A stretch of 64,000 nucleotides of DNA from Falsiroseomonas frigidaquae (GTDB taxonomy: Bacteria > Pseudomonadota > Alphaproteobacteria > Acetobacterales > Acetobacteraceae). The stretch's first letter is position 1, and each line of letters starts with the position of its first letter. The position numbers and the translations under genes are program-made. The stretch spans positions 310,001 to 374,000 of the forward strand of contig NZ_JAAVTX010000003.1 of assembly GCF_012163145.1 (NCBI RefSeq). Reading direction: 5' to 3'. Below are positions 1-64,000 of this stretch, one piece after another. The notes under the pieces are model-generated. The model made no database searches. It saw nothing but the letters and a program-made list of their open reading frames with translations, and was not told where the DNA came from.

Positions 1-182
1 CGATAGGTGTCCACGATGTGTATCGGAACGCTCAAAACACGAAATCGATCCAGTAATTCGCCCTGCGCCGAAACCGACAAGCTGAGTTGGACGCCGGGCC
101 GTGCGGCCAGCGCCTGGGCAAGCCCGAGCGTGAATTGCGCGCCGCCACCGCGCCGCCCCCAGTACCACAGCAGGATCCGCAT
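1..182 (-). CDS. Glycosyltransferase, N-terminal part (cut by window edge)
   Basis: Reading leftward from an ATG at 182, 60 codons are open to the window edge. The product begins MRILLWYWGRRGGGAQFTLG, followed by an alternating hydrophobic stretch. A short beta strand, then a glycine-rich turn, then a helix is the usual start of a GT-B type glycosyltransferase. Only this N-terminus is present, so donor and acceptor cannot be judged. It is divergent from the aminopeptidase at 361. The family call rests on the N-terminal pattern alone. Confidence 0.55.
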   Translation of the reverse strand, partial: MRILLWYWGRRGGGAQFTLGLAQALAARPGVQLSLSVSAQGELLDRFRVLSVPIHIVDTY

Positions 183-360
183 GGGCCGAGGCCCTAGCAT
201 CGGCCGCGCCGCGCCGGAAGCGGCACCTCGCACCCGGGCTGGACGCGGTAGAACCGCCGCCATTACAGCCTGTGGTTGTCGTTCGTTACCGTGCTAGCGT
301 TCTCGTTGCAGACGCGACGCGCGACCCTCCTCTCTGCCTTCCGACCCGGGAATTGTTGCA

Positions 361-1767
361 ATGGACTGCCTGACCCACGCCACGGATTCGACGCTTCCCC
401 TGCGGGCCGTGCGGCCGGATGGGCTGGAGGCGCTGCTGGCGGGGCTGCCGCCGGCCAGTGCCGCCTGGCTGCGTGCCAGCGGCTTTACCGCCAAGGCGCA
501 GGAATTGCGCCTGCTGCCCGGCCAGGCGGAACTGGGCGAGGCTGGCCTGGCCGGGGCCGTGCTCGGGCTGGGCGAGGATGCGGCCGCCGCTGCCAGCCCC
601 TGGGCCTTCGGCGCACTGCCCTTCGCCCTGCCTGAAGATACCAGCTGGCGCATCGAGGGTGCGCCGGATGCGGAGGCGGCGACGCTCGGCTGGTGCCTCG
701 GCGCCTACCGCTTCGCCGGGCTCAAATCGAAGCCGCAGCGCCGCGCCGCAAGGCTGGTGCCGGATGCGGGCACGGAGGCGGCGCAACAGCAGGCGGCGGC
801 GATCTGGGCCGGGCGGGACCTGGTGAACCAGCCCGCCAATCACCTGGGCCCGGCCGAACTGGCCGAGGCGGTGCGCCGCCTGGCCGCCTCGCATGGCGCG
901 GGCTTCGAGGACATTTCCGGCGCCGCGCTGGAACAGGGCTTTCCGGCCATCGCCGCCGTGGGCCAGGGCAGCCCGCGCGCGCCGCATGTCGCGATCCTGC
1001 GCTGGGAAGGTGCGGCGGATGGTCCGCTCATCGCCCTGTGCGGCAAGGGCGTGTGCTTCGACACCGGCGGACTGGACCTGAAGCCGGCCGCAGGCATGCT
1101 GCGGATGAAGAAGGACATGGGCGGCGCCGCCGCGATGATCGCGCTGGCCGACATGCTGATGCGCGCCGGCACGCCGATCCGCCTGCTGCTGCTCGTGGGT
1201 GCGGTGGAGAACAGCGTCTCCGGCACCGCATTCCGCCCGATGGACGTGATCCGCACGCGCAAGGGGCTGAGCGTCGAGATCGGCAATACGGATGCGGAAG
1301 GCCGCCTGGTGCTGGCGGACCTGCTGGCCTTCGCCGGGGAACAGAAGCCAGACCTGCTGCTGGACGCCGCGACATTGACCGGGGCCGCACGTGTCGCGCT
1401 TGGACCGGATCTGCCTGCGTTGTTCTCTGACGATGCAGAGCTCGCACAAAGTATTCTCTCTGCAGGAACAACAGTTCACGATGCGGTGTGGCAATTACCA
1501 CTGATGAAAAATTACGTTTCTTGGCTGGACAGTTCAGTTGCGGACCTGAACAACGTCAGTTCGAAGCCAATGGCAGGATCTGTGGTAGCCGCTTTGTTTC
1601 TGCAACATTTTATACCAAGCGGTGTGCGCTGGGCGCATCTCGATCTCTATGCCTGGAACGACCAGACGCGACCTGGGCGTCCCGAGGGTGGGGAGATCCA
1701 ATCTGCCCGCGCCTTGTTACGCGCCGTCACCGCGTTGGTTGCCTCAAGTCAGCCCTCAGGACGGTAA
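361..1767 (+). CDS. Leucyl aminopeptidase family protein (M17)
   Basis: The 468-residue product is a cytosolic metallo-aminopeptidase of family M17, which removes N-terminal residues from peptides using two metal ions. The metal and catalytic blocks are visible: a GKGVCFDTGGLDLK segment near residue 226 and the signature NTDAEGRL near residue 307. Length is normal for the family. No clear Shine-Dalgarno sequence precedes the ATG. The last 120 or so codons differ in base use: bases 1441-1620 count to about 47% GC, against about 67% for 1261-1380. The frame is nevertheless intact, and metal ligands lie in the GC-rich part. This suggests replacement of the 3' third by recombination. Confidence 0.9.
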   Translation: MDCLTHATDSTLPLRAVRPDGLEALLAGLPPASAAWLRASGFTAKAQELRLLPGQAELGEAGLAGAVLGLGEDAAAAASPWAFGALPFALPEDTSWRIEGAPDAEAATLGWCLGAYRFAGLKSKPQRRAARLVPDAGTEAAQQQAAAIWAGRDLVNQPANHLGPAELAEAVRRLAASHGAGFEDISGAALEQGFPAIAAVGQGSPRAPHVAILRWEGAADGPLIALCGKGVCFDTGGLDLKPAAGMLRMKKDMGGAAAMIALADMLMRAGTPIRLLLLVGAVENSVSGTAFRPMDVIRTRKGLSVEIGNTDAEGRLVLADLLAFAGEQKPDLLLDAATLTGAARVALGPDLPALFSDDAELAQSILSAGTTVHDAVWQLPLMKNYVSWLDSSVADLNNVSSKPMAGSVVAALFLQHFIPSGVRWAHLDLYAWNDQTRPGRPEGGEIQSARALLRAVTALVASSQPSGR

Positions 1768-1939
1768 CGAATTTGAGATGAAACGGGAACTTTCTGCCTC
1801 GCGGCGCTCTCACAAGGGGACGTCGGGACAGGACCTTTCGCAAAGCGGGCCGAAAGGAAGGCGCGGCCGAAGCCGCGCCGGCGCCGCGGTGAAACCGACC
1901 CAGGCCAGCCGCAAGCGTGACGAAGAAGGAATGGACAAT

Positions 1940-2323
1940 ATGGCCAATCAAGCGAATTCAGATCAGCTCGTCGGCATTCTCCGCGACACCGTCGTGGCGC
2001 TGGTCCGGCGTGACGGACCCGATCTGTCCGCCCGACAGCTCGGCGTCTTCCTGACCGTCTACCTGACGGACGGCCCGCACACGGTGCGCGGGCTGGCGGC
2101 GGAGCTGAATGTCTCCAAGCCCGCCATCACGCGCGCGCTGGACCGGCTCGGCGAGCTCGACCTGGCGCGCCGCAAGGTGGACCCGATGGATCGCCGCAGC
2201 GTCCTGGTGCAGCGCACCCTGAAGGGCGCGAGCTTCCTGCGCGACATGCGGAGCATCATGACGGCCGCGGAGCAGACGGCGCGGGAGACGGTGGTGCCCG
2301 AGGAAGCCCGCAAGGCGGGCTGA
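1940..2323 (+). CDS. MarR-family winged-helix regulator
   Basis: The 127-residue protein carries a winged helix-turn-helix. Its recognition region VRGLAAELNVSKPAITRALDRL and the following wing with DPMDRRSVLVQ are typical of MarR proteins, which bind DNA as dimers and often respond to small aromatic ligands. The frame is open far upstream. The ATG at 1940 was chosen because a GAAGAAGGA box lies 9 bases before it; an ATG at 1931 directly abuts that box. It stands alone between the aminopeptidase and the convergent dehydrogenase, so its target genes are not evident. Confidence 0.85.
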   Translation: MANQANSDQLVGILRDTVVALVRRDGPDLSARQLGVFLTVYLTDGPHTVRGLAAELNVSKPAITRALDRLGELDLARRKVDPMDRRSVLVQRTLKGASFLRDMRSIMTAAEQTARETVVPEEARKAG

Positions 2324-2328
2324 CGTCT

Positions 2329-2346
2329 GGCCCGCCATCAGGCGGG
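2329..2346. terminator. Possible hairpin terminator after the MarR gene
   Basis: GCCCGCC and GGCGGGC flank a 4-base loop a few bases after the MarR stop codon. No T-run follows, so it may be a bidirectional or Rho-assisted end between convergent genes rather than a classical terminator. Confidence 0.4.
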
Positions 2347-2436
2347 CTGACGTTGGAGCCAGCAGCGAGGCCCCGGGTCGGGCTGCAGTCCGAAGCTGCA
2401 GGGAATCCCGCAGAGGGCCGACGGGTGTTCGCCGGT

Positions 2437-3369
2437 TCAGTAGCCGGCGCTGAAATCGACCAGGTTCAGCAAGGGCTGACCGGCACGGGCACGGCGGAGA
2501 TTCTCCACCACCTGTGGCGCGGCACTCGCGGGAATGGTGATGCTGGCAGCATGCGGCGTCATCACCACGCGCGGATGCGCCCAGTAGGGATGCGCCTCCG
2601 GCAATGGCTCCGGACTGAACACGTCGAGCGCCGCGGCCGCGACCTGCCCAGTCTCCAGCGCCGCCAGCAGATCGGCATCGACCACATGCCCGCCCCGGGC
2701 ACCGTTGATGACGAAGGCCCCGCGCGGCAACAGGCCGAGCAGCCGGGCGTCGATGACGCCGCGCGTCTCCGGCGTCAGCGGCAGCAGGCAGACCAGCATG
2801 CGCGCACGCGCCGCCATCGCGGCCAGGCCATCGGCGCCGTGGAAGGTCTCCACCCCTGCCACCTGCTTCGGCCGGCGCGACCAGCCGAGCACCGGAAAGC
2901 CGAGGCCGCGCAGCAGCCCGGCCGCATGGGTGCCGAGTTCGCCCAGGCCGAGGAAGCCCACGGGCGTTTCCGCCGTCACCGGCGCCGGCAGTTCCTCCCA
3001 CACCCGGCCCTGCTGCTGGGCGCGATAGGCCAGATCCTGGCGGTGGAAGCGCAGCACGTTCAGCAGCACCCACTCGCCCATCTGCGTGGTCAGCATGCGG
3101 TCCACCAGGCGGGCCACCGGAATGCTGGGCGGCGGGCCGGGCGGGCGCAGCAGGTGATCCACTCCGGCGCCCATGGAGACGATCAGGCGGAGATTCGGGT
3201 AGCGCCGTAGCTCCGCCATGTCATGCGCAGTCCAGACCACCGCGGCCTCGATCGCTGCCGGGTCGCCGGCATCGGGGAACATGCGGATCTCCAGCGAGGG
3301 ATCCACCGCCAGCAGCGCATCGCGCCACATCGCCATCGCGGCCGGCTTGGTCGAGAGCAGGACAGCCAT
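2437..3369 (-). CDS. ghrA: Glyoxylate/hydroxypyruvate reductase-like D-2-hydroxyacid dehydrogenase
   Basis: The 310-residue product is a cytosolic NAD(P)H-dependent 2-hydroxyacid dehydrogenase of the GhrA group, which reduces glyoxylate or hydroxypyruvate. The dinucleotide motif GFLGLGELG spans residues 138-146. The catalytic trio is present as Arg225 in NGARGG, Glu254 in FSPEPLP and His273 in TPHAAS. Length fits GhrA. Its start overlaps the stop of the small membrane protein upstream by one base, so it is probably translated with the peptide-importer operon. Substrate is inferred from family only. Confidence 0.85.
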   Translation of the reverse strand: MAVLLSTKPAAMAMWRDALLAVDPSLEIRMFPDAGDPAAIEAAVVWTAHDMAELRRYPNLRLIVSMGAGVDHLLRPPGPPPSIPVARLVDRMLTTQMGEWVLLNVLRFHRQDLAYRAQQQGRVWEELPAPVTAETPVGFLGLGELGTHAAGLLRGLGFPVLGWSRRPKQVAGVETFHGADGLAAMAARARMLVCLLPLTPETRGVIDARLLGLLPRGAFVINGARGGHVVDADLLAALETGQVAAAALDVFSPEPLPEAHPYWAHPRVVMTPHAASITIPASAAPQVVENLRRARAGQPLLNLVDFSAGY

Positions 3370-3823
3370 CAGGCCGCATTCCCCTTGGTTTCACGGTAGA
3401 CCAGCCGGGCAAAAGCGCGCCAATCGTCGCGCCGCGCCGCGGCGAATTTGCGCCCATCCGGCAATTCGGCATGCAGCGTCAGCACACCCTTTGCCCAGAG
3501 CGCGTCGAAATGCTCTTCCGATTGCAGCGCCCAATGGCTGGCGCGTTCGAAGACGCCGTCGCGGATGCGCGGCTGCACCTTCGCCAGCCACCACCAGCAG
3601 CCCACCGCCAGGATCGCCGCGCCGACATAGAAGTGGATCAGCGCGGTGCCGGCGAAGGAGGCGACGAGGATGCCGGCCGCCGGCCAGATGTTCTCGCCAT
3701 GCCGGTATACCGGGCTGCCGGGCGAGTTCATCTTGCGGATATGCACGCCTAGCTTCACCTGCTGCGCGTCCAGCAGCAGGCGCAGCCGCTCCAGCGGCGG
3801 CAGCACCGCATCCTCCGCCTCGC

Positions 3824-3827
<4 letters not shown>
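3369..3827 (-). CDS. Hypothetical protein with a two-segment membrane region
   Basis: This 152-residue protein has an acidic N-terminus, a hydrophobic hairpin at about residues 48-82 (ending in CWWWLAKVQ), and a charged C-terminal half of about 70 residues. I recognise no named domain. It starts inside the stop of the yejF-like gene (ATGA overlap) and ends inside the start of the ghrA-like gene, so it belongs to that transcription unit. A cytoplasmic-membrane location is likely; function is unknown. Confidence 0.7.
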
Positions 3828-5433
<1,606 letters not shown>

Positions 5434-5437
<4 letters not shown>

Positions 5438-6471
5438 GTCCCGCCCCCCGGCAGCTTGCGCGGGTCGAAGGCATCGCGCACCGCCTCGCCCACGAAGATC
5501 AGCAGCGTCAGCATGCCGCCGAGCACAAAGAAGCCCGTCATCGCGAGCCAGGGCGCCTGCAGGTTGTTCTTGCCCTGGTTCACCAATTCGCCCAGCGAGG
5601 GCGAGCCCGGCGGCAGACCGAAGCCGAGAAAATCCAGGCTGGCCAGCACCGTGACGGACCCCGACAGGATGAAGGGTAGGAAGGTCAGCGTCGCCACCAT
5701 GGCATTCGGCAGGATGTGCCGCGTCATCAGCGCCGTGTCGGAAACCCCCAGCGCCCGCGCCGCCCGCACGTAATCCAGGTTGCGCCCGCGCAGGAATTCC
5801 GCCCGCACCACGCCGGTCAGGCTCATCCAGGAGAACAGCAGAAGGAAGATCAGCAGGGTGAAGAAGCTTGGCTCCAGCACGCTGGCCAGGATGATCAGCA
5901 GGTAAAGCTGCGGCATGCCCGACCAGATCTCGATGAATCGCTGGAAGCCGAGATCGACCCAGCCACCGTAATACCCCTGCACCGCCCCCGCCGCGATGCC
6001 GACGATCGAGCTGACGATGGTCAGTGAGAAGCCGAACAGCACCGAAAGCCGGAAGCCATAGATCACCCGCGCCAGCACGTCCCGGCTCTGGTCATCCGTG
6101 CCCAGCCAGTTGCGCGTGGAGGGCGGCGCCGGGGATGGCTGGCCGACATCGCGCACCACCGAATCATGCCGGTAGGGCACCAGCGGCCAGACCGCCCAGC
6201 CGCCACGTTCCGCGAACTCGGCCTGGAGCGACGGGTCGTGCCAGTCCATCGTGATCGGCAGGCCATCCGGCAGCACGTCGCTTTCCGCATAGCCGCCGAC
6301 CACCGCCGGAAACAGCCAGCGGTCATCGATCCGCGCCACCAGCGGCTTGTCGTTCGCCAGCAGCTCCGCGAACAGCGTCAGGACGAACAGGACCAGGAAT
6401 ATCCACATCGACCAGTAGCCGCGCCGGTTCGCCTTGAAGTTCGCAATGCGGCGTAGGGTGATGGGGGTCAT
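5434..6471 (-). CDS. yejE: Peptide ABC importer permease (YejE-like)
   Basis: The 345-residue membrane protein has one N-terminal membrane segment (about residues 22-40), a periplasmic stretch with [16 protein letters not shown], and a five-helix permease domain. The coupling loop contains the EAA-type sequence [12 protein letters not shown] that contacts the ATPase. It forms the inner-membrane pore with YejB. It overlaps yejB upstream and yejF downstream by 4 bases, indicating coupled translation. Confidence 0.9.
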
Positions 6472-7580
6472 CGGCGTGCTTCGAAGTCGATGCGCGGATC
6501 GACCACCGTGTACATGACGTCGCCAATGATCTGCAGGATCAGCCCCATCAGCGTGAAGATGTAGAGCGTGCCGAACATGATCGGGTAGTCGCGCCGGATC
6601 GCCGCCTCGAAGCCCAGCAGGCCCAGCCCATCCAGGCTGAAGACGATCTCCACCAGCAGCGCGCCGGTGAACAGGATGCTGATGAAGGCGGCCGGGAAGC
6701 CCGCGATGATCAGCAGCATCGCATTGCGGAACACATGGCCATACAGGATGCGGGTTTCCGAATTGCCCTTGGCCCGGGCGGTGACGACATACTGCTTGCC
6801 GATCTCATCGAGGAACGCATTCTTGGTCAGCATGGTCAGGCCCGCGAAGCCGCCGATCACCAGTGCCAGCGTCGGCAAGGCCATGTGCCAGGCATAGTCC
6901 AGCGCCCGCTGCCAGAAGGGCCACATCTCGCTGCCCGAACTCGCCAGGCCCCGCAGCGGAAACCACTGCAGGAAGGACCCGCCGGCGAAGAACACCACCA
7001 GCAGGATGGCAAACAGGAAGCCCGGAATCGCATAGCCCACCAGCACCACGCCACTGGTCCAGACATCGAAGCGCGTGCCGTCCTGCACCGCCTTGCGGAT
7101 ACCGAGCGGAATCGACACCAGATAGATGATCAGCGTCGACCACAGCCCGAGCGAAATGGACACCGGCATCTTCTCGATCACCAGATCCACCACCGGCTGG
7201 TCGCGAAACAGGCTCCGCCCGAAATCGAAGGTGAGATAGCCCCACATCATCTCGCCAAAGCGCACATGCGCCGGCTTGTCGAAGCCGAAGATCCGCTCGA
7301 TCTCCGCCACGATCGCCGGGTCTAACCCGCGCGCCCCGCGATAGGTGCCAACCGGCCCGTCGCCCCCGCCTCCGCCCATTCCGGCACCACCCGGGGCCCG
7401 CGTCTCACCCTGCCCCTCCCCGGTCAGACGCCCCAGCGTCTGCCCCTCGCCCCGCAACTCGGCGAGCATCTGCTCCACCGGCCCACCCGGCGCGAACTGC
7501 ACGACGGCGAAATTGATGAGGATGATGCCAAGCAAGGTCGGCACCACGAGCAGAAGCCTGCGGAAGATGTAGGCGGCCAT
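6468..7580 (-). CDS. yejB: Peptide ABC importer permease (YejB-like)
   Basis: The 370-residue protein starts with the [20 protein letters not shown] segment typical of DppB/YejB permeases, followed by a long periplasmic loop with a glycine-rich insert (about residues 55-75) and a C-terminal permease domain. The EAA loop reads [15 protein letters not shown]. It pairs with YejE. Its start lies 257 bases from the yejA stop, across a run of strong hairpins, unlike the overlapping junctions of the rest of the operon. Confidence 0.9.
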
Positions 7581-7593
7581 GGGGGTGCGCTAT

Positions 7594-7809
7594 GCGACCG
7601 CGGGGAGGGCGCTGCCCTCCCCACACCCCACCCGCAAAGGGCTTTGGCCCTTTGAACCCATGACCTTTGAGCAGGAAAGGAGAGGGGCCAGCGGAGGCGC
7701 CTGTTCGATGGTCGCTTCGGCCCCTCTCCTTTCCTGCTCAAGACTCTCGCGGTCCAGGGGCCCGAGGCCCCTGGCGGGGAGGTGCAGGAGGGGCAGCGCC
7801 CCTCCTGCA
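7594..7809. repeat. Cluster of strong palindromes between yejA and yejB
   Basis: This 257-base gap holds no gene but several near-perfect inverted repeats. A 23-base arm at 7667-7689 is exactly complementary to 7719-7741 around a 29-base loop. Further stems are at 7754-7774 (9 bp, loop CGA) and 7783-7809 (12 bp, loop AGC), with shorter ones at the 7594 end (GGGGAGGGC/GCCCTCCCC) and around CAAAGGGC/GCCCTTTG. On the operon transcript these would fold just downstream of the solute-binding-protein message. Such elements can protect an upstream message or attenuate downstream genes. Confidence 0.8.
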
Positions 7810-7837
7810 GGCCACAGGCGCAGCACCCCCATGGCCA

Positions 7838-9709
7838 CTACAGCGTCCGCCGGGCGTCGCTCAGCGCACGGTCCTTGGCCGGGTCCACCCACCAGGTTTC
7901 GAGGCCGAGGCCGTAGCGCGGGTTGCGTTCGGGGCGGCCGAATTTGTCCCAGAAGGCGATGCGGAAGGTCCGGCTGTGCCAGTTGGGGATCATGAAGTTG
8001 TGCCACAGCAGCACGCGGTCCAGCGCGCGGGTGCGGGCGACGAGTTGCTCCCGGTCCGGCGCATTGATGACGAGTTCGACGAGTTCGTCGATCACCGGGT
8101 CGCTGATGCCGGCCACGTTCTGGCTGCCGTTTTCCCGCGCCTTGGCGGAGGAGAAGAAGTCGCGCTGTTCGTTGCCGGGGGACAGGGACTGGGGGATCAC
8201 CTCGACGGTCATGTCGTAGTCGAAGGCGTCCATCCGCGTCTGGTACTGTGCCGGGTCCACGGTGCGGACGCGGACGGACATGCCGATGCGTTCCAGCGCC
8301 TGCACATAGGGCAGGGCGATGCGCTCGAAGGTGGCGCCCTGCAGCAGGATCTCGAATTCGAAGGGCTGGCCCTGCGGCCCGACCAGGCGGCGGTTCTGCA
8401 CCCGCCAGCCGGCGGCCTGCAGCAGCCGGAGCGCGGTGCGGAGGCCTTCGCGGTTGTTGCCGGAGCCGTCGGTGACGGGAAGCTTGTATTCGGTCGTGAA
8501 AACCTCCTCCGGCACGCGGCCGCGGAAGGGCTCCAGCACGGCGAGTTCGGCGCCGCTCGGCAGGCCGGACGAAGCCAGTTCGGAGTTGGAGAAGTAGCTC
8601 TGCGTGCGCGTATAGCTGCCGTAGAACAGGTTGGCGTTCATCCACTCGAAGTCGAACAGCTCGATCAGCGCGCGGCGCACCCGGGCATCCTGGAACAGCG
8701 GCCGGCGCAGGTTCACGGCGAAGGCCTGCATGCCGGTAGGCAGTTCGTGGCGCAGTTCATCCTGCTTCGCCAGGCCGCGGCGCATGGCGGGGAAGTCGTA
8801 GCCCGTGGCCCAGTCGCGCGCGCTGTTTTCCGTGCGGAAGTCGATCTGGCCCGCCTTGAAGGCTTCCAGCGCGACGGTGGTGTCGCGGAAGTATTCGTAG
8901 CGCTGCACGTCCCAGTTCTGCGTGCCCTTCTGGCTGGGGATGTCCTTGGCCCACCAGTCCTGCACCCTTGTGTAGACCAGGCTGCGCCCGGCTTCGAAGC
9001 GCTCCAGCCGATAGGGGCCGGAGCCGAGCGGCGGGTCCAGCAGCGGCCGGGCGAAGTCGCGGCCTTCCCACCAATGCGCGGGCATGACGGGCATCTGGCC
9101 GAGGATCAGGCCGAGCTCGCGGTTCTCGTTGCTGCGGAAGCGGAAGGTCACGCGGCGGGGCGACTCGGCCACCACCTCCGTCACATCGCCCCAGTAGGAC
9201 CGGAAGAAGGGCCGGCCATGGGTGCGCAGCGCGTTGAAGGTGAAGATCACATCGGCGGCGGTAACGGGGCGGCCATCATGGAAGCGCGCGGCGGGGTTGA
9301 GGTCGAAGCTGATCGAAAGGCGGTCCGCGGGCAGGTCGATCCATTGCGCGAGATAGGGGTATTCGGTGCTGGATTCATCCGGGCTATTGGCCAGCAGCGT
9401 GTCGTAGATCAGCGGAAGCCCGACGGCGGCGGTGCCGCGCAGGATGTACTGGTTGAAGCTGTCGAAGGAGCCGAGCGCGGTCAGCGCAAGCTCCCCGCCC
9501 TTCGGCGCGTCCGGGTTCACCCAGGGGAAGTGGGTGAAATCCGCCGGCAGGGCGGGCTGCCCCAGCAGCGACAACGCATGGGTGCGGATCGCCTGGCCGG
9601 GCGCGGCGGAGCCGCCGGCGGGCGTCACGGCATGCAGGGCGCCCGGCGCGAGGCCGAGGGCGGCGGAGAGGGTCAGCAGGTCGCGCCGGCGCATGGGATG
9701 GGTCTGCAT
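7838..9709 (-). CDS. yejA: Peptide ABC importer periplasmic binding protein (YejA-like)
   Basis: About 623 residues from the preferred ATG at 9709. The start MQTHPMRRRDLLTLSAALGL resembles a Tat signal with an Arg pair before a hydrophobic core ending near LHA. The body is a family-5 extracellular solute-binding protein, with the phrases FNPYI-like SFDSFNQYIL, GSGPYRLERFEAGRSLVYTR and QNVAGISDPVIDELV. It captures peptides in the periplasm for YejBEF. A longer in-frame start at 9745 would add 12 residues before the signal and is unlikely. Confidence 0.9.
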   Translation of the reverse strand: MQTHPMRRRDLLTLSAALGLAPGALHAVTPAGGSAAPGQAIRTHALSLLGQPALPADFTHFPWVNPDAPKGGELALTALGSFDSFNQYILRGTAAVGLPLIYDTLLANSPDESSTEYPYLAQWIDLPADRLSISFDLNPAARFHDGRPVTAADVIFTFNALRTHGRPFFRSYWGDVTEVVAESPRRVTFRFRSNENRELGLILGQMPVMPAHWWEGRDFARPLLDPPLGSGPYRLERFEAGRSLVYTRVQDWWAKDIPSQKGTQNWDVQRYEYFRDTTVALEAFKAGQIDFRTENSARDWATGYDFPAMRRGLAKQDELRHELPTGMQAFAVNLRRPLFQDARVRRALIELFDFEWMNANLFYGSYTRTQSYFSNSELASSGLPSGAELAVLEPFRGRVPEEVFTTEYKLPVTDGSGNNREGLRTALRLLQAAGWRVQNRRLVGPQGQPFEFEILLQGATFERIALPYVQALERIGMSVRVRTVDPAQYQTRMDAFDYDMTVEVIPQSLSPGNEQRDFFSSAKARENGSQNVAGISDPVIDELVELVINAPDREQLVARTRALDRVLLWHNFMIPNWHSRTFRIAFWDKFGRPERNPRYGLGLETWWVDPAKDRALSDARRTL

Positions 9710-9752
9710 GGCTGCTAGTTTGGGGGTTCCCCCCCGCCACCGCAACCGCGGC

Positions 9753-10532
9753 TCAGCCGGTCAGCAGGCCGGTCGCCTCCGGCAGCAGCGCGGCATCGCC
9801 CAGCGCCAATACGGTGCCGTCGCCATCCAGGCGCAGCGGCCGGCCGGCCCAATCGGTGCAGGTGCCGCCGGCACCCTCGATCACCGGCACCAGCGCGGCC
9901 CAGTCCCAGGGCTTCATGGTGGCGTCCACCACCGCATCCACCAGGCCCAGCGCCAGCAGGCCATAGGCGTAGCAATCACCGCCCCAGGTGGTACGGCGCG
10001 CGGCGGCCTTCACGGCGGCGAAGCGCGGCGCGGTCTCGGCGTCGAACATGTCCGGGGAGGTGCAGGAGAGTTCCGCCTCCGCCAGGCGGCCGCAGGGGCG
10101 GCAGCGCGGGGTGCCGCCGAAGCCGGAGCGGAAACGGGTGGGCTGGCCGGCGATGCCGATCCAGCGTTCGCCGGTGGTCGGCTGGTCGATCAGCCCGAGC
10201 ACGGGCACGCCCCGGTGCAGCAGGCCGATCAGCGTGCCGAACAGGGGGCGGCCGGTGACGAAGGCGCGGGTGCCGTCGATCGGGTCGAGCACCCAGACCC
10301 ATTCGGCGTCCGGGTTGCTGTCGCCGTATTCCTCACCGATCACGCCGTGTCCGGGGTGGCGTTCCGCCAGCAGCGCCCGGATGGCGCGTTCCGCCGCCCG
10401 GTCCGCTTCCGTGACCGGGCTGGCGTCGCCCTTGGCTTCCACCAGCAGGGCGGAGCGGAACAGCGGGCGGATGACGGCGCCCGCCGCCTCGGCGGCGGCT
10501 TCCGCCGTCGCCAGGAAGGCGCTTTCCGTCAA
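9753..10532 (-). CDS. hisN: Inositol-monophosphatase-family phosphatase, HisN type
   Basis: The 259-residue protein has the metal-binding motifs of the inositol monophosphatase fold: GEEYG (residues 66-70), DPIDGT (83-88) and a late WDWAALVPVIEGAGG. The phrase WVLDPIDGTRAFVTGRPLFG matches histidinol-phosphate phosphatases of the HisN type, which remove phosphate in histidine synthesis. It lies between the cytochrome c gene (11 bases upstream) and yejA (43 bases downstream), so cotranscription is likely though the functions are not linked. Confidence 0.82.
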   Translation of the reverse strand: MTESAFLATAEAAAEAAGAVIRPLFRSALLVEAKGDASPVTEADRAAERAIRALLAERHPGHGVIGEEYGDSNPDAEWVWVLDPIDGTRAFVTGRPLFGTLIGLLHRGVPVLGLIDQPTTGERWIGIAGQPTRFRSGFGGTPRCRPCGRLAEAELSCTSPDMFDAETAPRFAAVKAAARRTTWGGDCYAYGLLALGLVDAVVDATMKPWDWAALVPVIEGAGGTCTDWAGRPLRLDGDGTVLALGDAALLPEATGLLTG

Positions 10533-10543
10533 CGTCCGGTCGC

Positions 10544-11074
10544 TCAGGGCAGCGGCGCCGGCTCGGCGGCCAGGGAACGGAGGAATGCGATGAGGTCCGC
10601 GCGCTGGTTGATGCTGGACATGCCGGCATAGGCCATGCGGGTGCCCGGGATGGCGGCGGAGGGACGCGTCAGGAACGCGTTCAGCGCCTCATAGTCCCAG
10701 GGCTGGTCATGCTTCGCGCGCATCGCCGCGGAGTAGTTGAAGCCCTCGACATGCGCATGCGGCCCATTCACCACGCCCCACAGGTTCGGCCCGACGCCAT
10801 TCGGGCCGCCCTGCGTGAAGTTGTGGCAGGAGGCGCAGGCGCGCTGCGCGATCTGGCGACCGGTATCCGGGTTGGCGGCGGCCAGCAGCGGACCGATCGG
10901 CTGCGCCTCGACCGGCGCGGCCGGCGCGGCAGCCGGCTCCGGCGTCGCCACCGCGATCGCGCTGGTCTCCAGCCTGTGCGGGTGCACGATGGCACCGCCG
11001 ACCACGCCGGCGACCATGAAGACCACCCCCGCGGTCAGGACCGCGGCGAACACCTTATTGACTTCCAGACTCAT
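10544..11074 (-). CDS. Membrane-anchored c-type cytochrome (CycM-like)
   Basis: The 176-residue protein has an uncleaved anchor at about residues 9-30, a Pro/Ala linker, then a class I cytochrome c domain. Haem attachment is CASCH at 80-84 and the probable axial Met is Met147 in GTRMAYAGM. This layout matches CycM/c552 proteins of alphaproteobacteria, which carry electrons from the bc1 complex to an aa3-type oxidase on the periplasmic face. ATG 11074 (MSLEVNK) was chosen over an earlier one at 11086. It is divergent from prephenate dehydratase. Confidence 0.87.
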   Translation of the reverse strand: MSLEVNKVFAAVLTAGVVFMVAGVVGGAIVHPHRLETSAIAVATPEPAAAPAAPVEAQPIGPLLAAANPDTGRQIAQRACASCHNFTQGGPNGVGPNLWGVVNGPHAHVEGFNYSAAMRAKHDQPWDYEALNAFLTRPSAAIPGTRMAYAGMSSINQRADLIAFLRSLAAEPAPLP

Positions 11075-11278
11075 CCTGGAGTGCACCCTTCCGAAGCGCC
11101 GCTGAGGGCTGCCAAAAACCGGGCCACCGCACGGCCAGCATGAAACGCAGGTTCATGAACGACCTGGTGCGGCGGGCTTGCGCCGGTTCCGGCCTGCCGT
11201 AAAACCTGCCGGACAATATAGGCGCCGGCGGTTAACGACAACCCGTGCGGACGCCGCGTGCAGGACCTTCAGCACCCC

Positions 11279-12142
11279 ATGCCCCAAGCCCCTTCCGGGA
11301 TCATCGCCTTCCAGGGCCTGCCCGGCGCCTATTCCGACCTCGCCTGCCGCCAGGCCTATCCCGGCTGGACCACACTGCCCTGCGCTTCCTTCGAGGCGGC
11401 GATCGCGGCGGTGCGCGAGGGCCGCGCCGGGCTGGCCATGCTGCCCTGCGAGAATTCGCTGGCCGGCCGCGTGCCGGACATCCACCGCCTGCTGCCCGAT
11501 AGCGGCCTGCATGTCGTGGGCGAGCATTTCGAACGGGTCGAGCATTGCCTGCTGGCCCCGAAGGGTGCCTCGATCGCCACGCTGAAGCGCGCCCACAGCC
11601 ACCCGGTCGCGCTCGGCCAGGTGCTGAACCTGTTGCGGGACCTGAACCTGCAGCCCGTGATCGAGGCGGATACCGCCGGCGCGGCCAGCCTGATCGCGGA
11701 GCGCGGCGGGGTCGAGGATGCGGCCATCGCCAGCCAGCTGGCGGCCGAGATCTACGGCCTCGAGATCCTGCGGAAGAATGTCGAGGACGCGGCGCACAAC
11801 ACCACGCGCTTCTATGTCTGCTCCCTGACCCAGCTCGCGCCGCCCTTCGAGGCCGGCGACTGGGTGACCAGCTTCGTCTTCCGCGTCCGCAACATCCCGG
11901 CCGCGCTGTACAAGGCGCTGGGCGGCTTCGCGACCAATGGCGTGAACATGACCAAGCTGGAAAGCTACATGGTCGGCGGCGCCTTCACCGCCACGCAGTT
12001 CCTGGCCGATGTCGATGGCCGGCCGGACGAGCCGGGCCTGGCTCGGGCGCTGGAGGAGCTGTCCTACTTCTCGGCCGATCTCCGCATCCTCGGCACCTAC
12101 CGCGCGCATCCGCTGCGGCTGGCGCAGCGCGAGGGGAACTGA
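11279..12142 (+). CDS. pheA: Prephenate dehydratase
   Basis: The product, about 287 residues, converts prephenate to phenylpyruvate in phenylalanine synthesis. The catalytic TRF motif is in NTTRFYV near residue 175, and a C-terminal ACT domain for feedback control by phenylalanine contains FATNGVNMTKLESYMV. It is a stand-alone dehydratase without a chorismate mutase domain, as usual in alphaproteobacteria. ATG 11279 is preferred; an in-frame GTG at 11258 is also possible. It ends 9 bases before a convergent gene. Confidence 0.92.
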   Translation: MPQAPSGIIAFQGLPGAYSDLACRQAYPGWTTLPCASFEAAIAAVREGRAGLAMLPCENSLAGRVPDIHRLLPDSGLHVVGEHFERVEHCLLAPKGASIATLKRAHSHPVALGQVLNLLRDLNLQPVIEADTAGAASLIAERGGVEDAAIASQLAAEIYGLEILRKNVEDAAHNTTRFYVCSLTQLAPPFEAGDWVTSFVFRVRNIPAALYKALGGFATNGVNMTKLESYMVGGAFTATQFLADVDGRPDEPGLARALEELSYFSADLRILGTYRAHPLRLAQREGN

Positions 12143-12151
12143 GGAGGCGGC

Positions 12152-13663
12152 CTACCGAGGCTCCGCCGCAAGGGTCAGCACCAGGTCCGGCTGCAGCCCG
12201 AGCGCGGCCTCGGGCCGGGCGATGTGCAGCGCTTCGCTGAGCACGCATTCCGCCACCATCCGGCGCAGCCACCAGCCGATGCGCGCCGGCCCGTCGCTGC
12301 CACCGAGGCCGGGCTCGGCCAGCACCACCACGCGCCAGGGCAGCGGCGCGGCTTCGGTGGACCAGGCTTCCAGCCCGGGCAGCGCCGGGCCCGTCGCACG
12401 CGGCGCCGGCAGGTCAGCGAAAAGCTCCGCGGGCAGCGCCGGCTCCGTCTCCGCCACCGACACGCCCAGGAAGGCTTCCCGTCGCGCCGGGCCGGCTTCC
12501 GGCCCGCCCGCCCCTGGCGACACGTCGCGCCGCGGCAAGGCGACCAGATCGGCGCGGGCAAGCAGCCCGGCCGCCCGCAGCAGATGGTCCCCGGCCTTGG
12601 GATGCCGCAGCTGCAGCACCGCCAGCAGGGTGGTCAGCAGCGCCACGCAGCCCTCCACCGTCAGGCTGGCGCCATCCAGCCGCCACAGCGTCGCGGGTTG
12701 TGGCTGACGGGCGAAGGCGTGCCGCAGCGGCACCCAGTCCCGCGCCAGCAGCGGCCGCGCCGCCGCCAGGGCCTCCAGCGCCGCCAGGCCAGGCGAAGCC
12801 ACCCCGCCCAGCACGGAGCCGCGCACCGGCACCAGCAGATGCAGCACCGGGCGGTGCACCGCCTCCGCCAGCCGCGCCAGCGCGTTCATGGCCGCGAGCG
12901 GCGCTGGCAGCGGTGGCTCCGGGTCGGGGCCGATGTCGGGCGGCGGTGTGGCGGCCGAGGGCGCGCCCGTCGGGGGAGCGACCGGCGCGGTGGAAACTGG
13001 CGAGTGCGTGTCCGGGGTGGGTGGAGGCACCGGTGCGACAGCAGGCTTCGGCCGCTCCCCGGGCGCCGGCGGCCGCGGCACCCAGCCCGGCGCGGACCAG
13101 GTGGCGGCGGAGACTGGAAGGGCGGCGGGTTCGGGTGCCGCAGGCTCTGGGCGGGCCGCTTGAGGACCGGCAGGCTCGGGACCGATAGACTGGGGACTGG
13201 TAGGCTGGGGACCGGTAGGCTCCGGCAGGTCAGGCTCGGGCGTCGCCTGCGGCGGCTCCGGCTCTTGCACGGCCGGGGCGGGCCGGGGCGCCGCGGGTGG
13301 CGCGGCCTGGGTGGTTGGCTCCCAGCCCGCCGCGGATTCCAGCTGCTCCCGCATCCGCCGGGTCATCGCCAGGGTGGTGGCCGCGTGGTGGCCGGGCAGC
13401 AGCGCCCGCACCCGCACACGGCCTTCCAGGAAATCCTCCGGCGCCAGCGGCACCGGGGCGCGCAGGCGGAAGCCGGGGTTGCCATCGTCGCGGGCCACAT
13501 CCGCGGTGCATTCCGCCAGGACCTCCAGCCCGCGCATCAGCCGGATCACTGGCCGCGCCGCAGGGTCCCTGGGATCCGCGGCCCAGCCCACCACCACCTG
13601 CCCGTCGCGCAGCGCGTCCAGGAAACCGATCAGGCCGCGGGTCTGCGGCGCGGCGCCGCTCAT
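12152..13663 (-). CDS. Pro/Ala-rich protein with an N-terminal GWAxDP-type domain
   Basis: From ATG 13663 the product is 503 residues. Residues 1-80 form a compact domain (GFLDALRDGQVVVGWAADP ... NPGFRLRAP) that resembles a small module seen beside glycosyltransferase and surface-polysaccharide domains; this is recall, not a search. Residues of about 100-255 are a low-complexity Pro/Ala/Glu linker with degenerate P-x-P-x-G-P-Q repeats. The last 250 residues are alpha-helical, rich in Leu, Ala and Arg, with no domain I recognise. No signal peptide. Function unknown. Confidence 0.7.
   Translation of the reverse strand: MSGAAPQTRGLIGFLDALRDGQVVVGWAADPRDPAARPVIRLMRGLEVLAECTADVARDDGNPGFRLRAPVPLAPEDFLEGRVRVRALLPGHHAATTLAMTRRMREQLESAAGWEPTTQAAPPAAPRPAPAVQEPEPPQATPEPDLPEPTGPQPTSPQSIGPEPAGPQAARPEPAAPEPAALPVSAATWSAPGWVPRPPAPGERPKPAVAPVPPPTPDTHSPVSTAPVAPPTGAPSAATPPPDIGPDPEPPLPAPLAAMNALARLAEAVHRPVLHLLVPVRGSVLGGVASPGLAALEALAAARPLLARDWVPLRHAFARQPQPATLWRLDGASLTVEGCVALLTTLLAVLQLRHPKAGDHLLRAAGLLARADLVALPRRDVSPGAGGPEAGPARREAFLGVSVAETEPALPAELFADLPAPRATGPALPGLEAWSTEAAPLPWRVVVLAEPGLGGSDGPARIGWWLRRMVAECVLSEALHIARPEAALGLQPDLVLTLAAEPR
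13150..13235. repeat. Degenerate short tandem repeats in the linker-coding DNA
   Basis: Units of about 15 bases of the form GGGGACCGGTAGGCT recur with small changes, for example GGACCGATAGACTGG, GGACTGGTAGGCTGG and GGACCGGTAGGCTCC. They encode the repeated Pro-Glu/Gln-Pro-x-Gly-Pro segments of the linker. Their periodicity is a multiple of three, so unit gain or loss would keep the frame. Confidence 0.65.
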
Positions 13664-13736
13664 CGCCCCAGCTGCCGCGCGGGCCGCAGCGAGGCGGGCC
13701 GCGGCAAGGTGGGGCGAAGGACGCGGCGCGGCACGG

Positions 13737-14039
13737 TCAGAAACCCGACTGGCGCAGCGGCTCGACTCCGCCGCCACGGGCCAGGCCACGGCGGCGCAGG
13801 CAGTCGGTGAAGGCGCGGCCCTCGGCTTCCTGGCGCGCCCGGGCGAAGCGGTCCTCGCTGGAGGGCAGGCCGATGACGACCCGGCGCGATTCGGCGGCCA
13901 CCGCCGGCGCCTGCCGCGCCTCCGCCCGGCATTCGGCGTGCGCCGGCGTCTCGGCCATGGCGGGCGTGGGGGCCGTGCGGCCGCCGCAACCGGCCAGCAG
14001 CAGGATTGCGGCCAGGGAGGTGGGGACCAACAGCTTCAT
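13737..14039 (-). CDS. Small lipoprotein
   Basis: The 100-residue product begins MKLLVPTSLAAILLLAGCGG, a lipoprotein signal with lipidated Cys18. The mature part is short, Arg/Glu/Ala rich, with two more cysteines that could form a disulfide. I recognise no domain. Its ATG overlaps the nudC stop by 4 bases, so it is the second gene of a two-gene unit. Membrane attachment is inferred from the lipobox. Confidence 0.75.
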   Translation of the reverse strand: MKLLVPTSLAAILLLAGCGGRTAPTPAMAETPAHAECRAEARQAPAVAAESRRVVIGLPSSEDRFARARQEAEGRAFTDCLRRRGLARGGGVEPLRQSGF

Positions 14040-14965
14040 GCTTCCTGCTCCAGCCAATCCTCGATCAGCCGCCGGGCAATCGAATCGACGCGCGGCAGGG
14101 AAAATCCATGCGCCGCCGGGTCACGCAACTGGTCCCGCGTGAACCAGCGGGCGTCCTTCAGCTCCTCAGGGTCGATGCGGATCTCATCCGACAGCCCCTC
14201 GGCATGGAAGCCCAGCATGATGCTGGCCGGGAAGGGCCAGGGTTGCGAGGAATGGTACAGCACGTCCCCCACCTCGATGGAGGCTTCTTCCATCACCTCC
14301 CGCCGCACCGCTTCCTCGAGGCTCTCGCCCGGCTCCACGAAGCCCGCGAGGGTGGAATACATCGCGACATTGGGAAAACGGTGCGAATGGCCCAGCAGGC
14401 AGCGGCCCTGGCGCACCACCAGCATGATCACGGCCGGATCGGTGCGCGGGAAATGCTGGGCGTTGCAATTGGTGCATTGCATGGCGTTGCCGGCGCTGCG
14501 CGGGGCGCATTCATGGCCGCAGACGCCGCAGAAGCGGTGCCGGGTGCGCCAATGCATCAGGCCGCGCGCATGGGCGAGGACAGAAGCCTCCCCCGGCGGC
14601 AGCAGCCCGGCCACCTGGCGCAGGTCGGTGAAGCCGCCCATGCCTTCGGGCAGCAGCGGCAGCGGATCCTCGGCGGCGGAGCAATCCACCGCGAAGACCG
14701 GGCGTTCGGCCCACAGGCCGAGGAAGGCCCAGGGGCCGCCGGCCATGCGCACGGCTTCCGCGGCCGCGCCGGTCAGCAGCACCGCCTCGGGGTGGCCGTC
14801 CTCGACCCCCTTCATCAGGCTGCGGCTGCGCCAGACCGGGGCGAACAGCGTTTCGGGATCGGCGATCGCCTCGGCGATCCAGTCGGCATCGTCCCGGCGG
14901 GTGCCCGCGCGGTCGATCGGGCTGCCTGTATAGGCGTTGGGGCGGCTGGCGGGGACGGAGAGCAT
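14036..14965 (-). CDS. nudC: NAD(H) pyrophosphatase NudC (RNA deNADding type)
   Basis: The 309-residue protein has a zinc ribbon (Cys146, 149, 164, 167), a Nudix box at 208-230 and the NudC-specific SQPWPFP at 240-246. NudC hydrolyses NADH and removes NAD caps from RNA. The Nudix box reads G-x5-E-x7-REVMEEASI: the glycine near its end is serine, while the catalytic REVMEE glutamates are intact. The frame stays open further upstream, but MLSVPAS at 14965 is the plausible start because the upstream part is repeat-rich intergenic DNA. Confidence 0.88.
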   Translation of the reverse strand: MLSVPASRPNAYTGSPIDRAGTRRDDADWIAEAIADPETLFAPVWRSRSLMKGVEDGHPEAVLLTGAAAEAVRMAGGPWAFLGLWAERPVFAVDCSAAEDPLPLLPEGMGGFTDLRQVAGLLPPGEASVLAHARGLMHWRTRHRFCGVCGHECAPRSAGNAMQCTNCNAQHFPRTDPAVIMLVVRQGRCLLGHSHRFPNVAMYSTLAGFVEPGESLEEAVRREVMEEASIEVGDVLYHSSQPWPFPASIMLGFHAEGLSDEIRIDPEELKDARWFTRDQLRDPAAHGFSLPRVDSIARRLIEDWLEQEA

Positions 14966-15046
14966 CGGCGCGGACCCTGCCACGCGGGCGTGATCGGGGC
15001 AACCAAGCGCCGCACCCATCCGCGCAAGCGGCGGTTGGCAGGGCGG

Positions 15047-15117
15047 GCGCCCGACCCAGCCCGGCGGAGCTGGCGCCCGACCCAGCCCGGCGGAGCTGGC
15101 GCCCGACCCGCCCGGCG
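15047..15117. repeat. 26-bp tandem repeat, about 2.7 copies
   Basis: Two identical 26-base units lie at 15047-15072 and 15073-15098, beginning GCGCCCGACCC, followed by a partial third copy that lacks one internal AG step. The repeat sits in the 214-base spacer between nudC and the SRP RNA gene. No coding role is seen. Confidence 0.85.
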
Positions 15118-15132
15118 CTTGAAGGCAAGAAT

Positions 15133-15159
15133 GGCCGCGGGGCATTGCCCCGAGCGGCC
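15133..15159. other. Strong hairpin upstream of the SRP RNA gene
   Basis: GGCCGC at 15133-15138 pairs with GCGGCC at 15154-15159 and GGGGC at 15139-15143 pairs with GCCCC at 15147-15151. It may end leftward transcripts or flank the ffs promoter; no T-run follows on either strand. Confidence 0.45.
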
Positions 15160-15179
15160 GGAAGCCCGATATTGGGGTC

Positions 15180-15275
15180 GGAAGGTCGGCGACGGACGTG
15201 CCCCTCGCCAACCCGGTCAGGTCCGGAAGGAAGCAGCCGTAACGAGTTCTCGCGCGGGTCGCCCGCCGATCTTCC
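15180..15275 (+). ncRNA. ffs: Signal recognition particle RNA (4.5S type)
   Basis: The apical part contains the conserved Ffh-binding core GGTCAGGTCCGGAAGGAAGC followed by AGCCGTAAC. The ends pair: GGAAGGTCGGCG at 15180-15191 is complementary, with one G-U pair, to CGCCGATCTTCC at 15264-15275. This gives a hairpin of about 96 nt, the usual size of the short bacterial SRP RNA that guides membrane protein targeting with Ffh. Location directly before dnaX is a common alphaproteobacterial arrangement. Exact ends are approximate. Confidence 0.92.
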
Positions 15276-15327
15276 ACCTTTCCCGCGGCCCTGGCATCCG
15301 GGCCCCCGCTTCCCGGACAGCGCCCCG

Positions 15328-17295
15328 ATGACCAGCGACATCTTCGGCGACCCCATTGCACAGGACCTTCCCGAGCCGCCGCAGGACGGGCCGGGCCTGT
15401 TCGGCGACCCGGCGCCCGCCCCAGCAGCATCGGCCCCAACGGTACGGGCCCCTGCCGCAGCGGCCCCCGCGGCACCGGACTCCGGCGCATCCGCCCCCGC
15501 CGGCACGCCCTATCGGGTCCTGGCCCGCAAATACCGCCCCGCCAGCTTCGCCGACCTGATCGGCCAGGAAGCCCTGGTCCGTACCCTGCGGAACGCCTTC
15601 GCCCAGGGCCGGGTGCACCACGCCTTCATGCTCACCGGCGTCCGCGGCGTCGGCAAGACCACCACCGCCCGCATCATCGCCCGCGCGCTGAACTGCATCG
15701 GCCCCGACGGCCAGGGCGGGCCGACGCCGGAGCCCTGCGGCGTCTGTTCCGAATGCCGCGCCATCCTGGCCGACCGCCACCCGGACGTGCAGGAGCTGGA
15801 CGCCGCCAGCAACAACGGCATCGACGATGTGCGGGAGTTGCGCGAACGCCTGCGCTTCCGCCCCGCCCAGGGCCGCTTCAAGGTCATCATCCTGGACGAG
15901 GTCCATATGATGTCCAACGCCGCCTTCAACGCGCTGCTGAAGACGCTGGAGGAGCCGCCGCCGGACGTGAAGTTCATGCTGGCGACCACCGAGTTGCGAA
16001 AGGTGCCCACCACCATCCTGTCCCGCTGCCAGACCTTCCGCCTGGCCCGGGTGCCGCAGGAGACGCTGCGCGCGCATTTTGCCCGCATCTGCGACCTGGA
16101 ATCCGTGCCGGCGGAGGCCGAGGCGCTGGCCATGGTCGCCCGCGCCGCCGATGGCTCCGTGCGCGATGGCCTGTCGATCCTCGACCAGGCGATGGCGCTG
16201 GCCGGCGGTGAGCCGGTCACCACCGGGCTGGTGACGGAAATGCTCGGCCTGGCGGATCGCGGCCTGGCGATCGACCTGATGGAAGCGCTGATGGCCGGCG
16301 ACACCGCGGCGGCGCTGGCGCTGTCCGAGGCCGCGCACGCCACCGGCACCGACCCGGCCGTGGTGCTGTCCGACCTGCTGGAGCTGGTTCACCTGCTGTC
16401 GCGCATGAAGACCGTGCCGACGCTGAAGGACGACCCGGCGCTGCCGGAGGCGGAGCGCACCCGCGGCGCGGCGCTGGCGGAAAAGCTGGGCATCCCGGTG
16501 CTGGCACGGGCCTGGCAGATGCTGCTGAAGGGCCTGGCGGAGGTGGCGCAGGATGGCGTGAACCGCCGCGCCGCCGCCGAGATGGTGCTGATCCGCCTGG
16601 CCCATGTGGCGGATCTGCCGACCCCGGGCGACCTGGTGCGCCGCCTGACCGAGGCCGGCCCGGCCACCGCTGCGCCCGCGCCCGCGCCCGCGCCCAACGG
16701 CGGAGGCGGTGGGTTGCGCGCGATCGCCGGCGGCGGCGGCGCCGCGCTGGCCATGGCGGCGCCCGCCCCGGCCGCACTCGCCGAGACCGCACCACAGGCC
16801 GCGGCGCCCGCGCCCATGCCGTCCAGCTTCCGGGAGATCGTGGCACTGGCCTCCGGCCGGAAACCCAGCCTGCACGCGCATCTGCGGCTCAATGTGCATC
16901 CGGTGCGGATCAGCCCCGGCCGCATCGAGATCCGCCCCCGCCCGGAGGCGCCGCGCGACCTGGCGCAGCAGATCACCGCCCTGATGCAGGAAGCGACCGG
17001 CACACGCTGGACCGTCTCGCTGGTGAATGAGGGGGGCGAGCCGACCCTGGCCGAACAGGGCAAGACGGCGGAGGCCGACCGCCTGGCCCTGGCGCAGACC
17101 CACCCGCTGGTGCAGGCCGTGCTGGCCGCCTTTCCGGGTGCGAAGATCGAGGCGGTGCGCGACGCCTCGCTGGATGCCTATGGCCTGCCCCCGGCCATGG
17201 CGGCGGAAATGGCCGCCGCCGGGGATGGCCGCGACTTCGCCCCGCCCGATGCCGAATCGGCCGGGCTGGATGACGACCTTTCGCAGGAGGATTGA
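15328..17295 (+). CDS. dnaX: DNA polymerase III subunit gamma/tau
   Basis: The 655-residue product is the clamp-loader ATPase. After an Ala/Pro-rich N-terminal extension of about 60 residues come YRVLARKYRP, Walker A GVRGVGKTTTAR near residue 104, a zinc-binding Cys cluster (CGVCSEC), DEVHMMS (Walker B) near 190, and SRCQTFRL (sensor/arginine finger region). A flexible Ala/Pro/Gly linker precedes the tau-like C-terminus. No A-rich slippery sequence is seen, so a short gamma form by frameshift is not predicted. ATG 15328 is 53 bases after the SRP RNA. Confidence 0.93.
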   Translation: MTSDIFGDPIAQDLPEPPQDGPGLFGDPAPAPAASAPTVRAPAAAAPAAPDSGASAPAGTPYRVLARKYRPASFADLIGQEALVRTLRNAFAQGRVHHAFMLTGVRGVGKTTTARIIARALNCIGPDGQGGPTPEPCGVCSECRAILADRHPDVQELDAASNNGIDDVRELRERLRFRPAQGRFKVIILDEVHMMSNAAFNALLKTLEEPPPDVKFMLATTELRKVPTTILSRCQTFRLARVPQETLRAHFARICDLESVPAEAEALAMVARAADGSVRDGLSILDQAMALAGGEPVTTGLVTEMLGLADRGLAIDLMEALMAGDTAAALALSEAAHATGTDPAVVLSDLLELVHLLSRMKTVPTLKDDPALPEAERTRGAALAEKLGIPVLARAWQMLLKGLAEVAQDGVNRRAAAEMVLIRLAHVADLPTPGDLVRRLTEAGPATAAPAPAPAPNGGGGGLRAIAGGGGAALAMAAPAPAALAETAPQAAAPAPMPSSFREIVALASGRKPSLHAHLRLNVHPVRISPGRIEIRPRPEAPRDLAQQITALMQEATGTRWTVSLVNEGGEPTLAEQGKTAEADRLALAQTHPLVQAVLAAFPGAKIEAVRDASLDAYGLPPAMAAEMAAAGDGRDFAPPDAESAGLDDDLSQED

Positions 17296-17301
17296 GAGCC
17301 C

Positions 17302-17643
17302 ATGAAGAACCTCGGCAACATGCTGAAGCAGGCGCAGCAGATGCAGACCCGCATGCAGGAAATGCAGGCGAAGCTGGAGCAGACGGAGGTCGAGGGCGGC
17401 GCCGGCGGCGGCATGGTGAAGGTGCTGCTCTCCGGCAAGGGCGACCTGCGCCGCGTCACCATCGACCCGTCCCTGATGGTGGCCGATGACCGGGAGGTGC
17501 TGGAGGACCTGCTGGTCGCCGCCCATGCCGACGCCAAGCAGAAGGTGGAGGCGACGATGGCGGAGGAGATGCAGAAGGCCACCGCCGGGCTGAACATCCC
17601 CGGCGGGCTCGGGGGCCTGGGTGGCCTCAAGCTGCCCTTCTAG
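17302..17643 (+). CDS. ybaB: YbaB/EbfC family nucleoid-associated protein
   Basis: The 113-residue protein starts with a heptad-rich helix of the form MKNLGNMLKQAQQMQTRMQE and has the central GGGMVKVLLSGKGDLRRVTID strand region typical of YbaB, a small dimeric DNA-binding protein. It lies 6 bases after dnaX and before recR, the usual dnaX-ybaB-recR order. A Gly-rich tail ends in GGLKLPF. Confidence 0.93.
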   Translation: MKNLGNMLKQAQQMQTRMQEMQAKLEQTEVEGGAGGGMVKVLLSGKGDLRRVTIDPSLMVADDREVLEDLLVAAHADAKQKVEATMAEEMQKATAGLNIPGGLGGLGGLKLPF

Positions 17644-17803
17644 GATCCCCACCACGTTGCTGCGCAACGCGGCGGGGGCCCCGGATGGGCGCCCATCCTG
17701 CGCCGTTGGCCGCCCTGCCGTGGCAAAGCCACGTCAGGATTTCGGCGGTCGCCGGGGTGGCAAGGACGTCCCGGTGCTGCGTTGGAGGATGGGTCGGTGA
17801 TGC

Positions 17804-18400
17804 ATGGCTGACCGCGACCCGATCGAGCACCTGATCTCCCTGCTCTCGCGCATCCCCGGCCTCGGCCGGCGCAGCGCGCGGCGGGCGGCGCTGCGCATGC
17901 TGATGCGGCCGCAGGAGGCGATGCTGCCGCTGGCGCAGGCACTGGAAGCCGCCGCCCGCGCCGTGCGCCCCTGCGAAAGCTGCGGCAACCTGGATGCCCA
18001 ATCCCCCTGCGGCATCTGCCGCGACCCGCGACGCGACCGGCATTTGGTCTGCGTGGTCGAAGGCGTGGCGGATCTCTGGGCGCTGGAACGCGCGCATGCG
18101 CATCAGGGGCTGTACCATGTGCTCGGCGGCGTGCTGTCCCCGCTGGCGGGGGTGGGGCCGGAGGATCTGTCGATCAGCCCCCTCCTGGCGCGCATCGCGG
18201 CCGAGGGGGTGGAGGAGGTGATCCTCGCCTTGCCCGCCACGGTGGATGGCACCGCGACGGCGCATTACGTGACGGACCGGCTGAAGCCCGCCGAAGTGGC
18301 GGTGACAAGGCTGGCGCAGGGCGTGCCGATGGGCGGCGCGCTGGACGTGCTGGACGAGGGCACGCTGGCCGCGGCGCTGCGGTCACGCCGGCCCGCATAG
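17804..18400 (+). CDS. recR: Recombination protein RecR
   Basis: The 198-residue product has the helix-hairpin-helix start ([21 protein letters not shown]), a four-Cys zinc finger ([16 protein letters not shown]) and a Toprim domain ([14 protein letters not shown]). RecR works with RecO and RecF to load RecA at gaps. It is separated from ybaB by a 160-base spacer with small palindromes, then ends 5 bases from a convergent gene. Confidence 0.94.
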
Positions 18401-18405
18401 GGCCT

Positions 18406-19326
18406 TCATTTCTCCCCCGGCGCCACCTCGTCCCGCCCATCCCCGATCGAGGGCGGCGGCACCACCTCCCCGCCGACCGGCGCCTTGCGCCGGCTGCCGA
18501 TGCGCCCGGTCCAGGCGCGGGTGAATTCGGCGCCCAGCAGGAAGACCTGGGCCGAATAATACACCCACAGCAGCACCACGATCAGCGCCCCGGCCGCGCC
18601 ATAGCGCGCCGCCACGCCGCTGCCGCCCAGGTACCAGCCGATCAGCACCCGCCCGATGGTGAACAGGAAGGCGGTGACCAGCGCGCCCACCGCCACGTCC
18701 CGCCATCGCAGCCGCCGGTCCGGCAGCACCTTGTAGATGGCGGCGAACAGCAGCGCGGTCAGCAGGAAGGACACGCCCATGTTCATCGCCCGCAGCACCG
18801 GGGCGAATTCCGGGAACATCGCATCCGTCCAGGCGCCGAGCGCCGCCAGCAGCGCGCTGGCGATCAGCGAGACCAGCAGCAGGAAGCCGGTGGCGCCCAC
18901 CAGGCCCATGCTCAGCAGCCGGGCGCGCAGCAGGTAGGACACCGTCATGGATGGCTCGGTCGTCTTCCAGATGGCGTTGAGCGCGCCCTGCAATTCCGCG
19001 AAGACACCGCTCGCGGTGATCAGCAGCACCACGAGGCCGACGATGGCCGGCACTCCGGTGCCCTCGATCCCGCCGGCATCGCGCACCATGGATTGCACCG
19101 CGCTGGCGCCCTGGCGGCCCACCAGGGCAACGAGTTGCGCGTCCACCGCCCCGCGCACGATGGTCTCACCGAAGAAGACGCTGGCGATGCCGACCGCCAC
19201 CACCAGCAGCGGCACCAGGGAGAACATGGTGTAGCAGGCGATCGCCGCGCCCCGCGTCATGGCCTCGTCGGCGATGTAGCCGCGGATGGTATCGGCGAGC
19301 AGGGCACGCGTCCGGGCCAGTAGCAT
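18406..19326 (-). CDS. YihY/virulence factor BrkB family inner-membrane protein
   Basis: The 306-residue protein has six hydrophobic segments and the family phrases AIACYTMFSLVPLLVVAVG near the N-terminus and PDRRLRWRDVAVGALVTAFLF in the middle. It belongs to the YihY (formerly tRNA-processing RNase BN) group, whose transport role is unclear. The C-terminal 40 residues are charged and cytosolic. ATG 19326 (MLLARTR) is preferred over 19365. Confidence 0.85.
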   Translation of the reverse strand: MLLARTRALLADTIRGYIADEAMTRGAAIACYTMFSLVPLLVVAVGIASVFFGETIVRGAVDAQLVALVGRQGASAVQSMVRDAGGIEGTGVPAIVGLVVLLITASGVFAELQGALNAIWKTTEPSMTVSYLLRARLLSMGLVGATGFLLLVSLIASALLAALGAWTDAMFPEFAPVLRAMNMGVSFLLTALLFAAIYKVLPDRRLRWRDVAVGALVTAFLFTIGRVLIGWYLGGSGVAARYGAAGALIVVLLWVYYSAQVFLLGAEFTRAWTGRIGSRRKAPVGGEVVPPPSIGDGRDEVAPGEK

Positions 19327-19451
19327 CGGCGTCTCCTGTCTCTCACGGGCCAGAACGGTCGGCACCCGCGACGGTTGCGTTCCCTACCGCGCCGCTTGGC
19401 AAGACGCGACGGCTCGCGTAGGCGGGGCGGGCAGTACGGAGGCAGCGTGAC

Positions 19452-19865
19452 GTGACGGATATCGAGATCGAGATCGCGGGCGAGGTCTTTCAGGCCCGCT
19501 TCGAGGACCAGGATGCCCCGCAGACCTGCGCCCGGTTCCGCGAGTTGCTGCCCTTCAGCGACCGCATCATCCATGTGCGCTGGTCCGGCGAGGCCTGCTG
19601 GATTCCGATGGGCGACCGCGACCTGGGCATCGGGCATGAGAATGCCACCAGCCACCCGGCGCCCGGCCATGTCATCGTATACCCAGGCGGGGTGAGCGAG
19701 ACCGAGATCCTGATCGCCTACGGCCCCTGCTGCTTCTCCTCCAAGGCCGGGCAGCTCGCGGGCAACCATTTCCTGACGATCACCGGCGGGCTGGACCGCC
19801 TGGCGAAGATCGGGCGGTCCGTCCTGTGGGACGGGGCCAAGAACATCACCTTCCGAAAGGGCTGA
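19452..19865 (+). CDS. DUF3830 protein (cyclophilin-like fold)
   Basis: This 137-residue protein starts with GTG. The pattern of a beta-rich N-terminus, [18 protein letters not shown] and a late [11 protein letters not shown] matches the DUF3830 family, whose structures resemble cyclophilins. The biochemical role is not established. It is followed after 4 bases by an FKBP-type prolyl isomerase, so two differently folded isomerase-like proteins are probably made from one message. Confidence 0.75.
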
Positions 19866-19869
19866 GATC

Positions 19870-20214
19870 ATGGGCGTTGCAATGGTTGACCACACCGTCG
19901 GCGAGGGCACGCTCGCCGTCTCCGGCAAGCCGGTCGCGGTGCATTACACGGGCTGGCTGTTCGACCCGAAGGCGGACGACAAGAAGGGCCGGAAGTTCGA
20001 CAGCTCCCGCGACCGGGGGGAGGCGTTCCGCTTCCAGCTCGGCGCCGGCCAGGTGATCGCGGGCTGGGACCGGGGCGTGCAGGGCATGAAGGTGGGCGGC
20101 CACCGCACCCTGACCATCCCGCCGGAGTTCGGCTACGGCGCGCGCGGCGCCGGCGGCGTGATCCCGCCGAATGCCACGCTGGTCTTCGACGTGGAGCTGC
20201 TCGAGGTCGGCTGA
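19870..20214 (+). CDS. FKBP-type peptidyl-prolyl cis-trans isomerase
   Basis: The 114-residue product is a single-domain FKBP that speeds proline isomerisation during folding. Family positions are visible: [42 protein letters not shown] and the closing [17 protein letters not shown]. No signal peptide, so it acts in the cytosol. It directly follows the DUF3830 gene. Confidence 0.93.
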
Positions 20215-20222
20215 CCTTCCCA

Positions 20223-20250
20223 GGGGGCAAGGGGGGAAACCCCTTGCCCC
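20223..20250. terminator. Hairpin after the FKBP gene
   Basis: GGGGCAAGGGG and CCCCTTGCCCC form an 11-bp stem around a GGAAA loop a few bases after the FKBP stop. No T-run follows. It probably ends or stabilises the DUF3830-FKBP message. Confidence 0.55.
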
Positions 20251-20416
20251 GATCCGCCGCCGCTTGCTATTTCCGCCCCTGCATCAAGAGTTGGGCCGAC
20301 GCCCAACGCCAACCTGCCCCTCCCGGGCAAGGTGGCGCCTCCTTCACCGGGGGGATGCGGCCGTTCCGGCAATTATTCGGGAAGCGCCGCCGTCGGTCCG
20401 TGTGTTGGAGGACGGC

Positions 20417-20707
20417 ATGCTGGATTCGGCGGGCGATGGCCCGGATTTCTCCCTGTTCCTGGGACCTGAGGACACGGCGGATTTCGTCGGTGCCTGCCAG
20501 TGGCGCGACCGCGCGGGGCGCTGTCGGCCGGCGCTGCTCTATGTGCTGCTGCACCGGCGGGGCGGCGAGACCTGGACCCATGCCTGCCGCCTGCCGCCGG
20601 ACCGCCGCGCCGGCCACCTGACCCTGCATCTGGAACGCGCCCTGCCCGGCGACCGGCGGGCGGAGCTTGCGACATGGCTGCGGGCGCGAGCCAATCTGGC
20701 CGATTGA
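20417..20707 (+). CDS. Small hypothetical protein
   Basis: A GGAGG box lies 5 bases before the ATG at 20417. The 96-residue product is acidic at its start (MLDSAGDGPDFSLFLGPED) and rich in Arg later, with two cysteines and no signal or membrane segment. No domain is recognised. It ends 50 bases before a Bug receptor gene; the longer open frame from 20171 crosses the FKBP hairpin and is not the likely start. Confidence 0.5.
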   Translation: MLDSAGDGPDFSLFLGPEDTADFVGACQWRDRAGRCRPALLYVLLHRRGGETWTHACRLPPDRRAGHLTLHLERALPGDRRAELATWLRARANLAD

Positions 20708-20757
20708 CAGCGCCGGCCAGCGCGCGATCCTGCCGTTGCAGGGCAGGAAACAAAATC

Positions 20758-21720
20758 ATGAATCGCAGGACCATATTGGCCGCCGCCGCCATGGCCGGCC
20801 TGGCGCGGCCATCGCACGCCCAGGGCCGCCCCGTGCGGCTGGTGGTGCCGGCCCCACCGGGCGGCGCCATCGACGTGATCGGCCGGCTCTACGCGGCGCG
20901 GCTGACGGCGCGCGGCGGGCCGGGCTGGGTTGTCGAGAACCGCGCCGGCGGCAACAACACCATCGGCGCGGCGGAGGTGGCGCGCAGCGCGCCGGATGGC
21001 GCGACCTTCCTGGTCAATGCCGACATCCACCTGATGGGCAAGCGCGTGGTCCCGGGCCTGGCCTATGACCCGGTGGCGGATTTCACCCCGGTCGCCCGCC
21101 TGGCCACCGCGCCGCTGGTCATCGTCGGCCATCCGGAGGCGAGCCGCGCCACCACCCTGGCGCAGCTGGCGGAGCGGATGAAGGCGGCGCCGCGCGACTA
21201 CACCATCTCCACCTCCGGCGCCGGCTCCATGGCGCATCTGGCGGCGGAGGGGCTGAAGCGCCGGGTCGGCGCGGAGGATGCGGTGGTGGCGCATTACCGC
21301 GGCACAGCGCCGGCCATCAACGACGTCGTCGCCGGCAATGTCGCGCTGATGGTGGCGCCGCTGCTCTCCGCCCAGCCGCTGGTGCAGGCCGGGCGGCTGC
21401 GCGCCTTCGCCGTCGTCTCCCCCACCCGCAGCGCCGCCATGCCGGAGGTGCCGAGCGTGGAGGAGGCCGGGCTGCCGGGCCTGCATTTTCTTCTCTGGTA
21501 CGCCGTCTGGGGTCCGCGCGGCCTGCCGGGCGACGCGGCGGCGACGCTGGCGCAGCACCTCAACGCCATCGGCAAGGAGGCCGAGATCGCGCAGCGGCTG
21601 ACGGCAATGGGGGCGGAGGCCTTCACCACCGACACGCCCACCAGCTTCGCCAGCTTCATCGCGGCCGAGGATGCAAAGAATGCCCGCATCGCCGAACAGG
21701 CGGGAATCAAGCCTGAATGA
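20758..21720 (+). CDS. Bug/TctC-family periplasmic receptor
   Basis: The 320-residue protein begins with a signal of the form MNRRTILAAAAMAGLARPSHA. Family phrases are PVRLVVPAPPGGAIDVIGR, VENRAGGNNTIGAAEVARSAPDGATFL and a late DVVAGNVALMVAP. Such proteins bind small organic acids in the periplasm, for TctAB transporters or for sensing. No transporter subunits lie nearby, so it is an orphan receptor. It overlaps the next gene by 4 bases, which suggests its ligand feeds that flavin monooxygenase. Confidence 0.88.
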   Translation: MNRRTILAAAAMAGLARPSHAQGRPVRLVVPAPPGGAIDVIGRLYAARLTARGGPGWVVENRAGGNNTIGAAEVARSAPDGATFLVNADIHLMGKRVVPGLAYDPVADFTPVARLATAPLVIVGHPEASRATTLAQLAERMKAAPRDYTISTSGAGSMAHLAAEGLKRRVGAEDAVVAHYRGTAPAINDVVAGNVALMVAPLLSAQPLVQAGRLRAFAVVSPTRSAAMPEVPSVEEAGLPGLHFLLWYAVWGPRGLPGDAAATLAQHLNAIGKEAEIAQRLTAMGAEAFTTDTPTSFASFIAAEDAKNARIAEQAGIKPE

Positions 21721-22907
21721 TTGAGCCCATCCTGGTCGCCGGCGGCGGCATCGGCGGGCTGGCCGCGGCGCTCGGCCTGGCGCGGCAGGGCTTTGCCGTG
21801 ACGGTGCTGGAGAAGGCGCCGACAATGGGGGAGGTGGGGGCGGGCATCCAGCTCGGCCCCAACGCCTTCCACGCCTTCGACTGGCTCGGCATCGGCGAGA
21901 CCGCCCGCGCCATGGCGATCCAGATCGACCGGCTGCGGCTGATGGATGCGCTGACGGCGGAGGAGATCTGCCACATCGATCTGGGCGAGGATTTTCGGGC
22001 CCGCTTCGGCGCGCCCTATGCCGTGATCCATCGCGGCGACCTGCACGGCGTATTTTTGCAAGGCTGCCGCCGCAGCGATTCCATCAGCCTTCGCACCTCG
22101 GCGGAGGTGGTGGCGTATGAACAGGATGCGTCCGGCGTCACCGCCATCCTGGCCGGCGGCGAAAGACTGCGCGGGCGGGCGCTGATCGGCGCGGATGGCT
22201 TGTGGTCCAAGGTGCGGCGGCAATTGGTGGGGGATGGCGCGCCCCGCGTCTCCGGCCACACCACCTATCGCAGCGTGATCCCGACGGAACAGATGCCGGA
22301 GGCGCTGCGCTGGAACGCCGCGACGCTGTGGGCCGGGCCGAAATGCCACATCGTCCACTACCCGCTGCAGGGCTGGAAGGCGTTCAACCTGGTCGTCACC
22401 TACCACAACGACGCGCCGGAGCCGGTGGCTGGCAAGCCGGTGCCGGATGAGGAAGTCTTCGCCGGCTTCGAGCATGTGCACGAGCTGGCGCAATCGATCA
22501 TCCGCCAGGGGCGCGACTGGAAGCTGTGGGTGCTGTGCGACCGCGACCCGATCGAGGGCTGGGTGGACGGCCGCGTCGCGCTTCTCGGCGATGCCGCGCA
22601 TCCCACGCTGCAATACCTGGCGCAGGGCGCCTGCATGGCGATGGAGGATGCGGTTTGCCTGGCGCAGATGATGGCGACGCATCAAAGCGAGGTCGCACCG
22701 GCGCTGACGGCCTATCGCGATGCGCGCGTCCTGCGCACCGCGCGGGTGCAGCTGCAGTCCCGCGCCGTGGGCGACCACATCTACCACCCCGCCGGCGCGC
22801 ATGCCGCGCTGCGCAACAGCATCATGGCCGCGAAGTCGCAGGCGGAATGGCGGGATACGCTCGCCTGGCTCTATGGCGGCAACGCAATGCAGGAGACCAC
22901 GACATGA
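21717..22907 (+). CDS. FAD-dependent monooxygenase, 3-hydroxybenzoate 6-hydroxylase-like
   Basis: The 396-residue product is a class A flavoprotein hydroxylase. It has the ADP-binding GGGIGG at 9-14, ALIGADGLWSKVR in the middle and the FAD-ribityl motif GDAAHPTLQYLAQGACMAMEDA near 290. The phrases GAGIQLGPNAFHAFDWLG and PYAVIHRGDLHGVFL match 3-hydroxybenzoate 6-monooxygenases, which make gentisate with NADH and O2. The exact aromatic substrate is inferred. No gentisate dioxygenase is in the window. Confidence 0.82.
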   Translation: MIEPILVAGGGIGGLAAALGLARQGFAVTVLEKAPTMGEVGAGIQLGPNAFHAFDWLGIGETARAMAIQIDRLRLMDALTAEEICHIDLGEDFRARFGAPYAVIHRGDLHGVFLQGCRRSDSISLRTSAEVVAYEQDASGVTAILAGGERLRGRALIGADGLWSKVRRQLVGDGAPRVSGHTTYRSVIPTEQMPEALRWNAATLWAGPKCHIVHYPLQGWKAFNLVVTYHNDAPEPVAGKPVPDEEVFAGFEHVHELAQSIIRQGRDWKLWVLCDRDPIEGWVDGRVALLGDAAHPTLQYLAQGACMAMEDAVCLAQMMATHQSEVAPALTAYRDARVLRTARVQLQSRAVGDHIYHPAGAHAALRNSIMAAKSQAEWRDTLAWLYGGNAMQETTT

Positions 22908-23629
22908 GCAGCGACGCCGTCGCCCACGCCATCCGCGAGCTGGTGCTCGCCAACCGCATCCTGGCGCGGGAGGATGTGATCGACGATTTCGGCCATGTCT
23001 CGCTGCGCCACCCGGAACGCAAGGACCGCTACTTCCTGTCGCGCAGCCGCAGCCCCGTCGCCGTCACTGCCGACGACATCATGGAATTCGAGCTGGACGG
23101 CACGCCCGTCGCGCAGAATGGCCGCCGCATGTATTCGGAACGCGCGCTGCATTCGGCCATCTTCATGGCACGGCCCGATGTGACGTCCGTCATCCATCAC
23201 CATGCGCGTAGCGTCATCCCCTTCACGGTGGTCCGCACGCTGCAGCTGAAGCCGATCTTCCACATGGGCAGCGTGATGGGCGCGGAGGTGCCGCTGTGGG
23301 ACAGCCAGCCGGAGTTCGGCGACACCAACATGCTGATCGACGATCTGCCACGCGGCCATTCCCTGGCCCGCGCACTGGGCGGCAATCGCAGCGTGATGCT
23401 GCGCGGCCATGGCGCCTGCAATGTCGGCGTCAACCTGCGCGCCGCCGTCTTCACCGCCGTCTACATGAAGCACAATGCGGAGATGGTGCTGGCCAGCCTG
23501 CCGCACGGCACGCCCGAATACCTGACTCCTGGCGAGGTGGAGAAGACCGCCGCCATGCTGCTGTCCGACATGCCGCTGGCCCGCGCCTGGGACTACTGGA
23601 TCACCCGCGCCGGATATGGCGGCGTGTGA
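22904..23629 (+). CDS. Class II aldolase/adducin family protein
   Basis: The 241-residue protein has the zinc-site pattern of class II aldolases: HSAIFMARPDVTSVIHHH (two to three His) and RGHGACNVG with the third ligand. Family members are aldolases, decarboxylases or sugar-phosphate epimerases. Because it overlaps the flavin hydroxylase gene by 4 bases, a role on an aromatic-derived oxo acid is plausible. It ends 3 bases before the convergent GGDEF-EAL gene. Confidence 0.8.
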   Translation: MSSDAVAHAIRELVLANRILAREDVIDDFGHVSLRHPERKDRYFLSRSRSPVAVTADDIMEFELDGTPVAQNGRRMYSERALHSAIFMARPDVTSVIHHHARSVIPFTVVRTLQLKPIFHMGSVMGAEVPLWDSQPEFGDTNMLIDDLPRGHSLARALGGNRSVMLRGHGACNVGVNLRAAVFTAVYMKHNAEMVLASLPHGTPEYLTPGEVEKTAAMLLSDMPLARAWDYWITRAGYGGV

Positions 23630-23632
23630 TCC

Positions 23633-25492
23633 TCATGCCGCAGCATCGCGGCTGACGCCGAGCAGCACGGCCAGATCCTGCTCCGGCATGGCGCGGCCAT
23701 AGAGGAAGCCCTGCGCCTCCGTGCAGCCCTCGGCCCGCAGCAGCGCCGCCTGGGCGATGCTTTCCACCCCCTCGGCGTTGCAGCGCAGGCCGAGCGCCTG
23801 GGTGATGGCGATGACGGCGCGGATGATGGCGACCGATTGCGGATCGTCGCCCAGGCTGGTGACGAAGCTGCGGTCGATCTTGATCTTGTCGAAGCGGAAT
23901 TTGTGCAGGTAGCCGAGCGAGGAATAGCCGGTGCCGAAATCATCCATCGCCACCGACACGCCCATCTCCCGCAGCGCGCCCAGCGTGGCCAGCGTGCGCT
24001 CCGTATCCGTCAGCAGCACGCCTTCCGTGATCTCGATCTCCAGCCGGCGGGGATTGAGGCCGGTGCTGTCCAGTGCATGACGCACGGCGCGCAGGAAATC
24101 GGCGCTCTGGAAATGATTGGCGGAGATGTTCACCGCCATGCGCGGCCCGGGCCAGCGGATGGCGGTGGCGCAGGCCTCCAGCAGGACCCATTCGCCGATG
24201 CGGTTCAGCAGGCCGATCTCCTCCGCCACGCCGATGAAGGCATCCGGCATCACCTGGCCGCGCTGCGGATGTTCCCAGCGCAGCAATGCCTCCAGCCCCA
24301 CCACCTGCTGCGTCACCAGATCCACCTGCGGCTGGTAATGCAGCCGCAACTGCCCCTCGGCCAGCGCCCGGCGCAGGTCGCGCTCCACCTGCCGCCTTTC
24401 CTGCAGGGCGCGGTTCATCTCGGCGGAGAAGAAGCGGAAGCCGTTCCGCCCTTCCGCCTTGGCGCTGTACAGCGCGGTGTCGGCATCCTGCAGCAGCTGG
24501 CCCGGGTCGATCTCCGCCGCCCCAGCCTTCGGCCCGCCGGACAGGGCGATGCCGATGCTGGTGCCGATCAGCGCCTGGTTGCCATTCAGGTCGAAGGGCA
24601 TCGACAGCCGTTCCACCAGCCGCGCCGCCAGCGCCTCCGCCGAGCGCGGTTGCTGGGCATCGACCTGGATGATGGCGAATTCGTCGCCGCCCAGCCGCGC
24701 CAGCGTGTCGCTGTCCCGCAGGGTGGCGGCCAGGGCGCGCGCCACCTGGCGCAGCAATTCATCGCCCGCGGCGTGCCCCAGCGTGTCGTTCACCTCCTTG
24801 AATCGATCGAGGTCCAGCGCCAGCACCGCGAAGCCGCCGCCATAGCGGCTGGTCCGCAACCCGATCTGCGCCAGCCGGTCGTGGAACAGGCGACGGTTGG
24901 GCAGGCCGGTCAGCTGGTCATGCGTCGCCAGGTAGGTGGCGCGCCCCATCGCCTGCCGCAGCAACCGCAGCGGCAGCAGCCGCAGCGCGGCGTAGGAGCC
25001 AGCGGCCAGCAGCAGGGCCAGCACCGCCACCAGCGAGGTCCCCGCCAGGGCCGGCACCATGGATCGCTCGACCCGTACCGAACCCACGGCCATGCCGCTA
25101 TCGAAGATGGTGTCGGAGGCGGCAAGGCGCGGCCAGGCCAGATCCATCGGCAGTTGCACGATCACCCGGCCGGTTCCGTCGCGCACCTCCAGGGTGGACC
25201 GCGCATCGTCCCCGGCGCTCAGCAGGGCGCGCAGCCGGGCGTCCTGGTACACCCACATGTCCGGGTTGCGGGTCGCGAACTGGGTGATGACATGGGCGAG
25301 GACGCGGGCCTCCGCGGACAGCGCCGCCCGCTCCTCCCGCAGCGTCGACCAGGCATGCATGGCCGGGACGGTGAAGGCGAGAAGCAGGGCGATGCCGGCG
25401 GCGAAGCCGCTGACGAGGCGCGCCAGCGTCGCCTCCCCCGTCAGTCGCTCGGCGGCTTCCGCTGCCGCAGGGGTGACGCGCGGCTGACTCAT
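23633..25492 (-). CDS. Membrane GGDEF-EAL protein (c-di-GMP turnover)
   Basis: The 619-residue protein has membrane segments at about 24-46 and 148-172 enclosing a periplasmic domain of about 100 residues. These are followed by a GGDEF domain with intact LGGDEF near 266 and an EAL domain starting at GLEALLRW near 400. EAL active-site groups NISANHF, EITEG, DDFGTGYSS, KIDRSF and EGVE are all present. Both synthesis and breakdown of cyclic di-GMP are therefore possible. Its ATG overlaps the stop of the binding-protein gene upstream, which likely supplies its periplasmic input. Confidence 0.9.
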   Translation of the reverse strand: MSQPRVTPAAAEAAERLTGEATLARLVSGFAAGIALLLAFTVPAMHAWSTLREERAALSAEARVLAHVITQFATRNPDMWVYQDARLRALLSAGDDARSTLEVRDGTGRVIVQLPMDLAWPRLAASDTIFDSGMAVGSVRVERSMVPALAGTSLVAVLALLLAAGSYAALRLLPLRLLRQAMGRATYLATHDQLTGLPNRRLFHDRLAQIGLRTSRYGGGFAVLALDLDRFKEVNDTLGHAAGDELLRQVARALAATLRDSDTLARLGGDEFAIIQVDAQQPRSAEALAARLVERLSMPFDLNGNQALIGTSIGIALSGGPKAGAAEIDPGQLLQDADTALYSAKAEGRNGFRFFSAEMNRALQERRQVERDLRRALAEGQLRLHYQPQVDLVTQQVVGLEALLRWEHPQRGQVMPDAFIGVAEEIGLLNRIGEWVLLEACATAIRWPGPRMAVNISANHFQSADFLRAVRHALDSTGLNPRRLEIEITEGVLLTDTERTLATLGALREMGVSVAMDDFGTGYSSLGYLHKFRFDKIKIDRSFVTSLGDDPQSVAIIRAVIAITQALGLRCNAEGVESIAQAALLRAEGCTEAQGFLYGRAMPEQDLAVLLGVSRDAAA

Positions 25493-26373
25493 TGGCGCAG
25501 CCCTGTCAGCGGCTCGAACCCGAATTCCAGCAGGGTCCGGCCGGCCTGCGGCGTCGCCAGGAAGCCGACGAATTCCGTTACCCAGGGTGGCGCGTCGCGG
25601 CGCCAGGCCAGCCGGATGCTGCGCGCCATCCGGTAGCGGCCGGATTGCAGCGCCGCGACCTCCGGCGCCACGCCATCCAGCGGCAGCAGGCGCAGCCCGC
25701 GATATTCGGAAAGGGTCTGGCCCAGCGTTGTCAGGCCGAAGGAGCCGGGCAGGCGTTCGAGCAGGTCGGCATTGTCCTGGTCCGACACGGCCACGGCGAG
25801 GCCCGGCCGGTCATGGGCCCGTTCCATCGCCTCCGCGAGGATGGGCGAGGAGAGCCCGGCCCGGATCCAGTCGGTCTCGCTGCGGTCGCGCCGCACCAGG
25901 CGCACCGGGACGCCCTGCGACCATTCCCGCGTGCCGCCGGCCAGCAGGGCCGCAGCCTGCGCCGTCGTCACGGCATCCACCGGCGTGTCCTGGCGCGTGG
26001 CGAAGCCGATGGGGGTGCGGGCGAAGGGTAGCGCGGCCAGGCCGGCACTGATCTCCGCCGGGCTCAGGTCGCGGGAGACCACGGCGAGGTCGATGCGCCC
26101 CCCCGAAAGCGCGGCCAATCCGCCGGATGTGCCCAGGCTGGACAGGACCGTGATGCCCAGCGCCTCGCCCGCCCTGCCATCCAGGTCGAGCAGCATCCGC
26201 GTGATCGCCAGCCCCATGCCGCTGCCACCAAGCCGCAGCGGCATGGTCTGCATCGCCCGCGCCGGCCCGGCCAGCAGCGGCAGGCCGGCCAGCAGCAGCC
26301 GGCGGGTCGGGGCCGGGCCAGAGCAAGGCACGCCGGCGCCCGATGGCGAGGTGGTCGGTTGGAATCGGGTCAT
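25489..26373 (-). CDS. PstS-like periplasmic binding protein paired with the GGDEF-EAL gene
   Basis: The 294-residue protein has an Arg-pair signal (TRRLLLAGLPLLAGPARA) and a phosphate-binding-protein-like body. Telltale phrases are LRLGGSGMGLAITRMLLDL, GGLAALSGGRIDLAVVSRDLS and GTREWSQGVPVRLVRRDRSETD, resembling PstS (ligand loops near S-x-GSG and the SDQDNADLL region). No phosphate transporter genes lie nearby. The 4-base overlap with the downstream GGDEF-EAL gene suggests it is a sensor subunit. The ligand is unknown; an oxyanion is a guess from the fold. Confidence 0.78.
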   Translation of the reverse strand: MTRFQPTTSPSGAGVPCSGPAPTRRLLLAGLPLLAGPARAMQTMPLRLGGSGMGLAITRMLLDLDGRAGEALGITVLSSLGTSGGLAALSGGRIDLAVVSRDLSPAEISAGLAALPFARTPIGFATRQDTPVDAVTTAQAAALLAGGTREWSQGVPVRLVRRDRSETDWIRAGLSSPILAEAMERAHDRPGLAVAVSDQDNADLLERLPGSFGLTTLGQTLSEYRGLRLLPLDGVAPEVAALQSGRYRMARSIRLAWRRDAPPWVTEFVGFLATPQAGRTLLEFGFEPLTGLRQ

Positions 26374-26397
26374 GCCGGCATCGTGAGCCGGTACCTG

Positions 26398-27006
26398 TTA
26401 CCCTGCTGCTAAGGGATTGTTTCGGGGGCCGAGGTCGGGCCGGTTGAACCAGGCCTCGAAGCGCTCGAAGGTGGCCTCCGCGCCCGCGATCATCGCCGCC
26501 AGCCGCCCGGCCTCCGCGCCGCAGGCCTCGATCGCCGCGCAGCAATCCCGCCACATGGCGCCGTGCCGCGCGCCGTAGCCGCGCAGGAAGCTGCGCCCCG
26601 CCTCCCCCGGCAGCACGCCGTCCAGGGCGCGCGCCAGATGCTGGCCACCGAGGGTCGAACCCTCCGTCACATACAGGCAGCCCATCGCCCAGGCGGCGCA
26701 GGCGGGTGGAGGCAGGGTCGCCACCGGGGCCAGCGGCGCGGCGCCGAGCGCCACCAGATCCGCCACCAGCATGGGCGAGCGGCGCCGCGATGCGACTTCT
26801 ATGCCATAGGCGGATAGCGAGGGCGCGGCCCCGAGGGCGGCCTCCACGCCCAGGTGGAAGCCGAGCAGCCGGCGCAGCAGCCCGACATATTCGGCCGGTG
26901 CGATCCGCCCGGCGGCAAGCCGTGCAAAGACCGGGACGCCGTGCAGCCGCTCATGCACAGCCCCCGTGGCCTGCCGCAGCGCCAGACGCGCGGCATCCAC
27001 GGGCAT
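26398..27006 (-). CDS. bphO: Bacterial haem oxygenase (biliverdin supply for phytochrome)
   Basis: The 202-residue product opens haem to biliverdin IXa. The proximal His is probably His18 in TGAVHERLHG, and the distal helix carries the family motif YVTEGSTLGGQ. It lies 3 bases downstream of the bacteriophytochrome gene, the standard bphP-bphO pairing in which it provides the chromophore. The next gene on the strand, the PstS-like protein, begins after only 24 bases. Confidence 0.93.
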   Translation of the reverse strand: MPVDAARLALRQATGAVHERLHGVPVFARLAAGRIAPAEYVGLLRRLLGFHLGVEAALGAAPSLSAYGIEVASRRRSPMLVADLVALGAAPLAPVATLPPPACAAWAMGCLYVTEGSTLGGQHLARALDGVLPGEAGRSFLRGYGARHGAMWRDCCAAIEACGAEAGRLAAMIAGAEATFERFEAWFNRPDLGPRNNPLAAG

Positions 27007-27009
27007 CGC

Positions 27010-29241
27010 TCAATCGCCTCCCGGCTTGGGGCGGTCGTCGGCCGGCGGGGTGCTGGAATGGCGGATCAGCGTCTCCAGCACCGCGGCGGTACGGGCGACG
27101 GAGGCCCGCACGGATTCCAGCAGGTCCGGCATGCGCGCCACATCCACGCCATCGGCGATCTCCAGCGCCGCGAGCTGCGCATTCTCCACCACCGAGGCGA
27201 GGATCGCCTGGAAGGCGATGTCGGCCTGCCGGTCCAGCCGCCCGCCGGGGCGACGGGCGCCTTCCTCGATGCCCGCCTGGAAGCGCCGCCGCGCGGCGTC
27301 CGCCGCCTTGCGCTCCGCCAGGTCGTTGAACAGGAAGACGAAGCCGAGCACCCGGTCGGGCGCGGAGAAGACCGGGTCGGCGCGCACCAGCACCGGCCGC
27401 CCGCCGCCGAGCCCGGCGCCCTGGCCATCCGCCAGCCGCACCTCCCCGCGCCAGGACCGCTTGTTCTCCATCACGTCCCGCAGCCGGCGGCCGACCTCGG
27501 CCGGGTCGGCGAAATAGGGCAGCAGGTGGTCGATGCGACGCGGCGCGGCGCCGCGCAGGCCGGGCAGCAGCCGGTCGAAAGCCTCGTTCCGCAGGTCGAT
27601 GTTGCCGGACTGGTCGCAGATCACCACCGGCTGGGCGGAAAGCCCCACCTGGCGGCGCACCTGCGCCAGCTGGTCCTCCGCGATCAGCATGCGGACGGAG
27701 CGGAACTGCAGGACCACGTCGGTGACGGTGTCGCCGATCAGCCGCGCGGTCGCCAGGTCCTTCGGCGACCAGGGCTCCGACCGCCCCTCCACCACCTGGT
27801 TCCACTTGGCGAAGGACCGACGCGGCGAGAGGTCGCGCGGGTCGTCGCCGACCAGCACCGGCTTGGTCGGGTCGCCGCCCCAGGTGACGGTGGAGACCTG
27901 CTCCGGCCGGAACCACACTAGGTATTCGCCCGGCGCGGTGGAGATCGGTGCCGCCAGCACGCCGCTGGCAACCCGCGTCAGCCCCGCCAGATGCGGCGCC
28001 TCCCCGACCAGGGAGGAGGTGGCGATGACGGGCGCGATGCCGGCCGAGCTGCGTGGCCGGCTGTCCAGCCATTTGCCGATGTCGCGCAGGCCGGCGGTGC
28101 CGGGCACGTCGCCGGCGGTCTGCATCTGGCCCTCGAACAGCAGGGCGGCGCCGCTGGCGCCCAGCGGCAGCAGCAGGGTCTGCGCATTGTCGAACAGCGC
28201 GGTGCGCCAGTCGCCGTCGCGGGTGATCGCCTCGATCATCCGCTGTTCCAGGCGGCGCACGGCGAGTTCCGCCTGCGACTGCACGAAGGATTCCAGCGCC
28301 GCGATGCGGGTGCCCACCGCTTCCGCCAGCAATTCCGTGATGGCGCGCAGCGCGAAGGGGGTGCGGCGCGGCGTCTGGTGGTGGCAGGAGATCAGCCCCC
28401 ACAGCCGCCCGCCGACCAGGATGGAGGCGACCAGCGTGGCCCCCACCCCCATGTTCTTCAGGTACTGCACATGCATCGGCGACGTGCTGCGCAGCACGCA
28501 CAGCGACATGTCCAGGTCCTGCCCGGTCAGCGGCGAAAGCCGCGGCTCCAGCGGCACCGGCGCGTAATGCACATCGGTCACCACGCGCACCCGGTTGCGG
28601 ATGTACAGGCGCCGGGCGATTTCCGGGATGTCGGAGGCCGGGTAGCGGTTGCCGAGATAGGGCTCCAGCCCCGCCGCATGTTCCTCGGCGAAGACCTCGC
28701 CATGGCCGTCATCGTCGAAGCGATAGACCATGACCCGGTCGTAGCCGGTCAGCCCGCGGAAGATGCGGGCCACTTCCTCGCATAGCGGCTTCAGCGCGTA
28801 GCTGCCGAGGATGGCCTGCAAGGCGGGCTCGATACGCCTGGCGCCATCATCCTCCGGCGCCGCGCGCTCCAGCTCCAGGATCACGCCGCCGCCGATCGGC
28901 CGGTGCAACTGCACGTCGAGCGGCACCGCCGCGGTGCCGGAGACGCGAACCGCCGCCGGTACCACGTCCAGCGGGTCGGCCAGCAGGGGCGCGATGGCGC
29001 GGGCGATGTCGGGGGCGCAATCGGCCAGCCGGCGGCCCAGCGCCGGCCCGTCCAGGCCGAGGAAGGCCGCGGCATTGGCGCTGACCTGCAGCACCGTCAG
29101 CTCCGGCTCCCGCAGCGCGAGCAGCGCGCCATGCGGCTGGATCGAGGCGGCGAGGTGGATCTGCTCCCGCTCGCAATTGGAGAGATCGGCCGCACCGAAG
29201 GCGGGAGAGCCGGCAGCGCTGCCGGGCAGCTGGATGGTCAC
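27010..29241 (-). CDS. bphP: Bacteriophytochrome with PAS output instead of a kinase
   Basis: The 743-residue photoreceptor has an N-terminal PAS domain with the biliverdin-binding Cys23 (SNCEREQIHLAASIQPHG), a GAF domain with PASDIP near 200, and a PHY domain with the tongue motif PRRSF near 470. After PHY comes another PAS domain (AQPVVICDQSGNIDLRNEAF) and a helical tail. There is no H-box or ATPase domain. This layout matches RpBphP1/BrBphP, which act by binding PpsR rather than by phosphorylation. It overlaps ppsR by 4 bases. Confidence 0.94.
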   Translation of the reverse strand: MTIQLPGSAAGSPAFGAADLSNCEREQIHLAASIQPHGALLALREPELTVLQVSANAAAFLGLDGPALGRRLADCAPDIARAIAPLLADPLDVVPAAVRVSGTAAVPLDVQLHRPIGGGVILELERAAPEDDGARRIEPALQAILGSYALKPLCEEVARIFRGLTGYDRVMVYRFDDDGHGEVFAEEHAAGLEPYLGNRYPASDIPEIARRLYIRNRVRVVTDVHYAPVPLEPRLSPLTGQDLDMSLCVLRSTSPMHVQYLKNMGVGATLVASILVGGRLWGLISCHHQTPRRTPFALRAITELLAEAVGTRIAALESFVQSQAELAVRRLEQRMIEAITRDGDWRTALFDNAQTLLLPLGASGAALLFEGQMQTAGDVPGTAGLRDIGKWLDSRPRSSAGIAPVIATSSLVGEAPHLAGLTRVASGVLAAPISTAPGEYLVWFRPEQVSTVTWGGDPTKPVLVGDDPRDLSPRRSFAKWNQVVEGRSEPWSPKDLATARLIGDTVTDVVLQFRSVRMLIAEDQLAQVRRQVGLSAQPVVICDQSGNIDLRNEAFDRLLPGLRGAAPRRIDHLLPYFADPAEVGRRLRDVMENKRSWRGEVRLADGQGAGLGGGRPVLVRADPVFSAPDRVLGFVFLFNDLAERKAADAARRRFQAGIEEGARRPGGRLDRQADIAFQAILASVVENAQLAALEIADGVDVARMPDLLESVRASVARTAAVLETLIRHSSTPPADDRPKPGGD

Positions 29242-30584
29242 CGCCCGCGATCCTCGTTGGCCTCGCGATCTTCGCCCATCTCGTACCGTTCGAGCTTGGC
29301 GTAGAGACTTTGCCGGCTGAGACCCAGCGCATCGGCCGCCGCGGTGCGGTTGCCATTGGCCAGGCGCAGGGCCTGTTCGATGCAGGCGCGTTCCACCAGC
29401 GCCGCGGTGTTGCGGACCATGGTGGGCAGCGGCACACGGCCGACATCATTGGCCAGCATGCCGAGCGCGGTCCGCAGCGCCGCCGCCTCGCCGGAGGCGA
29501 GCACCCGGCGGCCGATGTCGCGGATGATCAGGCCGATCATGCGCTGGCCGTCGCGGTTCACGGCGCAGCCGGAAATCTCCACCTCGATCTCGGAGCCGAG
29601 GTTGCCGGTAAGCTGCGTCGGGAACAGCCGCACCTCCCCGTGCTGGGTGATGGTGTTCAGCAGCACGCCGATATCCATGCCGGGCTGGGCCAGCCAGCGG
29701 TCCAGTTTCTCACCGATGATGCTGGCTTCCGTCCCCGCCTGGGCGAGGTCGAGGAAGGCGCGGTTGGCGCGGCGGATGGCGCCTTCGGCATCGATGGCGA
29801 CGAAGCCATCCGGCATGTCCTCCAGCAGCGTGTCGCCCCGCAGCGGAATCGCGCGCGGCTGCACCGCCGGCGCGGCGGGGCTGAGCTGGATCAGGAAGAC
29901 CGGACCCGGGGTGCGCGCCATCAGGGATGCACGCAACAGCCAGGGCGTCCCATCGGCGCCAAGATGCACCATGATGCCGGGGGCGCGGCCCTGTTCACGG
30001 GCACGCATCAGCACGTCCCGCAGCGCGGCGCGGTCGCGCGGCGCGACCTCATCCGAGAAATTCCAGCCCGGCGCCATGCCGAGCTCGCGGATCGCCGCCG
30101 GATTGGCCTCGACGATGCGCAAGGTGGAGGCGGCGATCACCAGCACCGCCTCGCTGGATGCGTCGAACAGCAGGCGGGACCGGGTCTCGATCTCGCGCAG
30201 CTTCCAGTAATCCTGCTCCCGCGCCTGCTGGGCCGCGACCAGGCGGGATTGCAGCTCCGCCACCGCCTGCAGGTTCTTGCCGACCGCGATCAGCCCGGCC
30301 TGCCCGCCGAGGCGGACGGTGGTGTATTCGATCGGCAGTTCGAGGCCCGAGGGAAAGCGCTGGGTGACCTGGAGATAGGCGGAGACGCCGCTGGCGCGGG
30401 CATCCTCCACCATGCGGCGGACCTGCAGGCCGGCAATCTCCCCCACCGTCTCCATCCACGGTCGCCCGAGCCATTCCTGCACCCTTTCGGATGGGATGGC
30501 GTCCGAGAGGGAGGCGTCGCGGATCACACCCTCCCAGTCGAGGCTCAGGGTGATGTCGGGCTGGATCACGGCGACGCGGGTCAT
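29238..30584 (-). CDS. ppsR: Photosynthesis gene repressor PpsR/CrtJ
   Basis: The 448-residue regulator has an N-terminal PAS-like region, a Gln-rich linker helix (LQSRLVAAQQAREQDYWKLREIETRSRLL), two further PAS domains and a C-terminal Fis-type helix-turn-helix (GNRTAAADALGLSRQSLYAKLERY). It binds TGT-N12-ACA sites and represses pigment and carotenoid genes. Only two cysteines are present, Cys340 and Cys401; the latter is in the DNA-binding domain, like the HTH Cys of other PpsR/CrtJ proteins. The interdomain Cys of Rhodobacter PpsR appears absent. The start MTRVAVIQ at 30584 is preferred over 30680. Confidence 0.93.
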   Translation of the reverse strand: MTRVAVIQPDITLSLDWEGVIRDASLSDAIPSERVQEWLGRPWMETVGEIAGLQVRRMVEDARASGVSAYLQVTQRFPSGLELPIEYTTVRLGGQAGLIAVGKNLQAVAELQSRLVAAQQAREQDYWKLREIETRSRLLFDASSEAVLVIAASTLRIVEANPAAIRELGMAPGWNFSDEVAPRDRAALRDVLMRAREQGRAPGIMVHLGADGTPWLLRASLMARTPGPVFLIQLSPAAPAVQPRAIPLRGDTLLEDMPDGFVAIDAEGAIRRANRAFLDLAQAGTEASIIGEKLDRWLAQPGMDIGVLLNTITQHGEVRLFPTQLTGNLGSEIEVEISGCAVNRDGQRMIGLIIRDIGRRVLASGEAAALRTALGMLANDVGRVPLPTMVRNTAALVERACIEQALRLANGNRTAAADALGLSRQSLYAKLERYEMGEDREANEDRGR

Positions 30585-30763
30585 GCAGGTATCCGAATGA
30601 TCTGCCAGGACCGCACCGGCGATTCGGGACGGCTGGCCCTGAAGCGGCACCAGGGAGGACGCGCCGCAACGGTAGAACATCTGTGGTGTTTAGCCAGGGG
30701 AACGTCAACGCATGATGACGTTTTCACACGATTGAGCCGTGAATCTTCGCCGATTTGCACAAA

Positions 30764-30781
30764 TGTCCAGGGTGCTTGACA
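30764..30781. promoter_or_regulatory. PpsR-type operator TGT-N12-ACA upstream of crtD
   Basis: The sequence TGTCCAGGGTGCTTGACA is a perfect TGT-N12-ACA palindrome ending 30 bases before the crtD ATG. Its right half contains TTGACA (30776-30781), a -35-like box, so bound PpsR would block polymerase. A weaker version, TGT-N12-ACG, lies at 30686-30703, closer to ppsR. Paired sites of this kind are typical of PpsR targets and could also give autoregulation of ppsR. Confidence 0.75.
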
Positions 30782-30811
30782 CCACCACAGGACATTCGCC
30801 CTATTCGTGTC

Positions 30812-32281
30812 ATGCGACAATCGGCGGAGCCCAGGATCGTGGTGGTCGGTGCCGGTATCGGCGGGCTGGCCGCCGCGCTGCATCTGGCCGCCGCGGGGCG
30901 CCCGGTGCTGCTGCTGGAACGGGCCGCCACGCCCGGCGGCCGGGTGTCCAGCCTGCGGCCCGCCGGCGCGGTCACGGTGGATGCCGGCCCCGCCGTGCTG
31001 ACCCTGCTGCCGGTGTTCCAGCGGCTTTTCGCGGCCGCCGGCGCCAGGCTGGAGGATCATCTGGCGCTGCGGCCGCTGCCGGTGCTCGGGCGGCATGTCT
31101 GGCCGGATGGCCGGTACCTCGACCTGATGGCGGACCAGCAGGCGGCGGCGGCGGCGATCGGCGATTTCGCCGGGCCGGATGCGGCGCGCGGCTTCCTCGA
31201 TTTCCAGGCCCGCGCCGCCCGCTGCTGGGATGCGCTGGAGAAGCCGTTCCTGACCGTGCAGCGGCCCGGGATGCTGGCGCTCGGCGCCCAGGTCGGGCTC
31301 GGGCTGCGCGGCACCTCCCCCTTCGGCACGTTGTGGGACGCCCTGGGCGAGCATTTCGCCGACCCGCGGCTGCGCCAGGTGTTCGGGCGGATGGCGGCCT
31401 ATGTCGGATCTTCCCCCCTTCTGGCGCCGGCCACGCTGATGCTGGTCGCGCATATCGAGATGTCCGGCCTGTTCGCCATCGAGGGCGGCATGGACCGGCT
31501 GGCCGAGGCCCTGGCCGGGCTGGCGCAGGCGCGCGGGGTGGAGTTGCGGCTTGGCGCGGCGGTGGCGGAGATCCTGGTGCAGGGCGGCCGTGTCGCCGGG
31601 CTGCGCCTGGCGGATGGGCAGCGCATCGCGGCGCGGCAGGTGGTGCTGGCCAGCGATGCGGCGAGCCTCGCCGCCGGGCATTTCGGCGCCGCGGCGGCGC
31701 GCGCGGTGCCGCCGCTGCCGGCCTCCCGCCGGTCCTTCTCCGCCTTCGGCTGGGCGATCGCGGGGCGGGCGGAGGGGCTGGACCTGCCGCGCCAGGCGGT
31801 GTTCCACCCGGCCGACCCCGCCGCCGAATATGCGGCGCTCGCCCGCGGCCGGATGCCGGAGGCACCGACCGTGACGCTATGGGCGCAGGCGCGGCTGGCC
31901 CCGGCGCCAGCGCCGGATGGCGCCGAGCCTTTGATGGTGCTGGTCCCTGCCCCGCCCCGCGCCGATACGCGGGAGATGCCCGCGGGCCCGGCGGAGGCCG
32001 CCAGCCTGGCGGCGCTGGCCCGGGCCGGCCTGCGGCTGCGGCGGGATGCGGTGCTGGCGGTGACGCCACGGGACCATGAACGCGCCGCGCCCGGCAGCGG
32101 CGGGGCGATCTACGGCCAGGCGGTGCATGGCTGGCAATCCATCTTCAGCCGGCCGGCGGCGCGCACCACGCTGCCGGGGCTGATCCTGGCCGGCGGCACC
32201 ACCCATCCGGGGGCCGGGCTGGCGATGGCGGCGCTGTCCGGGCAACTGGCCGCGGCGGCGGTGATCGGGGAGAGGGCATGA
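30812..32281 (+). CDS. crtD: Carotenoid 3,4-desaturase (methoxyneurosporene/hydroxycarotenoid dehydrogenase)
   Basis: The 489-residue flavoprotein has the dinucleotide motif GAGIGG at 13-18 and the phytoene-desaturase-like C-terminus (TTLPGLILAGGTTHPGAGLAMA). Together with the following crtC it matches CrtD, which introduces the 3,4 double bond in spheroidene or spirilloxanthin synthesis. ATG 30812 is preferred, though no Shine-Dalgarno box precedes it. It overlaps crtC by 4 bases and is divergent from ppsR, its likely repressor. Confidence 0.9.
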   Translation: MRQSAEPRIVVVGAGIGGLAAALHLAAAGRPVLLLERAATPGGRVSSLRPAGAVTVDAGPAVLTLLPVFQRLFAAAGARLEDHLALRPLPVLGRHVWPDGRYLDLMADQQAAAAAIGDFAGPDAARGFLDFQARAARCWDALEKPFLTVQRPGMLALGAQVGLGLRGTSPFGTLWDALGEHFADPRLRQVFGRMAAYVGSSPLLAPATLMLVAHIEMSGLFAIEGGMDRLAEALAGLAQARGVELRLGAAVAEILVQGGRVAGLRLADGQRIAARQVVLASDAASLAAGHFGAAAARAVPPLPASRRSFSAFGWAIAGRAEGLDLPRQAVFHPADPAAEYAALARGRMPEAPTVTLWAQARLAPAPAPDGAEPLMVLVPAPPRADTREMPAGPAEAASLAALARAGLRLRRDAVLAVTPRDHERAAPGSGGAIYGQAVHGWQSIFSRPAARTTLPGLILAGGTTHPGAGLAMAALSGQLAAAAVIGERA

Positions 32282-33216
32282 CCAGGACCGGATGGGAATT
32301 CGACCGGCCGGCGCCGCCGCGCGGCTATGGCTGGTGGTACCTGGATGCGCTGAGCGCGGATGGGCGGCACGGGATCACCATCATCGCCTTCATCGGCACC
32401 GTCTTCTCCCCCTGGTACAGCCTGGCCCGGCGCGGCGGCGCGGCGGCGGAACCGGAGAATCATTGCTGCCTGCATGTCGCGCTGTATGGCGCGCCGAAAC
32501 GCTGGGCGATGACCGACCGCCGCCGCTCGGCGCTGAAGCGGGGCGCGGATTTCCTGCAGATCGGCCCCAGCGCCCTGCATTGGGACGGCAACGCCCTGAC
32601 TGTGCGGATCGAGGAGGTGACCGCCCCCCTCCCCAGCCGGCTGCGCGGCACCGTGGTGCTGCGGCCGGAGGCGGTGTCCGGCCGCGCCTTCCAACTCGAT
32701 TCCGCGGGTCGCCACCATTGGCACCCGATCGCCGCCCGATCCTCGGTGGAGGTGACTCTCGAAAACCCGGCGCTGCGCTGGTCCGGCCCGGCCTATTTCG
32801 ACACCAATTGGGGCAGCGCGCCGCTGGAGCAGGATTTCGTCGGCTGGGACTGGTGCCGCGCGCCGATGCCCGACGCCACCGCCATCCTGTACAACGCGCG
32901 GCGGCGGGACGGCACGGACCAGTCCCTGGCGCTGCGGGTGGCCCGCGACGGCAGCGTGACGGATTTCGAACCGCCGCCGCCGGTTGCCTTGCCGAAGACC
33001 TTGTGGCGCATCGCCCGGCCGACCCGGGCCGAAGGCGGCGCAGCGCGGGTGGTGCAGACGCTGGTGGACGCGCCCTTCTATTCCCGCTCCGAAATCCAGA
33101 CGCGGCTGCTGGGACGGGATGCGACGGCAATCCACGAAAGCCTGTCGCTGGACCGCTTCGCCTCGCCCGCCATGTACGCCATGCTGCCCTTCCGCGTGCC
33201 GCGGCCCCTTCGGTGA
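32278..33216 (+). CDS. crtC: Carotenoid 1,2-hydratase
   Basis: The 312-residue product adds water to the end double bond of acyclic carotenoids such as neurosporene and lycopene. Family signatures are GYGWWYLDALSADG, IIAFIGTVFSPWYS, NHCCLHVALYG, the paired acidic/aromatic YFDTNWGSAPLE and a C-terminal ESLSLDRFASP. It is translationally coupled to crtD. It confirms a spheroidene/spirilloxanthin branch and hence a phototrophic or carotenoid-bearing host. Confidence 0.94.
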   Translation: MTRTGWEFDRPAPPRGYGWWYLDALSADGRHGITIIAFIGTVFSPWYSLARRGGAAAEPENHCCLHVALYGAPKRWAMTDRRRSALKRGADFLQIGPSALHWDGNALTVRIEEVTAPLPSRLRGTVVLRPEAVSGRAFQLDSAGRHHWHPIAARSSVEVTLENPALRWSGPAYFDTNWGSAPLEQDFVGWDWCRAPMPDATAILYNARRRDGTDQSLALRVARDGSVTDFEPPPPVALPKTLWRIARPTRAEGGAARVVQTLVDAPFYSRSEIQTRLLGRDATAIHESLSLDRFASPAMYAMLPFRVPRPLR

Positions 33217-33232
33217 GCCAAGCTTCGATGAC

Positions 33233-33502
33233 TCAGCGCCGCAGCCGCACCGCCAGGTCGAACAGATGCGCCGCCAGGGCCGCCACCAGCGCCGCGGCCA
33301 CCAGCCCCCAGCCGGCACCGACCAGCGCCGCCCGCAGCGCCAGCACCAGCGCCACACCGGGCAGCACCAGCCCGGCCAGGGCCGCCGGCGCCAGGCCGCG
33401 GCCGGTGCGGCGATGCCAGGCGAACAGCAGCAGCGCCTCCGCCGCCAGTACCGCCAGCACCAGGTCCGCGACCTGGCCGGATGCGAAGAACCCGGCCATC
33501 AT
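33233..33502 (-). CDS. Small three-helix membrane protein
   Basis: The 89-residue protein from ATG 33502 has three hydrophobic segments, about residues 8-28, 33-53 and 58-80, with short polar links (HRRTGRG) and an Arg-rich end. I recognise no family. It is convergent with crtC (16 bases between stops) and divergent from the cytochrome c gene at 33689. Its start could be the second Met at 33499. Confidence 0.6.
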   Translation of the reverse strand: MMAGFFASGQVADLVLAVLAAEALLLFAWHRRTGRGLAPAALAGLVLPGVALVLALRAALVGAGWGLVAAALVAALAAHLFDLAVRLRR

Positions 33503-33688
33503 CGTTCCGCTCCCGAAGCCTTGCGTGACCGAGGTTTCATGCCGCAGGAACCTTGCGCTGTCCGAAGCTGCCGCCAAGTCGACCAGGGCAGGTTGCCGGC
33601 AGTCTTGCCGGGGCGCGGCTTTTCGCCAAGAACCCGCAGCGCGGCCGCCGCGTTTGGGCCGCGGGAAACACCAAGGAGGATGCTTCGG

Positions 33689-34069
33689 ATGCGACGTCTG
33701 ACACTGACCCTCGCGACGGCCCTCGCCCTCGCCCCCTTCGCTGCGAAGGCGCAGGACGGCGATGCCGCGGCTGGCCAGCGCGTTTTCAACCAGTGCCGCG
33801 CCTGCCACACCATCAATGAGGGCGGCCGCAACGGGGTCGGCCCGAACCTGCACGGCGTGGTGGGACGCGCCGCCGGCTCCATCGAGGGGTTCCGCTACTC
33901 CGCCAACATGCAGGAATGGCGCGAGGGCCAGAGCTGGACGGAAGACAACCTGCGGACCTACCTGGCCAATCCGAAGTCGCTGCTGCCGCGCGGCAGCATG
34001 TCCTTCCCGGGGCTCCGCAACCCGCAGCAGCTCAACGACGTCATCGCCTATCTGAAGGCCCAGAGCTGA
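33689..34069 (+). CDS. Soluble periplasmic cytochrome c (c2-like)
   Basis: The 126-residue product has a signal peptide ending near AAKA-QDG, haem site CRACH at 36-40 and probable axial Met104 in RGSMSFPG. The phrase NGVGPNLHGVVGRAAGSIEGFRYS is typical of mitochondrial-type c and c2 cytochromes. It may carry electrons between bc1 and the photosynthetic reaction centre or an oxidase. AAGGAGG lies 9 bases before ATG 33689; the in-frame ATG at 33680 touches that box and is less likely. Confidence 0.88.
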   Translation: MRRLTLTLATALALAPFAAKAQDGDAAAGQRVFNQCRACHTINEGGRNGVGPNLHGVVGRAAGSIEGFRYSANMQEWREGQSWTEDNLRTYLANPKSLLPRGSMSFPGLRNPQQLNDVIAYLKAQS

Positions 34070-34090
34070 TCCGAGGGCCAGCGGCCGAGG

Positions 34091-34945
34091 TCAGGCGACC
34101 TCGGCCGGCAGGCCATCCCAAGCCTGTTCGGGCGTGAAGCGGCGGGGCAGCAGGCCCTGCTCGGCGCAGTATTCGATGGCCAGCGCGATGGCCGGGCGCA
34201 GTTCGGCCCGGCTGCGCACCGCGGCGCCGGATTCGCGGAGCATCCGCAGCAGCTCCACGACCAGCTCCGGCCGGGCCTTGGCGATGTCCCGGCGCACCAC
34301 CACCAGGTGGTTCAGCGGCAGGAAGCCGTGCTTGGCACGGAAGGCGGCGCCTGCCGCCTGCGGATCCGGGAAGACGGTGCGGAGATCCGGTGCATCCGGC
34401 ATGTCGTTGCCGAAGATCGCCGCATCCACCTCCCCGCCCTGCAGCATGGCGAGCAATTCCTGGCCCTTCTGCGCCCGCGTCACCCAAGCCGGGTCGGAGA
34501 ATTCGCTGACATGGGCATCCTCGAAGGTGGTCCAGCGCTGCTGGTCGGCCTTCACGCCATAGCTTTCGGCCAGGCTGCCGCGCAGCCACATGCCGGTCGT
34601 CTGGCTATAGGCGCGCACGGCGATGCGCGCGCCCGCGAGGTCGGCCGGGCCCTGGATCGGCCCGTCCCTGCGGCACAGCATCGCCGCTTCCTGCGCACGC
34701 TCCACCAGCACCACCGGCAGCAGCACCAGCGGCTTGTCATAGGCGCGGGCCATCAGGAAGGTGGCGATCGCCATCTCGCTGACGTCGTATTTCTGGTCCC
34801 GCACCATGGGCGCGAAGGCCTTCGAGATCGGCGCGACCTTCTCGAACTCCAGCCGCAGCAGGCTGGAGGGGATCGCCCCCTCCAGCAGCTTCCGCGTCCC
34901 GGCATAGCTGCCGAGCGCGGTTTTCAGGACGGCAGACTCAGTCAC
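34091..34945 (-). CDS. 4,5-dihydroxyphthalate-decarboxylase-like / NMT1-type binding protein
   Basis: The 284-residue protein has the substrate-binding fold of NMT1/THI5 proteins. Phrases such as FAPMVRDQKYDVSEMAIATFLMA, GPADLAGARIAVRAYSQTTGMWLRG and GFLPLNHLVVVRRDIAK resemble proteins annotated as 4,5-dihydroxyphthalate decarboxylase. No signal peptide is visible, so a cytosolic enzyme or binding protein is possible. It overlaps the class II aldolase gene upstream by 8 bases, consistent with one aromatic-acid unit. Confidence 0.65.
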   Translation of the reverse strand: MTESAVLKTALGSYAGTRKLLEGAIPSSLLRLEFEKVAPISKAFAPMVRDQKYDVSEMAIATFLMARAYDKPLVLLPVVLVERAQEAAMLCRRDGPIQGPADLAGARIAVRAYSQTTGMWLRGSLAESYGVKADQQRWTTFEDAHVSEFSDPAWVTRAQKGQELLAMLQGGEVDAAIFGNDMPDAPDLRTVFPDPQAAGAAFRAKHGFLPLNHLVVVRRDIAKARPELVVELLRMLRESGAAVRSRAELRPAIALAIEYCAEQGLLPRRFTPEQAWDGLPAEVA

Positions 34946-35732
34946 GATAGGAGGGGTCCATCCGGTCCAGCTTGCGCAGCAGGCCCGGCCATTCCATCAC
35001 GCCATAGGGGCGGCGCGTGCCGGGCTGGTAGTTGTTCCAGGTGGCATCCACCACCGCCTGCGGCACCTCCACCAGCTTCTGGCCGGTGGCCTGGGCGGCC
35101 AGCTGGGCGCGGCAGGACAGTTCCAGGCGGTGCATGGCGTTGAAGGCCTCGCCCACCGTCTTGCCCACGGTCAGCAGCCCGTGGTTGCGCAGGATCAGCG
35201 CGTTGTTGTCGCCCAGGTCGCGCACCAGGCGGTCCTGCATCTCCAGGTCCAGAACCACGCCTTCGTAATCGTGGTAGCCGATCTTGGCGAAGCGCATGGA
35301 GGTCTGGTTCATCGGCAGCAGCCCGCATTCCAGCGAGGAGACCGCCATGCCGGGCCAGGTATGGGTGTGGATGACGCAGGCGATCTCGTGGCTCGCCTCA
35401 TGGATCGCGCCATGGATGACGAAGCCGGCGCGGTTGACGCCATAGCCCAGCTCGCCGGGGAATTCCGGCTTGGCCAGGATGTTGCCCTTGACGTCGATCT
35501 TGACCAGGGAGGAGGCGGTGATCTCCTCATACAGCATGCCGTAGGCGTTGATCAGGAAGGCGTTGTCCTCCCCCGGCACGCGAACCGAGATGTGGTTCGC
35601 CGCCATGTCGGACATGCCGTAGAGGTCGATCAGGCGGTAGCAGGCGGCGAGGTCCACGCGGGCCTGCCATTCCTCCGGCGTCACGCTGTCGCGCAGCGAC
35701 GGGATGCGGAAGCGGTCGGGGCTGTCGGGCAT
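34938..35732 (-). CDS. Class II aldolase/adducin family protein
   Basis: The 264-residue protein has class II aldolase zinc-site patterns: MSDMAANHISVRVPG, ACVIHTHTWPGMAV (two His) and LRNHGLLTVG. Together with the downstream dihydroxyphthalate-decarboxylase-like gene (8-base overlap) and the Bug receptor upstream (92 bases), it forms a second uptake and catabolism cluster like that at 20758-23629. The substrate cannot be told from sequence. Confidence 0.82.
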   Translation of the reverse strand: MPDSPDRFRIPSLRDSVTPEEWQARVDLAACYRLIDLYGMSDMAANHISVRVPGEDNAFLINAYGMLYEEITASSLVKIDVKGNILAKPEFPGELGYGVNRAGFVIHGAIHEASHEIACVIHTHTWPGMAVSSLECGLLPMNQTSMRFAKIGYHDYEGVVLDLEMQDRLVRDLGDNNALILRNHGLLTVGKTVGEAFNAMHRLELSCRAQLAAQATGQKLVEVPQAVVDATWNNYQPGTRRPYGVMEWPGLLRKLDRMDPSYRD

Positions 35733-35824
35733 CGGTGTGTTCTCCGTTATTCAGGCAGCGCTTCGGTCGGGCAGCACGGTCGTCAGGCCGGAAGTCACTC
35801 AGCCGGGCGTCATCGAGCCGGGCT

Positions 35825-36802
35825 TCACTCAGGCAGGGCGCCGGCGATGCGGACGATCTCGCGCCAGCGGGAAATCTCCTGTTCCAGGAAGGCGCGGAAG
35901 GCCTCCGGGCCGTTGCCGACGGGGTCGGCGCCCTGCTGGATCATGTTGTTCGCGTTCTGCGGCAGGGCCAGGGCGGCGTGCACGTCGGTGACGATCTTGT
36001 CGATGACCGGCTTCGGCGTGCCCGCCGGCGCCACCATGCCGAACCAGGAGGAGGCGCTGAATTCGGGATAGCCCAGCTCCACCATGGTCGGCACGGTGGG
36101 GTTGGAGCGCGACCGCTCGGTGGAGGACACGGCCAGGGGCCGCAGCCGCCCGTCGCGGATATGCCCCATGACGGAGGGAATGGTCGCGAACATGAAGTCC
36201 ACGCGGCCGGCCAGCAGGTCGTTCAATGCGACGGCGCCGCGATAGGGCACGTGCAGCATCCGCACATCCGCCATGTGGTCCAGCATGACGCCGGACAGGT
36301 GGGCGGAGGTGCCGACGCCGGTGGAGCCGTAGCTGAGCGCGCCCGGGCGGCGCTTCGCCTCCGCCACCAGCCCCGGCACATCCTTGATGGGCGACGCCGC
36401 CGGCACCACCAGGATGTTCGGCACGCCGGCCAGCAGCGTGACCGGGGCGAAATCCTTCAGCGTGTCGTAGGGCATGTTCCTGACCAGCGACTGGTTCACC
36501 GCCAGGGGGCCGACCGAGCCGACCAGCAGCGTGTAGCCATCCGGCGCCGAGCGCGCGACATGCTCGCTGCCGATATTGCCACCCGCGCCCGGCCGGTTCT
36601 CGATGACGACGGACTGGCCCCAGGTCTCGGTCAGCGTGGCGCCGAGCAGGCGGGCGATGATGTCCGTGGTGCCGCCGGGGGTGAAGGAGACGACGAGCCG
36701 CACCGGACGGCTGGGCCAATTGCCCTGCGCACGGGCATGCGCGCCGAGCGCCAGGAAGGGTAGTGCCAGCGCCGAGCGGCGTCCGATGGTCATTGGTCGC
36801 AT
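35825..36802 (-). CDS. Bug/TctC-family periplasmic receptor
   Basis: The 325-residue protein has an export signal ending GAHARA and the Bug signatures PVRLVVSFTPGGTTDIIARLL, VIENRPGAGGNIGSEHVARSAPDGYTLLVG and HVPYRGAVALNDLLAGRVDFMF. It binds a small carboxylate in the periplasm. It is the first gene of a minus-strand unit with a class II aldolase and a decarboxylase-like protein. No TctAB transporter is nearby. Confidence 0.9.
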   Translation of the reverse strand: MRPMTIGRRSALALPFLALGAHARAQGNWPSRPVRLVVSFTPGGTTDIIARLLGATLTETWGQSVVIENRPGAGGNIGSEHVARSAPDGYTLLVGSVGPLAVNQSLVRNMPYDTLKDFAPVTLLAGVPNILVVPAASPIKDVPGLVAEAKRRPGALSYGSTGVGTSAHLSGVMLDHMADVRMLHVPYRGAVALNDLLAGRVDFMFATIPSVMGHIRDGRLRPLAVSSTERSRSNPTVPTMVELGYPEFSASSWFGMVAPAGTPKPVIDKIVTDVHAALALPQNANNMIQQGADPVGNGPEAFRAFLEQEISRWREIVRIAGALPE

Positions 36803-36928
36803 TCTCCCGCCGGGCGATCATACTGCCGCCCGCTTCAGCAGTGCAGGATGCGCCATCGCGGCCCATGCGACAAATGGGAAGAATGACGCCAGCGTTTCCT
36901 TTGGTGCATCTATTGCGGAGGAGCGTGT

Positions 36929-37975
36929 TCAGCCTTTCCAGGCGGGCAGCAGGCCGACCCGCCGCGCCGCGACCACCCGGTAGAGCGGGTCGCCCCACTG
37001 CGCTTCCTCGCAGCGGGCGGAATAGACCAGCGAAACGTCATGTTCCTCGTCCGAGGCGCAGGCCGCGGCCGCGATCGCCGGCCAGCCCGGCACCGGCAGC
37101 GCGCGCTGGCTTTCGGCTTCCGCTTCGGTCAGCGGCAGCGGGAAGCGCATCTTCGGATAGACCGAGGCGATGGCCTGCCAGAAGAACCGGATGGCGCGAT
37201 CCTGGTCCACGGGCTCCAGCACCGGCAGGACCAGGCGCAGCCAATGTGTGCCGGAGACGGCATGCAGCGCGCAGAATTCGCCGGTGGCGGCGAAGACCAT
37301 CAGCGAATCCTGCGCCATCCGGCGAATGGTGTCCGGCCGCACCGCCAGCCAGTCATGCACCGGGGCGAAGGCGGGCATGGCGGCGGTGCGACGCATGGCG
37401 TGCCACAGCAGGCCATCATCGAATTCCAGCGCGCGCAGCGTCGGTTGCTCCGCCACGCGCAGCAGCACGGCGGCGGGCTGGTCCGTGACCGGGGCGGCGC
37501 CGATGCCTTCGCCCAGCGGCAGGTAGGTGGCAGCCCAATAGCCCAGTGCCTCCGCCACCTCCGCCACGCTGCCTGAGTCCTGCGCGTAGGCCAGGCGCAT
37601 CAGCGCATGCAGCGCGCTGGCGGCGATGCCGGGCAGCAGCCGCGGCAGATACTGGCGTTGCAGCGTCGCGGCGCTGCCCAGCCGGGCCAGCTCTTCGCGG
37701 AAGAAGGCGCGATAGGCCGCCTCGGCCCGCCGGTCGCCCAGCCGCGCGGTCCAATCCGTGCGCAGGATCGGCTCATCCAGCGGCAGCATCGGGGCCAGGT
37801 GGTTGGCGCGGATATAGGCATCGAGGAAGCGCCGCGCATCGCGCTCGGTCCCGCCGAGCTGGCGCTGCGCCCACAGCACCATGGCGGCGTGGTTGGCCAG
37901 CGCCTCGCCGAACTCCGCGCTCAGCCTGCGCGCGTCGGTCAGCGCATCGGTGGTGTCGGCGGACGCAAGGCGCAT
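36929..37975 (-). CDS. Questin-oxidase-like protein
   Basis: The 348-residue protein is alpha-helical with conserved His-containing segments: EALANHAAMVLWAQRQLGG near the start, AASALHALMRLAY and a later LHAVSGTHWLRLVLP. This pattern resembles the questin oxidase family, cofactor-poor Baeyer-Villiger-type oxygenases first known from fungi. Catalysis by this bacterial member is unproven. ATG 37975 (MRLASAD) was chosen over an upstream start. It is 126 bases from the Bug gene upstream of it in map order, so it may be separately transcribed. Confidence 0.6.
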   Translation of the reverse strand: MRLASADTTDALTDARRLSAEFGEALANHAAMVLWAQRQLGGTERDARRFLDAYIRANHLAPMLPLDEPILRTDWTARLGDRRAEAAYRAFFREELARLGSAATLQRQYLPRLLPGIAASALHALMRLAYAQDSGSVAEVAEALGYWAATYLPLGEGIGAAPVTDQPAAVLLRVAEQPTLRALEFDDGLLWHAMRRTAAMPAFAPVHDWLAVRPDTIRRMAQDSLMVFAATGEFCALHAVSGTHWLRLVLPVLEPVDQDRAIRFFWQAIASVYPKMRFPLPLTEAEAESQRALPVPGWPAIAAAACASDEEHDVSLVYSARCEEAQWGDPLYRVVAARRVGLLPAWKG

Positions 37976-38088
37976 GCAAGTTCTCCGGCGTGTGGTCTGG
38001 CGCGGGCCTGCAATCCTCACGCCATATCCGCCCCAGGTCCAGCAGCGTGGCCCGTTTGTTGCAGATGCAACCTTAACGGAATGCAACC

Positions 38089-39285
38089 TTAGCGCAGCAG
38101 CAGGCCGTCCCGGGCGACGATCTGCCCGGCCTTCACCACCAGCGCCCGTGGCGGCGCCGTCGCCACTGCCTCCGGCACATGCGCGGCGTCCACCAGCACG
38201 AGATCGGCGGCGGCCCCTTCCAGCAGCGCCGGGTCGGGCAGGCCCATCACGCGGGCCGGCGCGGCGGTGACGAGGTCGAGCCCGAGGCGCAGTTCCGCAT
38301 CGGTCAGCAGCGCCGCGCGGTAGCCGACCAGCCGGGCCCGTTCCAGCATGTCGCCATTGCCATAGGGCGACCAGGCATCACGGATGTTGTCGGAGCCGAC
38401 GAAGACGGTGACACCCTCCGCCACCAGCCGCTTCACCGGCGGCATCGCCTCCGGCCCCGGGCCGTTGGTCATGATGGCGACTCCGGCTTCGGCCAAGGCG
38501 GCGGCGGTCCGGGCCAGCGTCGCCTCCGCCACCTGGCCAAGCGCATAGGCGTGGCTGACGGCGACGCGGCCCTGCAGCCCCGCGGCCCGGCTGCGCGCTG
38601 CGATGCGGCGCAGCTCGAAGGCACCGAGCTCGCCGGGGTCGTGCAGGTGGATGTCGATGGGCACGCCATGGCGCTCGGCAATGCCGAAGACGATGGCGAG
38701 CTGCGCCTCGATATCCTCGTCGATGCCGGCGGGATCGAGCCCGCCGACGACATCGGCGCCGGCGGCGACCGCATCCTCCAGCACCCGCGCATGGCGCAGC
38801 ACGCCGGATTGCGGGAAGGCGACGATCTGCATGGTGACCAGATGCGCAACCTCCGCCCGCAGTTCCAGCAGCGCCTCCAGCCCGGCCAGGCCGGCTTCGG
38901 CATCCACATCGACATGGGTGCGGATGGCGGTCGTGCCGCGCGCGGCGATCGACTCCACCAGCCGGCGGGCGCGCAACGCCATCGGCTCCGCGATCACGGC
39001 GCGTTGCGCCCGCTCCGCGGCGATGCGGCCGGCGACACTGCCATTGGGGCTGCCATCCGGCTGGTGCGGCTGCCAGGGCAGGCCGAGGAAGGTCTTGTCC
39101 AGGTGGATGTGCCCGTCCACCAGACCGGGCAGCGCCAGCAGGCCGCGGCCGGGTTCCACCGGGCCGCCCGAAAGCGTTCCGGCGGGCGCGATGCGGGCGA
39201 TGCGGCCGGCGCGCAGGCCGAAATCGCGGGCCAGCCCCTCAAGGCGCACATCCGACAGGATCAGGTCGAAGCCGGCATCGGTCAT
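38089..39285 (-). CDS. Cytosine-deaminase-like amidohydrolase
   Basis: The 398-residue metal hydrolase has the CodA-type motif set: HIHLDKT, THVDVDAEAG, IDIHLHD, VSHAYAL and VFVGSDNIRDAWSPYGNGDML. This subgroup deaminates cytosine, isocytosine or creatinine-like rings. It is divergent, across 150 bases, from an N-carbamoylsarcosine-amidase-like gene and a hydantoinase. That setting points to ring amidine deamination rather than nucleobase salvage, but the substrate is inferred from context only. ATG 39285 is preferred over 39435. Confidence 0.8.
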   Translation of the reverse strand: MTDAGFDLILSDVRLEGLARDFGLRAGRIARIAPAGTLSGGPVEPGRGLLALPGLVDGHIHLDKTFLGLPWQPHQPDGSPNGSVAGRIAAERAQRAVIAEPMALRARRLVESIAARGTTAIRTHVDVDAEAGLAGLEALLELRAEVAHLVTMQIVAFPQSGVLRHARVLEDAVAAGADVVGGLDPAGIDEDIEAQLAIVFGIAERHGVPIDIHLHDPGELGAFELRRIAARSRAAGLQGRVAVSHAYALGQVAEATLARTAAALAEAGVAIMTNGPGPEAMPPVKRLVAEGVTVFVGSDNIRDAWSPYGNGDMLERARLVGYRAALLTDAELRLGLDLVTAAPARVMGLPDPALLEGAAADLVLVDAAHVPEAVATAPPRALVVKAGQIVARDGLLLR

Positions 39286-39435
39286 CGCGGCTGTTTCGCA
39301 TGTGGCGCGGCGGGCGGCCAGGACCTGATGGCCGGCAGACGTCGCCAGCGCTGGGCGGGCTAGGATTGGGCGCGAGAGGGCGCCTAGGATACACCTTGTG
39401 TGCGCGGCCCCGGCCGTGCCGGAGGAGGACGTCAC

Positions 39436-40113
39436 ATGAAGCCGTGGGATGGAATCATCTCGGAGGAGGAGCAGCGCGCCTATGCCGCCGCCGGCTTCGG
39501 CCGCCGCGCCGGGCTAGGCCGCAGGCCGGCGCTGCTGGTGATCGACGTGCAGTACCGCACCACCGGCACGCGGCCGATGCCGTTCTGGGAGGCGGTGCGG
39601 GAGTATCCGACAAGCTGCGGCCAGCCGGCCTGGGATGCGGTGGCCCGCATCCGCCGGATCATGGACCTGTTCCGCGCCCGCGCCTGGCCGGTGCTCTACC
39701 CGCATGTCTCGCAGAAGGAGAGCTTCGATGCCGGCCGGCTGGCGGCCAAGGTGCCGGCGCTGATGACGGTGCCGGCGGAAAGCTACGCCTTCGTCGACGA
39801 GATCGCGCCGCAGCCCGGCGACATCCTGCTGCCGAAGAAGCATCCCAGCGCCTTCTTCGGCACGCCGCTGGCGAGCTACCTGGTGGATCTCGGCGTCGAT
39901 ACGCTGGTGGTCACCGGCTGCACCACCAGCGGCTGCGTCCGCGGATCGGTGGTGGATGCCTTCGCCTATAACTGGCGGGTGCTGGTGCCGCAGGATGCGG
40001 TCTATGACCGCAGCGCCACCAGCCATGCGGTGAACCTGTTCGACATGGCGCAGAAATACGCCGATGTGATGCCGACCGAGGACGCGCTGGCGGCGCTCGG
40101 TGCGCTCGCGTGA
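39436..40113 (+). CDS. Isochorismatase-family amidase (N-carbamoylsarcosine amidase-like)
   Basis: The 225-residue cysteine hydrolase has the family catalytic trio: Asp in LLVIDVQ, Lys in LLPKKHPSAFFG and Cys in VVTGCTTSGCVRG. The GCTTSGCVR phrase and length fit N-carbamoylsarcosine amidohydrolases, which release ammonia, CO2 and sarcosine. GGAGGAGG lies upstream of ATG 39436. It overlaps the hydantoinase gene by 4 bases, so the two enzymes probably act in sequence. Confidence 0.8.
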   Translation: MKPWDGIISEEEQRAYAAAGFGRRAGLGRRPALLVIDVQYRTTGTRPMPFWEAVREYPTSCGQPAWDAVARIRRIMDLFRARAWPVLYPHVSQKESFDAGRLAAKVPALMTVPAESYAFVDEIAPQPGDILLPKKHPSAFFGTPLASYLVDLGVDTLVVTGCTTSGCVRGSVVDAFAYNWRVLVPQDAVYDRSATSHAVNLFDMAQKYADVMPTEDALAALGALA

Positions 40114-41504
40114 CACGGCATGACGTGCTGCTGCGGGGTGGGACCGCGGTGCTGCCGGGGCTGGGGCCGGTGGCTTGCGACATCGCCATCGCGAATGGCC
40201 GCTTCGCCGCGCTTCTGGCCCCCGGCGCGGCGGCGGAAGCGGCGGAGAGCTGGGACATCACGGGCCTGGTGGCACTGCCCGGCGCCATCGACGCGCATCT
40301 GCATCTGGGCCATGGCGCGGACATCTCCCGCCCCCGCGTGCCGGCGGATGCCGCCGCGGAAAGCGGCGCGGCGGCGGCGGGAGGCATCACCTGCTTCCTG
40401 CCCTACCTGATGGCGACCGAGCCGTTCTCCGCCATCTGGGATGATGTGCTGGCGGTGACCGAGGCAGGATCCTGCATCGATTTCGGCTTCCACCCGATCA
40501 TCTCGACCGAAGCCCAGCTCGCCGAGATCCCGATCTATGTCCGCGACTACGGCGCGCCGAGCTTCAAGATATTCATGAACAACCGCGGCGGCGAGGGAAA
40601 GCGCCTCGGCCTGCCGGATATCGATGACGGCTTCCTGCTGCGCCTGGCGGAAGCCGCCGCCGCCCATGGCGGACTGGTCTGCCCGCACCCCGAGACGATC
40701 GAGCTGGCCTGGGTGCTGCGCGCCCGGATCATGGCGGCGGATCCGGAGGGGACGGGCGGCCTGGCCAGCTGGAATGCCTCCCGCCCCCCCTTCGTCGAGG
40801 CCGATGCGGTGCAGCGGGCCGGGCTGGTGGCGCGGCATGCCGGGGCGCCGCTGCATATCGTCCACTGCTCCTCCGCCGCCGCGCTGGATGCGGCGCGGCA
40901 GCAGCGGGCGCTGGGCGGGCGGATCTTCATCGAGACCTGCCCGCACTACCTGACCCACGACATCGGCTGGGATGGTGGCGTCACCGGCAAGATCAACCCG
41001 CCCTTGCGGGAGGCGGCGGACCGGGCGGCGCTCTGGGCCGGCCTGGCGGATGGCAGCATCGACACGGTGGGCAGCGACCATGTCCACCGCGACCTTTCGG
41101 GCAAGCAGGGCAACATATGGCAGGCCAGCCCCGGCTGCCCGGGGCTGGAGACGCTGCTGCCCGTGCTGCTGTCCGAGGGCCACGCCCGGCGCGGCCTGCC
41201 GCTGGCGCGGATCGCGGAGCTGGTGGCCGGCGCCCCGGCGCGGATCATGGGGCTGGCCGGCAAGGGCGCCATCGCGCCGGGGCTGGACGCCGACCTGGCC
41301 CTGGTGGACCCCACCGCGCGCTGGACCGTGACGCGGCCGGCGGTGCGCTCCGCCGCCGGCTATTCGCTGTATGAGGGGTGGGAGATGACCGGCCAGGTGG
41401 TCCACACCCTGGTCCGCGGCCAGGCGGTGCTGCGGGACGGGGCGCTGCAGCCCGCCAGCCAGGGCACCGGGCGCTACGTGAAGCGGCGCCTCGACCATCC
41501 CTGA
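40110..41504 (+). CDS. Hydantoinase/dihydropyrimidinase-type amidohydrolase
   Basis: The 464-residue protein starts with GTG inside the preceding stop. It has the zinc-site motif DAHLHLG, a SFKIFMNNRGGEG segment where the family's carboxylated Lys lies, HIVHCSSAAAL, ETCPHYLTHD and VGSDHVHRD. These are typical of D-hydantoinase, allantoinase and dihydropyrimidinase, which open cyclic amides. The neighbouring amidase would then cleave the N-carbamoyl product. No allantoin-specific gene is nearby. Confidence 0.85.
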   Translation: MTRHDVLLRGGTAVLPGLGPVACDIAIANGRFAALLAPGAAAEAAESWDITGLVALPGAIDAHLHLGHGADISRPRVPADAAAESGAAAAGGITCFLPYLMATEPFSAIWDDVLAVTEAGSCIDFGFHPIISTEAQLAEIPIYVRDYGAPSFKIFMNNRGGEGKRLGLPDIDDGFLLRLAEAAAAHGGLVCPHPETIELAWVLRARIMAADPEGTGGLASWNASRPPFVEADAVQRAGLVARHAGAPLHIVHCSSAAALDAARQQRALGGRIFIETCPHYLTHDIGWDGGVTGKINPPLREAADRAALWAGLADGSIDTVGSDHVHRDLSGKQGNIWQASPGCPGLETLLPVLLSEGHARRGLPLARIAELVAGAPARIMGLAGKGAIAPGLDADLALVDPTARWTVTRPAVRSAAGYSLYEGWEMTGQVVHTLVRGQAVLRDGALQPASQGTGRYVKRRLDHP

Positions 41505-41574
41505 ACCGGGCGCGGATCCGGCGCGGATCGGGACTTCCCCAGCCTGCCCGGCCGGGCTATGGAGGGGTCGGCAA

Positions 41575-41651
<77 letters not shown>

Positions 41652-42026
41652 ACTTATCTACACTAATCAACGCGCTAGTGGAAGCACTTCCGGGCCGGAG
41701 CGTGTCGCGCAGGCGCACGGAAGCACCACGGAAGCATGCGGTTGAAACCGGCCCTGAGTTAGTCGGTGCATGCGCGGCGGCTTGGCCTGCCAGTTTCGAG
41801 CCCACACTCTGAGCCGGCGACCGCTCACGCGGTCAGGCAAGGGGGGCTTACCGATCCCCCCCGAGCGCGCAAACTCAGCCCTTCCCGCCGAAATGTGATT
41901 GCAGCCAAATCGCAGGCTCAGGCAGGTTCGGCAGGATAACCTTTAAATCAAGGCCGGTCCTGCTGAGGTTGATTGCGCTCCAAGGCGTGCGCGGGTCGGG
42001 GTCGGCCGAAATTGTGGCCGGTGGCG
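41652..42026. other. Gene-free stretch after tRNA-Arg
   Basis: I see no convincing gene here. A GGGGGG/CCCCCC hairpin lies at 41841-41861 with a 9-base loop. An open frame antisense to the tRNA is the common artefact of tRNA complements. No integrase start or direct repeat of the tRNA 3' end was noticed. Confidence 0.5.
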
Positions 42027-42977
42027 GTGGAAGGAAAGCGCGGTTTAGGCCCCGTACCAGGGCATCTAAACGGATCGATCAATCTCCGGACGCTTCAGCT
42101 CGCCATCCATGTCGAGCGTCACGGTAGCATTCGACTCGCGGCTAAAGCCGCCAACATTACCGCTTCAGTCGTCAGCCGACGGATCGCCCTTCTGGAAGAT
42201 GAGCTGGGCGTGTCTCTGTTCGAGCGGCGAACGTCAGGTCTTCGGCCAACCGCGGCGGGCGCTCGGTTTTTGGAGGCCGCGCGCCGGATGCTAGCCGAGC
42301 TCGATGGTGCGGCCGGTGCAGCCCGAGCAGCGGGCTCTGGCCTGGTCGGCCAGCTTGTCATCGGCACTTACTTCTCGGCCTCGAGCGGTCGCTTCCGCGA
42401 TGCCCTCCTACGCTTTGTGGCACGGAATCGTCATGTCGAAATTTCGGTGGTCGAGGGCGATCGCGAACACCTACTTGGCGAACTGCGCCGCGGCCGAACA
42501 GACGTCGCGATCCTCCTCGGGCCCCACGACGAAACGGGCCTGGACCGACTTGCACTATGGCAGGAGACAGGCATGGTCGCCCTGAATGAGGGCCATCCCC
42601 TTTCCGCCTCGGACCTGGTCCCGTGGCGGGGCCTCGCGGGCGAGACATTCATCACCACATCCCGTGGATCCGGACGGGAGGCCCGCGCCACGGTCCAGAG
42701 GATGCTGCCTCACGAGCACCCAGCCCGCTTCGCGACGCACGATGTCAGTCGGGAGGGCATGTTCAACCTGGTCGGCACGGGGCTCGGCGTTGCCGTGCTC
42801 GCGGAGTCCGCTTCGGGCGCATCCTATCCTGGCGTCGTGTTCCGGCCAGTCGGTGACGAGGCAGGGCCGACGATGGTGGAGGCTGCGGCCTATTGGGATC
42901 CCAAGCGAGACAACCCTGCCCTGCGTCGGTTCCTGGCGCTACTTCGGGCCACTCAGAGGTCCCGTGGCGGCGTCTGA
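42027..42977 (+). CDS. LysR-family transcriptional regulator
   Basis: The product, about 316 residues, has an N-terminal winged helix (LRTLQLAIHVERHGSIRLAAKAANITASVVSRRIALLEDELGVSLFERR) and a C-terminal ligand-binding domain starting near GQLVIGTYFSASSG. No ATG is near the domain start. GTG at 42027 is used here, while GTG 42021 and TTG 41973 are alternatives. It is convergent with the DUF2274 gene at the end of the trb operon, a position LysR genes often hold beside alphaproteobacterial trb clusters. Base composition is slightly lower in GC than the backbone. Confidence 0.8.
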   Translation: MEGKRGLGPVPGHLNGSINLRTLQLAIHVERHGSIRLAAKAANITASVVSRRIALLEDELGVSLFERRTSGLRPTAAGARFLEAARRMLAELDGAAGAARAAGSGLVGQLVIGTYFSASSGRFRDALLRFVARNRHVEISVVEGDREHLLGELRRGRTDVAILLGPHDETGLDRLALWQETGMVALNEGHPLSASDLVPWRGLAGETFITTSRGSGREARATVQRMLPHEHPARFATHDVSREGMFNLVGTGLGVAVLAESASGASYPGVVFRPVGDEAGPTMVEAAAYWDPKRDNPALRRFLALLRATQRSRGGV

Positions 42978-43213
42978 GGCTGCGGCATGCGTGACTTAGG
43001 CGCGGGCTTTCGGGCCGAGCGAAACCCCCTGTCACTCGCCAAGAAGCTGGCCATCATCGGCGCTACGAGCTTCGTCGGCTCCACCGGCTGGCTGGTTTCG
43101 CGTGAGAGCGCGTCGGCGTAGGCGACCAGGTCGCGATGCAGTCCGGCCGGCAGCTCCACGGTGAGCTTGACCGGACGGTCGTCGAGGATCGGACCGAGCT
43201 TTAGCTTCGGCAT
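42953..43213 (-). CDS. DUF2274 protein of the trb cluster
   Basis: This 86-residue protein begins MPKLKLGPILDDRPVKLTVE and has the HRDLVAYADALSRETSQPV segment of DUF2274, a small ribbon-helix-helix-like family encoded next to trbI in many alphaproteobacterial conjugative elements. It follows trbI after 3 bases and overlaps the 3' end of the convergent LysR gene. Function is not established; DNA binding is a guess. Confidence 0.8.
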   Translation of the reverse strand: MPKLKLGPILDDRPVKLTVELPAGLHRDLVAYADALSRETSQPVEPTKLVAPMMASFLASDRGFRSARKPAPKSRMPQPQTPPRDL

Positions 43214-43216
43214 GGG

Positions 43217-44377
43217 TCAGCCTCCATACGGTTCGAGCACGAGATCGCGGTGGACGATGACGCGGACCGGGAAGCCCGGGCGTACGGTCAGCGTCGGCGG
43301 GACCGAGAGCTGCCGGCGGACGATCTCCTCGCCGGCGCGGCCGACGGTATCCTGGCCGCTTTCGCGGATGGCGCGGGCGATGTCGCTCTCGTCGTCCTGG
43401 CCCAGTTCCAGGCCGAGGTTGAGCAGTGTCGCGAGGCCCGCGGCTAAAAAGAGCTGTCCCCAATGGTGGTCGACGCCGTCCTCAAGCCCCGCATAGCCCG
43501 CCTCATCGGTACCCGGCATGCGCTCCAGCACGATGGAGCGGCCGCTGGGTAGAATCAGCCGGTTCCAGGCCAGCAGGATGCGCCGCTGCCCGAAGCTGAT
43601 CCGGCTGTCGTAGGCGCCGATCAGGCGCGCGCCCTGCGGGATGAGCAGATGCCGCCCCGTTGGGCTGTCGAAGACGTTTGCAGTGACCTGGGCGGTGATC
43701 TGCCCGGGCAGGTCGGAGCGGAGGCCGGTGAGCAGCGCCGCGGGGATGACGCTGCCGGCCTGGATGACGAACGGACTAACCGGTGCCTGAAGGCGGTCCG
43801 CTGAGGTTGTGCGCCGATCCGCCTGGCCTCCGAGGAAGGCGGTGCGACGATCGGTCGCATCCTGGCCTATGGGCAATGCGCCGGGTTCCACAGCTTGCGG
43901 CCCGACCGGCTCGGCGCCGCGCGGCGCACCTCGCGCCTCGACCTGCACAAAGAGCCGGCTGGTGCGCGCTGCTTCGATTTCCTGTAGCCGGCGCTGCTCG
44001 GCAGGATCGGCGGTTGTCGGCATCGCCGGCGGCACGACCGGCTGACCGCGTTCCTGGGCGCGCAGGATCGGGCGGCCCAGATCGCCTGGCAGCGGCGGCC
44101 CCAGCTGCGGAATGCCCGCATAGTCGCGCGGCAGGTTGGCAAGGCCATCGGCCTCCGGATTCCTGTCGGTGCTGTAGAGCTCGCGCGGGCCCTCGCCGCC
44201 GCTGCGGCTCTGTAGTGCCACGATCAGCGCCCCGCCGATCCCGAGCCCGGCCGCGACGCCAAGGCCAATCAACACCCGCCGGGAGAGCCGCATAACCCTG
44301 GGCGGATCGGGGCGCAGGCGCAGTGCCGCCGCGATGTCGCGCTCGCTCCCGCCCCGTTCCGGTGCCGCCCCGCTCAT
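43217..44377 (-). CDS. trbI: Conjugal transfer protein TrbI (VirB10-like)
   Basis: The 386-residue protein has a cytosolic N-terminus, one membrane helix (about 34-55), a Pro-rich periplasmic linker and the C-terminal VirB10/TrbI domain with VIQAGSVIPAALLTGLRSDLPGQ, LLIPQGARLIGAYDS and VLERMPGTDEAGYAGLEDGVD. It spans the envelope and joins the core complex of the mating channel. Overlaps trbG by 4 bases. Confidence 0.93.
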   Translation of the reverse strand: MSGAAPERGGSERDIAAALRLRPDPPRVMRLSRRVLIGLGVAAGLGIGGALIVALQSRSGGEGPRELYSTDRNPEADGLANLPRDYAGIPQLGPPLPGDLGRPILRAQERGQPVVPPAMPTTADPAEQRRLQEIEAARTSRLFVQVEARGAPRGAEPVGPQAVEPGALPIGQDATDRRTAFLGGQADRRTTSADRLQAPVSPFVIQAGSVIPAALLTGLRSDLPGQITAQVTANVFDSPTGRHLLIPQGARLIGAYDSRISFGQRRILLAWNRLILPSGRSIVLERMPGTDEAGYAGLEDGVDHHWGQLFLAAGLATLLNLGLELGQDDESDIARAIRESGQDTVGRAGEEIVRRQLSVPPTLTVRPGFPVRVIVHRDLVLEPYGG

Positions 44378-45327
44378 CGCGCCCGGCCGTCGGTGCGCAC
44401 GATGCGTACGCGCTGCTGGCGGTCGCCGAGGCGCAGCTCCGCCGCGGCGAAGAGCCGGTCGACGATCATGAAGTTCTGCCGGACGCGGTAGTTCACCAGC
44501 TGCCCCTCGCCCTTCGGCCCAATGACGAAGAGCGGCGGCATCTCGCCCTGGCCGATGCCGCGCGGGAACTCGATGAAGACCTGCCGCTCGTCGTCGAAGG
44601 CGCGCAGCGGCCGCCAGGCCGGGCTGTCGCCCTCGACCTCGTAGCGGAAGCGCAGCCGCGAGAGATCGAGTCCTTGCTCGACGGGCGCCGCAGCATTCTG
44701 CCGGCGCAGAGCGATCAGCGCGTCCTGCGGATACTGCCAGGAGACCGAGGCCATAAAGGTGCGCTCGGTGGAGCGCAGCTCCAGCAGGTAGGTGCGCCGG
44801 TCGGTATTGATGATGAGGTTGGTGGTGAGGTCGGGCCGCGTTGGCTTGACGATGATGTGCACGCGGCGCGCAGGACCCGTGCCGCTTTCGGTGTCGCCAA
44901 TGATCCAGCGCACCGTGTCGCCGGCGGCGACGGGGCCATTGCCGACCAGCGTCTCGCCCTCCTGCAACATGATGGCCGTGACCTGGCCGGGCGCTGTGTA
45001 GACTTGGTAGAGCGCGCCGGGCGTGAAGGGGTAGACCTGCACCGCGTTGATAAAGCCAGCCCGGAGCGGCTGTACCCGGGCCGCGGCGTTGGCCTGGTTG
45101 ACTCGGACGGTGGGATCGGGCGGCTCGGCTGTGCGCCTTGAGGGCGGGAGCCGCTGAAGCTGCCCTGGCAGCGGTAGCGGCGTTGGCACCTCGACGATCT
45201 CAACCGATCGCGGCGGCTCCGGTATCTGCGTCGCCTGGATTGGCTCGTCATCGTAGCTGATCTCGGGCGGGCGGAAGGCGCAGGCGCCAAGGAGAAGCAG
45301 CGCCAGGATGATATGTGCCTGCCTCAT
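44374..45327 (-). CDS. trbG: Conjugal transfer lipoprotein TrbG (VirB9-like)
   Basis: The 317-residue protein starts with a lipoprotein signal (ILALLLLGAC, Cys15). The body has the VirB9 pattern: INAVQVYPFTPGALYQVYTAPGQVTAIMLQEGE and, later, PPLFVIGPKGEGQLVNYRVRQNFMIVDRLF. It forms the outer-membrane ring with TrbI. It overlaps trbF and trbI by 4 bases each. Confidence 0.93.
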   Translation of the reverse strand: MRQAHIILALLLLGACAFRPPEISYDDEPIQATQIPEPPRSVEIVEVPTPLPLPGQLQRLPPSRRTAEPPDPTVRVNQANAAARVQPLRAGFINAVQVYPFTPGALYQVYTAPGQVTAIMLQEGETLVGNGPVAAGDTVRWIIGDTESGTGPARRVHIIVKPTRPDLTTNLIINTDRRTYLLELRSTERTFMASVSWQYPQDALIALRRQNAAAPVEQGLDLSRLRFRYEVEGDSPAWRPLRAFDDERQVFIEFPRGIGQGEMPPLFVIGPKGEGQLVNYRVRQNFMIVDRLFAAAELRLGDRQQRVRIVRTDGRAR

Positions 45328-46007
45328 TGCCCGAGCTCCCGTGACCAGTTGATGGCGTGGACGAAGATGCCGAGAGGGTTCCTGCGCAGCCGCTCGGCAT
45401 CGCGTGCGGGCTGCACGACAATGGTCAGGATCGCGGTCCAGCGCTCGGTACGAGAGAGCTGCCCGTTCTCGTAGGTCCGTTCGATCCAGGCGACGCGAAA
45501 GCTGTCGTCGGAGGCGCGGATGACGCTGGAGACCTCGATTGCGACCTGCTCACGCCCGACACGGCCAAAGGGGTCGCTGACGCGGGCGAAGTCGTTCAGC
45601 GCCAGCGCGCCGCGGTCGGTCGCGAAGTCATAGGCGCGCAACCAGTTTTGGCGGACGATGATCGGGTCGGCGGCGATGCCGCGCACCTGTTCGATGAAGC
45701 GCGCAAGGTGCCAGGCGATCTGCGGGTCGGTCGGCCGGAAACTCGCGACGGCGGGGGCGACCGCCTGCGCCTCGCCGAGCCGGTCCACCTGCACGACCCA
45801 GGGCACGATGGTGCCCCGGGCGGACTGCCAGACCAGGGCGGCCGCCAAGCCGGCGATCAGGGCAAGTTCACCCAGCGCCATGAGGCGCCAGTTGCGCGCC
45901 TGGACGCGAGCGGAGCCGATGCGCTCATCCCAGGCCTGGGCGGCGCGCTGGTAGGGCGTCTCGGGCTCGGGGGTGCGGCCGTAGCGGACGGACGGGCGAC
46001 GGAACAT
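45324..46007 (-). CDS. trbF: Conjugal transfer protein TrbF (VirB8-like)
   Basis: The 227-residue protein has the TrbF start (RYGRTPEPETPYQRAAQAWDERIGSARVQARNWRL), one membrane helix at about 43-62 and a periplasmic VirB8 domain. It is an inner-membrane assembly factor of the mating channel. It abuts trbL by a one-base overlap and overlaps trbG by 4 bases. Confidence 0.93.
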   Translation of the reverse strand: MFRRPSVRYGRTPEPETPYQRAAQAWDERIGSARVQARNWRLMALGELALIAGLAAALVWQSARGTIVPWVVQVDRLGEAQAVAPAVASFRPTDPQIAWHLARFIEQVRGIAADPIIVRQNWLRAYDFATDRGALALNDFARVSDPFGRVGREQVAIEVSSVIRASDDSFRVAWIERTYENGQLSRTERWTAILTIVVQPARDAERLRRNPLGIFVHAINWSRELGQ

Positions 46008-47269
46008 CAGCGATCCTCCGAGAGGCGGATGGAAGTGCCGGCGCCGCCGCCGTCACCCGAGCGGATGGCGTGGCCGAGGGTCGTGACACCGTGGCTGAGC
46101 GCCTGGCCGCGCCGCATGCGGCGGGCCCAGGCCGGGGCACCGGAGGACGACGGCGGGTCCACCGGAGCCGATGTGCCGCCGGACATGGCCGCGCTGCCGG
46201 CCGCGTGGCTGGCGCGAAGGCTGTCCGCGGCGGCGCGCAGCGGGCTCATGGCGGCGGAGCCCGCGGCCATCGTCACACCGGATGCGCCACCATCGCGGTA
46301 GGCGGTGCTCGCGGCGCCGAGCGCGTAGGCCGAGCCGCGCGCGCCGGCTCCGATGGCCGATCCTGCTCCCCCGACCGCGGCGGCGCCCGTGCGCACGGCA
46401 GCGGCACCGGCGACCATGGCCCCGCCCGCCGCGAGTCCCGCGCCGACCGCCGCGCCCGCCCCAAGCTGCGGCCCGCCGGAGATCAGCCCATTGGCGATGC
46501 CCGGCCCAAAGATCCCGAGTGCCAGCAGCGCCAGCGCGGCGAGGACGATGGACATCGCCTCGTCGATGGTCGGCTGATTGGCGCCGAACCCCGCGGTGAA
46601 CTGGGTGAAGAGCGTCGAGCCGATGCCGACGATGACGGCCAGCACCAGCACCTTCACGCCGGAGGAGACGACGTTGCCGAGCACGCGTTCGGCGAGGAAG
46701 GCCGTCTTGCCGAACAGCCCGAAGGGCACCAGCACGAAGCCCGCCAGCGTCGTCAGCTTGAACTCGATCAGCATCACAAAGAGCTGGATCGCCAGGATGA
46801 AGAAGGACAGCAGCACAACCGCCCAGGCGAACATCAGGATCGCGATCTGGACGAAGTTCTGAAAGAAGGAGATGTAGCCCATCAGGCCGGAGATCGCCTG
46901 GAGCAGCGGCCGCCCGGCATCAAGGCCGACCTGCGCGACGCGGCCGGGCTGAAGCAGCTGCTGGGCGGTGATGGTGGAGCCCGAGGCGACCAAGCCGAGG
47001 CCGGCGAAGCTGTCAAAGATGACTTGGGCCAGGAAATTCCAGTTACCGATGATCCAAGCGAAGATCCCCACGAACAGGGTCTTCTTGATCAGGCGCGCGA
47101 TGATGTCGTCGTCGGCTCCCCAGGCCCAGAAGAGGGCTGCGAGGGTGACGTCGATGACGATGAGCGTCGCGGCGAGGAAGGCGACCTCGCCGCCAAGCAA
47201 CCCGAAGCCGCTGTCGATGTAGCGGGTGAAGACGTCGAGGAAGCGGTCGATGACGCCGGTGCCGTTCAT
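46007..47269 (-). CDS. trbL: Conjugal transfer membrane protein TrbL (VirB6-like)
   Basis: The 420-residue polytopic protein starts MNGTGVIDRFLDVFTRYIDS and has about six hydrophobic segments through residue 255. An Ala/Gly-rich low-complexity tail with a basic end follows. It forms part of the inner-membrane channel. It follows trbJ after 44 bases; that gap is too small for the trbK gene often found there. Confidence 0.92.
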   Translation of the reverse strand: MNGTGVIDRFLDVFTRYIDSGFGLLGGEVAFLAATLIVIDVTLAALFWAWGADDDIIARLIKKTLFVGIFAWIIGNWNFLAQVIFDSFAGLGLVASGSTITAQQLLQPGRVAQVGLDAGRPLLQAISGLMGYISFFQNFVQIAILMFAWAVVLLSFFILAIQLFVMLIEFKLTTLAGFVLVPFGLFGKTAFLAERVLGNVVSSGVKVLVLAVIVGIGSTLFTQFTAGFGANQPTIDEAMSIVLAALALLALGIFGPGIANGLISGGPQLGAGAAVGAGLAAGGAMVAGAAAVRTGAAAVGGAGSAIGAGARGSAYALGAASTAYRDGGASGVTMAAGSAAMSPLRAAADSLRASHAAGSAAMSGGTSAPVDPPSSSGAPAWARRMRRGQALSHGVTTLGHAIRSGDGGGAGTSIRLSEDR

Positions 47270-47313
47270 GGCACGTCCCGGGGGCGGCAGGGATGTGGCG
47301 CCACGATACGCTC

Positions 47314-48063
47314 TCAGGGACCATGGAACATGCGGGCGGAGCCGGGCTGATAGCCGACTCCGGGTGCCAGGAAGCGCTCCATCTGCTCGTGCGCCTGCTC
47401 CTCGCCGCTGGCGGCGCGAGCGGCTTCCAGGGCTTCTGCGCGGCCCTGGGCGGCGACGAGGGCCGTGAGGTCTGCGATCTGTTGCGACTGGAGAGCGAGA
47501 AGCTGATTGCCCGCCTGCGCCGCCTGAAGCGCACCAGTCGCGCCCTGGCTCTGGCCCATCAGCGTCTCGGCCTCGGCGCGCGTGCCGGTTAGGTTGCCCA
47601 TCACGGTTGCCTGGGTCATCAGCGCGTCCTGGAAGCCGGCGACCGAGGTCTGCCAGCGCTCGCGGGCATTGGCGTACATCTGCTGGCTGGAGCCGAGCGA
47701 GGCGGCGCTGCCGTAGCCCTGCGCGAAAGCGCGCTCGATGTCCGTGACGTCGTAGGCAAGGCGCTGAGCGCGGGCGATCAGCATTTCCGTCCGCGCGAAG
47801 GACTGCTGCAGCCGCGTCAGCGACGAATAGGGCAGGCTCGTGAGGTTGCGCGACTGGTTGACCAGCATCTGCGCCTCATTCTGGAGCGAGCTGATCTGAT
47901 TGTTGATCTGGTCGAGTGCGCGGGCGGCGGAGAGGATGTTCTGGGCGTAGTTCCACGGGTCGAAGACCGTCCTCTGCGCCATGGCGGGTGTGACCGCGAC
48001 GGGAAGAGGGAGGCCTAGCAGGGCCGCGCCGAGCAGCGCGGCGTGAACTGGGCGGCGGATCAT
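47314..48063 (-). CDS. trbJ: Conjugal transfer protein TrbJ (VirB5-like)
   Basis: The 249-residue protein has a signal peptide ending near TPAMA and the TrbJ body: VFDPWNYAQNILSAARALDQINNQI, then long amphipathic helices rich in Gln and Ala. VirB5-type proteins tip the pilus. ATG 48063 overlaps the trbE stop by 4 bases. Confidence 0.92.
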   Translation of the reverse strand: MIRRPVHAALLGAALLGLPLPVAVTPAMAQRTVFDPWNYAQNILSAARALDQINNQISSLQNEAQMLVNQSRNLTSLPYSSLTRLQQSFARTEMLIARAQRLAYDVTDIERAFAQGYGSAASLGSSQQMYANARERWQTSVAGFQDALMTQATVMGNLTGTRAEAETLMGQSQGATGALQAAQAGNQLLALQSQQIADLTALVAAQGRAEALEAARAASGEEQAHEQMERFLAPGVGYQPGSARMFHGP

Positions 48064-50498
48064 GGGGCAGAATCCTCCACAGGGTCGGGCAGCAGTTCGG
48101 CAGCCCATTCCAGGCCGTGGCGCAGCAGCCAGGCGCAGGCGAAGCCAGCGTGGCCATGGGCGGCGAGGGTTTCGGCGATGGCGGACTGGTCGGTCTTGGA
48201 GGAGGCCGCGCAGAAGGCGAGCGCGACCTCCGACAGCCCCAGCTCGAACAGCCGGTTGCCGCGGCGCGACTGGCAGTAGTAGTCGCGCTTGGGCGTGGCG
48301 CGGGCGAGGATCTCCATCTGTCGGTCATTCAGCCCGAAGCGCGCGTACATCGCCGCGATTTGCGGCTCCAGCGCGCGCTCGTTCGGCAGGAAGACGCGCG
48401 TCGGGCAGCTCTCGATGATGGCGGGCGCGATAGCCGAGCCGTCCACGTCGGCCAGCGACTGGGTCGCGAAGACCACTGAGGCGTTTTTCTTGCGGAGCGT
48501 CTTGAGCCACTCGCGCAGCTGCGCGCCGAAGGTGGCATCATCCAACGCAAGCCAGCCCTCGTCCACGATGATGAGTGTCGGCCGGCCGTCCAGGCGCCGG
48601 CCGATGGCGTGGAAGAGATAGGCCAGCACCGCAGGGGCGGCGGCGGTACCGATCAGCCCCTCGGTCTCGAAGGCCTGCACCTCCGCCTGGCCCAGCCGCT
48701 CCGCCTCGGCGTCCAGAAGTCGCCCCCAGGGTCCGGCGAGGGTGTAGGGCTCGAGGGCGCGCTTGAGCGCCTGAGACTGGAGCAGCACTGCAAGGCCGGT
48801 CAGAGTGCGCTCGTGGATCGGCGCCGAAGCAAGGCTGGTGAGCGCGGACCAGAGGTGGTCCTTCACCGCCGGATCGATCGCGACGCCCTCGCGGGCGAGG
48901 AGGCCCGCGATCCATTCGGCGGCCCATGCGCGTTCCTCCGGCGCGTCGATGCGGGCCAGGGGCTGGAGCGCGACCGGCTCGGCCATGTCGCCTGCCAGCG
49001 CGCCGCCGAGGTCATGCCAGTCCCCGCCCATGGCGATTGCGGCGGCGCGGATCGAGCCCCCGAAATCGAAGGCGAAGACCTGCGCGCCCGCGTAGCGGCG
49101 GAACTGCAGCGCCATGAGCGCCAACAGCACCGACTTGCCCGCGCCGGTCGGGCCGATGAGCAGCGTGTGCCCGACATCCCCGACATGCAGCGAGAAGCGG
49201 AAGGGCGTCGCGCCCTCCGTCCGCGCATGGAAGAGCGGCGGGCCACCGAGATGCTCGTTCCGCTCCGGCCCGGCCCAGACTGCCGAGATCGGTACGATAT
49301 GGGCAAGGTTCAGCGTCGAGATCGGCGGCTGCCGGACATTGGCGTAGAGGTGCCCCGGCAGGCTGCCGAGCCAGGCCTCGACAGCGTTCACCCGCTCGCG
49401 GATGACGGTGAAGTCGCGGGATTGGATGACCTTCTCGACCAGGCGGAGCTTGTCGTCCGCCGCGCGGGCGTCCTCGTCCCAGACCATCACGGTCGCTGTG
49501 ACATAGGCCCAGCCGGCGATGTCCTGGCCGAGCTCCTGCAGCGCCTCGTCGGCATCGGCGGCCTTGTTGGCGGCGTCGCTGTCGAGCAGGACGCTTTGCT
49601 CGTTGGTCATCACCTCCTTGAGGATGGCCGCGATCGACTTGCGCTTGGCAAACCACTGCCGGCGGATGCGCGTCAACAGCTTTTGGGCATCCGTTCGATC
49701 GAGGCAGATGGCGCGGGTGCACCAGCGATACTCGAAGGCGAGCGCGTTCAGTTCGTCGAGGATCCCGGGGAAGGTGGCGCTCGGGAAGCCGATGACGGTG
49801 AGTACGCGAAGATGCGCGTCGCCGAGCCGGGGCGCGAGGCCACCCACTAGCGGCTGCTCAGCCAATAGAGCGTCGAGGTGCATCGGCGTCTCGGGGACGC
49901 GCACCAGGTGGTGGCGTGTTGAGACGGTCGAGTGCAGGAAGGTCAGGGTTTCGCCATCGTCGAGCCAGCGCGCCTCCGGCACGAAGGCCTCGATTTGGTC
50001 GAGCACGCGGGTGGTTCGGTCGATAAAGCCGCGTAGCGCCTCGCGGCCAGTGGCGGCGTCGGCGCCCTCTGCGCCCTCGTAGAGCCAGCTTTCGGCGCGG
50101 GCGGCCTCGTCGGCCGGGGGCAGCCAGGCGAAGGTGAGAAGGTAGCGGCTCTCGAAATGCGCGCCAGCCTCCTCGAACTGGGCGCGGCGTTCGGCGTCGA
50201 CCAAGGCGGAGACAGGGTCGGGGAAGGTGCTGGCGGGGTAGCCGCGCGCCGGCACCCGCTGGGCCTCCGCGAAGACTGCCCAGCCCGAGCCGAGGCGGCG
50301 TAGCGCGCCGTTCAGCCGCGCAGCGGTCGCGGCGAGTTCGGCGGGCGTGGCGCTGTCCAGATCCGGGCCGCGGAAGCGCGCGCTGCGCTGGAAGGAGCCG
50401 TCCTTGTTCAGCACAACGCCGGGTGCGACCAGGGCGGCCCAGGGGAGGAAATCCGCGAGCATCTGGGGCTTCGTGCGGTACTCTGCGAGGTTCAGCAT
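48060..50498 (-). CDS. trbE: Conjugal transfer ATPase TrbE (VirB4-like)
   Basis: The 812-residue ATPase starts MLNLAEYRTKPQMLADFLPW. Walker A GPTGAGKS is near residue 450 and Walker B LIIVDEGW near 640. It is the large energising ATPase of the secretion channel and pilus. The frame is uninterrupted, so this copy appears intact. ATG 50498 was chosen over 50567. Confidence 0.94.
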   Translation of the reverse strand: MLNLAEYRTKPQMLADFLPWAALVAPGVVLNKDGSFQRSARFRGPDLDSATPAELAATAARLNGALRRLGSGWAVFAEAQRVPARGYPASTFPDPVSALVDAERRAQFEEAGAHFESRYLLTFAWLPPADEAARAESWLYEGAEGADAATGREALRGFIDRTTRVLDQIEAFVPEARWLDDGETLTFLHSTVSTRHHLVRVPETPMHLDALLAEQPLVGGLAPRLGDAHLRVLTVIGFPSATFPGILDELNALAFEYRWCTRAICLDRTDAQKLLTRIRRQWFAKRKSIAAILKEVMTNEQSVLLDSDAANKAADADEALQELGQDIAGWAYVTATVMVWDEDARAADDKLRLVEKVIQSRDFTVIRERVNAVEAWLGSLPGHLYANVRQPPISTLNLAHIVPISAVWAGPERNEHLGGPPLFHARTEGATPFRFSLHVGDVGHTLLIGPTGAGKSVLLALMALQFRRYAGAQVFAFDFGGSIRAAAIAMGGDWHDLGGALAGDMAEPVALQPLARIDAPEERAWAAEWIAGLLAREGVAIDPAVKDHLWSALTSLASAPIHERTLTGLAVLLQSQALKRALEPYTLAGPWGRLLDAEAERLGQAEVQAFETEGLIGTAAAPAVLAYLFHAIGRRLDGRPTLIIVDEGWLALDDATFGAQLREWLKTLRKKNASVVFATQSLADVDGSAIAPAIIESCPTRVFLPNERALEPQIAAMYARFGLNDRQMEILARATPKRDYYCQSRRGNRLFELGLSEVALAFCAASSKTDQSAIAETLAAHGHAGFACAWLLRHGLEWAAELLPDPVEDSAP

Positions 50499-50505
50499 CG
50501 CCGCC

Positions 50506-50778
50506 TCACGCGCGCAGCCAGGCGGGGTAACGCAGGTGCCGGCGCACCACCTCGACGAACTGCGCATCGCGTCGAGCCGCCCAGACAGCGGCGAGATGGC
50601 CAGCCAGCCCGATCAATAAGCCGGCGACCCAGAGGCGCAGCCCGAGGCCGATCGCCGCGGCGATCGTGCCGTTGGCAATCGCGACTACGCGCGGCGCACC
50701 GGCGAGCAGGATCGGCTCGATCAGCGCGCGGTGCACCGGCGCCGAAAAGCCCGGGACGGGATCGGCCGGCGCGGCCAT
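50506..50778 (-). CDS. trbD: Conjugal transfer protein TrbD (VirB3-like)
   Basis: The 90-residue protein has the VirB3 pattern: a short N-terminus with PVHRALIEPILLAGAPRVVA, two hydrophobic segments and a basic end (VEVVRRHLRYPAWLRA). It is a small inner-membrane partner of TrbE and overlaps trbC by one base. Confidence 0.92.
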   Translation of the reverse strand: MAAPADPVPGFSAPVHRALIEPILLAGAPRVVAIANGTIAAAIGLGLRLWVAGLLIGLAGHLAAVWAARRDAQFVEVVRRHLRYPAWLRA

Positions 50779-51098
50779 CAGATCAGCGCTCCGCCGCCGA
50801 ACTGGAAGAAGGACAGGAAGAAGCTCGATGCCGCGAAGGCAATGGAGATCCCGAAGACGATCTGCACCAAACGCCGGAAGCCGCCGGAGGTATCGCCAAA
50901 GGCCAGCGTCAGGCCGGTGACAATGATGATGATCACCGCGATGATTTTGGCGACCGGCCCCTCGATGGATTCCAGCACCTGCTGCAGCGGCTGCTCCCAG
51001 GGCATGTTGGAGCCTGCGGCTTGGGCGGGCGCGGCAAGCGCGAGGCAGAGCGCAAAGGCGGCCGCGCCGGCGAGGCGCGTGCGCAGCGTGGATGTCAT
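50778..51098 (-). CDS. trbC: Conjugal transfer pilin TrbC (VirB2-like)
   Basis: The 106-residue prepilin has a signal peptide ending near APAQAA, a polar segment (MPWEQPLQQVLESIEGPV) and two hydrophobic helices. TrbC-type pilins form the mating pilus and may be cyclised. It overlaps trbB by 4 bases. Confidence 0.92.
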   Translation of the reverse strand: MTSTLRTRLAGAAAFALCLALAAPAQAAGSNMPWEQPLQQVLESIEGPVAKIIAVIIIIVTGLTLAFGDTSGGFRRLVQIVFGISIAFAASSFFLSFFQFGGGALI

Positions 51099-52063
51099 GG
51101 GGTATCTCCTGATGGGGTGAGGTCGTAGTCGCCGGTTGAGGTCAGGCCACGGACCTGGGCGAGTTCAACGAGGCGGCGGTCCACGCCGCGGCCGGCGAGC
51201 ACGGCGATGACGTCGATCGTCTCGGCGATCAAAGCGCGCGGAACGGTGACGACGGCTTCCTGGATCAGTTGTTCAAGACGACGCAGTGCGCCCAGAGCAG
51301 AGCCCGCGTGGATGGTGCCGATGCCGCCGGGGTGGCCTGTGCCCCAGGCCTTTAGGAGGTCGAGCGCTTCGGCGCCTCGGACCTCGCCGATGGGGATACG
51401 GTCGGGGCGCAGGCGGAGCGCGCGCCGGACGAGTTCTGAGAGCGAGACGACGCCATCCTTGGTACGCAGCGCGACCAGGTTCGGCGCGCGGCACTGGAGC
51501 TCGCGCGTGTCCTCGATCAGCACGACACGGCCGCCCTCGCGCGCCACCTCGGCGAGCAGGGCGTTGGTCAGCGTTGTTTTGCCGGTCGAGGTACCACCAG
51601 CCACTAGAATGTTGCTGCGTTCTGCGATCGCACAGCGTAGCGCGGCCGCCTGCGTGGCCGTCATGATGCCGGAGGCGGCGTAGTCCTCCAGCGTGAACAC
51701 GGCGACGGCGGGCTTGCGGATCACGAAGGCCGGGGCCGCGACGACCGGGGGCAGCAGTCCCTCGAAGCGCTCACCCGTCTCGGGCAGCTCCGCCGAGACG
51801 CAGGGGCGGTCCGCATGCACCTCCGCCCCGACATGGTGGGCCACGAGGCGGATGATGCGCTCGCCATCGGCGAAGGCGAGCCGCTGGCCCGTGTCGGCGA
51901 GGCCTTCCGCGAGTCGGTCGATCCACAGCCGGCCGTCGGGGTTGAGCATGACCTCAACGACGGCCGGGTCCTCGAGCCATGCCGCGATGCCGGGACCGAA
52001 GGCCGTACGCAGCATGCGCGCGCCACGCGCGGTCGTCTCGGCCTTGAGTAGATGCAGCGACAT
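51095..52063 (-). CDS. trbB: Conjugal transfer ATPase TrbB (VirB11-like)
   Basis: The 322-residue hexameric ATPase has Walker [10 protein letters not shown] near 158, [11 protein letters not shown], the His-box phrase [11 protein letters not shown] and [19 protein letters not shown]. It powers pilus assembly and substrate passage and is the first gene of the operon. The long open frame reaching 52303 is not coding beyond ATG 52063; no coupling protein or CopG gene follows upstream as is usual in this cluster type. Confidence 0.93.
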
Positions 52064-52435
52064 GCGGTCCCCGTGGTGGTGCCGCGGCGGAGATGCCGAA
52101 GCAGGCTGGGACGATTTAGGAGCGCTGGAACGGCGAGCTCGCAATCGACGAATGCTAGCGTCGTGGATAGGCGCGCGAAGAGAAGCGGCCTTCGGCGGCC
52201 TTGCGCTTCGGCGCGCCATCTGTCGTCGTACTGGGCCGCGCGACTCAATCCCCGGCATACAGGGCTGCGACCGCCGCGGAAGCGCGTCGCGCATACCCTG
52301 CAAATCCAGCTAGCGAGCCCTATCCGCACCATCTTGGACATCAGTCCCAGGTCGGCTCGGAGAAAATGGCGATTGCCCCCATGCGAAGGTCAAGGGACGA
52401 TGAGGAACCCAGGTTTCGGAGAACATCGCGCCACA
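52064..52435. other. Gene-free junction upstream of trbB
   Basis: Neither strand carries a recognisable gene. In related elements this place holds a CopG-like regulator and the coupling protein TraG; neither is present, even as an obvious fragment. The DNA is moderately lower in GC near 52320-52420. It is the likely edge of a rearranged or truncated conjugation module. Confidence 0.5.
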
Positions 52436-52816
52436 TCAGGCTATGACTGCCCAAACCAGCAGCGCCGCTGTACCGATCCAGACAATGGCGATAACTGCCG
52501 CAGCAATCCTGCTAACCGGGCGCCGCGCCATGGCCATGGCTGCGGCACGATGCTCCGCGATCAGCTCGTCGGGGATCAGCCGCAGCACGAGCCAGATACC
52601 GAGCGGCACCAGGATGATGTCGTCGAGATAGCCCAGCACCGGGATGAAATCCGGGATCAGGTCGATCGGCGAGAGGGCATAGGCCGCGACCATCAGGGCC
52701 AGCACCCGCGCCAGCCAGGGCGTTCGCTTGTCGCGAGCGGCGAGGTAAAGCGCCAGAACCTCGCGCTTGAGGTCTCGCGCCCAGGCGCGCAGTGCCTGCC
52801 ATGCCCGGGCCATCAT
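52436..52816 (-). CDS. YkvA/DUF1232 membrane protein
   Basis: The 126-residue protein has the DUF1232 signature [29 protein letters not shown] and a C-terminal membrane helix ([19 protein letters not shown]). YkvA-type proteins are small and of unknown role. ATG 52816 lies inside the stop of the DedA-PAP2 fusion gene, so it is coupled to it. Confidence 0.85.
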
Positions 52817-54822
52817 GGCGCGGCCTGGCCGAGGCGCAGCACGCCTCCGCAGCCGCCGTCGCGTGGCGCCAGGCCGCGGTCCGTCTGCACGGCCGCGGCC
52901 AGGCCACCGATTGCAGTGCGATCGCCCTGCGCGCTTGGCCGGGGCAAGGACAACACGCCCGCGATCGGGGCCAAAGTCTCCGACATCACCGACGCGATCA
53001 GCAGCGCCTGGTCTGGTCGCTCCGGATCCTGCCAGCCGGATGACCATGCCCGCAGGACAAGCCGCTGGTCAGGAGACCCGGCTGGCCGGGCCAGGGTCAG
53101 CGCCGGAATCCTGCCGCGGTCCATCACCGGCATGGCCGGCAGGTCCATGGCCGGCGTGCCGGGGGCAATCATGCGGCCGAGCGCCGACGCCGACCAGCCC
53201 GGCAGGCTCTGCCAGCGATCAGCCGCGAGCGCCGCCGCGAGGGCGGCGGCCGAGCCCTGCCATTGCAGGAGGATGGGTTCCTCGTCCTCGCCGCCGAGGT
53301 CGCTGCGATGGGCGGGCAGGCTTCGCCAACCGCCCGCCAGCCAGGGCTCGGCCAGCAGGCTCGGCCGCAATTCATTGCCGCGCAGCACGGCCATGTCAGG
53401 GCCGATATGCGTGGCGATCCGCGCGCCGCCAACGCCGAACAGCAGCACCCCCACCACGGCCGCCATCGCCAAGGGCGCCACGGCCTCGTGCCGAAGATCG
53501 CGGAACACGAGCGCGAAGCCCGCCACCACGGCCGCACCCAGCAGCATCCCGCCCACGACATCGGACGGCCAATGCGCGGCCAGATATACGCGCGAGAACG
53601 GGATCAGGACGATCAGCGCCAGGATCGGGGCCAGCGCCAGCCGGCGCCACCGCCCCCCTGGCCCGCCGGCGACGAGCCAGGCGAGCAGCCCCAGTGTCAC
53701 CACCGCCATCGTGCTGTGGCCGCTGGGGAAAGAGAAGCCGGGAGCAATCGGGGTCACCAACGGCGGGCGTCCGGCATGGACGCCGAGCTTGATCGCGGTC
53801 ATCAGCGCCGCCGTCGCGGCTATGGCGACCAGTACCCCGGCGCCCAGCCGGAACTGGCGCCGGACCAGCAGCCAGCCGATCATCGCGCCGCTGACCACCA
53901 GGTTCATCGCGGTGTCGCCAAGCCGCGTTGCGGCCAGCATCACAGGATCGGTCCATTGGGTGTGCAGCGATCCGACCAGCGTCAGCACCGCGGCATCGAC
54001 ACGGACGATCGCCTCGCGCCCGACCACGCCTTCCAGCAGCGCCAGGAAGGCCAGCAGGCAGAAGGCGGCCAGCGCGATCAGCAGGGCGCTGCCACGAAGC
54101 CCCGCATGCTCCGGCGCGGCCGCGAGGCGCCCGAGGCGGCCCGCGAGATCGCGCCGCGGCGCCGCCCAGGCGGCGAGCGCGGCGCGGCCTTGCCCGACCC
54201 AGCGATGTCCGAACAGGGCCGCTGCCCGCAGCCCCTTCAGCGTCGCCAGTAGCAGGGCCAGAAGCAAGGCGATCGCCAGCCCCAGCCGCAGGCTGATGGC
54301 GCCGGCACCCGCGAAAGCCGTGGCCGCCAGCACGCCCGGCAGGACATGCGCTGGCGCCCAGACCAGCGCGGAGGCAATGTTGGCGGCATAGAACCGCCCG
54401 GCCCCCATGCCGAGCATCCAGGCGGCAATCGGCACGGTGGAACGCATCACCGGGACGAAACGCGCGATCAGGATGCTGCTGGCGCCGCGCCGCAGGAAAT
54501 AAGCCTTGCCCCGCTCCAGCAGCTCCGGCCGGCGCGAGAACAGGCTCACATAGAGGGCGATATGCTGCAGCCGATAGAGGAAGAAGATCACACCGAACAG
54601 GAACAGGATGTGGTCGTAGCCCGTCATCATCTGCTTGGCGCCCAGGTAGACGAACGGCAGCAGGTTAACCCCGGTGATCTCCTGGATGTAGCCCTTGTCG
54701 CCCTCGGCGACGGCATGGGCGAGCGCCTCGGCGGTGGCGCCGAGCAGGGTGAGGCCGAGGACCAGGACGCATAGCCATGGAATTCGCGAAAGGCGCGTGG
54801 CGCCCGCGACGGTGGAAATCAT
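52813..54822 (-). CDS. Chimeric membrane protein: HupE/UreJ-like N-terminus fused to DedA-PAP2-LssY
   Basis: From ATG 54822 the product is 669 residues. Residues 1-95 resemble a HupE/UreJ-2 metal-permease start ([20 protein letters not shown], then [12 protein letters not shown]). At about residue 96 it switches to the middle of a DedA domain ([41 protein letters not shown]). A full PAP2 lipid-phosphatase domain follows ([14 protein letters not shown] near 365, [12 protein letters not shown]), then an LssY C-terminal domain. DedA lacks its own N-terminal third. The PAP2 catalytic residues are intact. The frame is open across the junction at about 54537. Confidence 0.82.
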
Positions 54823-54883
54823 GAGATGAGACCGCTCAGGTGAGATAAGGAAGAAACCGTCCGAAGACGACGGCAAGGGTTGC

Positions 54884-55198
54884 TCAGTCCAGCCCGCGGG
54901 GTTGCCGTTCCATCCTGCTGCGTGGCGCCGGCGCAAAGTTGTCCTGACCCAGTATTCCGAGCCGGGCACGCGCCATCCAGCGCGGTGCCAAGGAGGTCAG
55001 GCGCACGGTCACCGCCTCATGCACATGGTCTGTGATCGCATGATCGGCAGCATCGTGGGACCCGGGCAGACCCGGATCGTCGGTGGCGTGGACATGGTCA
55101 CCGGCAATGTGCGTCGACACCGCGGCGAGGGGCGGCGCGAAGGTGCTGATCAGCAGCGCCACGAGCAGCAGCCTGAGTATGGGTCGAAACGCCCTCAT
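54884..55198 (-). CDS. Small exported His-rich protein
   Basis: From ATG 55198 the product is 104 residues, with a signal peptide (FRPILRLLLVALLISTFAPP). A His/Asp-rich stretch follows, containing HIAGDHVHATDD, GSHDAADHAITDHVHEA, then a basic tail. The histidines suggest metal binding in the periplasm. It lies upstream of the HupE/UreJ-like fusion and is divergent from a CsoR/RcnR-type sensor, which fits a metal-response unit. No family is recognised. Confidence 0.65.
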   Translation of the reverse strand: MRAFRPILRLLLVALLISTFAPPLAAVSTHIAGDHVHATDDPGLPGSHDAADHAITDHVHEAVTVRLTSLAPRWMARARLGILGQDNFAPAPRSRMERQPRGLD

Positions 55199-55250
55199 GC
55201 CGCGATGCTGCTCCAATCGGCCATCGCGGCGACAGATTGCAGATTGACGG

Positions 55251-55269
55251 TATCCCTACCAGGAGGATA
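55251..55269. promoter_or_regulatory. Candidate metal-sensor operator
   Basis: TATCCCTACCAGGAGGATA contains inverted arms TATCC and GGATA around a 9-base centre, just upstream of the CsoR-type gene and between it and the divergent His-rich gene. G/C-tract inverted repeats of this kind are bound by CsoR/RcnR proteins. It also overlaps the AGGAGG ribosome-binding box, so the symmetry may be chance. Confidence 0.35.
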
Positions 55270-55279
55270 GGACAGACTC

Positions 55280-55558
55280 ATGAATGATCGCCATGTCCAC
55301 GGCTCCCACCCGGAGATCGCCAAGCGCCTGAAGCGGGCCGAGGGTCATCTACGCAGCGTGGTAGAGATGATCGAGGCGGGCCGGGCATGCCTGGACATTG
55401 CGCAGCAGCTCCACGCCGTCGAAGCGGCGATTGCGAACGCCAAGCGCACCCTCATCCATGACCATCTCGACCATTGCTTGGACCATATGGTCGGCGCGAT
55501 CCCGCGCGCCAATCGCGGGCCCATCGATGATCTCAAGGCGCTCACCAAGTATCTCTGA
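55280..55558 (+). CDS. CsoR/RcnR-family metal-sensing repressor
   Basis: The 92-residue all-helical regulator has the DUF156 pattern KRLKRAEGHLRSVVEMIEAGRACLDIAQQL. Cys37, His62 and Cys66 reproduce the Cys-His-Cys metal triad of copper-sensing CsoR (36/61/65). The N-terminus MNDRHVHGSH adds histidines reminiscent of nickel/cobalt sensors. Metal binding would release it from DNA. The metal cannot be decided: the HupE/UreJ-like neighbour hints at nickel or cobalt, the nearby operon at copper. Confidence 0.87.
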   Translation: MNDRHVHGSHPEIAKRLKRAEGHLRSVVEMIEAGRACLDIAQQLHAVEAAIANAKRTLIHDHLDHCLDHMVGAIPRANRGPIDDLKALTKYL

Positions 55559-55630
55559 CGCCCAACTGTCATTCTTGGTTTAGCGATGCGGCACGGCTGA
55601 TCCGCGTGACATCTCTATGGTGACGTCTCA

Positions 55631-56376
55631 GAGTCGGTCCGCGAACATTTTCAAGGTTGGCAGAGCCTTTGCATCATGAGGCGAATGGATGCGAGGCGGA
55701 GGAATGCGAGCGCGGTGCGGCTGAGGTTCCCCCAGTCCTTGGCGAGGCGGCGCCATCGATTGAGCCATGCGATGGTGCGTTCGACGACCCATCGCCGGGG
55801 CAGCACCTCGAATCCCTGCGCTGTGTCGGAGCACCTGACGATCTGGATCTGCACCTGGCGCAACACGCGCTTCAGTGCGGCTTGGAACTTCGGCCCCTGG
55901 TAGCCGGCATCGGCGGAGAGCTTGCGCAGGAAAGGGAACATCCTGAACAAGGTCGCCATCACCAACACGCCGCCGTCACGGTCTTGCAGACCAGCGCTGT
56001 GCACCACCGCGTGCAGCATCAGACCGAGCATGTCGACAAGGACGTGGCGCTTCTTGCCCCATGCAGCATTCTGCGCGGCGGCAGGTCCTTCGGGATCGCA
56101 CGCGACCGGCAGCCGGTGCCGAGCACGTAGAGCAGACCGTTGACCACCTCGCGCAGGTTCACCGTCCGCGCGTTGCCGCCGCGCTTCGCCGGCGGGATCA
56201 TCCCAGCGATCAGCGCCCAATCCGCATCGGTCATGTCACTCGGGTAGCGCAACCCGCGCCGGTCATACCGGGACCGGTTCTCCGTCGTCCACATCCGCAA
56301 CGCCTCCGCAAATCGCTCCAGCCGAGCGAATCACAGGTGACTCAAAGGAATCAAGATGTCTGCGGACAGACACTCA
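55631..56376. mobile_element. Decayed IS5-family element (IS427/IS1031-like)
   Basis: The transposase remnant is flanked by imperfect inverted ends: GAGTCGGTCCGCGAACAT at 55631 matches, with gaps, GAGTGTCTGTCCGCAGACAT read leftward from about 56375. No clear target duplication is seen. With the internally deleted gene it cannot move on its own. Confidence 0.65.
55651..56294 (-). pseudogene. IS5-family transposase, deleted and frameshifted
   Basis: The N-terminal part reads MWTTENRSRYDRRGLRYPSD and continues to AIPKDLPPR in one frame. The C-terminal part, from GKKRHVLVDMLGLMLHAVVH through DAGYQGPKFQAALKRVL to ERTIAWLNRWRRLAKDWGNLSRTA, is in another. About 70 residues expected between them, including the first catalytic Asp region, are missing. 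The join is near 56065. The deletion plus frame change makes the gene inactive. Confidence 0.85.
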
Positions 56377-56985
56377 TCGTGACCCCGTTGCTGAAGGCGA
56401 CTTGGCGGTGGGAGTCGTCAAGTCAAGCGAGAGGCTCAGTGTGCCCTCCCTCGTCGTCAATTCTGACCCACCAGCAGCCGCAGTTTCTCCAACGCGACCC
56501 GCTCGCTCTCCTTGTAGTCGACCGTCCCGGCGAAGCGCCCCTCGGCATCCAGCAGGAAGATGCTCGCCGAGTGGTCCATCGTGTAGCCACCGCCCTCCAG
56601 CGGAACGCGCTGGTAATAGACGCGAAAGCTTCGCGCAGCCTCCGCAATCTGCGGCTCGGTGCCAGACAGGCCCGTGATCCGCCGATCGAAGGCTTCGAGG
56701 TAGTTGGCCATCGCCTGCGGTGTGTCGCGCTCGCTGTCCACACTCACGAACAGCCACTGGATCCGATCCGCATCCGCACCCATGGCCTCGATGAAGCTCG
56801 TCATCTCATTGAGGGTGGTCGGGCAGACATCGGGACACGACGTGAAGCCGAAGAAGATCGCCACAGGCCGTCCGCGGAAATCCTGCTCGGTCACGGGCCG
56901 GCCGCGGTGGTCAGTCAGTCGGAATGGCCCGCCGATCGCAAGGCTCTGAACCGCGCCGGGTTTGCCGGAGGCTGTTTGGTGTGAG

Positions 56986-57891
56986 TCAGGCCGCCAGGGG
57001 TGTGGCTTCCTGGGCGGCATAGTAGCGCGCCTCCGCTTCGGCGGGCGGGATGTTGCCGATCGGCTCGAGGAGGCGGCGGTTGTTGAACCAGTCCACCCAT
57101 TCGAGAGTGGCGAACTCGACGACCTCGAGGCTACGCCACGGCCCGCGGCGCCGGATGACCTCGGTCTTGAACAGGCCGATGACGCTCTCGGCCAGCGCGT
57201 TGTCGTAGCTGTCGCCGACGCTGCCGACCGACGGCTCGATCCCGGCCTCGGCCAGGCGCTCGGTGTAGCGGATCGACACGTATTGCACGCCGCGGTCGCT
57301 GTGATGGACCAGCCCCGTGCCCTGGACAGGCCGCCGGTCGTGCAGCGCCTGCTCAAGAGCATCGAGGACAAACCCCGCATGGGCCGTCCGCGACACCCGC
57401 CAGCCGACGATCCTTCGGGCGAAGGTGTCGATGACGAAGGCGACGTAGACAAAGCCCTGCCAGGTCGCGACGTAGGTGAAGTCGGACACCCAGAGCAGGT
57501 TCGGACGCGGCGCGAGGAACTGCCGGTTCACCCGGTCGGCCGGGCACGGGGCGCCCCTGTCCGGCACTGTCGTCCTTGTCTCCTTCCCGCGCACCACGCC
57601 GCGCAAGCCCAACTGCCGCATCAGACGTGCCACGGTGCAGCGGGCGACCGGCGTCCCCTCGCGACCGAGTTGGCGCCAGACCTTCCGCACGCCGTAGACG
57701 CCGAAGTTCTCGGCGTGGACGCGCCGCACCTCCGCCCGCAGCATCCCGTCTCGCTGCGACCTGGTCGAGCCTTGGGTGGGATCGGCGCGCTGCGCAACGC
57801 GGGCGTGGTAGGTGGACGGGGCGATCGGCAGGACACGGCAGATCGGCTCGACCCCATACTCACCCCGATGATCGTCGATGAACGCGATCAT
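56986..57891 (-). CDS. IS3-family transposase OrfB (DDE integrase domain)
   Basis: The 301-residue protein has the rve-type catalytic core: first Asp in [13 protein letters not shown], second in [12 protein letters not shown] and Glu in [18 protein letters not shown] helix-turn-helix segment lies at the N-terminus ([21 protein letters not shown]). Its ATG overlaps the orfA stop (ATGA), so it may be made by reinitiation or as an OrfAB fusion by frameshift. Confidence 0.95.
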
Positions 57892-58220
57892 GGCTTCGAC
57901 CGGCGGTCGAGCTCCGCCAGGGCAAAATACGCCGACGCCTTGCGCAGGATCTCATTGGCCTGGCGCAGCTCGCGGACCTCCCGCTCCAGCGCCTTGATCC
58001 GATCCCGCTCCTCGCTCGTGGGGCCCGCTCGCTTGCCGCGATCGCGCTCTGCCTGCCGCACCCAGCGCCGCAGCGTCTCCGCCGTGCAGCCGATCTTCGC
58101 CGCGATCGAACCGATCGCCGCCCACTGCGAGCCGTGCTCCCCGGCGCCGTCCAGCACAAGCCGCACCGCCCGCTCCCGAACCTCAGGCGAGTAGTTCGCC
58201 GCCGTCTTCCTTGCCGTCAT
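57888..58220 (-). CDS. IS3-family transposase OrfA (HTH, leucine zipper)
   Basis: The 110-residue protein has an IS3/IS911-type helix-turn-helix ([15 protein letters not shown] ... [20 protein letters not shown]) and a C-terminal coiled coil ([26 protein letters not shown]). It binds the IS ends and, joined to OrfB, forms the transposase. Confidence 0.93.
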
Positions 58221-58419
58221 CGCTCCATCCTCTCAACGGTTGGAGCCTCCGGCAAACCCGGCGCGGTTCACTCGACGGGCCGGTTGCGACACGTTCGGGA
58301 GCCAAGGGCCCATCGGTCACCAGCCAGCCGCCGGTGGTCGCCAGGAGAGCGAAACCCACGACAGCGACGGCACCCCAGGCGAGCCAACGCATCAGGCGCA
58401 AGAGCTTCATCGCACGGCC

Positions 58420-58914
58420 TCAATGCCCGTCGTGGCCGGAGCCGCGCGCGCCGGCTGCTTCGACCGCAAGTTCGACTTCGACGCGCCCGGCCCGCTCGAA
58501 CACCAGCGTGAGTGGGATGCGCGCACCCTGGGTGAAGCCGCCCTGCGGGCCGACCAGCATCAGGTGCTGGCTGCCAGGTGCGAGGCGGACCTCTTGCCCG
58601 GGCGGAATGGCGATCCCGCCAGGGATTGGGCGCATGCGCATGATGCCGTCAGTCAAGGTCATCTCGTGCTGCTCGACCTTGTTCACCCGCGACATCTCGG
58701 CTCCAACAAGCCGATCGGCGACGCTGCCGGTGTTGCGGATGGTCATGTAACCCGCCGCGGTCGGGGCGCTGGCCGTGACCGCGCGCGTCCAGGGATGGCC
58801 GATCTGCAGGTCGCCGGCGCGGAAATCATGCGCGGTGGCAGACCCGGATGGCAGAGCAGAGGCAGTGAGGGTCGCGCCGGCCATGAGGGCCGCGCGCAGG
58901 AAAGTGCGACGCAT
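58420..58914 (-). CDS. Periplasmic copper chaperone PCu(A)C
   Basis: The 164-residue protein has a signal peptide (FLRAALMAGATLTASALPSGSATA) and the PCu(A)C fold. The copper ligands follow the H-x-n-M ... H-x-M pattern: NKVEQHEMTLTDGIMRMRP and GSQHLMLVG. It hands copper(I) to the CuA site of cytochrome oxidase, often with SCO1, which lies 9 bases downstream. A His-rich tail (GSGHDGH) ends the protein. ATG 58914 is preferred over 59022. Confidence 0.9.
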   Translation of the reverse strand: MRRTFLRAALMAGATLTASALPSGSATAHDFRAGDLQIGHPWTRAVTASAPTAAGYMTIRNTGSVADRLVGAEMSRVNKVEQHEMTLTDGIMRMRPIPGGIAIPPGQEVRLAPGSQHLMLVGPQGGFTQGARIPLTLVFERAGRVEVELAVEAAGARGSGHDGH

Positions 58915-58972
58915 GAAGGAGAACTCCGAATCGGAATGGAAAGCAGCCGGCGCACGACGCCGGCGATGACGA

Positions 58973-59365
58973 TCAGCCGATATTCGGAGGTGTGGGCGGT
59001 GCACGCGCTGGCGGCGGGCCACGCGCTGGCGGCGAGAAAACGAGCCGACGGCCAGGCGGACGAGCCTGTTCGAGGTTCACCCAAGCGGGCTGATGCAGAA
59101 CGACGTCGGCCGGCGGCAGCGCCCAGGCACCATCCGGCAGACGGCACAGTGGGCAATGCCCGGCCGGCGCCGCATGCGGAGCCTGTTCTTCCTCCGCGGG
59201 TCCGGGTTGTCCGGAGGGCAGGCAGAGCGATGAACGCAGCAGCGCGTCGAAGGCCGAACGCTCCACCGTCGCGAAGGCCGGCAGCGGCAGCAACAGGCGC
59301 GCGATGATCCCGAGCAGCACCAGCGCCGAGACAGGCGCGCGCAGTTCTGCCCAGATGCGCCTCAT
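58973..59365 (-). CDS. DUF2946 protein
   Basis: The 130-residue protein has an N-terminal membrane segment (APVSALVLLGIIARLLLPLPAFA) and the DUF2946 motif GHCPLCRLPDG with two cysteines, followed by a Pro-rich tail. DUF2946 genes commonly accompany copper-handling or TonB receptor genes. Here it sits between ynfA (4-base overlap) and PCu(A)C. Copper binding by the CxxC pair is plausible but unproven. Confidence 0.8.
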   Translation of the reverse strand: MRRIWAELRAPVSALVLLGIIARLLLPLPAFATVERSAFDALLRSSLCLPSGQPGPAEEEQAPHAAPAGHCPLCRLPDGAWALPPADVVLHQPAWVNLEQARPPGRRLVFSPPARGPPPARAPPTPPNIG

Positions 59366-59688
59366 GCTTGGCGCGGTCCGTAGAGGATGATCAGCGCGCC
59401 AATGACGGAGACGGCGCCACCGATCAGGTCCCAGCGATCGGGCGAAACGCCCTCCACCGCCCGCAGCCAGACCAGCGAAGCCGCGATGTAGATGCCGCCA
59501 TAGACCGCGAAGGCCCGGCCGGCGCTCTCCACATCCGTCAGCGACAGCAGCCAGCCGAACAGGGCAAGCGATACGACGCCAGCAGCAGCCCAGCCAATAG
59601 ACCCGCCGAGCCGCCACCTGGTCCAGATCGCATAACAGCCGGCGATCTCGGCCGCGGCAGCCGCGAGGTAGATCGCGAGAGATTTCAT
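59362..59688 (-). CDS. YnfA family (UPF0060) membrane protein
   Basis: The 108-residue protein has four hydrophobic segments and the family phrases EIAGCYAIWTRWRLGGS and GRAFAVYGGIYIAASLVWLRAVEG. YnfA proteins are SMR-like small transporters of uncertain substrate. ATG 59688 overlaps the M23 peptidase stop, and its own stop overlaps the DUF2946 start. Confidence 0.92.
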   Translation of the reverse strand: MKSLAIYLAAAAAEIAGCYAIWTRWRLGGSIGWAAAGVVSLALFGWLLSLTDVESAGRAFAVYGGIYIAASLVWLRAVEGVSPDRWDLIGGAVSVIGALIILYGPRQA

Positions 59689-60176
59689 TGCGCTGTCGGA
59701 GCTTCCGCGACCTCGGTCAAAGGCACGCATGCGGTTCGCGTCAGCCAGGGCCAGGGGTTCTCGGGCCTGCCCCCGCGGCGGAGTTCGACATGCAGGTTGG
59801 CCCCGGTGGTGCGTCCGGTGCGTCCAACGACGCCGATCTCCACTGCCGCGTTCACAAGCGTTCCAGCGCGGATGCCTGGCGCGAAGCGGGCAAGATGGGC
59901 GTAACGCGCGCGTGAGCCGTCCGGATGTTCAATCTCGACCATCAGGCCGTAGTCGAAGTAGCGCCCGGCGAAAAGCACAACCCCTCGCCCGGCCGCGATC
60001 ACCGTCGTGCCTTCCGGGGCCCGCAAGTCGATCCCCGAATGCATCCGGCCATGGCGGGGCCCGAAGCCCGAGGAAAGCTCCCCAGCCACGGGCATGGCTG
60101 CCGGACACGGGGCCGCCATGCCAGTGGCTGGGACGAATGCAAGGGTTATACCCAGGATTATGCAACGCAGTCCCAT
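59685..60176 (-). CDS. M23 (LytM) family periplasmic peptidase
   Basis: From ATG 60176 the product is 163 residues with a signal peptide ending near GMAA. The LytM zinc-site residues are present: His46 and Asp50 in MHSGIDLR, YAHLARF and the final His in NLHVELR. Such enzymes cut peptidoglycan cross-links or serve as regulators. It is short, with no coiled coil or LysM part. In this operon a role in assembling envelope proteins is inferred. Confidence 0.87.
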   Translation of the reverse strand: MGLRCIILGITLAFVPATGMAAPCPAAMPVAGELSSGFGPRHGRMHSGIDLRAPEGTTVIAAGRGVVLFAGRYFDYGLMVEIEHPDGSRARYAHLARFAPGIRAGTLVNAAVEIGVVGRTGRTTGANLHVELRRGGRPENPWPWLTRTACVPLTEVAEAPTAQ

Positions 60177-60226
60177 AGTGCGACAGGATGTGCCGCAGGG
60201 TAGCCATACGCGCAACCCTGCGCGCC

Positions 60227-60922
60227 TCATAGGCGCGGAAGCACTCTGGGAGCCGGAGCAGGGACCGCCCCTGGCGGCAGAAGCGGTTGCACCAGCTGCG
60301 CGAAACGTTCGAAGGTCAGCACACCGCGCTGTACCTGGCCGCCGATGACGAAGGAAGGCGTTGCGCTGATGCTGAACTCCCGTTCGGCTTGCAGCCGGGA
60401 TGCGATGATGGGGTCGGAGAAGCCGCGGTCGGTCCAACAGGCTTCCAGGCGAGCGGGAGAAAGACCCGCCAAACCAGCCGTACGGCGCAGCCAGCCGCGA
60501 GCATCTGGGCTGTGCGCCCAAGCCTCCTTGTTGGTGTAGAGCACGGAGAGCAGGGCCTCGAACCGCTCCGGCCCCGCGCAGTGGACAAGCGCGGCGGCAT
60601 CGACCGCCACGCGGTCGAGCGGGAAGTCCCTCAGCACGAAGCGCACCAGCCCAGGATCCACATAGGCAGCCTTGATGCGGGGAAAATGCTGGGTGTGAAA
60701 ATTGGCGCAGTTGCCGCAGGTCAGCGAGTGGAACTCGATCACCGTCACAGGAGCGTCCTCCCGCCCGATCGCGCGCTCGCTAGGCAGTGGGCGCGGGGTC
60801 TCCGGGCCAGGCTCGGTGACCGCGAAGGGTGGGGCTGCCGCTTGCTGTCCCAAGGCAGGGGCGGACAGGACCAGGACGCCCAGGCCGGTCAGGGTGCCGC
60901 GGCGCGAAAGATCTTTGCTCAT
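60227..60922 (-). CDS. DsbA-family thiol-disulfide oxidoreductase
   Basis: The 231-residue protein has an export signal (SRRGTLTGLGVLVLSAPALG), the active site CGNC at 69-72 in EFHSLTCGNCANFH, and the cis-Pro loop SATPSFVIGG. It resembles DsbA/Com1-type periplasmic oxidoreductases. It overlaps lspA by 4 bases and lies in one operon with ccdA, which can reduce such periplasmic thiol proteins. Confidence 0.9.
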   Translation of the reverse strand: MSKDLSRRGTLTGLGVLVLSAPALGQQAAAPPFAVTEPGPETPRPLPSERAIGREDAPVTVIEFHSLTCGNCANFHTQHFPRIKAAYVDPGLVRFVLRDFPLDRVAVDAAALVHCAGPERFEALLSVLYTNKEAWAHSPDARGWLRRTAGLAGLSPARLEACWTDRGFSDPIIASRLQAEREFSISATPSFVIGGQVQRGVLTFERFAQLVQPLLPPGAVPAPAPRVLPRL

Positions 60923-61425
60923 TGGATTTTGCTCCCAGTATTTTGAAAGGCGGTGGTGTTCTCGGCCGATGCGGGACGCAGGCCGGCAAGGATGAGCAGG
61001 GCGACACCGCAGACGATTGCAACATCGGCCATGTTGAAGGTGGGCCAGTGCCAGCCCGCGTAATGCGCGTCGAGGAAGTCAACGACGGCCCCGATGCGCA
61101 GCCGGTCGACGGCATTGCCAAGGGCACCGCCGATGATGAGGCCGAGCGCCAGGGCCTCCACTCTTGATGTCCTGCGCCAGAGCCAGCGCAGCAGAACACC
61201 TGTGATGGCGAGGGTGACCAGCACCAGCACCCAGGCGGCGCCGGCTGCACTGTCGGCAAACATGCCGAAGGTCACGCCGGTGTTGAAGCCGAGCCGCAGG
61301 TTCAGCACGGGCAGCACCGTGATGCCCTCACTATAGGGTGGCCAAAGGGCGCCGAGCGCCCAGGCTTTGGTGGCCTGGTCCACCGCACCGGCGGCCAGCG
61401 CCGCCATGATCCCGATCAAGCGCAT
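60919..61425 (-). CDS. lspA: Lipoprotein signal peptidase II
   Basis: The 168-residue aspartic protease has four membrane helices and the LspA motifs GFNTGVTFGMF, GGALGNAVDRLRIGAVVDFLD and FNMADVAI. The catalytic aspartates are Asp107 and Asp134. It removes signal peptides from prolipoproteins in the inner membrane. Together with lnt in the same operon it makes a lipoprotein maturation pair. It overlaps ccdA by one base. Confidence 0.94.
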   Translation of the reverse strand: MRLIGIMAALAAGAVDQATKAWALGALWPPYSEGITVLPVLNLRLGFNTGVTFGMFADSAAGAAWVLVLVTLAITGVLLRWLWRRTSRVEALALGLIIGGALGNAVDRLRIGAVVDFLDAHYAGWHWPTFNMADVAIVCGVALLILAGLRPASAENTTAFQNTGSKIQ

Positions 61426-62147
61426 CAGCCAAGCCTCAGCAGGAAGGGAAAGGTCTGGACGAACCAGCCCGCGATGCTGGTCATCTCGCCCAGCATCATC
61501 AGCACGCCCATCGCCGCCATGACGAAGCCAGAGGCGACTTGCGCTCCGCGGCCGAAGCCACGCCATTGCCGCAACGTCGCCGCGGCCGCAGGCAGGTAGA
61601 AGGCGACCAGCAGGAAGGGCACGCCCAGCCCCAACGAGTAGGCCAGCAGCAGCGGTGCCCCTGCGCCATCACCCTGGATAGCCGCGACCGCCAGTACTGC
61701 ACCGAGGACAGGGCCAATGCAGGGCGTCCAGGCAAAACCGAAGGAGACGCCGAGCAGCGCCGCGCCGCCGGGCGTGCCGCCCGCTGCAAAGGCGGGCAGC
61801 CGCACGTCCCGTAGCAGCCAGGAGGGGCGCAGCGCACCGATCTGCACCAGGCCAAAGGCCAGGACCAGTGCCCCGCCGGCGACCTGGAACTCCAGGCTCC
61901 AGCGCCGCAGCCATTGCGACAACGCCGAGGCACCGAGCCCGAGCAGCACGAAGACCAGCGAAAAGCCTAGGACGAAGCTGGCACCCAGCAGCATGGCGCG
62001 GCTTCGTGGCGGCGCATCCCGCACGCCGGTGCCGCAGGCGTAGGCCACCCAGCCCGGAACCAGCGGCAGCACGCAGGGCGACAGAAAGGAGACCAGGCCG
62101 CCACCGAACGCCAGGAGCAGGCCGAGGGCCGAGAATTCAAGCGCCAT
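61425..62147 (-). CDS. ccdA: Cytochrome c biogenesis/thiol reductant transporter CcdA
   Basis: The 240-residue protein has six membrane segments and the paired redox cysteines of CcdA: Cys25 in SPCVLPLVPGW and Cys143 in WTPCIGPVLG. It moves reducing power from cytosolic thioredoxin to periplasmic thiols, for haem attachment or copper-site assembly. It overlaps lnt by 11 bases and lspA by one. Confidence 0.92.
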   Translation of the reverse strand: MALEFSALGLLLAFGGGLVSFLSPCVLPLVPGWVAYACGTGVRDAPPRSRAMLLGASFVLGFSLVFVLLGLGASALSQWLRRWSLEFQVAGGALVLAFGLVQIGALRPSWLLRDVRLPAFAAGGTPGGAALLGVSFGFAWTPCIGPVLGAVLAVAAIQGDGAGAPLLLAYSLGLGVPFLLVAFYLPAAAATLRQWRGFGRGAQVASGFVMAAMGVLMMLGEMTSIAGWFVQTFPFLLRLG

Positions 62148-63732
62148 GCGGCTCGCCTCCCCTGCGGGTCGCGGCTAAGCCTGCCAGCCCTGTGAACAGG
62201 ACCGCCAGCAGCGGCCAGTCTCCGAAGCTTGCGTAGGGCGTTCGGCTCGGCAACGCTCCAGGCAGCGCCACGTCCAGTACGCCCCGCGTGCCAAGTGCCA
62301 ACTGCTGCCGCACCCGCCCGTAGGCATCGGTGACGAAGGAAACCCCGCCATTCGCAACGCGCACCATCGGTAATCCGAGTTCCACAGCGCGCATCCTGGC
62401 CGCAAGCGCATGCTGGTGCGGCCCCCAGGAGCGACCGAACCAGGCGTCGTTGGTGAGGGTCAGAATCCAACCTGCGTCGCGTGCTGTTCCACCGCCACCA
62501 CCAGGAAAGATTGCCTCGTAGCAGATCAGCGTCATGGCGGCAGGCAAGCCGGGAACCGGCAATGGCGCCGGGTCCGTGCCCGGCGAGAAATCTACTGCGC
62601 CATCCGTCAGCTTCGGCACCCCCGGTAGCCACGCGCGGAAGGGCACGTATTCGCCGAAGGGGACCAGCCGCATCTTGTCGTAGGCCGACAGGATTCGGGC
62701 CGTGCCATCGAGGACCAACACGCTGTTCCGCATCGACGGCTGCCCGGCGACGTCCAGCCCGCGTCGTACCCCGCCAGTCACGAGGGCGCCCCGCGGCGGC
62801 ACCACAGCGGCGATTGCCGCGCGGACGGCAGGCTCCTCTGCGATCAGGTAGGGAACTGCCGTCTCGGGCCAAAGCAGATGCGTCGGTTCTGCGCCCAATG
62901 CTCCCGGTGTGCGGCTGAGAGAGAGAAGATCGGCGAGGATGCGAGCCCTTTCCGAGGGCGCCCATTTGAGGGACTGCGCCACGTCGGGCTGCACCAGGCG
63001 CAGCCGAACATCCGGCAATTCCGGTGGCGGCGGCACCGCGAGCCTTGCCGCGCCGCCGGCCCACAGCAGCGCCACGCAGCAGGCGGCGAGGCCGAACGGC
63101 AAGACCCGCCGAGCGGAAAGCGCGAAAGCCGGCAGCGCCGCGAGGAGGATGGTCGCCAGACCAAGGCCATGAATTCCAATGAAGGCGGCAAGCTGAAGGG
63201 GCGCGTCGGCGAACCCCCAGACGTGCCCTGCGAGATTCCATGGAAAGCCGGTCAGGACCGTCCCGCGCAGCCATTCACCCGCCGCCCAGCAGATCGTGAA
63301 TGCGATGAGAAGACGCGGACCGCGCCCGGAACCCGCCACGTATCGCGCAGCCGCGAGCGATAAGGCGGGAAACGAGGCCAGACCCGCCGACAACGCCACG
63401 AGCGCCGGAACGGCGAGCGCACCGAAGGTCTCGGCATCCACGGCGAATGCCTCGGTGATCCAGCCAAGCCCGACTATGAAGTTGCCGATGCCGAACAGCC
63501 ATCCAAGAAGGAAGGCGCCTTGGACCGAGCGCGTCCGCTCCAGCAGCAGAAACAACCCGCCGAAGCCGAGAAGGAAGGCCGGCAGAAGGTACAGCGGCGC
63601 GAAAGCGAGCGGCGTCATAGCCCCGAGAGCAAGTGCGGCCGCATTCGACTGCAGCCCAAGCCGGAGCGGCGTCAATGTCGGATTGCCCACCGATGCGGTG
63701 CCTGCTTCCGCAGCCAGCGGGCCGGCCTTCAT
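62137..63732 (-). CDS. lnt: Apolipoprotein N-acyltransferase
   Basis: The 531-residue protein has about seven hydrophobic segments in its first 235 residues and a C-terminal nitrilase domain. The catalytic residues fit Glu290 in LLWPETAVP, Lys353 in YDKMRLVPFGEYVPF and Cys404 in LICYEAIFP. It adds the third acyl chain to lipoproteins in the inner membrane. Lnt is normally a housekeeping gene elsewhere, so this copper-operon copy is likely accessory. Confidence 0.93.
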   Translation of the reverse strand: MKAGPLAAEAGTASVGNPTLTPLRLGLQSNAAALALGAMTPLAFAPLYLLPAFLLGFGGLFLLLERTRSVQGAFLLGWLFGIGNFIVGLGWITEAFAVDAETFGALAVPALVALSAGLASFPALSLAAARYVAGSGRGPRLLIAFTICWAAGEWLRGTVLTGFPWNLAGHVWGFADAPLQLAAFIGIHGLGLATILLAALPAFALSARRVLPFGLAACCVALLWAGGAARLAVPPPPELPDVRLRLVQPDVAQSLKWAPSERARILADLLSLSRTPGALGAEPTHLLWPETAVPYLIAEEPAVRAAIAAVVPPRGALVTGGVRRGLDVAGQPSMRNSVLVLDGTARILSAYDKMRLVPFGEYVPFRAWLPGVPKLTDGAVDFSPGTDPAPLPVPGLPAAMTLICYEAIFPGGGGGTARDAGWILTLTNDAWFGRSWGPHQHALAARMRAVELGLPMVRVANGGVSFVTDAYGRVRQQLALGTRGVLDVALPGALPSRTPYASFGDWPLLAVLFTGLAGLAATRRGGEPHGA

Positions 63733-63887
63733 CTTTGCTCCGTCGCACGCGCCCTCCGCGCCTCCGCCTGTTCGTCCATTCGCGCTATGGTGATGGCGAA
63801 GAACACGGCTACGAGGGTGAAGAGTACGGCAAGGATGGCGCGCGACCGGCGCTGTTGGGCACGGATGCGGACGGCATCGGGCGACAT
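63729..63887 (-). CDS. Small single-helix protein, CoxF-like
   Basis: The 52-residue product has a basic N-terminus with RAQQRRSR, one membrane helix (AILAVLFTLVAVFFAITIARM) and a charged tail. This resembles the small CoxF-type proteins encoded in cytochrome oxidase operons, a match from pattern memory. Its stop overlaps the lnt ATG by 4 bases (ATGA), strong support that it is translated. Confidence 0.65.
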   Translation of the reverse strand: MSPDAVRIRAQQRRSRAILAVLFTLVAVFFAITIARMDEQAEARRARATEQR

Positions 63888-63895
63888 GTCATCGT

Positions 63896-64000
63896 TCAAT
63901 GGTCATGACCTCGGAGTTCAACAGGTACGTCGCCGGCCTGCGCAAACCGAAGGAACACCCGGATCATGTTGCCCGACCCAAGAGGCTGACGCAGTCCATT
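63896..64000 (-). CDS. Second PCu(A)C-type copper chaperone, C-terminal end (cut by window edge)
   Basis: The last 34 codons before the stop at 63896 read GLRQPLGSGNMIRVFLRFAQ and end in a His-containing VELRGHDH. This matches the closing strand and tail of PCu(A)C proteins (compare TLVFERAGRVEVEL in the copy at 58420). The copper ligands lie beyond the window. It is 8 bases upstream of the CoxF-like gene, so it belongs to the same operon. Confidence 0.7.
   Translation of the reverse strand, partial: NGLRQPLGSGNMIRVFLRFAQAGDVPVELRGHDH

What the first reader, a model, noticed from the sequence alone, without database searches (positions are those of the whole stretch)
56457..64000. Copper, disulfide and lipoprotein-maturation genes fused in one tight operon
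PCu(A)C, a CoxF-like protein, lnt, ccdA, lspA, a DsbA-like protein, an M23 peptidase, ynfA, DUF2946, PCu(A)C and SCO1 are on one strand, with most junctions overlapping by 1-11 bases. Lnt and LspA are normally housekeeping genes elsewhere. Together with two copper chaperones they suggest a dedicated pathway for an acylated or copper-loaded envelope protein, perhaps for a cytochrome oxidase or copper response. I do not know a described system with this set.
Basis: partly seen in the sequence, partly recalled or inferred. Interest (0 to 1): 0.75.

Follow-up and report, generated by a model that had tools for sequence, protein, structure and literature searches.

The report
Metal-resistance island carrying spare lipoprotein-processing enzymes
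A metal-resistance gene cluster in this bacterium carries extra copies of two enzymes that finish the cell's lipid-anchored envelope proteins, and the same pairing turns up on plasmids and islands of other Gram-negative bacteria, which suggests that keeping lipoproteins properly finished is part of surviving toxic metals.

Summary
Eleven same-strand genes sit at the window's end; most junctions overlap by 1-11 bases. One correction: SCO1 is split by a 1,324-bp IS3-type element. Of the 80 best lnt loci kept from a genome scan, 24 lie in metal islands by my gene-family test and 56 do not. Of 19 plasmid contexts I chose, 15 are metal islands. All 24 island genomes have at least two lnt and two lspA. 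Upstream lie a Zn/Cd-type P-ATPase, CDF pump, mntH, mntR and a MerR gene, with a MerR-type operator before the ATPase; the nearest COX1 gene is about 149 kb away. Gammaproteobacterial plasmids carry a minimal cadR / CDF-lspA-lnt version with a different Lnt lineage. Best reading: a metal-switched island whose LspA/Lnt keep lipoprotein maturation running under metal load, a Gram-negative counterpart of the copper-linked lit2/lgt2 elements. Function is inferred, not shown.

The parts
63896..64000 (-). 3' part of first PCu(A)C copper chaperone gene (continues beyond the window in L013, ORF 896-1555)
   Evidence: ORF; tblastn family match
   Evidence: a similar ORF is in the C1 copy L015
62137..63732 (-). 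lnt, apolipoprotein N-acyltransferase (accessory copy); WPE, K and C motif residues kept
61425..62147 (-). ccdA, DsbD transmembrane-domain family
60919..61425 (-). lspA, signal peptidase II (accessory copy); start ATG at 61425
60227..60922 (-). DsbA-like thioredoxin-fold protein; twin-arginine-like signal by eye
   Evidence: 88% identical copy on contig C1
59685..60230 (-). M23 peptidase
59362..59688 (-). ynfA/UPF0060 membrane protein
58973..59365 (-). DUF2946-like ORF (below the family cut-off)
   Evidence: 21.1 bits, cut-off 23.7
58420..58914 (-). second PCu(A)C copper chaperone
58271..58410 (-). SCO1, N-terminal part (interrupted gene)
56947..58270 (-). IS3-type insertion element inside SCO1 (two transposase ORFs, inverted ends, 3-bp target duplication)
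56457..56946 (-). SCO1, C-terminal part

Best explanation
This is the envelope half of a horizontally acquired, metal-switched resistance island. A MerR-family regulator with the cysteine pattern of divalent-metal sensors (pattern recalled) activates a promoter just before a ZntA-like Zn/Cd P-type ATPase. The transcript probably reads through CDF, zf-TFIIB and PCu(A)C into lnt-ccdA-lspA-dsbA and on. While the pumps remove the ion from the cytoplasm, the extra LspA and Lnt keep lipoproteins cleaved and N-acylated in the metal-loaded envelope, so that they can still be released to the outer membrane. They may also cap the free alpha-amine that, beside the lipidated cysteine sulphur, can bind copper. 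DsbA/CcdA, SCO and PCu(A)C handle thiols and copper. It works like a Gram-negative counterpart of the copper-linked lit2/lgt2 elements of Listeria and Enterococcus. Shown here: extra copies, recurrence, presence on plasmids and patchy distribution, at least two Lnt lineages recruited, catalytic motifs kept, metal-gene linkage, an operator-like site. Inferred: expression, activity, and benefit under metal.
For: Extra copies: 3 lnt, 5 lspA and 2 full-length lgt in this genome; at least 2 lnt and 2 lspA over cut-off in 24 of 24 island genomes; at least 2 strong lgt in 11 of 24, in 6 of 24 on the same contig as an island-type lnt. Linkage: of the 80 kept genome loci, 21 of 22 with lspA within 6.5 kb of lnt have at least two metal families against 2 of 58 without; in the 56 non-island loci 18 of the 19 neighbour families gave no hit and the P-ATPase one. 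A second cassette lies on a 112-kb contig rich in metal genes. Separate lineage: 31 island Lnts plus L066 (cupredoxin over the Pfam cut-off about 1.6 kb away) fall apart from 56 others; 2 label changes against 25.6 in shuffles. Convergence: gammaproteobacterial island Lnts group with gammaproteobacterial housekeeping Lnts, at least 2 origins forced, and sit in cadR / CDF-lspA-lnt or cadR / CDF-ZIP-lnt-lspA. Operator: dyad with 19-bp spacer 27 nt before zntA, also in L027, with like sites before the ATPase in L143 and L144 and CadR-type sites before CDF in L146 and L153. Literature passages: copper impairs lipoprotein acylation in E. coli (PMC6538781); lit2/lgt2 on copper elements (PMC8275575, PMC8689077); Lnt-depleted E. 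coli accumulates copper (cutE work cited in PMC7387801); an lspA is induced more than 3-fold by Zn in two Mesorhizobium strains (PMC3668242).
Against: No expression, activity or phenotype was measured. The Mesorhizobium lspA was not significantly induced by Cd, and I did not check whether an lnt lies beside it. The commentary on the E. coli work places the copper block at the Lgt step on the substrate cysteine (PMC6593411), which extra LspA/Lnt would not relieve; the window cassette has no lgt. Copper stopped the Lit reaction in vitro, apparently by binding the diacyl substrate (PMC8275575), so N-acylation may not proceed on metal-bound substrate. The window's MerR scores highest against CueR but below every cut-off, so its metal is unsure. 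The operator's hexamers match the consensus poorly (7 of 12) and no such site was returned before zntA of the C1 copy. mntH/mntR suggest a manganese side that the model does not explain. An island copy could be a passenger selected for the pumps. The 24 island loci are not independent (several are near-identical), the scan and the neighbour families both started from island sequences, and 13 of the 56 non-island loci hold under 12 kb against 2 of 24.
Confidence: 0.58

Rival explanations
1. Dedicated substrate pathway: the extra LspA/Lnt mature specific island-encoded lipoproteins, such as lipid-anchored L,D-transpeptidases and a small conserved lipoprotein, rather than the whole lipoproteome.
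For: In 23 island loci surveyed, one L,D-transpeptidase cluster has an arginine-pair-plus-lipobox N-terminus in 6 of 8 members; an 8-member small protein family passes my lipobox pattern in 4 of 8 but has an invariant cysteine at that column in 8 of 8 when aligned; a 4-member family passes in 3 of 4.
Against: The same rough scan found no lipobox ORF on contig C1 and only a conjugation protein in the window plus 18 kb. The Halomonas/Vibrio minimal cassette is CDF-lspA-lnt only.
Confidence: 0.2
2. Copper delivery to a cytochrome oxidase or another cuproprotein; lnt/lspA are incidental neighbours.
For: PCu(A)C and SCO are in 22 and 21 of 24 island loci, DsbA in 22; single islands carry a cytochrome oxidase assembly gene or a cox subunit 3 gene.
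Against: The nearest COX1 gene to this cassette is about 149 kb away; a multicopper oxidase, CopB and a sensor kinase lie beyond the metal genes instead. No copper chaperone is annotated in the CadR-type units that carry lspA-lnt.
Confidence: 0.1
3. LspA works like PbrC of the lead operon and helps to trap or precipitate the exported ion; Lnt is a hitchhiker.
For: The authors of PMC3668242 liken their Zn-induced lspA to PbrC. Contig C1 has an lspA / P-ATPase / undecaprenyl-diphosphatase set that resembles pbrABC (likeness recalled).
Against: LspA is in 22 of 24 island loci that were found through Lnt, and Lnt has been recruited from at least two lineages, which is more than a passenger should show. 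The scan started from Lnt, so islands with LspA alone were not sampled.
Confidence: 0.08

Closest known systems
Copper-resistance mobile element with lit2 and lgt2 (Listeria monocytogenes, Enterococcus; Armbruster 2019, not held; seen only through passages of PMC8275575, PMC8689077 and PMC7387801)
   Same: Mobile metal-resistance element carrying paralogues of lipoprotein-modifying enzymes; the end product is an N-acylated lipoprotein
   Different: Gram-positive; Lit moves a chain within the molecule, Lnt adds a third chain; here LspA and Lnt (in part Lgt), Zn/Cd-type pumps and regulators, plus Dsb, SCO and peptidoglycan genes
pbr lead operon with PbrC (LspA-like), Cupriavidus metallidurans (recalled; mentioned in a passage of PMC3668242)
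   Same: LspA homologue in a divalent-metal resistance operon
   Different: No Lnt there as far as I recall; different neighbours and proposed role
Zn-responsive genes of Mesorhizobium metallidurans STM 2683 and strain STM 4661 (PMC3668242, passages only)
   Same: Signal peptidase II and CcdA genes induced by Zn, with locus-tag numbers near that of a P1B-type ATPase gene that was also differentially expressed (its direction was not in the passages I saw)
   Different: The terms lipoprotein and N-acyltransferase do not occur in that text; the role was read as metal precipitation
E. coli lnt = cutE and nlpE = cutF copper-tolerance genes (via passages and reference entries of PMC7387801 and PMC6538781)
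   Same: Same enzyme family linked to copper tolerance
   Different: Chromosomal housekeeping gene, not on a mobile island

Membership tests
Apolipoprotein N-acyltransferase (Lnt) | Match to the curated Lnt model over its cut-off | tested here: met
   TIGR00546 278.5 bits against 132.9
Apolipoprotein N-acyltransferase (Lnt) | Glu-Lys-Cys catalytic residues (motifs recalled) | tested here: met
   Window copy has WPE, K before LVPFGE, and CYE; 38 of 40 island rows keep all three after a looser second look, L025 is shortened and L102 lacks WPE
Signal peptidase II (LspA) | Curated model over cut-off and the two aspartate motifs (motifs recalled) | tested here: met
   TIGR00077 110.9 bits against 73.95; GNxxDR and FNxAD in 36 of 37 LspA places examined
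Accessory lipoprotein enzymes on a mobile metal-resistance element (the lit2/lgt2 kind) | Extra copies beside another, housekeeping set | tested here: met
Accessory lipoprotein enzymes on a mobile metal-resistance element (the lit2/lgt2 kind) | Location on a mobile element | tested here: met
   Met for relatives: plasmids, some typed conjugative. For the window inferred only, from conjugation genes beside the cassette
Accessory lipoprotein enzymes on a mobile metal-resistance element (the lit2/lgt2 kind) | Carries lit | not tested
   No lit search was made
Accessory lipoprotein enzymes on a mobile metal-resistance element (the lit2/lgt2 kind) | Induced by metal | not testable with these tools
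   Only an operator-like site and published Zn induction of an lspA in Mesorhizobium
Zn/Cd P1B-type ATPase ZntA | Curated models | tested here: inconclusive
   Subfamily ATPase-IB2_Cd 518.3 bits over its 313.5 cut-off, ZntA-type equivalog models below theirs (809.5 of 1005, 729.5 of 1240); the copper subfamily is also just over (404.2 of 397)
CadR/ZntR/CueR regulators | Equivalog score over cut-off | tested here: not met
   CueR 104.9 of 147.4, CadR-PbrR 100.2 of 151.45
Cytochrome oxidase assembly operon | cox genes nearby | tested here: not met
   Four COX1 matches, nearest C13:522839-524170, about 149 kb from the window's end

The most novel reading that the evidence does not exclude
Mobile metal-resistance islands of Gram-negative bacteria carry a metal-inducible second lipoprotein maturation pathway (Lnt2-LspA2, in part with Lgt2), recruited independently in alpha- and gammaproteobacteria, because lipoprotein N-acylation is itself a main target of toxic Zn/Cd/Cu and its replacement is a resistance mechanism. 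This would explain why E. coli lnt was first found as the copper gene cutE.
Probability: 0.45. Interest if true: 0.78.

Novelty: new variant of a known kind. Interest (0 to 1): 0.63.

Why it matters
Metal resistance is usually described as pumping, chelating or oxidising the ion. Here part of a core envelope-assembly pathway appears to be duplicated on the resistance element itself, in two bacterial classes. If confirmed, it names lipoprotein maturation as a real in-cell target of metals, gives a testable reason for the old cutE link between Lnt and copper, and shows that Gram-negative and Gram-positive bacteria reached a similar solution. It also gives natural, mobile Lnt and LspA variants with which to study how these enzymes tolerate metal.

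Tried and rejected
Rejected: that lnt/lspA are the only copies; that the set is a one-off; that it is a cox operon; that the operon as read is intact (SCO1 is interrupted). Led nowhere: looking for cassette-encoded lipoprotein substrates in this genome; L,D-transpeptidase in this genome (one match, on another contig); the Acinetobacter metal-island paper (none of the six terms sought occurs); blastn of the Stutzerimonas lnt in E. coli genomes (no match); family-wide search at E 1e-115 (only this genome, 1 of 150; more distant island copies would be missed at that limit). The statement that I found no description in print rests on searches of an open-access library; lists were capped (20 of 170, 0, 1, 3, 20 of 58, 20 of 26, 15 of 4,709).
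Full report
Observation. With the starts I chose there is a gap of 8 bases between the first PCu(A)C and the CoxF-like ORF, then overlaps of 4, 11, 1, 4, 4, 4 and 4 bases, then gaps of 58 and 9. DUF2946 is below its cut-off, and the CoxF-like ORF reaches no Pfam cut-off. A 100% identical copy of the element lies at L013:14795-16118, that is 77795-79118 in window numbering.

Genome. The window is C13:310001-374000 of a 6.08-Mb genome. Its species was not established; the closest island copy is in Roseomonas oleicola (98% Lnt identity). It holds three Lnt over the curated cut-off (the window copy, C1:66850 and C13:715332) and five LspA. It has two full-length Lgt and a third, partial match just over its cut-off (28.7 bits, cut-off 24.9). 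The second lgt is on the 112-kb contig C1, which also holds a second cassette, a ccdA with a 3'-shortened lspA, and RND-type and other metal genes (gene names on C1 partly by eye).

Upstream. The same-strand run continues beyond 64000 with PCu(A)C, zf-TFIIB-like, CDF, ZntA-like ATPase, DUF411-like and NRAMP-like (mntH) genes, with mntR and a MerR gene divergent. Beyond these lie a cupredoxin, a multicopper oxidase, CopB and a sensor kinase. The four COX1 matches of the genome are elsewhere, the nearest about 149 kb from the window's end on the same contig. On the other side are a metal-sensitive repressor gene at 55280-55558 and TrbB-, TrbE- and VirB9-type conjugation genes.

Recurrence. Of these 80, 24 have at least three cassette families within 9 kb; of the other 56, 55 have no family hit and L099 has one ATPase hit. 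Two cautions: the family set was itself drawn from island loci, and 13 of the 56 hold under 12 kb of DNA against 2 of the 24. With lspA within 6.5 kb as the label, 21 of 22 have at least two metal families against 2 of 58 without (Fisher 5e-16, not corrected for relatedness). Counts in the 24 island loci within about 10.5 kb: DsbA 22, PCu(A)C 22, LspA 22, SCO 21, M23 20, DUF411 20, MerR 18, L,D-transpeptidase 18, DsbB 18, P-ATPase 16, CDF 14, transglutaminase-like 13, ZIP 13, MntR 12, CcdA 10, YnfA 8, NRAMP 4, DUF2946 2, zf-TFIIB 2. The last two show that the exact window set is narrower than the island theme.

Plasmids. Of 19 neighbourhoods that I chose from the hit lists (not at random), 15 have metal-resistance genes beside lnt, L023 being the weakest case; L022/L025, L148/L156 and L153/L154 are near-copies of each other. 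Four (Legionella, Paracoccus TOH, Thioclava, P. aeruginosa) are housekeeping or non-metal contexts. The searches behind them found 280 and 291 plasmid records with some Lnt match, so most were not read.

Copy number. In 24 of 24 island genomes there are at least two lnt over cut-off and at least two lspA. At least two strong lgt matches (86 bits or more; weaker partial ones not counted) are in 11 of 24. In 6 of 24 one is on the same contig as an island-type lnt, about 10.5-31 kb away; three of these six are near-copies of one island and a fourth looks like one from frame length and spacing, and in one genome the lgt match is in two pieces. In 150 genomes drawn from the window's family only this genome has an Lnt at E 1e-115 or better.

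Trees. With 88 rows, 31 island Lnts and L066 lie apart from 56 others (SH-aLRT 85, midpoint root); the label needs 2 changes against 25.6 in shuffles. L066 was counted as non-island, but on its 5.4-kb contig a cupredoxin over the Pfam cut-off lies about 1.6 kb from lnt. With 13 plasmid rows added and 8 rows dropped, mostly near-copies (93 rows), the gammaproteobacterial island Lnts group with gammaproteobacterial housekeeping Lnts (98), and the alphaproteobacterial island Lnts form two supported sets (99 each) that are no longer joined (forks of 89-91). The Microvirga row is unplaced, the label needs 6 changes against 28.8, and supported branches force at least two origins (L149, L151 and L147 have long branches). 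So islands have recruited lnt more than once.

Minimal unit. Halomonas pHAL1 and a Vibrio alginolyticus plasmid carry cadR and, divergently, CDF-lspA-lnt with 3-4 bases between genes and the same LspA and Lnt protein accessions. Stutzerimonas has cadR / CDF-ZIP-lnt-lspA among integrating-element genes, Pseudomonas kurunegalensis cadR / CDF-CcdA-DsbD-like-lnt-lspA. No copper chaperone is annotated in these stretches, so the lnt-lspA link is with divalent-metal efflux rather than with copper delivery as such.

Regulation. In front of zntA (L013 minus 4915, window numbering 67915) lies TTGAAC-19 bp-CATACC over the dyad ACCTCTAG-CCA-CTAGAGGT, 27 nt before the start codon. The same site is in L027, and related sites precede the ATPase in L143 and L144. 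The search gave 1 site in 7.7 kb of L013 against 0, 0, 0, 0, 2, 1, 0 and 1 in eight single-base shuffles. It also gave sites with no evident meaning in other loci and none before zntA of the C1 copy L015. A looser consensus search gave TTGACA-19 bp-TATAAT before mntH and CadR-type sites before CDF in L146 and L153. Eight of nine island MerR proteins aligned have a cysteine near position 79 that the ninth, annotated CueR, lacks, and all nine have two further cysteines; that the first marks divalent-metal sensors is recalled. The window MerR is below every equivalog cut-off.

Lipoproteins. In 23 island loci a rough pattern (not SignalP) finds lipobox N-termini in an L,D-transpeptidase cluster (6 of 8), a small conserved family (4 of 8; all 8 have the cysteine when aligned) and a third family (3 of 4), but none beside the cassette in this genome.

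Mechanism and literature. All papers were seen as abstracts or passages only. Copper impairs lipoprotein acylation in E. coli (PMC6538781). A commentary adds L,D-transpeptidases and disulfide formation as copper targets and puts the acylation block at the Lgt step (PMC6593411). Lipoprotein enzymes, L,D-transpeptidases and Dsb proteins are what many of these islands add, although the window cassette has no L,D-transpeptidase and no lgt. lit2 with lgt2 sits on Gram-positive copper elements, with the proposal that N-acylation removes a copper site; but copper stopped Lit in vitro, apparently by binding its substrate (PMC8275575), which counts against a simple form of the model. A Zn-induced lspA is known in two Mesorhizobium strains and was likened to PbrC; it was not significantly induced by Cd (PMC3668242). 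I found no paper describing lnt with lspA on metal islands in searches (capped lists; subscription journals mostly missing).

Verdict. The finding is real and recurrent. It is best filed as a new, Gram-negative variant of a known kind (accessory lipoprotein enzymes on mobile metal-resistance elements).

Noticed in passing
L024:13351-13797, L067:8568-8942, L082:8569-8925 and five other island loci: Small conserved likely lipoprotein family (..EDGCYWYxHxGPVETT..LPL..IC), no Pfam match for the one member scanned (L067), found in 8 of 23 island loci, in several beside an L,D-transpeptidase gene.
   Followed up: partly
G000:C1:29312-30178 (L110): Second full-length lgt on the metal contig, beside a TlpA-like gene and not far from RND-type metal genes.
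   Followed up: partly
L014:1435-7755: lspA next to a P-type ATPase with several HMA-like repeats, an undecaprenyl-diphosphatase and a further ORF that looks like a metallo-hydrolase; resembles a pbrABC-like lead set.
   Followed up: partly
L014:9488-10887: Third, partial cassette copy: ccdA plus an lspA whose 3' end runs into unrelated sequence.
   Followed up: no
window:43217-52303 (minus): TrbB-, TrbE- and VirB9-type conjugation genes next to the island, so it may sit in an integrated conjugative element.
   Followed up: partly
window:55280-55558 (+): Metal-sensitive transcriptional repressor (PF02583) between the conjugation genes and the cassette.
   Followed up: no
L013:14795-16118 (window numbering 77795-79118): Second, 100% identical copy of the IS3-type element that interrupts SCO1, past the CopB and sensor-kinase genes.
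   Followed up: yes
L154:16639-17323: Vibrio plasmid has a second CDF-lspA pair a few kb from the CDF-lspA-lnt unit; what follows the CDF gene was outside the stretch read.
   Followed up: no
window:52813-54969 (minus): PAP2/LssY-type membrane phosphatase next to the island; a phosphatase gene near lspA is also noted among the Zn-induced genes of Mesorhizobium STM 2683 (PMC3668242 passage).
   Followed up: no
G000:C13:366457-382000 region, L013:5684-8026: mntH with divergent mntR-merR and a consensus TTGACA-19-TATAAT promoter: a manganese-uptake side to the island that the model leaves unexplained; MntR is near 12 of 24 island loci.
   Followed up: no
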